IMG/VR virus record: IMGVR_UViG_3300047322_000264
Coordinates: 1-31,683 of that record
DNA from: a virus
Reading direction: 5' to 3' (one strand)
DNA: 31,683 nt
Of this stretch, positions 1-31,683 are shown piece after piece (within the stretch, counting starts at the first letter, position 1; every line of letters starts with the position of its first letter). The notes under the pieces were generated by a model, which was given only the letters and a program-made list of their open reading frames with translations, was not told the origin of the DNA and made no database searches. Both the position numbers and the translations under genes were made by a program.

Positions 1-702
1 TCCCTTAACATGCAGAATTTGGAAGGACCACACGTCCTTGCTCGACGAAACATACTCGAGAATATCGCGAATTCAGTCGATATGCCGGTTAAGCTCCTTA
101 CGCAAGAGTCGTTCGCAGAAGGTTTTGGAGAAGGTTCGGAAGATGCGAAGGCTGTAGCGCGTTATATGGACCGGATGCGGGAAACAATGGATCCTGTTTA
201 CCGGTTTTTGGATCGAATTGTAATGCATCGTGCGTGGACTCCAGCCTTTTTTGAATCCATGAAAGTGATGTTCCCAGAAAAATATGGGAAAATGGAGTAC
301 AAGGAAGCGTTTTATCAGTGGATGAATAGCTATCAAGCCTTGTGGCCTTCTTATTTGCGTGAACCTGACTCCGATCAGGTCAAGGTTGATGATACAAAGA
401 TGAAGGCTGCGATTTCAATTTACCAGATTTTAGAGTTTAGCTTCGATCCTGAGAACAAAGCACGACTTATTCAGTGGATCGCAGATGCAATTACGAACAA
501 CAAGCTTCTTTATTCGAGTCCATTGAACCTTGATTACAAGAAATTGCTTGTTCAATTGAAGAAAGATGATGAAAATAGACAAAAACAAATGGATGCTGGT
601 GCGGAACCAGATGATCCTAGACCTGAAATTCCAAAAGTGAAGATGGCTCGAGCTGATTCAACTGTAATTCGGCTTCTTGAGTACTTGAATGCCGCTAAAT
701 AA
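1..702 (+). CDS. Portal protein, 3' part (DUF1073-like)
   Basis: The reading frame is open to the left edge, so this is the C-terminal part of a longer gene; the ATG at 10 is internal. The visible 233 residues include LARRNILENIANSVDMPVKLL, then an E-G-F-G-E-G stretch and the RIVMHRAWTPAFFE segment. As far as I recall, this pattern is characteristic of the C-terminal half of DUF1073-type phage portal proteins, which form the dodecameric ring at the capsid vertex through which DNA is packaged and to which the neck attaches. The tail end is charged and probably disordered (DDENRQKQMDAGAEPDDPRPE). It lies just upstream of the protease, scaffold and capsid genes, which is where a portal is expected. 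The N-terminal clip and wing regions are outside the window. The family call rests on remembered motif similarity. Confidence 0.8.
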   Translation, partial: SLNMQNLEGPHVLARRNILENIANSVDMPVKLLTQESFAEGFGEGSEDAKAVARYMDRMRETMDPVYRFLDRIVMHRAWTPAFFESMKVMFPEKYGKMEYKEAFYQWMNSYQALWPSYLREPDSDQVKVDDTKMKAAISIYQILEFSFDPENKARLIQWIADAITNNKLLYSSPLNLDYKKLLVQLKKDDENRQKQMDAGAEPDDPRPEIPKVKMARADSTVIRLLEYLNAAK

Positions 703-880
703 GGAAATTGTGAGTTCTTTAACGTATTTGCGGAAGAAATACAAAGTTTCTGAGCGTGATTTAGTTGCTTTAGCGAAAAAACTGCAAGTTGAACCAGAAA
801 ATGAAGAAACTTGGGAAGAAATAACTCGGAATTATCTAAAACAACGAAGAATTAGACAATTAAGTAGAGCTACACGATAA
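689..880 (+). CDS. Small hypothetical protein, 63 aa
   Basis: This is a 63-residue, lysine- and arginine-rich, mostly helical-looking protein. Its ATG lies inside the portal's last codons (14-base overlap), and its stop overlaps the next gene's ATG by one base (TAATG), so it is very likely translated by coupling within the late operon. I recognise no domain. A segment, VSERDLVALAKKLQVEPENEETW, resembles a short helix-turn arrangement but is too short to assign. Its position between portal and protease suggests a head-assembly or accessory role, which is inference only. Codon use is AT-leaning like its neighbours, and it fills its slot exactly, which supports it being real. Confidence 0.6.
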   Translation: MPLNKEIVSSLTYLRKKYKVSERDLVALAKKLQVEPENEETWEEITRNYLKQRRIRQLSRATR

Positions 881-1173
881 TGCCTCTTACTGAAAAAGGT
901 AAAGAAATCAGGTCTTCTCTTGTTAAAGAGTATGGGCACGATAGGGGACGACAGGTTTTCTATGCTATGAAGAATAAAGGCAAGATCACTGGAGTAGATG
1001 ATGATACAGGTAAACCTACTCCTGTCGAACAATTGGTTTCTGAGTGTGATTCATTGATTTCTCGAATGGATGCTTTTGAAGCACGTCAACATCAACGTAA
1101 GCCGGTTGATGTAAAGCCGCGTACAAAAGACAATATGCAGCCGAGTAATAGACATCCTAAGGAAATTGGATGA
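880..1173 (+). CDS. Small phage protein (KGKEIRSSLVKEYG...VFYAMKNKGKI type)
   Basis: This 97-residue protein begins with LTEKGKEIRSSLVKEYG, followed by GRQVFYAMKNKGKITGVD. I recall this as a widespread short phage motif of the form 'GxKI...EYGxxKGxxVFYAxxNKGxIxGV', usually encoded beside the portal or protease gene; its function is unknown. The C-terminal half is polar (HQRKPVDVKPRTKDN) and probably disordered. It starts at a TAATG overlap with the gene before and ends in an ATGA overlap with the Nudix-protease gene, so it sits in a coupled translational chain. The basic N-terminal helix could bind nucleic acid, but nothing visible proves it. Confidence 0.65.
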   Translation: MPLTEKGKEIRSSLVKEYGHDRGRQVFYAMKNKGKITGVDDDTGKPTPVEQLVSECDSLISRMDAFEARQHQRKPVDVKPRTKDNMQPSNRHPKEIG

Positions 1174-2288
1174 CAGTAGCGGCTGGAATTCTATTTAAAT
1201 CTCCGAATGGACGTATATTGCTCTGCCGCCGGACTGATGGGCTGGGATGGGCGTTTCCAGGAGGAGTACAGAAAGATGGTGAGACAATTGAGTCTTGTGC
1301 GGTTCGAGAATGTCTCGAAGAAACCGGATTCAATTCCGGACATGCAGGAAAATTACTTACTCGCCGTATCAGAGATGATGTTGATTTCTCAACATTCATA
1401 TTCAATTGCGACGATGAGTTTATTCCAAGGCTTAACCATGAACATGATGCTCATGTATGGATTAACCCGGACTATGCTACTTCATTAACTCTTCATCCTG
1501 GTTGTATGATTGCTTTGCGTAAGATGAAGGGAATGAATGAGCTTGAATTGGCTGAAGCTATACGGGATGGAGAACTTGTATCACCACAATATATTGAAAA
1601 CATCTGTTTGGTCGATATGCGGATTAGTGGCACTGGATTTAGTTTCCGACCTAAACTCAATGAGTGGGTCTATCGGCGTGATACCATTTATCTCTCTCCT
1701 GAGTTTCTGCGTCGTTGTAGTGGTGTTCCTATTATACTTGATCATCCGAACTCACAAATTCTAAATTCTGATGAATTTTCTAAACGTGTTGTAGGAACGA
1801 TGTTTATCGCATATATTAAAGGAGATGAAGTTTGGGGAATAGCAAAGATTTATGACAAAGGTGCAATGGTTGCTATTGTCAATAATCAGTTATCTACTTC
1901 TCCCAGTGTGGTATTTCGAGATCCTAAAGTCAATTATAATTTGGAAATGGAAGATGGGTCTAACCTTTTGGTCGAAGGTAATCCAAGCTTTGTGGATCAC
2001 TTAGCAATATGTGAAAAAGGTGTGTGGGATAAAGGTGGTGACGCAAGTGGAATTCGGATTGATAATGATTCTGCGGCTTCTGGATCACCATCTGAGATAG
2101 TTGTGACTGCGAAGAAAGATGTTAGTGAGCTTCCAGCTCCATCATTACCTCCTCAAGGAGTTAGTGATGTTCCGGCAGGACCAATGCAAGGCATTCCTCC
2201 TGGTTTAGAAGGGTTTGCCGATGGTTTAAACCGATTTGCTGAACGACTTGCTGGATTTATGTCCAGGAAGGATTTAATGGTTCGCTGA
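1170..2288 (+). CDS. Nudix hydrolase fused to DUF2213-like prohead protease
   Basis: Two domains are visible. Residues about 1-120 are a Nudix domain: a near-perfect Nudix box runs from G32 through E38 and R46-E47 to E50-E51-x-G53-F54, the Mg-binding loop that hydrolyses nucleoside diphosphates linked to X. Residues about 130-290 resemble DUF2213-type capsid maturation proteases. They contain IILDHPN (H192), a serine cluster LSTSPSV (S242, S244 or S246) and FVDHLAI (H277) followed by KGVWDKGG, matching the Ser/His layout of herpesvirus-like prohead proteases. The last 80 residues are Pro/Gly-rich. Position between portal and scaffold agrees with the protease role: cleaving scaffold and head proteins during maturation. 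The Nudix substrate cannot be told. The ATG at 1170 overlaps the previous stop (ATGA). Which serine is the nucleophile is uncertain. Confidence 0.83.
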   Translation: MTVAAGILFKSPNGRILLCRRTDGLGWAFPGGVQKDGETIESCAVRECLEETGFNSGHAGKLLTRRIRDDVDFSTFIFNCDDEFIPRLNHEHDAHVWINPDYATSLTLHPGCMIALRKMKGMNELELAEAIRDGELVSPQYIENICLVDMRISGTGFSFRPKLNEWVYRRDTIYLSPEFLRRCSGVPIILDHPNSQILNSDEFSKRVVGTMFIAYIKGDEVWGIAKIYDKGAMVAIVNNQLSTSPSVVFRDPKVNYNLEMEDGSNLLVEGNPSFVDHLAICEKGVWDKGGDASGIRIDNDSAASGSPSEIVVTAKKDVSELPAPSLPPQGVSDVPAGPMQGIPPGLEGFADGLNRFAERLAGFMSRKDLMVR

Positions 2289-2329
2289 GTCGCGCCGCGT
2301 CGCGAACGCGATAACTGAGGCTGGAACAT

Positions 2330-2335
2330 AGGAGG
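2330..2335 (+). promoter_or_regulatory. Strong ribosome binding site AGGAGG of the scaffold candidate
   Basis: AGGAGG lies 5 bases before the ATG at 2341. It is the first strong Shine-Dalgarno in the window after a run of genes translated by overlap, and marks the step up to abundant capsid proteins. The gap before it (2289-2329) also holds a short GC-rich inverted repeat, CGCGT (2296-2300) and ACGCG (2306-2310), without a following T-tract. Confidence 0.7.
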
Positions 2336-2340
2336 TTATT

Positions 2341-3315
2341 ATGCCAGCAGGAACTGTGAGCGTCGACGCACTCTTGGCCGACGCAGTAACGAAGCTTGAT
2401 TCTCTTGCCAAGCGTATGGACGCTCTTGAGGTGGGAGAAAAGAACATCATTAAGGGAGATGATGATGACGACAAAAAGTCGCCACGCGATGATGCGGGCA
2501 CAAAAACTAAGTCCGACGACGACGATGATGACCGGAGCAAGGATGATGGCATCACCGCCCCCAAGACAAGAATCAAGGATGATGACGGCGATAAGAAAAA
2601 GGATGATGCAAGCGTCGCTAAAGCCAAGGTGACCGGGGACTCCAAAAAGGCGGATGACGGCGAGCTTGAAATCAAGCACGGCAAGGAAAAAGACGATTCG
2701 GCCAAGAAGGCCGACGCCAAGAAGGCCGACGCCAAGAAGGCCGACGCCAAGAAGGCCGACGATGACGACGACGACAAGAAGTCCGACGATGATGACGACG
2801 ACAAGAAGGACGATTCAACACGTTCCGATGAAGTCGGTACTCTTCGTCGTCAAATCGCAGATCAAAAAGTCATGATCGAACGCTTGAATGCGATGATGAA
2901 GCCTCGGTCTGACGAGGAACATGCGGCCTTTGCGGATGCTCAAGCTCGCGCTGACGCCGTATTCAATGGCTTTGGGCAACGAGCTCCTCGTCCTCTAGAA
3001 GGGGAAGCCCTTTTGGATTATCGCAAGCGGTTGGCCACTAAGCTGAAGACTCATTCGACGGCTTGGAAGAGCGTAAAGCTTTCCCAACTGCCGGAAGAAG
3101 CTTTTGGTATTGCTGAAGGCCAAATCTATTCTGACGCTGACTCCGCTGCTGCCAATCCTGTAGACTTGGGAGCCGGTGAAATGCGTATGGTCACCAAGAT
3201 CGATCCATCGACCGGAGTGCGGTCGAACGTCTTCTTTGGCAAGGAATCGTTTGTCAAGGAGATGGGTCGACCGGGACGCAGGGTTGCGTCTTTCCGTACT
3301 CTGCAGTCGGTCTAA
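2341..3315 (+). CDS. Candidate head scaffolding protein, Asp/Lys-rich
   Basis: The 324-residue product has a short helical start (VDALLADAVTKLDSLAKRMDALE), then about 130 residues dominated by Asp and Lys with runs such as DDDDDDKK, including four perfect AKKAD units, then a probable coiled coil (GTLRRQIADQKVMIERLNAMM), and a folded C-terminal region of about 130 residues. It sits between the protease and the decoration and capsid genes, the usual place of a scaffold, and has the helical, highly charged character scaffolds often have. I see no diagnostic motif, so function is inferred from position and composition. A strong AGGAGG precedes it, and codons end in G or C more often than in flanking genes, which fits high expression. 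It could instead be a minor capsid protein. Confidence 0.6.
   Translation: MPAGTVSVDALLADAVTKLDSLAKRMDALEVGEKNIIKGDDDDDKKSPRDDAGTKTKSDDDDDDRSKDDGITAPKTRIKDDDGDKKKDDASVAKAKVTGDSKKADDGELEIKHGKEKDDSAKKADAKKADAKKADAKKADDDDDDKKSDDDDDDKKDDSTRSDEVGTLRRQIADQKVMIERLNAMMKPRSDEEHAAFADAQARADAVFNGFGQRAPRPLEGEALLDYRKRLATKLKTHSTAWKSVKLSQLPEEAFGIAEGQIYSDADSAAANPVDLGAGEMRMVTKIDPSTGVRSNVFFGKESFVKEMGRPGRRVASFRTLQSV
2701..2760 (+). repeat. Four perfect tandem copies of a 15-bp unit
   Basis: The unit GCCAAGAAGGCCGAC is repeated four times without a mismatch and encodes AKKAD four times inside the charged linker of the scaffold candidate. It is in frame (15 bases = 5 codons), so copy-number change would lengthen or shorten the linker without breaking the gene. 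Identical copies suggest recent slippage or recombination. Confidence 0.95.
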
Positions 3316-3329
3316 CTGCACTCAGCAGT
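3302..3329 (+). other. Overlapping alternative hairpins at the scaffold 3' end
   Basis: TGCAGT (3302-3307) is complementary to ACTGCA (3315-3320), and ACTGC (3315-3319) is also complementary to GCAGT (3325-3329). The middle arm can pair with only one partner at a time. The scaffold stop codon (3313-3315) lies within the first hairpin. No T-tract follows, so it is not a simple terminator. The stems are short and may be chance. Confidence 0.35.
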
Positions 3330-3380
3330 CTGTCTAGTTGCAGATCCAGTCTTCACTCTTAAAGAAGGACTTGTAACACC

Positions 3381-4010
3381 ATGGTGGCGAATATCGCATT
3401 CAACCCATATGTCCAGACTAATGCGGCTGGAATGTTCAACATTGAGTCCGATGGACTCATTGTTGGAACTGCCTTCCCAGATCCGGCGGCACGCTTCGCG
3501 CTTTCTGGCGGATGGCTGGCGGCGGCGGAAACTCTGCCGATGTTTGGTGGAGTAGCCATATCGGAAAACGTCCCAACGGAGCGGACTACTTCTCCGGCAA
3601 CCCCGACACGAGCGGATATCGCGTTGGGTCCAGTCATCGCTCGTGCAGCAGCTTATGCGAACCTTACTGGGTTCAGCGTCTTTGATCAGAACTATGCGGC
3701 GGTGAATACTCCACAATCGCCGGTTCCTGTGGTCGGAAGCGGTGGAATGGTGAATTTCTATCGCCTCGGTTCTGGTGCTCGTGTGGCATTGGCGATCGAT
3801 CCAACGTTGGTGACGTTGGAAGGTGGTCTGATCACGCAGCAAGTCTCGTGGGATTTCGCAAACCAGAAGATCATTGCTTTTGCGACAACGGCACTGGCAG
3901 TGAAGATTTTGGCTATTAAGTCCTCGGGGTGCATGGTTCCGTCGTATAATGCTGGGACCGGCTTCGTCACGTGGAACTACAACGGAGCAGCGGCAGTCTG
4001 CCTGCTGTAA
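3381..4010 (+). CDS. Head decoration-type structural protein
   Basis: This 209-residue protein is rich in small and hydrophobic residues and predicted to be beta-rich. Recognisable stretches are the N-terminal FNPYVQTNAAGMFNI, the SGGWLAAAETLPMFGGVAISE segment, and a C-terminal half with alternating Val/Ala/Thr ending WNYNGAAAVCLL. It lies directly upstream of the major capsid gene, with its own Shine-Dalgarno-like AGAAGGA about 10 bases upstream and GC-biased codons. This is the usual place and expression class of a capsid decoration or cement protein. I recall similar 'SGG.LA..ETLPM.GGVAI.E' proteins annotated as hypothetical structural proteins in other phages. Specific function is inference. 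Confidence 0.6.
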   Translation: MVANIAFNPYVQTNAAGMFNIESDGLIVGTAFPDPAARFALSGGWLAAAETLPMFGGVAISENVPTERTTSPATPTRADIALGPVIARAAAYANLTGFSVFDQNYAAVNTPQSPVPVVGSGGMVNFYRLGSGARVALAIDPTLVTLEGGLITQQVSWDFANQKIIAFATTALAVKILAIKSSGCMVPSYNAGTGFVTWNYNGAAAVCLL

Positions 4011-4026
4011 TCTTCAACCTGGACCC

Positions 4027-4048
4027 AGGCCGGGGCCAACTCTGGCCT
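4027..4048 (+). other. GGCC inverted repeat upstream of the capsid gene
   Basis: AGGCC (4027-4031) and GGCCT (4044-4048) can pair, with a competing inner GGCC (4034-4037) against GGCC (4044-4047). It is the only structure in the 62-base gap before the capsid gene, lying ahead of the strong AAAGGAG at 4060-4066. No T-tract follows. It might affect mRNA stability or be chance. Confidence 0.3.
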
Positions 4049-4072
4049 AACCTCAATCAAAGGAGATAGATC

Positions 4073-5095
4073 ATGGGTTCGATTGCTCCGGCATTCGTTC
4101 AGGTTCATCCTTCTTACATGATGCCTGACACATTGATGCCGTATTCTCAAGCTTCTGGAGCGTTTGAGTTGCTCGCCAGTGGTGCGCCACTCATTCGATT
4201 GTCAGATGGTGATCTGTACGCTTACATCAAGCGTGTGGATCTACGTACAAGAATGGCTGCTGGTCAATCTTCGTATAACCAGTTGCCTGGAGTTTCGTTC
4301 GCTATGTCGCAGATCAGTGCTCCGACGTACCTTCTTCGGGTCCGTGCTGAGTACGATCATCACGACACGGCGGCGATGGCGCGATGGGGTCTTTCTATCG
4401 TCGATGCACATCGTCTCGGGATGCGGCAGGCGACATTCCAGCTTATCAGGAACGGATTGCTGTACGGCTTCAACCCGGCTAACGGCGAAGGTCTAGTCAA
4501 CGCCAGCGGAGCCACAGCAGTCAGCCTTCCGGCTGACAGCGCGGGGAATACGACTGTTGTCACCTATGACAATGGTCAGATGGCATTTTTCTTGATTTCT
4601 TTGATCAGTGCCATCAAGTCCAGAACCAATCAGCTCGGCATTGGTCGTAAGTTCGTGTTCGTTGGGCCGCAACGGACTCTCGGCGCCATGGAGTACCAGA
4701 ACATCGTTCAGCTCACCAGCTATCAGCGTGTTGGTGCCGGTTCTCAATCAACGGCTGGTGTGGTCAAAGACGTTCTGGAAATGAACGATGACGAAATCAT
4801 CTGGGCCTACGACGATACGCTTATCGGCAAGGGCGCGGGTGGAAACGATGCAGTTATCATCGTTATGCCAGAAGTGGAAGAGCCAAAGGGGTCGCGGATC
4901 AATACCAACGAGTTCGCGAAGCTGACTCCGTCTATGACGGCTTGCACACTTCAGCTTTGCGACATGGCCGCACCGCGTGAAATCCCTGTTCCGCTCGCCG
5001 GCGGAGCTATCGACGTACTCGCGGAACAGCGTGTCACTTCCGGTTGGGCCGTGCGTCCGGAAGCGGTAACAATAGTGACGATGCAATATCAGTAA
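4073..5095 (+). CDS. Major capsid protein (DUF2184-like)
   Basis: At 340 residues it has the length of a HK97-fold phage major capsid protein and resembles the DUF2184 capsid family. Visible elements are an early segment with RTRMAAGQSSYNQLPGVSF, the helix-rich core RWGLSIVDAHRLGMRQATFQ followed by LLYGFNPANGEGLVNASG (a conserved-looking loop where the subunit's A-domain begins), a central region with SLISAIKSRTNQLG, and a C-terminal beta-rich domain ending in RPEAVTIVTMQY. It is preceded by AAAGGAG with good spacing and has GC-biased codons like the scaffold and sheath genes, consistent with being among the most highly expressed. The protease and scaffold candidates upstream complete the head module. 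Confidence 0.85.
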   Translation: MGSIAPAFVQVHPSYMMPDTLMPYSQASGAFELLASGAPLIRLSDGDLYAYIKRVDLRTRMAAGQSSYNQLPGVSFAMSQISAPTYLLRVRAEYDHHDTAAMARWGLSIVDAHRLGMRQATFQLIRNGLLYGFNPANGEGLVNASGATAVSLPADSAGNTTVVTYDNGQMAFFLISLISAIKSRTNQLGIGRKFVFVGPQRTLGAMEYQNIVQLTSYQRVGAGSQSTAGVVKDVLEMNDDEIIWAYDDTLIGKGAGGNDAVIIVMPEVEEPKGSRINTNEFAKLTPSMTACTLQLCDMAAPREIPVPLAGGAIDVLAEQRVTSGWAVRPEAVTIVTMQYQ

Positions 5096-5132
5096 GTCTA
5101 CTCGAAGCTTCCGGACCAGCTAGGAGGCTTTG

Positions 5133-5216
5133 ATGGGGATCAGTTTTCAGCAACACTTGTGTGCTGGCAACGTTGTTGAGCTGATCCCCGACCATTCTAG
5201 CACTAGCACGAATTAA
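5133..5216 (+). CDS. Possible 27-codon ORF in the post-capsid gap
   Basis: An ATG at 5133 follows TAGGAGG (5121-5127) with 5-base spacing and opens a 27-codon frame (MGISFQQHLCAGNVVELIPD, then seven mostly Ser/Thr/Asn residues) ending in TAA at 5214-5216. The Shine-Dalgarno is as good as those of the large structural genes. However, the ORF coincides with long inverted repeats (5135-5189), so it may be a leader peptide, a remnant, or chance. No protein family is recognisable. Confidence 0.3.
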   Translation: MGISFQQHLCAGNVVELIPDHSSTSTN

Positions 5217-5222
5217 CGTGCT
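5135..5222 (+). other. Structured RNA region: 9-bp stem enclosing inner hairpins, plus second stem-loop
   Basis: GGGGATCAG (5135-5143) is perfectly complementary to CTGATCCCC (5181-5189). Between them, CAGC-A-ACAC and GTGT-GCTG can form a bulged hairpin (about 5148-5165), and CAACGTTG (5168-5175) is a palindrome. Immediately after, AGCACG (5205-5210) and CGTGCT (5217-5222) form a perfect 6-bp stem with an AATTAA loop. This lies in the 180-base gap after the capsid gene, the largest gap in the window. No U-tract follows, so classical intrinsic termination is not supported; attenuation, mRNA processing or a small RNA are options. Confidence 0.5.
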
Positions 5223-5275
5223 TCAAACTGTAGGGGCGACTGTAAGCGTCCGGTGCAAATTTTAGGGAGGAATCT

Positions 5276-5821
5276 ATGCCTGAACTGTACATCGGAAATG
5301 TTTCTAAGCAAATTCAGCAGTTTGCTTATCGTGCGCTAGAGCGTCCTGGAATTGTGTTGCAAACAATTCCTATCGGTGGGCAAATTCGCATTGCACCTAA
5401 TGGTGCAAGAGTAGATCTAACAATACAGGAAATTGACTACATTATCGATCAACATAAAACTTATGGAATTGCCCCGGTAGACGAATTGGATAGTATGTCT
5501 CTCCCATTTGGTGGGTTGTGTTATTCCATCGGTAAGTCCATTTCTGCAGACAAATTGCGTCGAGCAATGATAAAGAAAGATGATGCATTGAAAGTATTCG
5601 GGCAGCGATTGCGTCAGGAAGCGGCGCTTGCTGTGAATTCACAAATTGAGGAGCAAATCGGTGCTCCTTTGCGAAATCTGGAAATGAGTTTTACTGAGGA
5701 GGAACCAAGGGGCGGATATTCTGATGATGCCGACCATGTTGCAGAAGGTGTTCGAGTAACAAGGTTGGCTGACCATGGGCCTCCGGCTGCAGAATCAGGC
5801 CGACGTGGGCGTCGCGCCTAA
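5276..5821 (+). CDS. Conserved-looking structural/connector-region protein, unknown function
   Basis: This 181-residue protein starts after a strong AGGGAGG with a 5-base spacer. The first about 90 residues look folded (LYIGNVSKQIQQFAYRALE, then IPIGGQIRIAPNGARVDLT, then DELDSMSLPFGGLCYSIG), followed by a helical stretch to about residue 140. The last 40 residues are unusual: Asp/Glu-rich, then an Arg/Gly-rich tail ending GRRGRRA. The stop overlaps the next ATG (TAATG). I have a vague memory of similar proteins following the capsid gene in myoviruses, but no function is assigned. It opens the connector module, so a capsid-associated or head-completion role is possible. Confidence 0.6.
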   Translation: MPELYIGNVSKQIQQFAYRALERPGIVLQTIPIGGQIRIAPNGARVDLTIQEIDYIIDQHKTYGIAPVDELDSMSLPFGGLCYSIGKSISADKLRRAMIKKDDALKVFGQRLRQEAALAVNSQIEEQIGAPLRNLEMSFTEEEPRGGYSDDADHVAEGVRVTRLADHGPPAAESGRRGRRA

Positions 5822-6120
5822 TGGCATTACCAGTCTATATAGGTAGTTCCATAGTCGTTACAGCTTCGTTTTCAAATGCGGTTGGTGGAGCTGCTACCGT
5901 TAATAGTGTAGTCTGGTCTACTGATCCTCCTGAAGGTGGTGAAGGTGCTATTAGTCTTGTTCCAGATCCAGCTCCGGCGTTAACGGCAACGGTCACAGGT
6001 GTTTATGCTGGATTGGTTACATTGATAGCAACACCTGATACTAATGCGAACATTCAAGCAACTGTAGACATTAATGTTATCGATCCTACTAATACTCCAG
6101 CGTCAGGGACTATATCTTAA
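5821..6120 (+). CDS. Small Ig-like domain protein, probable head/neck decoration
   Basis: This 99-residue protein consists almost entirely of a single beta-sandwich-like domain. It reads IVVTASFSNAVGG, then VVWSTDPPEGG, then ALTATVTGVYAGLVTLIATPD and IQATVDINVID, the strand pattern and 'VxWSxxPxxxA...xAxVTGVxAGxVTxxA' layout of bacterial Ig-like group 2 (Big_2-like) domains. Such domains often decorate phage capsids or tails and bind surface sugars weakly. It overlaps both neighbours by one base (TAATG at each end), so it is translationally coupled. Its place just after the capsid module suggests a virion surface role; that is inference. Confidence 0.65.
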   Translation: MALPVYIGSSIVVTASFSNAVGGAATVNSVVWSTDPPEGGEGAISLVPDPAPALTATVTGVYAGLVTLIATPDTNANIQATVDINVIDPTNTPASGTIS

Positions 6121-6575
6121 TGGATCCTACTTTTGCTGGATTTAAGCAATGGGTACAAGCGATTATGGCTGTTCCACTTGGGAATATGCCAAGTGACGCT
6201 ACTCTACAAGCTGCTTACGATGAATCTTTAAATCTTACTTATTATCTGTTGGCCAGTATTCCATCTCAACCTACGAGTCCTACTATCTATGCATTATGTG
6301 TTTATAATTTAGGAGGAGCGATATTACTTGAAATAGCGCAAGATGATCCTAATAGCACCTATTGGGCAGATTTACGAGATAAACTTGGAGTCAATGCATT
6401 TACTCCTGGTCTTATAAATAGTGCTCATGATCAACATACATCTGAAAGTATGATGATCCCTAATCAATTGCAAAATCTTACGTTGTGGGATCTACAGTTA
6501 TTGAAATCTCCTTGGGGTCGTCGGTATCTAATGTTTGCTGGACAGTGGGGCACAATCTGGGGTCTCACAGCATGA
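6120..6575 (+). CDS. Head-tail adaptor-like protein
   Basis: This 151-residue, largely helical protein has a pattern I recall from connector genes of Burkholderia-type myoviruses: DPTFAGFKQWVQAIMAVP, then ATLQAAYDESLNLTYYLL, a hydrophobic helix IYALCVYNLGGAILLEIAQD, and a C-terminal NLTLWDLQLLKSPWGRRY followed by W-G-x-x-W-G-L. Helical adaptors of this kind sit below the portal and join head to neck. It begins in a TAATG overlap and ends in an ATGA overlap with the next gene. The adaptor role is inferred from gene order, size and remembered similarity. Confidence 0.6.
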   Translation: MDPTFAGFKQWVQAIMAVPLGNMPSDATLQAAYDESLNLTYYLLASIPSQPTSPTIYALCVYNLGGAILLEIAQDDPNSTYWADLRDKLGVNAFTPGLINSAHDQHTSESMMIPNQLQNLTLWDLQLLKSPWGRRYLMFAGQWGTIWGLTA

Positions 6576-6985
6576 AGGTACAATTTGGATTTGAAGATAT
6601 TTCTTATACGACTCTAACTAGAGACAAAAAGGGTCGTTTTCAAAAGAGACAGACTAGTACTCAGGTTGCTAAAGAATTAGAATCCGAATACATGATTGTT
6701 GAATCATTTTATAATTTAGATGCGCAACAGATGTTAATTCCGATGTTGGAAGATGCTTATTCTGATGCTTTGAATTTGTCAATGGCCGGTACTCCTTATC
6801 CACCTAAATTAAAAGATACAGATCCTGTGGAAATCCGGGACAAATTCAGACACAATCTTACTAATCGAAGATACGATGGTTTGTTATTTAATACTCCAAC
6901 TAGAACATCTAAAAAGACTGGTAGACCCAGTTTTGTAGATACAGGAACTTATCGGAATTCTTTCCGTGTATGGACGGAGAACTAA
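6572..6985 (+). CDS. Neck / tail-completion-like protein
   Basis: The ATG at 6572 is chosen because it makes an ATGA overlap with the preceding stop; the frame is open further upstream, but those starts overlap the adaptor gene heavily. The 137-residue product is basic near the start (TRDKKGRFQKRQTSTQ) and ends with RPSFVDTGTYRNSFRVW. A 'DTGxxRxSxxxW' ending resembles the 'TGxLRxSI' motif of HK97-gp10-like or tail-completion proteins, which lie at the head-tail joint. Position after the adaptor supports a neck or tail terminator function. Assignment to a named family is not secure. Confidence 0.55.
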   Translation: MKVQFGFEDISYTTLTRDKKGRFQKRQTSTQVAKELESEYMIVESFYNLDAQQMLIPMLEDAYSDALNLSMAGTPYPPKLKDTDPVEIRDKFRHNLTNRRYDGLLFNTPTRTSKKTGRPSFVDTGTYRNSFRVWTEN

Positions 6986-6986
6986 C

Positions 6987-7157
6987 ATGGAACATTTAGG
7001 TCTCGTTCTACTGGTATTTGGATTGGTGTGCTCTATCTTGGCAGCAATTTTCCAACCGACCACTCCTGGAACTCCAGCATGGAGTCGTATTCATCTTGGT
7101 TGGCTTGCTCTTGCATTTTTGATAGCGGCTATTATTTTTGGAGGGATAAAGCTATGA
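6987..7157 (+). CDS. Small membrane protein with two transmembrane helices
   Basis: Starting at the ATG one base after the previous stop gives 56 residues. They form two hydrophobic segments: LGLVLLVFGLVCSILAAIF (residues about 4-22) and, after a polar loop PTTPGTPAWSRI, HLGWLALAFLIAAIIFGGIK (about 36-55). Two-helix, very short phage proteins are often holins or spanin-like membrane proteins, but here the gene lies inside the neck module, and small proteins of this pattern recur at this place in other phages as far as I recall. It overlaps the next gene by ATGA. Holin function is possible and unproven. Confidence 0.65.
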   Translation: MEHLGLVLLVFGLVCSILAAIFQPTTPGTPAWSRIHLGWLALAFLIAAIIFGGIKL

Positions 7158-7516
7158 CAGAACAGGATACACCTGAACAACTAGTGACTCCTTATGTTGT
7201 TGATTCTACTAAAGTCGGTACGTCACTTGTAGCAATTGCCGGATCAATAAGTGCTTTGTCCGTAACGCTTTTGCCTACTACAACGGATAAAGATACTCAA
7301 ATCTGTTTAACTGATGGTCCTGGAGGTCGTACTCTGTGGGCTGCAACGATTTCTGCATTGGCTTTCTTGTGGGAGCCAAGACCAGGAGTTGCGTTAACTC
7401 CTGGAGCAACTGGTCCAACTTTCCCAAGATCTCTTATGACTGGAGCAATCCCATTTGCTAATGGAATCTACGTGAAAAGCTGTCCAACTAACATCGCACT
7501 TTCAGTATCAGCATAA
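7154..7516 (+). CDS. Hypothetical virion-region protein, 120 aa
   Basis: The ATG at 7154 (ATGA overlap with the membrane protein) is preferred over upstream in-frame starts that lie inside that gene. The 120-residue product is beta-rich: YVVDSTKVGTSLVAIAGSIS, then TLLPTTTDKDTQICLTDGPG, then IPFANGIYVKSCPTNIALSV. The closing 'IxFxNGIYVxSCPxNxxxSVS' pattern resembles small virion surface proteins seen in several phages, but I cannot name a family. It ends in a TAATG overlap with the following structural gene, so the two are coupled. Confidence 0.55.
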   Translation: MTEQDTPEQLVTPYVVDSTKVGTSLVAIAGSISALSVTLLPTTTDKDTQICLTDGPGGRTLWAATISALAFLWEPRPGVALTPGATGPTFPRSLMTGAIPFANGIYVKSCPTNIALSVSA

Positions 7517-8829
7517 TGCCTACTATTGCTGAAATTCTTGGTTCTAAACCTCCTCTTGGAGCAGCACTTGCGGCAGGTGTGATTGCCCTGTCGGTGGATC
7601 AAGAATTATCGTTTTCTTTATACAGGCGATATGTGTTTCCGTTAGATGGTATGGTCTATTGGTTGAAAGTACCATCTAGTGTTGGCAATGTCGCAACTCC
7701 TGGTATTCAAGTCAGACAAGGAGTATCTCAAACGCTAAAAAATGGAGAAGCTAGACAAGTTTCTCCTGGGAATTTAGGAGCGAATGATATAGTAGGTGGT
7801 AGAATAGTTAATCCATTATCAGCCAGCGACCAAGGGCTAGACGTAGCGGAACCTCTATTTGTAGATTTTACTGGTCCTGCATACTCTTACGTGACTGGGA
7901 CTACTATTGAACTTCAACCCGGAGAAGGTATAGATATCCCGGCTAATTCTTTAACAGGGGCATGGGTTTGTTCTGCTACTGGAGGTCATAAATTCACATG
8001 TATTTTAGAAGAAGCTATTACTTCTGTAACTATGCCGACTGATGTGCAAGTCACAGGTTCTTTTCATTATGCTACAGAAATAGAACAAGAAGAAGATTCT
8101 ACATATGATACTAATGAAGTGATTTTTACTTCTCTTTCGGAGGTTCAACCATTTAATCGGATAGGTCCTGATTTCATTTATATTTGTCATTATAATGAAT
8201 TGACATTTGCGTTTTCTTCACGTGCTCGTTTGTATGAACAAGCTGATCTTTATCATTATCGTGGCCATGCTCTTTTTAGTAAGAGTGTAACTCAAGTTGT
8301 AGAGGATCCATCTAAATTCAATCCATCTTTGGTTGTTTCAAATTCTCTGCCAATCTGGCTTTATATGCCGATCTATGTGCCTCCATATCCTGGATTTACT
8401 TGTCCTTTTCCTTTGTATCCTTCTTATTTGGTTGATGACAATTTGCCTCCTCCGTTTGGTTCTGTACATATTGAGGAAACTACAACGTTAGAGATGAGTC
8501 CGTATTATGGACCACGATTACAATCTGCTAGTTTGTGCAGAGACCGTGTAAAGATTCATGTGTATGGTGCAGATAATGCTATGTCTGATGATTTTGTGGC
8601 TTTCGTCAGCCAATACTCTCGTGACTGGATGACTATAGGGTTTGCAAATAGTCCAAATGTGAAAGATGAAAAGGCCAAGCAATCTGAACTTCGTATTCTT
8701 TCTAAATACAAAACAATCGAATTTCTTGTTAACTATCTGCAAGGAACTAGTAGAGATATCGCACGGCAGTTTATCGAACATGCTGTAGTCCAGAATCAAC
8801 TCCAGTGGATGACTGGGGATCAGATATAA
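7516..8829 (+). CDS. Large neck/head structural protein with inserted NPLSxxDQGL domain
   Basis: This 437-residue protein carries, in order, an N-terminal region (IAEILGSKPPLGAALAAGVI, then LDGMVYWLKV), an inserted domain at about residues 90-165 marked by GGRIVNPLSASDQGLDVAE and ending GHKFTCIL, and a large C-terminal part with the segments GSFHYATEIEQEEDSTYD, RIGPDFIYICHYN, SRARLYEQADLYHYRGHA, VVSNSLPIWL, PLYPSYLVDDNLPPPFGSVH and LSKYKTIEFLVNYLQGTS. The outer parts match a large protein I remember lying just before the sheath gene in Bcep781-type myoviruses; there it lacks a clear function. The inserted domain recurs in two other proteins of this window. A structural role near the neck is inferred from position. 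Confidence 0.65.
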   Translation: MPTIAEILGSKPPLGAALAAGVIALSVDQELSFSLYRRYVFPLDGMVYWLKVPSSVGNVATPGIQVRQGVSQTLKNGEARQVSPGNLGANDIVGGRIVNPLSASDQGLDVAEPLFVDFTGPAYSYVTGTTIELQPGEGIDIPANSLTGAWVCSATGGHKFTCILEEAITSVTMPTDVQVTGSFHYATEIEQEEDSTYDTNEVIFTSLSEVQPFNRIGPDFIYICHYNELTFAFSSRARLYEQADLYHYRGHALFSKSVTQVVEDPSKFNPSLVVSNSLPIWLYMPIYVPPYPGFTCPFPLYPSYLVDDNLPPPFGSVHIEETTTLEMSPYYGPRLQSASLCRDRVKIHVYGADNAMSDDFVAFVSQYSRDWMTIGFANSPNVKDEKAKQSELRILSKYKTIEFLVNYLQGTSRDIARQFIEHAVVQNQLQWMTGDQI

Positions 8830-8842
8830 CTAGGAGGCTTCT

Positions 8843-9175
8843 ATGCCACAGACAACTGTTCTTCCCGTCTACACAGCAGAATATCCAATTCTTGCTAAGG
8901 CCCAGAAACCGGGTGGAGTAACTGTTCTATCAGCAGTTGGTGCTGGTGATGTTCCGAACAAACCGACTATGTTCACAGCAACTATACAGGTTGCGTCTTT
9001 GGCAGTGGCTGAAGAAGCTGAAGCTTCAGTTGCTGAAGAAGAGGTAGTCGACGAATCTGTTGAAGAAACAGTTGAAGAGGTTGGGGAAGAGGCTGAGGAA
9101 GAAGAAAAAGACGATAATGGTGATCCCAAGCCTCGTCGTGCCAAGCCTCATCACCGTGGAAAATCTCGCCGATAA
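8843..9175 (+). CDS. Small protein with acidic run and basic tail, unknown function
   Basis: A strong TAGGAGG precedes the ATG. The 110 residues divide into a probable folded start of about 50 residues (TVLPVYTAEYPILAKAQKPG), an acidic stretch of about 40 residues dominated by Glu and Val (EEVVDESVEETVEEVGEEAE), and a short basic tail (RRAKPHHRGKSRR). No family is recognised. The acidic-then-basic arrangement recalls the charged linker of the scaffold candidate at 2341. Its own strong ribosome site and place before the sheath point to a well-expressed product. Confidence 0.6.
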   Translation: MPQTTVLPVYTAEYPILAKAQKPGGVTVLSAVGAGDVPNKPTMFTATIQVASLAVAEEAEASVAEEEVVDESVEETVEEVGEEAEEEEKDDNGDPKPRRAKPHHRGKSRR

Positions 9176-9202
9176 GAGCTTCTTGCTTTTATCACTGAAT
9201 AA

Positions 9203-9206
9203 AGGA
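9203..9206 (+). promoter_or_regulatory. Ribosome binding site that selects the sheath start
   Basis: AGGA within AAAGGA lies only 2 bases before an in-frame GTG at 9209 but 8 bases before the ATG at 9215. The spacing favours the ATG, so the sheath is annotated from 9215. Confidence 0.6.
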
Positions 9207-9214
9207 ACGTGACC

Positions 9215-10813
9215 ATGGCCGGTGTCCAGACTCAATTTAGCACGGATCCCAATGCGATTGTAACGGTTCACGTTTCAATCATTGAGGCTCCGACTCCGAT
9301 TAACTATCAGCGTCAAGGGGCATTGGTGTCCTTTGGTGCAACGAATTTGGCTGTTGGAGCTACTACGCTGTTGACACAGCTTTCAGATCTCAATGCTCCT
9401 GTGGATCTGACAACGCCTGGATCTCCTTTGATACTGATGCAGCCTTTGGCAGTGTCTTCAGTTTCATGGGCAGCGGGAACGATTACTGTTCATACAACTA
9501 ATCCAATTCCTAATGTTTCTATAGGTGATGTTCTTGGGTTTGTTATGAATGGGTTTGTTCCCATTGGTCCTGCTTATAATGGACTTCATACTTGCACAAT
9601 TACTGGATCCAGTCAATTCACGTATAGCGACTCGCATACTACTGCTGATCCAGGAACTGTTACTACCAAAGGAACGATTGAATTTATGACTGCGATTGAA
9701 TTGTCGCAGATGGCGACTACTTTCTTTGGTCAGGGTAATGAAGTTGGCGTGTGGGTGTTGGAGCTTGGCTATGACAACAATCCAGACAACAATGTCGCTG
9801 CTCTGGAAAATTGGCTTCAGCAGAACCCGTTGACAATTTACGGGTTCTTAATGCCACGGAGATTTGGTAGTGATCCATTTATTCTTGGCACTGCTGATGT
9901 TCCTTTGCCGTTTACGAATCTACTAAAACAGTTTGAAGCTCCTTCTAATACTATGGAGTATTTCTGGTTAACTGTGATTCCTAGCACTATGGATAATTTG
10001 TTTTTCGGTAAAAACACGGCATTGGGATCAACTTTTAAAGACGTTATCCAGATGGTTGAGGCTCCGGAATTGACTGATACCAACCTAATCTATGTTCCAG
10101 CTGTAGGAGTTGATCCGGCAAGGTATGAAATACCAAACTATTTGGATCCAAACGGTGAATTTACTTTGGCGGCGATGTTCTATAATGCCTTGGCTTATCG
10201 CCCATCTAATACGAACAGAATTTCACCAATGGCATTCAAGTTCCTCTACGGAGTTACAAAGTATCCACAGAAGAACAATGGTCCGTTGCTCAGATCTTTC
10301 AAAGCCGCAGCCACGAACTATGTTTCGACCGGTGCGGAAGGTGGCATTTCCTTCACCATGGTTTATGAAGGAGTTACGCTTGACCATCATGATTACTTCA
10401 ATTGGTGGTACACGATAGATTGGGTGCAGATTGAAGTAAACTTGAATCTCAGCAATGCTATTATCAACGGATCTAACAACCCATTGGCTCCGTTGTATTA
10501 TAACCAGGATGGAATCAATTACCTAGAAACAATACTTCTCGACACAATGCAGGATGCTCAGACTTTTGGGATGATCCTGGGTAAAATCCAGATGACCCAG
10601 TTTGATGGCCCTGATCTATCGGCGGCCATAAACAGTGGAACTTTTGCAGGTCAATGCGACGTGAATGCAGTCCCATTCCTCAATTATACACTAGCGAATC
10701 CTGGTGACTATAAAATCGGGGAATATGATGGGCTCTCAACTCTATTCATCCCGGCGCGTGGCTTCATACACATTCTTGTAAATGTGGTAGTCACAGACCT
10801 TGTCTCACTCTAG
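9215..10813 (+). CDS. Tail sheath protein (DUF3383-like)
   Basis: This 532-residue protein has the layout of DUF3383-type sheaths: an N-terminal ITVHVSIIEAPTPINYQRQGAL-like start, a middle with MTAIELSQMATTFFGQGNEV and VWVLELGYD, and a C-terminal domain with MAFKFLYGVTKYPQ, then SFTMVYEGVTLDHHDYFNWW and a helix INYLETILLDTMQDAQTFG, ending with a terminal strand before the stop. Sheath subunits polymerise around the tube and contract on host contact, so this gene defines the phage as contractile-tailed. Residues about 82-160 look like an insertion: NGLHTCTITGSSQFTYSDS, then PGTVTTKGTI, resembling segments in three other proteins here. Codons are more GC-biased than in minor tail genes, as expected for an abundant protein. 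Confidence 0.85.
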   Translation: MAGVQTQFSTDPNAIVTVHVSIIEAPTPINYQRQGALVSFGATNLAVGATTLLTQLSDLNAPVDLTTPGSPLILMQPLAVSSVSWAAGTITVHTTNPIPNVSIGDVLGFVMNGFVPIGPAYNGLHTCTITGSSQFTYSDSHTTADPGTVTTKGTIEFMTAIELSQMATTFFGQGNEVGVWVLELGYDNNPDNNVAALENWLQQNPLTIYGFLMPRRFGSDPFILGTADVPLPFTNLLKQFEAPSNTMEYFWLTVIPSTMDNLFFGKNTALGSTFKDVIQMVEAPELTDTNLIYVPAVGVDPARYEIPNYLDPNGEFTLAAMFYNALAYRPSNTNRISPMAFKFLYGVTKYPQKNNGPLLRSFKAAATNYVSTGAEGGISFTMVYEGVTLDHHDYFNWWYTIDWVQIEVNLNLSNAIINGSNNPLAPLYYNQDGINYLETILLDTMQDAQTFGMILGKIQMTQFDGPDLSAAINSGTFAGQCDVNAVPFLNYTLANPGDYKIGEYDGLSTLFIPARGFIHILVNVVVTDLVSL

Positions 10814-10824
10814 GAGGGTAGCCC

Positions 10825-11265
10825 ATGGCCTTTCAATTTACTCCCCCCGGCGTCCTGAATCGTCTCCGGGCTTCAGTAGTCTGGGCGAAATTTCCAGAAC
10901 TCAACGTCACATCGAATTTTCTGACAACTGAAGGAATTCGATTGGCGTTGGAAGGAAACGCTACTGATCTGCTCCCGGCTATGGTCAGCTTGGTGAGTAG
11001 TCCGGCTCCTTATCTCGCTGCGTCAATAACCATGTCTATTGTTCGTAGTTCTTCGCTTGCAGCACTCTATAAGCAGCAAATCGAGAACATAACTCTTATG
11101 GATCTTGCGACCATTTTTCCGGATACAGATGTCCTAAATCCATTTATTCTTAATAACGTTGCACTGGAAAGTGTTCGGGAAATGGCTTTTGCCGGAATGG
11201 AAGCAGCTATGGTTGTCACAGCAAGAGGATACTACAACGTAAACACTGGATTCTTCGGAACTTAA
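10825..11265 (+). CDS. Tail tube protein
   Basis: This 146-residue protein directly follows the sheath with its own TAGGAGG. The start GVLNRLRASVVWAKFPELNV followed by TSNFLTTEGIRLALEGNATD is a pattern I recall from tail tube proteins paired with DUF3383 sheaths. The middle has SSPAPYLAASITMSIVRSSSLAALY, and the end forms a strand typical of tube subunits (RGYYNVNTGFFGT). The tube forms the inner channel of the tail and polymerises over the tape measure. Sheath-then-tube order and matching size support the call strongly. Confidence 0.8.
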   Translation: MAFQFTPPGVLNRLRASVVWAKFPELNVTSNFLTTEGIRLALEGNATDLLPAMVSLVSSPAPYLAASITMSIVRSSSLAALYKQQIENITLMDLATIFPDTDVLNPFILNNVALESVREMAFAGMEAAMVVTARGYYNVNTGFFGT

Positions 11266-11288
11266 CGTGAGCCTGAAGGGAGGAACGT

Positions 11289-11858
11289 ATGGCGAATATC
11301 ACCTTGAATAGGAAATTGAATCTTGTTCTTAGTGTAGATACCGAAAAAGGGCCTGTTCATATTCACTCTACTCCTATAGGAAGAGAAGTATTCGAAGATA
11401 ATTATCTTGTCATATCACGAGCATTTACCCAAGTCTACACTCATGGACTTGGTCCAGTCACAGGGCCGCGCGTAGCGGCTCTTTTGTTACGCGATGAAGC
11501 CAAGAAACTTGGCGTTTGGGAACAAACTCAGCAATCTTTGATAGCAGAAATTTACCGATTGACCAATGTAGTCGCTCCTGGTGAAAATGGTTGGGAACAA
11601 TATCCATTTAATGTGGCCAAGCAACGTGGAATCTTGGATTCAGATACAGCAGCAGAAGTGGAAAATTGTATCATATATTTTACATGCGCCTCGTCGGTTC
11701 ATCTGAGGGCGGAATTGACGGTGGCGCTGGAAGGATTGAGCACTCTTTGGGGCGCGCAAACTACGTTATTGAATGTTACGGAATATCAACGTTCCTTGCC
11801 GATTTGGACACCGGAAGAGACTATTGGCGAGAGTCTGAAAACGGCCGTGAGTCAATAA
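11289..11858 (+). CDS. Tail assembly chaperone, first (G-like) frame
   Basis: This 189-residue protein lies between tail tube and the long tail protein, where the tail assembly chaperone pair is encoded. It has a strong GGGAGGA ribosome site. Segments I recall from this family are the start ITLNRKLNLVLSVD, VHIHSTPIGREVFEDNYLVI, GPRVAALLLRDEAKKLGVW, and TLWGAQTTLLNVTEYQRSLP near the end. The chaperone coats the tape measure during tail assembly and is absent from the virion. A second frame overlaps its 3' end and runs to the next gene, which suggests a longer product made by -1 frameshifting, like the lambda G/GT pair. Confidence 0.75.
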   Translation: MANITLNRKLNLVLSVDTEKGPVHIHSTPIGREVFEDNYLVISRAFTQVYTHGLGPVTGPRVAALLLRDEAKKLGVWEQTQQSLIAEIYRLTNVVAPGENGWEQYPFNVAKQRGILDSDTAAEVENCIIYFTCASSVHLRAELTVALEGLSTLWGAQTTLLNVTEYQRSLPIWTPEETIGESLKTAVSQ

Positions 11859-11989
11859 TTCATAGCTGTTTGACGTGGTTAATAGAAGAAGGATTTAGTG
11901 AATTCTTTGATCAATTTGAAATAGCGTGGCCACATTCTAGTCGTTTACAGTGGCAGCAGCGATATATGATCGCTATGTGGAAATCCTAA
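11666..11989 (+). CDS. Tail assembly chaperone, -1 frame extension (GT-like)
   Basis: This frame is -1 relative to the chaperone at 11289, overlaps its last 190 bases and continues to a TAA one base before the next gene's ATG, so it fills the 131-base gap exactly. The unique part after the first stop reads IIHSCLTWLIEEGFSEFFDQ, then a compact W-P-H-S-S-R-L-Q-W-Q-Q-R segment. The nearest starts in this frame (TTG 11666, ATG 11684) have no recognisable Shine-Dalgarno. It is therefore most likely expressed as a C-terminal extension of the first frame through ribosomal frameshifting. The coordinates mark the open frame, not a proven independent start. Confidence 0.6.
   Translation: MYHIFYMRLVGSSEGGIDGGAGRIEHSLGRANYVIECYGISTFLADLDTGRDYWRESENGRESIIHSCLTWLIEEGFSEFFDQFEIAWPHSSRLQWQQRYMIAMWKS
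11837..11843 (+). other. Candidate -1 frameshift site GAAAACG
   Basis: Near the end of the first chaperone frame, CTG AAA ACG could slip back to GAA AAC, entering the -1 frame 15 bases before the stop. It does not fit the canonical X-XXY-YYZ rule, and I found no better heptamer in the overlap, so the exact site is uncertain. Confidence 0.25.
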
Positions 11990-14900
11990 ATGCCTGTTCT
12001 AAAGATATCTATTCCTACGAGTTTTATAGATTCCATGAAGAAATTCATGGATATGATTGATAAGACTCAAGGAGTAGTAAACCAAATTAAGAAGATCCAA
12101 ACCAGGACAATTGTACCAACGACAGTAGTTCCTTCTAGCAATCCTACTCTACAAGTTCAAGGGTTTGTAAATCGACTTCCTTCTTTATTTCATAAATTTA
12201 AATCTACGATTGAAAGATTTATTGATCGTATGCTTATAATGCTAGGACCAAAGGCCAGAAGTTTTCTGCGAACAATGGTAATGCCGAATTATATATTTTC
12301 AGGTGTCAATTCTCTTACGAAATTAGCCGGGTCGATGAGTGCTGGACGTTTTGCTATGCTTTTTAGATTTGGAGGAGTGCCTGTAGCAGTCATTGCAGTG
12401 GTGAAATGGATTTATGATAAATCTATATTGTTAATGGAAACATTACAAAAGGATCGGATTCAAGCGATATTAATGGGGACAACAGTTGGTGGATTACGTG
12501 CATTTCGTACAGCTTTTTGGATGTTGCCTGAAGACCCATTACTCGCGAATGTGATGGGTATACTCAAAGGTTATTCAGTTTCTGCACAAGCTTTACAGAT
12601 ATACGGAACTTTAGGGGTTCAGCGTGATATTGATACTGTAGAAGGTATGATTCAAGTTCTAATTAAAGCACAAGAATTTTTGCGTCGATTCCCTGGTCAA
12701 GAAAATCAAGCCGCACGCGAATTTGGAGTACCGTTAAGTCCAGCAACTCTAGCAGCTTTGAGAGATCCACGAATAACTCCTCAAGAATTAAAAAGAGCAG
12801 CAGCACGTGAACTTGCTTTGCGAGGACGGTTAGGATTAACACAACAAGAGGAAGAAGATACAGTTAATTTTTTGAACGCTAAACTAATCCTGTTCGAAAG
12901 TGCAAAAGCTGAATTTTTGAAATCAATAGCAAATTCTGGCTTGGCCGATGCTTTAATAAAGATATCTGATGGATTAACTCGATGGCTAAAATCATTTGAA
13001 GCAGTAAAAGATAAGAAACAGCCGGGGCCAGTGGATCCGTCTAGGAAGGACAAAAGAAGTGATGTTATAGAAGATTTTAAGAAGCAACTCGCAGATTTAG
13101 ATAAATATATACAGGATAAAACTCGTATAATGCAGGATCAAATTGCTCGTTTTTCTAGTAGAGCTGGAGGTTTTGCTATTATCAGTTCTGCTGCTGCTGC
13201 GGGGATTGAAACAGGAGGAATTTCAGGACGAGTTAGAGGTAGAGCCATAGCAACTGGTCGTGCTGGAGTAAGTGGAGCTAGAGGTGGTGGAGCTAGAGGA
13301 GCAAGAGATGGAGGTCCTCTATTAGGCCAAGAACCTCGTATTTCTGTACCAGTGAACAAACAAGCGACTGTAAGTTCTGTTGTTGATGAATGGCGCAAGG
13401 CCGGGATGTCTGATACTGGAATTGCGGGATTGTTGGCGAATATAAATGAGGAATCTAGATTTAATCCAACGTTGAGACATCCTGATCAACCTCGTTGGGG
13501 AGGTGAAGCTCATTTTGCTCATGGATTGTATCAAGAAGGTGGGCAAGAGTGGTTGAATTATGAAAAATGGTTAAGTCAAAATTATCCTGGTGCAGATTGG
13601 CGAGATCCTCGTCTACAAAGTCAATTTGCTGCGTGGAATTTGAAAACTAATTATCGAAATACTTGGGATGCAATGAATCGTGGAACTAAGGAACAAGCTG
13701 GAATAGCGTATGCTTCAGGTTATTTGAAACCGGCACAACAATATCTTAATTCACGCATCAATAAATTTAGCAGAGGAATCCCTGATCTTAAAAATTATAC
13801 TCTTAGTCCTAATGTAGAAGTACTTCCTCCTATTCATGATCCTAATATTATGACTGTTCCTGCTGCTCCTGTTCGTACTTTTATTCCTCCAGATATTCCT
13901 GCTGGCATGGGACCAACGGTAGCTGATAGGCTTAAAAATGAAGGTGTTACTCTACCATCGGCAGTCGATGCTAAGATTAGAAAAGGGGAACAGCTTACTC
14001 AAGGTGACTTACAATCTATTCCTAAGGACCAGTTAGAAAAAACTAATTCTTTAGTCACTGGTATGGGCAGACCACCTTTGTATAAAGATACACCAGCTCC
14101 AGCTCCTACTACCCCTGCTACTGGAACTAAGACGATGTTATTTCTACATGGGATGAAATCACGTTATGGTGATAAATCCCCTGCTGAAATCGAAGCATCA
14201 GCACGAAAGTATGCAGCCGCGAATGGTTACAAATTAGAAGTAATGGATGTATCAGGAGATGATTCGCAAGGTCAATTAGCGGCAGCACGAGCTCGGTTGC
14301 AACAGGGTGGAGTTGATGCGGTTTATGGATTTTCTCAAGGTGGTTATGCAGCCAATCACTTACGTGAAGAATTTCCAGGTCTCAAATATACTATCACAGG
14401 CGCACCTGGAGTAGATGGTAACATCGCCTTACCGGGTGTGAAACATATGGATCTACCAGGAGCACTTGCTGCTCCAGTACCTGTTAAACGGGGACCGGGT
14501 CAATGGTCCGATCTACCAGTTCAACCGGGGAAAGAAGGAAGATGGAATCCAGGACCTGTTGATCCACGTTTACGAGAAATTATGTCTGGTGCAAAAGATC
14601 GTTTTGAGGCTGCACATCCCGGTTACACTGTTGTAGGTTCGTCTGGACTTCGGACTACTAATGATCCACATGGTCGGGCTCATGCTTTAGATGTGCATAT
14701 TCGTGATCCACAGGGGAACATAATTAATCCTTATGGACAAGATACCACTGGACTTTATAGAGAATTAGCAGTTCATGCTCGTCGTGAAATGCTTGTACGT
14801 CATCCAGAATTACAACACGCCTTCAATTGGGGAGGTTTCTTTAATGCTAGTGGAGGTCCAGGTATAGCTGATCCAGCGACAGGGGCAAATCGTTCTGATC

Positions 14901-15871
14901 TTGAACATTTTGATATAGAGGGTGAACGGTCTAATCGTGGACCTTCCATGGAAAGATTGTTAAAACAGTTAGATAATCCTTTAGTTAAAGACGTAAATAT
15001 TAAGAAAGAAGAATCACCACTTCCGAGTAATACTTTAGATGAACCTAATCTATTAGACCCAACTCCGATGTCTACAAAACCAAAAGAGGATGAACCAAAA
15101 AAGGATGACCCTCCACAACATCCAGAGGAAAAACACGGCAGTCTAACACATCCTGCTCTTAAAGAAGCAAAAATCAATAATAGATCAGATGCTAAAGTAG
15201 ATATTAAATGGAATGGTTCTGCCGGGAGTAATCTTTCCGATACACAGACTGCATCCCCAATGCGCCGCCGTGGTACTCCGATTTATGATCCTTGGTCAAA
15301 ACAAGCAAATCTATTGTCCCCAAAATCAATGATAACAACTCCACCTCCTGAGCTTGATAAACACGAAGAAAAACCCGATCCCATCCCGGTTAATGCGTTA
15401 GCTTTTACAAGAGCAATTGGTCGAACAGAAACAGATTTCAAGCGTAGTGAAGCTTATAGTGAACGATATAATCAACCTGGAAATAATCGGAATATTGGGA
15501 GATTAGGGTCTACTGGAGCAGATTATGGATACTATCAAATGAATCCCAAGGATGTGGATTTTGCTACTAATCAATTAGGAATGTCTCGTGATACAGCTCA
15601 ACATCTTACTGGAGGACCTAACCACGAAAGCACTTTAGAAGAACAAACCGGTGCGGTTGCAGAATACATTAAGCGTCGTTGGCCAACTCAGTATAAAGAT
15701 TTGATAGAAAAGAATGATTTTCATAAGATGTTAGAAGCTACTAGAGGTACTTGGTTTGGATTGGCTAATCCACCAAAAGGCCGTCCAGCAGATGCCTTGG
15801 CTGAATTTCAGAGAGTACGAGACGCTGCTCGTGTGAATGCGGCTGCTGTGATGGGAGGTCCATCACTGTAA
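11990..15871 (+). CDS. Multi-enzyme tail protein: tape-measure-like N-terminus, tail lysozyme, alpha/beta-hydrolase, M15-like peptidase, C-terminal transglycosylase-like
   Basis: This is the longest gene (1293 aa). Residues 1-350 are helical with a hydrophobic stretch near 126-148, resembling a tape measure. About 405-440 are Arg/Gly-rich. Residues 460-600 resemble phage tail lysozymes: LLANINEESRFNP with probable catalytic E488, then HGLYQEGGQEWLNYEKWL. Residues 714-830 look like an alpha/beta-hydrolase: MLFLHGM (H720-G721) and nucleophile elbow YGFSQGG (S782). Residues 870-985 match M15-type zinc peptidases: H894-x6-D901 in PHGRAHALDVH and LEHFD with H973. About 985-1130 are charged and Pro-rich. 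Residues 1137-1290 are a second lysozyme or transglycosylase-like domain with RTETDF (E1147) and ADYGYYQMNPKDV. It probably degrades peptidoglycan, and perhaps an ester bond, during DNA entry. Enzyme activity is inferred from motifs only. Confidence 0.75.
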   Translation: MPVLKISIPTSFIDSMKKFMDMIDKTQGVVNQIKKIQTRTIVPTTVVPSSNPTLQVQGFVNRLPSLFHKFKSTIERFIDRMLIMLGPKARSFLRTMVMPNYIFSGVNSLTKLAGSMSAGRFAMLFRFGGVPVAVIAVVKWIYDKSILLMETLQKDRIQAILMGTTVGGLRAFRTAFWMLPEDPLLANVMGILKGYSVSAQALQIYGTLGVQRDIDTVEGMIQVLIKAQEFLRRFPGQENQAAREFGVPLSPATLAALRDPRITPQELKRAAARELALRGRLGLTQQEEEDTVNFLNAKLILFESAKAEFLKSIANSGLADALIKISDGLTRWLKSFEAVKDKKQPGPVDPSRKDKRSDVIEDFKKQLADLDKYIQDKTRIMQDQIARFSSRAGGFAIISSAAAAGIETGGISGRVRGRAIATGRAGVSGARGGGARGARDGGPLLGQEPRISVPVNKQATVSSVVDEWRKAGMSDTGIAGLLANINEESRFNPTLRHPDQPRWGGEAHFAHGLYQEGGQEWLNYEKWLSQNYPGADWRDPRLQSQFAAWNLKTNYRNTWDAMNRGTKEQAGIAYASGYLKPAQQYLNSRINKFSRGIPDLKNYTLSPNVEVLPPIHDPNIMTVPAAPVRTFIPPDIPAGMGPTVADRLKNEGVTLPSAVDAKIRKGEQLTQGDLQSIPKDQLEKTNSLVTGMGRPPLYKDTPAPAPTTPATGTKTMLFLHGMKSRYGDKSPAEIEASARKYAAANGYKLEVMDVSGDDSQGQLAAARARLQQGGVDAVYGFSQGGYAANHLREEFPGLKYTITGAPGVDGNIALPGVKHMDLPGALAAPVPVKRGPGQWSDLPVQPGKEGRWNPGPVDPRLREIMSGAKDRFEAAHPGYTVVGSSGLRTTNDPHGRAHALDVHIRDPQGNIINPYGQDTTGLYRELAVHARREMLVRHPELQHAFNWGGFFNASGGPGIADPATGANRSDLEHFDIEGERSNRGPSMERLLKQLDNPLVKDVNIKKEESPLPSNTLDEPNLLDPTPMSTKPKEDEPKKDDPPQHPEEKHGSLTHPALKEAKINNRSDAKVDIKWNGSAGSNLSDTQTASPMRRRGTPIYDPWSKQANLLSPKSMITTPPPELDKHEEKPDPIPVNALAFTRAIGRTETDFKRSEAYSERYNQPGNNRNIGRLGSTGADYGYYQMNPKDVDFATNQLGMSRDTAQHLTGGPNHESTLEEQTGAVAEYIKRRWPTQYKDLIEKNDFHKMLEATRGTWFGLANPPKGRPADALAEFQRVRDAARVNAAAVMGGPSL

Positions 15872-17373
15872 TGCGATATTATGATATTCAATTGGCTGGA
15901 GGAGGAGCCGCTGGAGGAGCGTTTGGTTCAGGATGGAGTTCGCATCCTGGTGGAAGTAATACTCCAGATCCTGGAGCACAAGAAGTATTAATGAATTTAG
16001 AAGTTTATAATGCTACGAATGATCCACAGAATTCAATGGCGGCAAGTGATCAGTCTACCTTGGAAATTAAAGGAGTGAGTTGGGAACAGATCAAACATTC
16101 AAATGATCTTGTTGGCACTCCAATTAAAATATTTGGAGGTATGAAACCTGGACCTGAATTAGCTACTGCTCAATCCAGGAATGCTGGTCAGTTGTGTTCA
16201 GGAACTATTTTTAGGACTTGGGGTAATTGGGTTGGAACTGAAATGTCTCTTGGTATGTCTTTTATAGCTTCATCACCTAGTACGAATACTGGAGTTGGTA
16301 GTCAAGGTCAATTTGGTGATACATCTTCTGGTGATGGGAGTAGTGCTGCTCCTGCTGCTCAAGCCACTACAGAGGATGCACGAAACTTTCGTGTAAATCG
16401 CACTGGGTTTCGATCTTTAGATAGAAGAAATTTTGCACAAGGAAGATCACCTGTTGTTAATCCACTAGATGGTGGAGGTGACTTTGGTATAGGAACTTTA
16501 GTAGGAGGTTTGAGTTCTGGATTATCTGGTGTTGGTGGTATGCTTTCTTCATTATTAGGAGGTGGATTCCCTGGTCTTACTAAACCATTGAATATTATTC
16601 ATGATTTACAAGAAAATCAATCATTAGCAAGTGCAATTCAAAAAACATTATCGACTGCTTTCCCTAATTTAAAAATGAAAATCGCTGTTTCACCACAATT
16701 GAAACTGAATTACCAAGATTCTGGTGTTTATCAAAATTTAGAACAATATGCTGCTTATATTTTGAATCTTAGTAGATCTATTAAAGGAGCTAAAAATTAT
16801 CTTGGTGTCCATATGTCTGTTAATAATGGAACGATGAATATATGGGATGGTACTGGTTTTTCAGCAAGTACTAATCTTAGTGCTATAGATTTAATAGGTC
16901 AACCAACATGGATTAATGTTAATGTAGTTGAAGTGAAAGTTGTCATGCGCGCTCATTTGAGTCTTGGTGACGAAATAAAAATTCCATCTGGAACATTGAT
17001 AAATTTTGCAGGAGCAACAGCAATTATTGGTGGTCTACAAACGTCTAAACAAAGATCTAATGTAACTTTTGAAGACATTCCTATTAAGATTACTAAGATT
17101 ACTCACATAGGTGATTTTAGAAATCCTGATGGGAATTACTGGTGTACGGTCATTCAGGGGTTAGCTTCTAACCCACCTGAAGTTCCTGTGTTCACAATTC
17201 CTACTACAGTTGGTCTTGGGATGATACCTCCAATAAATAACAATGCAGAACCATCAGGAGATGTGACAATAGGAACTCCTACTATCACTGTTCCTCCTGA
17301 TCCTAATAAACCTGAACCACAAATTGCTCCTCAATTCGGCAGTATATTCAAGCGTAGTGCTCGGAGACATTGA
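15871..17373 (+). CDS. Baseplate hub-like protein
   Basis: The gene starts at a TAATG overlap with the multi-enzyme protein. The 500-residue product opens with MRYYDIQLAGGG, then WSSHPGGSNTPDPGAQEVL, then the segments STLEIKGVSWEQIKHSNDLV, GTPIKIFGGMKPGPELA and IFRTWGNWVGTEMSLGMSF. I recall this pattern from hub-type proteins of Bcep-like myoviruses, which build the central baseplate and contact the spike. Residues about 200-240 are an unusual Gly/Leu/Ser-rich hydrophobic insertion (GTLVGGLSSGLSGVGGMLSS). The C-terminus is Pro-rich and probably disordered. Hub function is inferred from similarity and position. Confidence 0.65.
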   Translation: MRYYDIQLAGGGAAGGAFGSGWSSHPGGSNTPDPGAQEVLMNLEVYNATNDPQNSMAASDQSTLEIKGVSWEQIKHSNDLVGTPIKIFGGMKPGPELATAQSRNAGQLCSGTIFRTWGNWVGTEMSLGMSFIASSPSTNTGVGSQGQFGDTSSGDGSSAAPAAQATTEDARNFRVNRTGFRSLDRRNFAQGRSPVVNPLDGGGDFGIGTLVGGLSSGLSGVGGMLSSLLGGGFPGLTKPLNIIHDLQENQSLASAIQKTLSTAFPNLKMKIAVSPQLKLNYQDSGVYQNLEQYAAYILNLSRSIKGAKNYLGVHMSVNNGTMNIWDGTGFSASTNLSAIDLIGQPTWINVNVVEVKVVMRAHLSLGDEIKIPSGTLINFAGATAIIGGLQTSKQRSNVTFEDIPIKITKITHIGDFRNPDGNYWCTVIQGLASNPPEVPVFTIPTTVGLGMIPPINNNAEPSGDVTIGTPTITVPPDPNKPEPQIAPQFGSIFKRSARRH

Positions 17374-19022
17374 TGGCTAAGACTGTTACTTTAACAGTTC
17401 AAGTAGACGACGCACAGTTTCAGGCGTTCACTAAGAATTTTGACGCATTTGTGTTGAAAGTTCAAAGTCTAACAACTTCATTTAATACTATCCAAACATC
17501 CATCACAAACACGACAAAATCTGCTCAAACTCTTAATACCACTTTGAGTTCATTGTTATCTTCATCTAATAGACTTCATACTTCCATTACAGGCATTACT
17601 CATCAATTTGGTAGATGGGCTACCTTGATTGGTGGGACGGTAATGATGCTCGGCGGTGGAGCCGGGATGTTTGGTTTAGATCGATTGCTGAATTCTTTTA
17701 TTCAACGTCAACGTCAAGCTTTGGGAATGGGAGGATCTTACCAACAAACTTTGGCGGGACAGGTTGCTGGCCAACAATTCCCTGGAAATGTTGCAGCTCA
17801 GATTTCTAATATTACTGACGCATTGCATGATCCATCAAAACCAGGGTACAAGACTTTTAGTATCTTGGGTATTGATACAAGAAACAAGACTCCAGAACAG
17901 ATTCGTAGAGAACTGCTAAGGAAAGGAGCTGATTATATAGGAGCTCAGCGACCAGAAACTGCATTGATGACAGCTGGTCAAATTGGTTTTACTTCCTTAA
18001 TGGGTGAAGATAAAGTTAGAAGTATGCTTACCCCAGAAGGAAGACGTGCTGCTCATAAAGAAGCTGCATTAAGTGAAAGACTAGAGAAAGAAATTCCTAA
18101 AGTAACCCAGGAGGAACAAGATAAACTTGATAAATTATTTGAATCATGGACTACTTTCACAGCGACATTTAAAGCAGATCTATTGAAAATGTTGTCACAA
18201 TTAGCTCCATTTCTTACTGGAGTTTCTAATGTAGCTACTAGGATGTTGCCGAAATCTTTTGCCGATTGGTTGACAATTTTTAATCCACCTGCTTATCTTG
18301 TTAAAAAAGGAGCAGAAGCAACACTAGATTACTTTGGAATTGGCGATTTTAAAAAGAACATGGATGATATTAGTAAGACTACAGGAGAATTGGTCGATAA
18401 ACTCAACACTATTCTAAAGTTTTTGTCTCCTGTCAGTCCTGCTCAAGGAGCAGAAGCTCCAGGTGGATCGTTTGGGCCTGCTCCTTCTTTCGCGGCTCCT
18501 GGGTCTTCACCTTCACCACCTGCGGCCATAACTCCTGGCTCAACATCTGCTCCTGCTTCTCCTGCTTCTTCATTTACGCTTCCTTCTCGAGGAAATCTAA
18601 TTCCATCTAAGAGTGCTGATTTTATTAATTCATTTGCAGTTCCTAAAGCGTATGGTTCTGCACGGTCAACTACAAAAGCTGGTCCTAGTTCTGCTCCATG
18701 GATGAGTAGTCCTGATTATGGATCACAGGCACCATTGTCTCCTTCGTTTACACCTGGAGGGCCTCCATTATCATCCGGTAAACAGGGATCTTTAAGAAGC
18801 AATCAATTCGCTGTTAATAGAGCAGCTCCCGGTAAAGGTGGTCTGAACAGTATGTTTGCTCAGTATAATCATTCTTTATTGGCCAGTTTAAATACTCCTG
18901 GTGGACCAATGGGACGTCCTGGACCATTGGATATGGAGCAATGGCAAATGGGACGTACAGCCAGTATTCATGTTCATAATGAACATCCAAGTATTCGTAT
19001 GGAAATAGCAGGAATGGGTTGA
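17373..19022 (+). CDS. Second tape-measure-like tail protein
   Basis: The ATG at 17373 overlaps the hub stop (TGATG) and is preferred to an in-frame TTG at 17370. The 549 residues begin with a Val/Thr-rich strand and a long Ser/Thr/Asn-rich helical region with LTTSFNTIQTSITNTTKSAQ. A hydrophobic segment ATLIGGTVMMLGGGAGMFGL follows at about 82-102, as in many tape measures, then charged helices (KEIPKVTQEEQDKLDKLFES). About residues 350-500 form a Pro/Ser/Gly-rich linker, and the last 30 residues contain ASIHVHNEHPSIRMEIA, a likely beta strand pair. Its role may be tail length, minor tail structure or hub association. Whether this or the 1293-residue protein sets tail length cannot be decided here. 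Confidence 0.6.
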   Translation: MAKTVTLTVQVDDAQFQAFTKNFDAFVLKVQSLTTSFNTIQTSITNTTKSAQTLNTTLSSLLSSSNRLHTSITGITHQFGRWATLIGGTVMMLGGGAGMFGLDRLLNSFIQRQRQALGMGGSYQQTLAGQVAGQQFPGNVAAQISNITDALHDPSKPGYKTFSILGIDTRNKTPEQIRRELLRKGADYIGAQRPETALMTAGQIGFTSLMGEDKVRSMLTPEGRRAAHKEAALSERLEKEIPKVTQEEQDKLDKLFESWTTFTATFKADLLKMLSQLAPFLTGVSNVATRMLPKSFADWLTIFNPPAYLVKKGAEATLDYFGIGDFKKNMDDISKTTGELVDKLNTILKFLSPVSPAQGAEAPGGSFGPAPSFAAPGSSPSPPAAITPGSTSAPASPASSFTLPSRGNLIPSKSADFINSFAVPKAYGSARSTTKAGPSSAPWMSSPDYGSQAPLSPSFTPGGPPLSSGKQGSLRSNQFAVNRAAPGKGGLNSMFAQYNHSLLASLNTPGGPMGRPGPLDMEQWQMGRTASIHVHNEHPSIRMEIAGMG

Positions 19023-19025
19023 TGT

Positions 19026-19811
19026 ATGCCTGCATCTAATACTCATGCCCAACTTCGATATCAAATAAGTCCGATTATTTTAACCGGAGGGATTGCTTCT
19101 CAGGTGCCTTCGTCTATGTTTCCGATTATTAACTTATTTTCTCAAGGTTCTGCTTTGAATTTACCTTATGACATTAATAATCTAGATGATGCGTTTGGTG
19201 CTTTTAATGTCGTTCCTGGAGGACAGCTTGTTCTTCAACAAATAGGTAAGTATCCATTTGCTAATCAGTCCATAGCTGCCAATGCAGTGATAAGAGAACC
19301 ATTGACATTGTCAGTTTTAATGGATACTCCTATGCGAAAAAAAGGTAATGGATGGGATTATAAGCTTCATACGTTTTCAATGTTAAAATCTACACTAGAC
19401 AGACATAACAATTTAGGAGGAACGTATACTGTTGTAACTCCAGCATTCGTATATGAAAATCTTGTTATGACAGCTTTAACTGATATTTCACGGTCAGCTA
19501 ATCCATTGCCACAGAATGCTTGGCGATTTGATTTTGAGCAACCTCTTGTTACTCTTTCTGGTTTATCTGGGGCGTTGAATAGCCTCACAAGTAAACTGGC
19601 TCAAGGATTACCAACATCAGGAGCGTTTACAGGGACTCAAGTTGGAGCACAAACTGCTCAGCCACAACAAATGACAGGAACATTTAAGATAACCGGAGCT
19701 CTTGCAGGAGGACCTCCGTCTATAGCCACCGATCCTGCGATGTCACGAAATGCTTTTAATTATCCAGCATCAGCTCCATCTGGAAGATTTAGTCTTGGTG
19801 GGATAGCGTGA
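19026..19811 (+). CDS. Baseplate/tail protein, conserved type
   Basis: This 261-residue protein has the layout RYQISPIILTGGIASQVPSS, PIINLFSQGSALNL, then AFGAFNVVPGGQLVLQQIG, a KYPFANQSIAANAVIREPL stretch, a LDRHNNLGGTYTVVTPAFVY segment, and NAWRFDFEQPLVTLSGLSGA. I remember this as a conserved tail protein located between tape measure and baseplate genes in proteobacterial myoviruses, of the group that connects tube and hub. The C-terminal 60 residues are Pro/Gly/Ser-rich and probably flexible. The end overlaps the next gene by GTGA. Confidence 0.6.
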   Translation: MPASNTHAQLRYQISPIILTGGIASQVPSSMFPIINLFSQGSALNLPYDINNLDDAFGAFNVVPGGQLVLQQIGKYPFANQSIAANAVIREPLTLSVLMDTPMRKKGNGWDYKLHTFSMLKSTLDRHNNLGGTYTVVTPAFVYENLVMTALTDISRSANPLPQNAWRFDFEQPLVTLSGLSGALNSLTSKLAQGLPTSGAFTGTQVGAQTAQPQQMTGTFKITGALAGGPPSIATDPAMSRNAFNYPASAPSGRFSLGGIA

Positions 19812-20332
19812 CAACAATAATTCCATTTATTCCCTCGAATATAGCGACTCCTACCATTCCTATGAATTTAGATGGATTAGATTATAATGTGACAGTAACT
19901 TGGAATGTATCTGCACAACGATATTATATCAATGTTTATGATCAAAATGGAGAATGGATAATTACAGTTCCACTTGTTTCTAGTCCACCAGCTCGTAGTG
20001 TTAAGAAGGTTGTTTATGATCCATTTCTAAATCTTGTTATTGTTCAAATGACAGATCCAACGTCATGGCCTGTTCCATTATCTTCTGCAGGATTAGCAAC
20101 ACCTCCTGGTACGATTATAGATTATACTCTATTAGGATTTAATCCTAATACATATAACGGGAAATTTAGATGTCTTCATCTCGACAGTTCGACGTTTACA
20201 TTTCCTATATCCACTAATCCTGGTCCTGTTACTTTTCTAGGAACAATTAGTCGGATGTTAAATATGATTGAACCTTTGTTTATCACATCATCATTAGTGT
20301 ACCGCAACAGTTCATTCGAAATTAATCCGTGA
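19808..20332 (+). CDS. Baseplate-region protein with inserted YNGxxxC...FTF domain
   Basis: A GTG start at 19808 overlaps the previous stop (GTGA). The 174 residues are beta-rich: IPMNLDGLDYNVTVTWNVSA, RYYINVYDQNGEWIITVPLV, then an insertion at about residues 80-150 with LLGFNPNTYNGKFRCLHLDS, TFTFPISTNPGPVTFLGTIS, and a closing EPLFITSSLVYRNSSFEINP. Without the insertion it would match a short baseplate protein I recall of about 100 residues (DGxxYxxxVTWNxxxQRYYxNxYD...STLVYRxxxxxFExxP). The insertion resembles those in the sheath and J-like proteins, so the family's usual length appears exceeded because of it. Confidence 0.6.
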   Translation: MTTIIPFIPSNIATPTIPMNLDGLDYNVTVTWNVSAQRYYINVYDQNGEWIITVPLVSSPPARSVKKVVYDPFLNLVIVQMTDPTSWPVPLSSAGLATPPGTIIDYTLLGFNPNTYNGKFRCLHLDSSTFTFPISTNPGPVTFLGTISRMLNMIEPLFITSSLVYRNSSFEINP

Positions 20333-20340
20333 GATAACAC

Positions 20341-21258
20341 ATGCGTTATGATTCAATGAAGCATCCATTTCCTCATCGTATGGGGATATGGTCTACTAGA
20401 AAGACTAATGACTCACAAGAGAGTCAACCTAAATCTATGCCATGCCACGTTGTTAAGGTAGAAAAGGATTTTGTCTACGTACAATTTGAAACTAATAACA
20501 GTATCTTCACAATGCCAACAGTGAAGATGACGCAAGGGTTCAGTCGTTTTGGCCGTGAACCAACACAGAAAGGTGACAAAGGATACGCTGTTCCAGGTGG
20601 TTATTACATGGGAGGTGTGAGTGCATACGCTGGAGGGAATACAAGTTTCTATCCTCGTGCTAATCTATCCACCCTCAGTTTTCAACCGGTAGCCAATCTT
20701 AAAGCTCCAAAACGTGATTATGATCAACACCATGAAACTGGCGGTCCTAACGGTTGGGTCGTCAAAACCATGGAAAAACAACAAGAAGAAAACACACAAG
20801 GAAGTCAGTCACCATCAACTGGGAATGGTGGCAGTTCAGGAAATGGAAGCGGCAGCAGTCCATCCCCGGCTATGTTGCGAACACAGATGCGTTTAATGGA
20901 ACAAAGAAATTTTATGGCTGCACGAGGTATGTTGAGCAAAGGCTTAACTGATGTGATTAGTGGTTCTAGCGGTGGTCTAGGTGGAACTGGAACTAATGGA
21001 ACCAGTGGCAGTGGAAGTGATAGTAGTCAACAACAAGATGATAAAACTCAATTTAGTTTTGATAAAGATGGGTTGGCAACAATTCAAAGCAAAGATGCTA
21101 AACATCTTATTACTGTAGATGGAAAGAATAAACAGATTACACTTCAAGTTCCTAACGATGAAACTATTTATGTAGGTGGAGACGGAAAAACAGGGAAATA
21201 CGCGAAACTTGTCACAACCGGTGGTCCGGTTATTAATGCTCAGGGACGCATTGGATGA
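20341..21258 (+). CDS. Baseplate spike / membrane-puncturing protein (Gp138/gpV-like)
   Basis: The 305-residue product has an N-terminal OB-like region of about 110 residues: MPCHVVKVEKDFVYVQFETN, FTMPTVKMTQGFSRFGREP, then KGDKGYAVPGGYYMGGVSAY. These are the features of phage spike proteins of the Gp138/gpV class, which bind the hub with an OB fold and pierce the outer membrane. Residues about 140-240 are Gly/Ser/Asn-rich. The end forms short strands with repeats (KHLITVDGKNKQITLQVP, ETIYVGGDGKTGKYAKLV, then GGPVINAQGRIG), consistent with a trimeric beta-helical needle. No His-x-His iron site at the tip is visible. Its order before the gp25/W-like and J genes matches a baseplate operon. Confidence 0.7.
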   Translation: MRYDSMKHPFPHRMGIWSTRKTNDSQESQPKSMPCHVVKVEKDFVYVQFETNNSIFTMPTVKMTQGFSRFGREPTQKGDKGYAVPGGYYMGGVSAYAGGNTSFYPRANLSTLSFQPVANLKAPKRDYDQHHETGGPNGWVVKTMEKQQEENTQGSQSPSTGNGGSSGNGSGSSPSPAMLRTQMRLMEQRNFMAARGMLSKGLTDVISGSSGGLGGTGTNGTSGSGSDSSQQQDDKTQFSFDKDGLATIQSKDAKHLITVDGKNKQITLQVPNDETIYVGGDGKTGKYAKLVTTGGPVINAQGRIG

Positions 21259-21674
21259 GTAGAGTTTATGGTAGAACCCAAGATGTTCTCAGTGGGAAAA
21301 AGACGTGGTGGACTGTCACTACCGATCAAGATGGGTTTAATGATTCTGTTAATATTACTTGGTTAGCTCAAGTCTGTAAACTGAATTTAGGTGAAAGTCC
21401 ATTTTTTGCTGACTGGGGAATTCCTGCCCATGAATCTGTTATAACACAGATATATCCTGATTTGTATATGATACGAATTCAGCAACGATTTGCTCAGTAT
21501 TTTGCGTCACTTCTTTTGACACTGGCCCCTATAACTCAAGGATCAGCAGAGAGTTTTGCTGCTGGACAAGATGGGGCTCCTGCTCCTAATTACAATATCA
21601 GCGTGTTAACGAATTATGGGTCTAGAGTAGGTATTCGAGTAAGACCAGACTATCCTCAAGAGCAACCGATATAG
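21255..21674 (+). CDS. Baseplate wedge protein, gp25/W-like
   Basis: This 139-residue protein overlaps the spike stop by ATGA. The central segment LAQVCKLNLGESPFFADWGIP is the hallmark of the gp25/W-type baseplate wedge proteins (LLLxxGExxFxxxxG), followed by QIYPDLYMIRIQQRFAQYFA. The family's function is to link wedge and hub and to start sheath assembly. The C-terminal residues (NYNISVLTNYGSRVGIRVR) form a strand, as expected. A J-like protein follows, the usual order. Confidence 0.75.
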   Translation: MSRVYGRTQDVLSGKKTWWTVTTDQDGFNDSVNITWLAQVCKLNLGESPFFADWGIPAHESVITQIYPDLYMIRIQQRFAQYFASLLLTLAPITQGSAESFAAGQDGAPAPNYNISVLTNYGSRVGIRVRPDYPQEQPI

Positions 21675-21677
21675 GTC

Positions 21678-23105
21678 ATGGCAGTACTCCCATTAGTAAT
21701 GACTCCTCAAGGACTGCAACCAGCATCTCCAGCAGATCTGCGAGCAGCGTTGGTCGCACTCGTAGCAGCAACGAATCCTGATTATACTGCTAATCTACCT
21801 GGGACATTAATTGAAGATATCGCCAGTACTGACACGTTTGCTCTTGTTGAAAGTGATAGTTTCCTTGTAGATCTAGTAAACTCTGTTACTCCATTGGGAG
21901 CTAATCCATATTTGCTGAATCAGCTCGGTATTTTATATGGAGTTGACAAACAACCAATTACGAATACTTCGGTCTATGTGGTTTTCTTTGGTCCTCCCGG
22001 TTATGTAATCTCGCAAGGATTTGTTGTTTCTGATGGCACCTATCAGTATATATGTCAAACTGGTGGAATTTGTGATATTAATGGATCTACCTTACCAATT
22101 TATGCTCTAGCTACTATTGCTGGATCATGGGCCGTCTTGCCTAATACTGTCATAGAAATGATAACTTCAGTTCCTGCTGATATTCCTCTTAGTGTATCAA
22201 ATCCTGTGGCTGGCATTCCATCATTAACTGGTGAACCTATTAGCGTGTTCCGTGAACGCTGCTGGACTGCTGGACTTGCAGCCTCTACCGGGATGGGTCG
22301 CTACCTGAAAACTATCGTTGGAAATATCCCCGGTGTTGTCAACCGGTTGATATCTGTCCAAACTGTAGACAACCAATTCGTTGTAATTGTCGGTGGAGGT
22401 GACCCTTATCAAGTTGCTTATGGAATTTGGACTGCTGATTTTTACACTCCTGGACTTACTGGAGCGATTATAAGGATAGCCGGAATATCGAATACAAATC
22501 CCATTACTATTACAACGAATAATAACCATAATCTGTTAACAGGAGATGTGGAACTAATTACTGAAATAGAAGGCGGAATGGATATATTGAATAACCAGCA
22601 ATATCCAATAACCGTGACTGGTGATCAAACATTCACAATTCCAGTTGATGGTACTTCTTTAGGAACTTATCAAGGCGGAGGTGTAATTTCACCTAATCCA
22701 ATTAACGCATATGTCTCTGTTTCTGATTTTCCTGACACTTACGTAATCCCATTTGTTATTCCTCCACAAGAACTTGTGACTATGACGATCACATGGTTTA
22801 CAGATTCTCCAAATTATGTTTCTCCTGACGCCATTGCTCAAGCAGTAGCTCCAGCGATTATAGATTATATCAACTCATTACCGGCAGGAACAACACCAAT
22901 CAATCTCAATGTGCTGAATAAAGTATTTTTAGATGCTACATCAACGATTATGGTTGGAGAATTCATCATAGATTTAGAATTTGCTATTTCGATTAATGGA
23001 GTTGGTCGGTTTCCATCTGCTGGAACACAGGTTATTTTTGGTGATCCTTACAGTTATTTCTTTGTTGAAAGTAATGGTGTTATCGTGATAAAAGGTGGAC
23101 TGTGA
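21678..23105 (+). CDS. Baseplate J-like protein
   Basis: The 475-residue protein starts with PLVMTPQGLQPASPADLRAA, then NLPGTLIEDIASTDTFALVE and PYLLNQLGILYGVDKQP, the classical start of baseplate J/gp47 proteins. It continues with FFGPPGYVISQGFVVSDGTY, then AGIPSLTGEPISVFRERCW and YLKTIVGNIPGVVNRLISVQ. J proteins form the wedge periphery that controls sheath triggering. Residues about 260-340 hold an insertion (NPITITTNNNHNLLTGDVEL, LNNQQYPITVTGDQTFTIPV) resembling the recurring phage beta domain described as FCCH-like. The C-terminal VNLNVL...FLDAT region, with FPSAGTQVIFGDPYSYFFVE, completes the fold. It overlaps the next gene by GTGA. Confidence 0.82.
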   Translation: MAVLPLVMTPQGLQPASPADLRAALVALVAATNPDYTANLPGTLIEDIASTDTFALVESDSFLVDLVNSVTPLGANPYLLNQLGILYGVDKQPITNTSVYVVFFGPPGYVISQGFVVSDGTYQYICQTGGICDINGSTLPIYALATIAGSWAVLPNTVIEMITSVPADIPLSVSNPVAGIPSLTGEPISVFRERCWTAGLAASTGMGRYLKTIVGNIPGVVNRLISVQTVDNQFVVIVGGGDPYQVAYGIWTADFYTPGLTGAIIRIAGISNTNPITITTNNNHNLLTGDVELITEIEGGMDILNNQQYPITVTGDQTFTIPVDGTSLGTYQGGGVISPNPINAYVSVSDFPDTYVIPFVIPPQELVTMTITWFTDSPNYVSPDAIAQAVAPAIIDYINSLPAGTTPINLNVLNKVFLDATSTIMVGEFIIDLEFAISINGVGRFPSAGTQVIFGDPYSYFFVESNGVIVIKGGL

Positions 23106-24367
23106 GTCCTCAGTTAATAGCCCTTGAACCTGGATTAATATCCCAGGTTATAGTAGGAGGAGTGTCGGTCCAGGTTGCTGATGCAACTATGGGGTCGAAT
23201 GGTGGAGTAATTATAAATCCACTATCTTCTATTGATCAAGGGCTTGGTGTTGCAGAATCTCTGTATGTAAGTTTTTCAAGTCCAGTTACACTTTCTACTG
23301 GTCTCGGAACTACTGAACTTCTTCCTGGTCAGTGGTTTAAAGTTCCACCGAATACAGATGTTTGGGTAAACGCGGCGTCTTCAGGTCATTTATTTACTTC
23401 GTTCTTTTCTACTCCGTTTACACCAGATTATCCGCCTACAGTAGTTCCCGGTCAACCGGGAAGTGGTCTCGCAGCATTAGCAGCAGAACCGGGGTCTAAA
23501 CCATTTCCATCATCTACGGTGACGGGATTAACGACAGTAATCCCATCGTATTTGTACCAGGAATATTCTGACGATGATGATTTACAAGGATTTGTTGCTG
23601 CTATTAATACGAAGCAACAAGACTTTGTGGATACTTTTAATGCTCTTAATCTTCCTATTTATACTGGTCCCATAGTCCAGGGAGCTTTGCTAGATTGGGT
23701 TGCGCGTGGCTTATACGGAATGGCTCGTCCTGAGCTTGATACCGGTAAGCCGGATTTAATGGGACCATTGAATACCTACGGACCGAATTGGTTGGTTCCT
23801 ATGTGGGATCTTCCAATTGATTTTGCTGTAGCAGGAAAATTTGGACTTAACATCATTACTTTGAATGGTCCAGAAGATGTAGTTATTACGAATGATGACA
23901 TCTATCGTAGAATTCTTACTTGGCATTTCTATAAGGGTGATGGGAATTATTTCAGTACTCGTTGGCTAAAACGGCGTATTTGGAGATTCTTGTATGGGAA
24001 AGACGGTAAGTCACCAGAATCTGTTGATTGGTGGCCGAATGACAATTCAATAGCTGATACTGAACAGATTAGTGTAACTTTGGGTGTGGACAGAAATGTG
24101 ACGATACGGTTTGTTTTAGGAAAACGAACCGTGACTGGTGGAGCATTGCCGAATTATTTAGGATGTAATGGCTTTAATCCAGCATTCGGTGTTGTACCTC
24201 CCTGGACAATAGGAGCAAATAATCCTCCTGGTATTACAATGAATGACCTAGAAGGGCCTTATGTTCCTTATCCACCACTTCCTTATATGCAGATCTTTAA
24301 GAAGGCTCTAGACTCTGGTGTGTTGGAAGTCCCATATCAGTACAACTTTACTTGCCATATCGGCTAA
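23102..24367 (+). CDS. Baseplate I-like protein with N-terminal NPLSxxDQGL domain
   Basis: A GTG at 23102 overlaps the J stop (GTGA). The 421-residue protein begins with a domain at about residues 30-103 (GGVIINPLSSIDQGLGVAES, then GHLFTSFF) that recurs in two other proteins here. A Pro/Gly-rich linker follows, then the baseplate part: SYLYQEYSDDDDLQGFVAAI, FNALNLPIYTGPIVQGALLD, WVARGLYGMARPELDTG, ILTWHFYKGDGNYFSTRWLK, RRIWRFLYGKDGKSP. These are the features of gpI-like proteins that connect J to the tail fibres. It lies between J and fibre genes, the usual order. Confidence 0.7.
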   Translation: MSPQLIALEPGLISQVIVGGVSVQVADATMGSNGGVIINPLSSIDQGLGVAESLYVSFSSPVTLSTGLGTTELLPGQWFKVPPNTDVWVNAASSGHLFTSFFSTPFTPDYPPTVVPGQPGSGLAALAAEPGSKPFPSSTVTGLTTVIPSYLYQEYSDDDDLQGFVAAINTKQQDFVDTFNALNLPIYTGPIVQGALLDWVARGLYGMARPELDTGKPDLMGPLNTYGPNWLVPMWDLPIDFAVAGKFGLNIITLNGPEDVVITNDDIYRRILTWHFYKGDGNYFSTRWLKRRIWRFLYGKDGKSPESVDWWPNDNSIADTEQISVTLGVDRNVTIRFVLGKRTVTGGALPNYLGCNGFNPAFGVVPPWTIGANNPPGITMNDLEGPYVPYPPLPYMQIFKKALDSGVLEVPYQYNFTCHIG

Positions 24368-24387
24368 GTCACATCGGGTGAATGACC

Positions 24388-25878
24388 ATGACAATCCTAT
24401 TCAGTAATAATGCTTCTACCACAGTTGCAGGAAGCATTACTCCGACAAGTACAACTGTGAACATTGCTCCGGGAACAGGGATTGAATTTCCCAACCCTAT
24501 TAATCCTGGTGACTTTTTTGTTGCCACTTTTTATGATCAAGCAACCAAGACAGTAAACGAAATTGTTCATGTCACACACAGAGCTGGTGATACTTGTACT
24601 ATTGTTCGTGGCCAAGAAGGAACAACACCTCAAGCATGGAATTCTGGTGATATATTTGCTAATCTTATTACTGCTCAAACACTGGCGTCTTTCCTTCAAT
24701 CTGCTGCTCCTGCCGCAAGCACCACAGATATTTATACTGGAATAGACACGTCTTCAAATAATACTCTAATTGTTGCGAATACAACTCCCGTCCCTGCTAG
24801 TCTGCAGATAGGGATGTTGTTTGTTATTAAGATGTTAAATACGAAATTTCCTCCTGTGACTAGTGCTGGTCCTCCTCCTGTTCTTGGTCCCATCAACATG
24901 CAGTTGAATGGTGGAACAGGAATAGCTGTTAAAAGAGCTGATGGATCAGACTTTATTGGAGGTGAATTAGTAGGTACTGAAGAATTTATTTTTATCTATA
25001 ATGGAACTCATTTCACGTCTACAATAATGAACGTCCCTGAGCGTCCTCCACAGAATATATTCTATGTTAATGGAACATTTGGAAATGATTATAACAGTGG
25101 GCTTTCTGATAATGGAACATCTACTACTCAAGCATTTAAGACTCCTCAGGGTGCTATTAACAGAATTAAAGAACGTTATATTTCAAGCACACAAATCACA
25201 ATCAGAGTTGCAGATGCAACTTATATAGGAGGTTGGTCTGATAACGAAAATTATATTGCCTCATGGAATTTCGTAGGGAATACTGCTAATCCTCAAAACT
25301 GTATAATTGACGCTACGAGTACGAATCCTACTGATTACCAACCAGGAGCAGAAGGAGGATCCTGTGTTGCTTCATTAGGAACTGCTCAGATGACAGTTCA
25401 AGGGTTTACGTTTAAATCATACTATTGGAATCTTGTTACAAGAGATGGAGGTAATATTCTAGCGATAGGGAATAATTATACTGGGAGTACGGCTGGACAA
25501 GGCTGTATTGCTGCTTCGAGAGGTGGACATATTGGCTTGAGTGGAGTCAATAAGTATACTTCTTCACTTTCTGTTAATGCTGTCTTTACAGCTCAAGAAG
25601 CAGGAGTTCTAAACATAGGAGGTCACAACGTGTTCGCAACTAATTCATTCAGCATGGCAGTTAGTGGAGGTGGTGCTTGTCCTGGTGGAGTTGCTTCTGC
25701 TTCATCTGGAGGTGTCATTGCTATTGATAATTCGGTAGTTACTTTCACTGGAGGACTGCTAACTGGACCAGACTTTTTAGCTCAAACGGCAGGTGGGGTT
25801 CTCTTTAATGGTGGGTCTGGTATTCTTCCTGGTACTTCACCCGGTTCTGCCATAGCACCAGGATACACAGCCGGATAA
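24388..25878 (+). CDS. Tail fibre/spike protein with parallel beta-helix
   Basis: Two in-frame ATGs exist (24382 and 24388); a weak GGGTGA suits 24388 better by spacing. The first about 110 residues form a fibre attachment domain of a type I recall from tail fibres: FSNNASTTVAGSITPTSTTV, then VHVTHRAGDTCTIVRGQEGT and an AWNSGDIFANLITAQTLASF end. From about residue 220 the pattern FYVNGTFGNDYNSGLSDNGT, then TPQGAINRIKERYISSTQIT and repeated short strands indicates a right-handed beta-helix, the fold of many depolymerase or receptor-binding spikes. No clear catalytic motif is visible. The end GGSGILPGTSPGSAIAPGY is typical of beta-helix tips. A surface-polysaccharide binding or cleaving role is plausible. 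Confidence 0.7.
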   Translation: MTILFSNNASTTVAGSITPTSTTVNIAPGTGIEFPNPINPGDFFVATFYDQATKTVNEIVHVTHRAGDTCTIVRGQEGTTPQAWNSGDIFANLITAQTLASFLQSAAPAASTTDIYTGIDTSSNNTLIVANTTPVPASLQIGMLFVIKMLNTKFPPVTSAGPPPVLGPINMQLNGGTGIAVKRADGSDFIGGELVGTEEFIFIYNGTHFTSTIMNVPERPPQNIFYVNGTFGNDYNSGLSDNGTSTTQAFKTPQGAINRIKERYISSTQITIRVADATYIGGWSDNENYIASWNFVGNTANPQNCIIDATSTNPTDYQPGAEGGSCVASLGTAQMTVQGFTFKSYYWNLVTRDGGNILAIGNNYTGSTAGQGCIAASRGGHIGLSGVNKYTSSLSVNAVFTAQEAGVLNIGGHNVFATNSFSMAVSGGGACPGGVASASSGGVIAIDNSVVTFTGGLLTGPDFLAQTAGGVLFNGGSGILPGTSPGSAIAPGYTAG

Positions 25879-25890
25879 TAGGAGAAACAC

Positions 25891-26196
25891 ATGTCTACTC
25901 CAACTGTTGGACTAGCCACTCAAACAGCAGCCACTCCTGGCATTCCGGTTAATGCCATCGCTTCAAATCAGTCCGGCGGGTATATCGTGAACCCGCTTTC
26001 TGCTGCTGACCAAGGACTTACATCAGCGGAAATCCTCTTTGTTAATCAGGTTGCTCCTAGCGATGTTCAAGCTAATGGGACAACCATAGCTCTTCAACCG
26101 GGACAGTCTTATACGGTAATCCCGAACACGACAACTCCTGTTTCTGTTGCTTCATTAAGCGCCAATCACAAGTTCACCGCTGTCCAATGGCCATAA
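25891..26196 (+). CDS. Stand-alone NPLSxxDQGL domain protein
   Basis: This 101-residue protein follows TAGGAGA and consists of little more than the domain seen inside the proteins at 7516 and 23102: GGYIVNPLSAADQGLTSAEI, then NGTTIALQPGQSYTVIPNTT and NHKFTAVQ. Two strand-rich halves suggest a small beta-sandwich. Its place between fibre genes suggests a small virion decoration or adapter. No function is known to me. Confidence 0.65.
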   Translation: MSTPTVGLATQTAATPGIPVNAIASNQSGGYIVNPLSAADQGLTSAEILFVNQVAPSDVQANGTTIALQPGQSYTVIPNTTTPVSVASLSANHKFTAVQWP

Positions 26197-26197
26197 G

Positions 26198-26739
26198 ATG
26201 ACTGATGAAACAGCTCCGCGAGAAGCGGTATTAGGATCTGGGGCTGGCGGCCCACTAACGCCTCCAACTCCTTGGGTCCAATTTCCCGGTTATCTAGGAT
26301 ATTCCGGGGGTGTAGTTGTTGGAGGAGGAACGTACAAAGGACCTGGAACATTCAATTGCGCTGCGATGTATGTTAATGGACAGCTTGTTGATCCTACTAA
26401 GTTTGTTCCAGTAACTGGTGGGACATTAACTGGTCCATTAACATTAGGGACTGATCCAGTTAACCCTTATGACGCATCAACTAAAAAATATATTGACAGT
26501 CAAATCACTGTTGTTAATGCATCTGTGAGTGCTAATTATTTTCCTTATTCAGGTGGGACATTAACCGGTCCATTAGCGTTGTCAGCAGATCCAACCACAG
26601 CACTTCAAGCGGCGACGAAACAGTATGTAGATAACAGAACTGGATCTGTCATTACTATTGCAGATGCTCCTAGCACTGGAACAACTTATGGCCGAAATAA
26701 TGCGGCCTGGACCAATATCGTTGATGCAGGAACATACTG

Positions 26740-26740
<1 letters not shown>
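26198..26740 (+). CDS. Tail fibre protein with GGTLTGPL repeats
   Basis: This 180-residue protein has two copies of a classic phage fibre repeat: [20 protein letters not shown] followed by [10 protein letters not shown], and [20 protein letters not shown] followed by [10 protein letters not shown]. The 'AxTKxYVD' elements are typical of T4-type and lambda-type fibre shafts. The N-terminal 55 residues are Gly/Pro-rich with [18 protein letters not shown]. It ends with [18 protein letters not shown], where a receptor-binding tip would be expected, but the tip is short. It overlaps the next collagen-like fibre by a TGATG-type one-base overlap. Confidence 0.75.
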
Positions 26741-29243
<2,503 letters not shown>

Positions 29244-29247
<4 letters not shown>

Positions 29248-30346
29248 GATTTCACGCTCTTGGTATCCCACATACTGCTACGAACAAGTGGCACGCTGGA
29301 TGCGCTTTCACACAGAAAGTTAGACGTCTTTGCTCTATGCTCCATAATCGCGGTCATTATGTTATTCATTATGGAAATGAACGTAGTGAAGTTCAATGTA
29401 GAGAACATGTCAGCGTGACAACTCATAAGGATTTAATAAATCAATATGGGACTAGTCCTGGGCGAACCAGTGATTATAAGTATGATCTTTCAGATGATTA
29501 TCATTCCAAGTTCTATACAAATACGATTATGGAAATTACTAAGCGAAAACAACCGAATGATTTCCTTTTGTGCTTTTGGGGAGGAGGACATAAACAGATA
29601 GCAGATGCCCATCCTGATTTAATCACGGTTGAACCGGGAATAGGATATACTCAGATATTCGCTCGTTGGAAGGTGTTTGAATCTTATGCGATGCTCCATG
29701 CTTGGACCGGGATTGAAGCGGTTAGGATTGCGGGTAATGTGGACTGGTATAACGTTGTCATTCCAAATTATTTTGATCCTACAGATTTTGACTACAGTGA
29801 GACGAAAGAAGATTTCTTGCTATTACTCGGTCGCCCAGGATTTGCCAAAGGATTAGATATTGCTGCGGAAATAGCAAAAGCAACGAATCAACGCTTGGTC
29901 GTAGCTGGAGCAGGAAATAAGAAAGACATTCCTGATGGTGTTGAATTCGTAGGTTTTGCTGATTGGAAAAAGCGTCGCAGTTTATTGACGAGAGCTAAAG
30001 CCGTCTTAGCTCCTAGTCGGTTTATTGAGCCATTCCACGGCGTCTTAATCGAAGCGGCCTTTTCAGGTACTCCAAGTATCACGGTTGACTTTGGTGCAGC
30101 TACTGAAAATGTAGTCCACGGAGTAACCGGGTATCGCTGTCGGACGATGGATCATTTCGTGTGGGCTGTCAATAATATTGCGAATATCAAACCAGAAAAC
30201 TGTTATAATTGGGCGATGTCTAATTTCACTATGGATCGTGTAGGGCAAATGTATCAAGAGTATTTTGAAATGCTTCGTGATATCTATGGAGGTAAAGGGT
30301 GGTATGAAATACATGATGATCGCAGTAACCTTGATTGGTTGACTTA

Positions 30347-30347
<1 letters not shown>
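29244..30347 (+). CDS. GT4-type glycosyltransferase, likely fibre-modifying
   Basis: This 367-residue protein overlaps the first collagen-like fibre by ATGA and abuts the second (TAATG). The C-terminal half is a GT-B glycosyltransferase domain: [60 protein letters not shown] and the E262-x7-E270 motif of GT4 enzymes, which bind the nucleotide-sugar donor. The N-terminal half has [20 protein letters not shown] and [14 protein letters not shown] and forms the acceptor domain. Being placed inside the fibre cluster, coupled on both sides, suggests it glycosylates the Thr-rich collagen-like fibres; modification of host receptor is the alternative. No signal peptide is visible, so it acts in the cytoplasm. 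Confidence 0.82.

Positions 30348-31683
<1,336 letters not shown>

Follow-up and report, generated by a model that had tools for sequence, protein, structure and literature searches.

Can a single phage tail protein hold four separate enzyme-like domains behind a tape-measure-like start and, if so, what place does such a protein take in the virion? The question is raised by a 31.7-kb virus fragment (IMG/VR record IMGVR_UViG_3300047322_000264, positions 1-31,683; this whole analysed stretch of 31,683 nucleotides is referred to as the window), in which an open reading frame of 1293 aa with an ATG start (11990..15871; all coordinates written with two dots are on the plus strand) had been described in such terms by a sequence-only reading. 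The large open reading frame, hereafter BIG, is intact both in a contig identical to the window (L001) and in a relative at 73% identity (L002).

In the window, which covers the tail gene region of a soil phage with a contractile tail, genes resembling a major capsid protein (by the annotation of Pantoea phage PdC23), a sheath and a tube lie upstream of BIG, and hub, baseplate J-like and fibre genes downstream of it. BIG is preceded by a probable tail assembly chaperone (11289..11858), whose orthologs directly precede the tape-measure gene in each of the six reference phages (Pantoea PdC23, Klebsiella Chronis/RothD, Yersinia vB_YenM, Shewanella QDWS, Actinobacillus pPE4 and Rac-SA53), and by an overlapping ORF in the -1 frame (11666..11989; phrog_14324, E 7e-8; equal overlap in L002) that is probably the frameshift extension of the chaperone. 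The two ORFs are arranged as is usual for a frameshift; across 11289-11989 no canonical slippery heptamer was detected, but the stretch CTGAAAACGGCCGTG in this region is identical in L002. Searches of the window for tRNA genes and Rfam families gave no match.

Four folded modules in one protein

The AlphaFold model of residues 455-1293 comprises four confident blocks with stretches of pLDDT below 50 between them, i.e. four folded domains (D1-D4) joined by disordered linkers, just as had been proposed from the letters. The residues singled out in that proposal (E488, LHGM at 719-722, GFSQGG at 780-785, H894, D901, H973 and E1147) were all found in their places and are conserved among relatives, which we gathered by scanning with each domain. 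The whole protein had no match when searched by sequence against PDB chains, and its only tblastn match among isolated phages was a lysozyme segment in Pam5.

The first domain (residues 456-606, 13355..13807) is a phage tail lysozyme of the phi29 gp13 type. It matches Pfam Phage_lysozyme2 (PF18013) over residues 462-590 (E 2.8e-13, 50.7 bits as compared to a curated cutoff of 28.2), the column of its catalytic candidate E488 is invariant in seven sequences, and a profile built from relatives of the domain finds the phi29 gp13 structures 3csr/3csq (E 1e-11). The lysozyme domain of phi29 gp13 (morphogenesis protein 1) is homologous to D1 and is paired with a peptidase; gp13 is a two-domain tail-tip protein of a podovirus, without a tape-measure core.

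The third domain (D3, residues 855-983, 14552..14938) is predicted to be a LAS/M15-type metallopeptidase. The zinc motif HxxxxxxD ... DxxH is present and its residues (H894, D901, D970 and H973) do not vary across 28 aligned sequences (identity down to 28%), while the model matches the N-domain of Sonic hedgehog, a protein with the LAS/M15 fold (rmsd 2.6 over 82 columns). The 1293-aa protein itself has no Pfam M15 match; Pfam does assign two relatives (L023 and L024) to Peptidase_M15_4, and the D3 motif aligns to both. The M15-like site suspected at H894/D901/H973 is thereby upheld.

The remaining two domains are predicted with less uniform evidence. D2 (residues 712-830, 14123..14479) was modelled as a confident alpha/beta domain (pLDDT mostly 81-96), in which H720, S782 and H819 are invariant among six sequences with identity down to 43%. 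Among the best matches to its fold are an esterase domain and lipases (probability 0.99-1.00), at weak E-values (0.003-0.03) and mixed with Rossmann-like ones. Searched alone by sequence, D2 had no match in isolated phages, and it was not found in 399 genomes of one phylum, in a search run without a positive control. The invariant residues and the modelled fold agree with the suggestion of an alpha/beta-hydrolase-like domain, but the fold match is moderate evidence, and D2 is regarded as a candidate small domain of this kind. D4 (residues 1130-1285, 15377..15844) carries E1147 and the motif DYGYYQM; in a seven-sequence alignment (43-77% identity) E1147, Y1181 and Q1183 are invariant, and its AlphaFold model is all-helical (pLDDT mostly 82-96). 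It matched no Pfam family or PDB sequence and could be placed in no known glycoside hydrolase family. Since such matches are absent, its class was assigned from the E1147 ... GYYQM motif and the all-helical fold, and the earlier proposal of a second lysozyme/transglycosylase-like domain is retained as putative.

The small size of D2 (approximately 120 aa), its weak fold-match E-values, its unassigned acid residue and the lack of a profile match for D4 would all fit a reading in which some domains, D2 foremost, serve for binding or as spacers, or have degenerated, leaving two or three activities instead of four. We consider this unlikely, though it deserves to be kept in mind, because the three D2 residues and the D4 motif residues are invariant and because D2-D4 are under purifying selection (dN/dS 0.11-0.25 as compared to L002). 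Such a reading is moreover compatible with the explanation that we favour below, and restricts the activity count only. The same purifying selection indicates that the four-domain pattern is not due to chance. The evidence from profiles, from residue invariance, from predicted folds and from relatives agrees on four enzyme-like modules, and the four-domain observation on the 1293-aa ORF is confirmed as real.

Outside D1-D4, BIG contains a helical tape-measure-like core (residues 1-390, 11990..13159) with a hydrophobic stretch near residues 121-139 in the hydropathy profile, and a small helical element (residues 644-691, 13919..14062; pLDDT 81-89) in a region (residues 625-700) with a dN/dS of 0.08 against L002. 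A short motif (residues 1057-1082, 15158..15235) is present in 11 of 14 BIG sequences and in several cases lies near the C-terminus; its homology to the C-terminal motif of small and single-copy proteins was considered and dropped as unsupported (E 0.024).

A pair of tape-measure genes

The six reference phages share the homologous core and the chaperone-tape-measure order, yet in each the core lies in one unduplicated gene (546-693 aa) after the tail chaperone, without a detected peptidase family and annotated as tape measure protein or lytic transglycosylase in three records. The best match of this gene in the window is not BIG; it is a 550-aa ORF (17370..19022), hit by blastp with the tape-measure gene of 6/6 reference phages and by hhalign at E 1.9e-14. 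Between this small tape-measure paralog and BIG lies a baseplate hub gene (15871..17373; PHROG baseplate hub, E 1.2e-14).

An earlier hhalign comparison of the BIG core, based on two-row profiles, reached just E 1e-3 to 2e-6, so that a broader family alignment and controls were needed, and the set was enlarged by another 80 viral loci located through the sheath. With 14 N-termini aligned, the BIG core (approximately residues 145-390) matched the small/single tape-measure family at E 3.3e-36 over 242 columns (controls: reversed alignment 4.8e-4, shuffles at least 0.15), which substantiates the tape-measure-like start attributed to this protein. By its homologous core and its position after the tail chaperone, BIG itself belongs to the tape-measure family of this phage group. 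We surveyed gene order in approximately 90 loci. A tree built from 74 sequences with a short search grouped the large copies in one clade (SH-aLRT 99) and the small copies in another (97). The hub gene lies between the copies in all other two-copy phages with enough sequence except L022, where the two are adjacent in the single-copy gene order. Taken together, these comparisons of sequence and gene order indicate that a short tape-measure gene was duplicated in the phage, and that BIG is one half of the pair. No case of duplicated tape measures was found in a literature search that missed most subscription papers. Both this pair and the module-by-module exchange of cargo described below were overlooked by the sequence-only reading.

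The two copies differ in what they carry. A Pfam scan of 12 small copies detected no lysozyme family and one weak Hydrolase_2 match; among 38 single-copy proteins it detected SLT (16/38), lysozyme2 (7/38) and SLT_2 (2/38), and no peptidase family.

The pair could also be read with the roles reversed, so that tail length is in fact set by the large protein, a tape measure with accumulated tail lysins whose multi-enzyme cargo is an ordinary, if enlarged, tape-measure lysin, and the small copy is a hub/baseplate plug or has another role. BIG does directly follow the chaperone pair, which is the usual place of a tape measure, and the homologous core segment is similar in length in both copies; the small copy is, however, clearly closer to single tape measures (E 1.9e-14 to 7e-50), with BIG the diverged copy, and we judge the reversed roles, together with the view of the cargo that they imply, to be improbable.

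Outside the two-copy clade of the tree, locus L045 has tandem tape-measure-like genes (ORFs 7745-9613 and 9613-11742), possibly a second, independent duplication.

Exchange of cargo between large copies

The cargo of the large copies varies from phage to phage. In the window it consists of lysozyme, D2, D3 and D4, and in L002 of another lysozyme followed by D2, D3 and D4. The largest set was observed in L027 (five modules: glucosaminidase, M23, D3, D2 and D4, with D2 and D3 in the order opposite to the window); other large copies carry lysozyme, M23 and D2 (L026), M23 and D4 (L020), lysozyme and D3 (L021), lysozyme, SLT and M15 (L024), or M15 (L023). One (L015) showed a YkuD match below threshold and nothing else, and in three (L014, L016 and L022) Pfam recognised no known enzyme domain, so enzyme cargo is perhaps not universal among large copies. 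The exact set of four was found only here and in one relative, but other relatives carry other multi-enzyme sets. Outside the BIG family, locus L114 encodes lysozyme, M23 and D2 together in one protein, with D4 in the protein that follows. In L026, a 1889-aa ORF (12925-18594) holds the M15-like stretch HSLGAAVDI and the motif KHELGH in addition to lysozyme, M23 and D2, and may contain more hydrolases than Pfam lists.

Between the window and L002 the slot of D1 is occupied by a different, unalignable lysozyme-type domain (39% nucleotide identity), and D2-D4 can still be aligned. Furthermore, pS is 0.16-0.25 in D2-D3 as compared to 0.44-0.49 in the core and D4 (and 0.4-0.5 in most of the other alignable gene), and this lower divergence suggests a recent exchange. 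The unalignable D1, the uneven pS and the low dN/dS of D2-D4 together show BIG to be a mosaic under purifying selection.

A putative wall-penetration protein and its known counterparts

The explanation that we favour, with a probability of roughly 0.7, is that the tape measure was duplicated, that the small copy keeps the core and that the diverged large copy is a multi-enzyme wall-penetration protein. Both copies would lie inside the tail tube. When the tail contracts, the large one would leave before the DNA, and D1-D4 would pass through one after another and cut the wall in the periplasm. There, D1 and D4 may cleave the glycan strands of peptidoglycan and D3 its stem peptides, while D2 could possibly cut an ester, e.g. 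an O-acetyl group. The domains, the homology, the duplication, the module exchange and the purifying selection are shown by the comparisons above, and presence in the virion, injection and activity are inferred. The sequence-only interpretation is supported in part. A stronger version, in which the duplication parted ruler from drill and turned the large copy into a dedicated, fast-reshuffled penetration protein whose modules track host wall chemistry, is put forward tentatively, at slightly worse than even odds. Many domains on flexible linkers could also fit the delivery of a cytoplasmic effector or of a host-lysis agent instead of a wall opener at entry. We regard this as very improbable, since all modules identified are either of cell-wall hydrolase types or hydrolase-like in fold, the corresponding gene of single-copy relatives encodes glycan hydrolases, and the scans brought up no family of cytoplasmic effectors.

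With respect to the host, the capsid protein finds its nearest relatives in prophages or contigs from a Rhizobiales MAG, Martelella, Caballeronia and enterobacteria, and D3 also occurs in tape-measure proteins of rhizobial phages; on these grounds the host is likely a Gram-negative soil bacterium, perhaps rhizobial. In 398 genomes from the order of the Rhizobiales MAG, the BIG core matched only the single-copy prophage of the MAG itself. D3 was detected, as the only one of D1-D4, in the tape measures of the Rhizobium phages L338C and RHph_I4 and in a probable tape measure of Mesorhizobium phage Cp1R7A-A1; by Pfam match, the proteins from RHph_I4 and Cp1R7A-A1 fall into other tape-measure families (TMP_3, Tape_meas_lam_C).

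Most virion-associated lysins reviewed in 2017 had one lytic domain, and the five with two all came from phages of Gram-positive bacteria (PMC5380687); a survey of enterococcal phages listed tape-measure proteins with lytic transglycosylases only (PMC10194240). A close counterpart is CwlP (YomI) of the Bacillus prophage SP-beta, likewise a very large probable tail protein, with muramidase and endopeptidase (PMC5380687); it has two activities and a Gram-positive host, whereas BIG has four enzyme-like modules and is accompanied by a tape-measure paralog in which no enzyme was detected. Like BIG, gp147 of 0305phi8-36 (a hub protein with two peptidase domains; PMC2147016) and gp44 of phi11 (a tail lysin; PMC5380687) are multi-domain tail proteins, but each has two hydrolase domains and a Gram-positive host. 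BIG shares parts with tail-associated lysins and would act in the manner of one; it differs from them in the number of modules, in their exchange and in the duplicated tape measure. As the nearest cultured relatives of its clade infect Gram-negative bacteria, up to five hydrolase modules on a tape-measure-derived chain would broaden the picture of virion-associated lysins. Moreover, the duplicated pair offers a clean test of whether the length role and the wall-cutting role of a tape measure are separable, and a conserved frame with swappable modules would be a natural record of enzyme sets that work together.

Elsewhere in the window, the head gene region encodes a fusion of a NUDIX domain (E 4e-17) with a DUF2213-like part (1170-2288; in PdC23 a gene annotated as NUDIX hydrolase directly precedes the capsid genes) and a 324-aa protein (2341-3315) with a long Asp/Lys-rich low-complexity stretch and no family match. 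Towards the other end, a glycosyltransferase group 1 gene (29244-30347; Pfam E 3e-13) is flanked by genes with collagen-like Gly-X-Thr repeats (26740-29247 and 30335-31681), and its product may glycosylate the Thr-rich fibre repeats.
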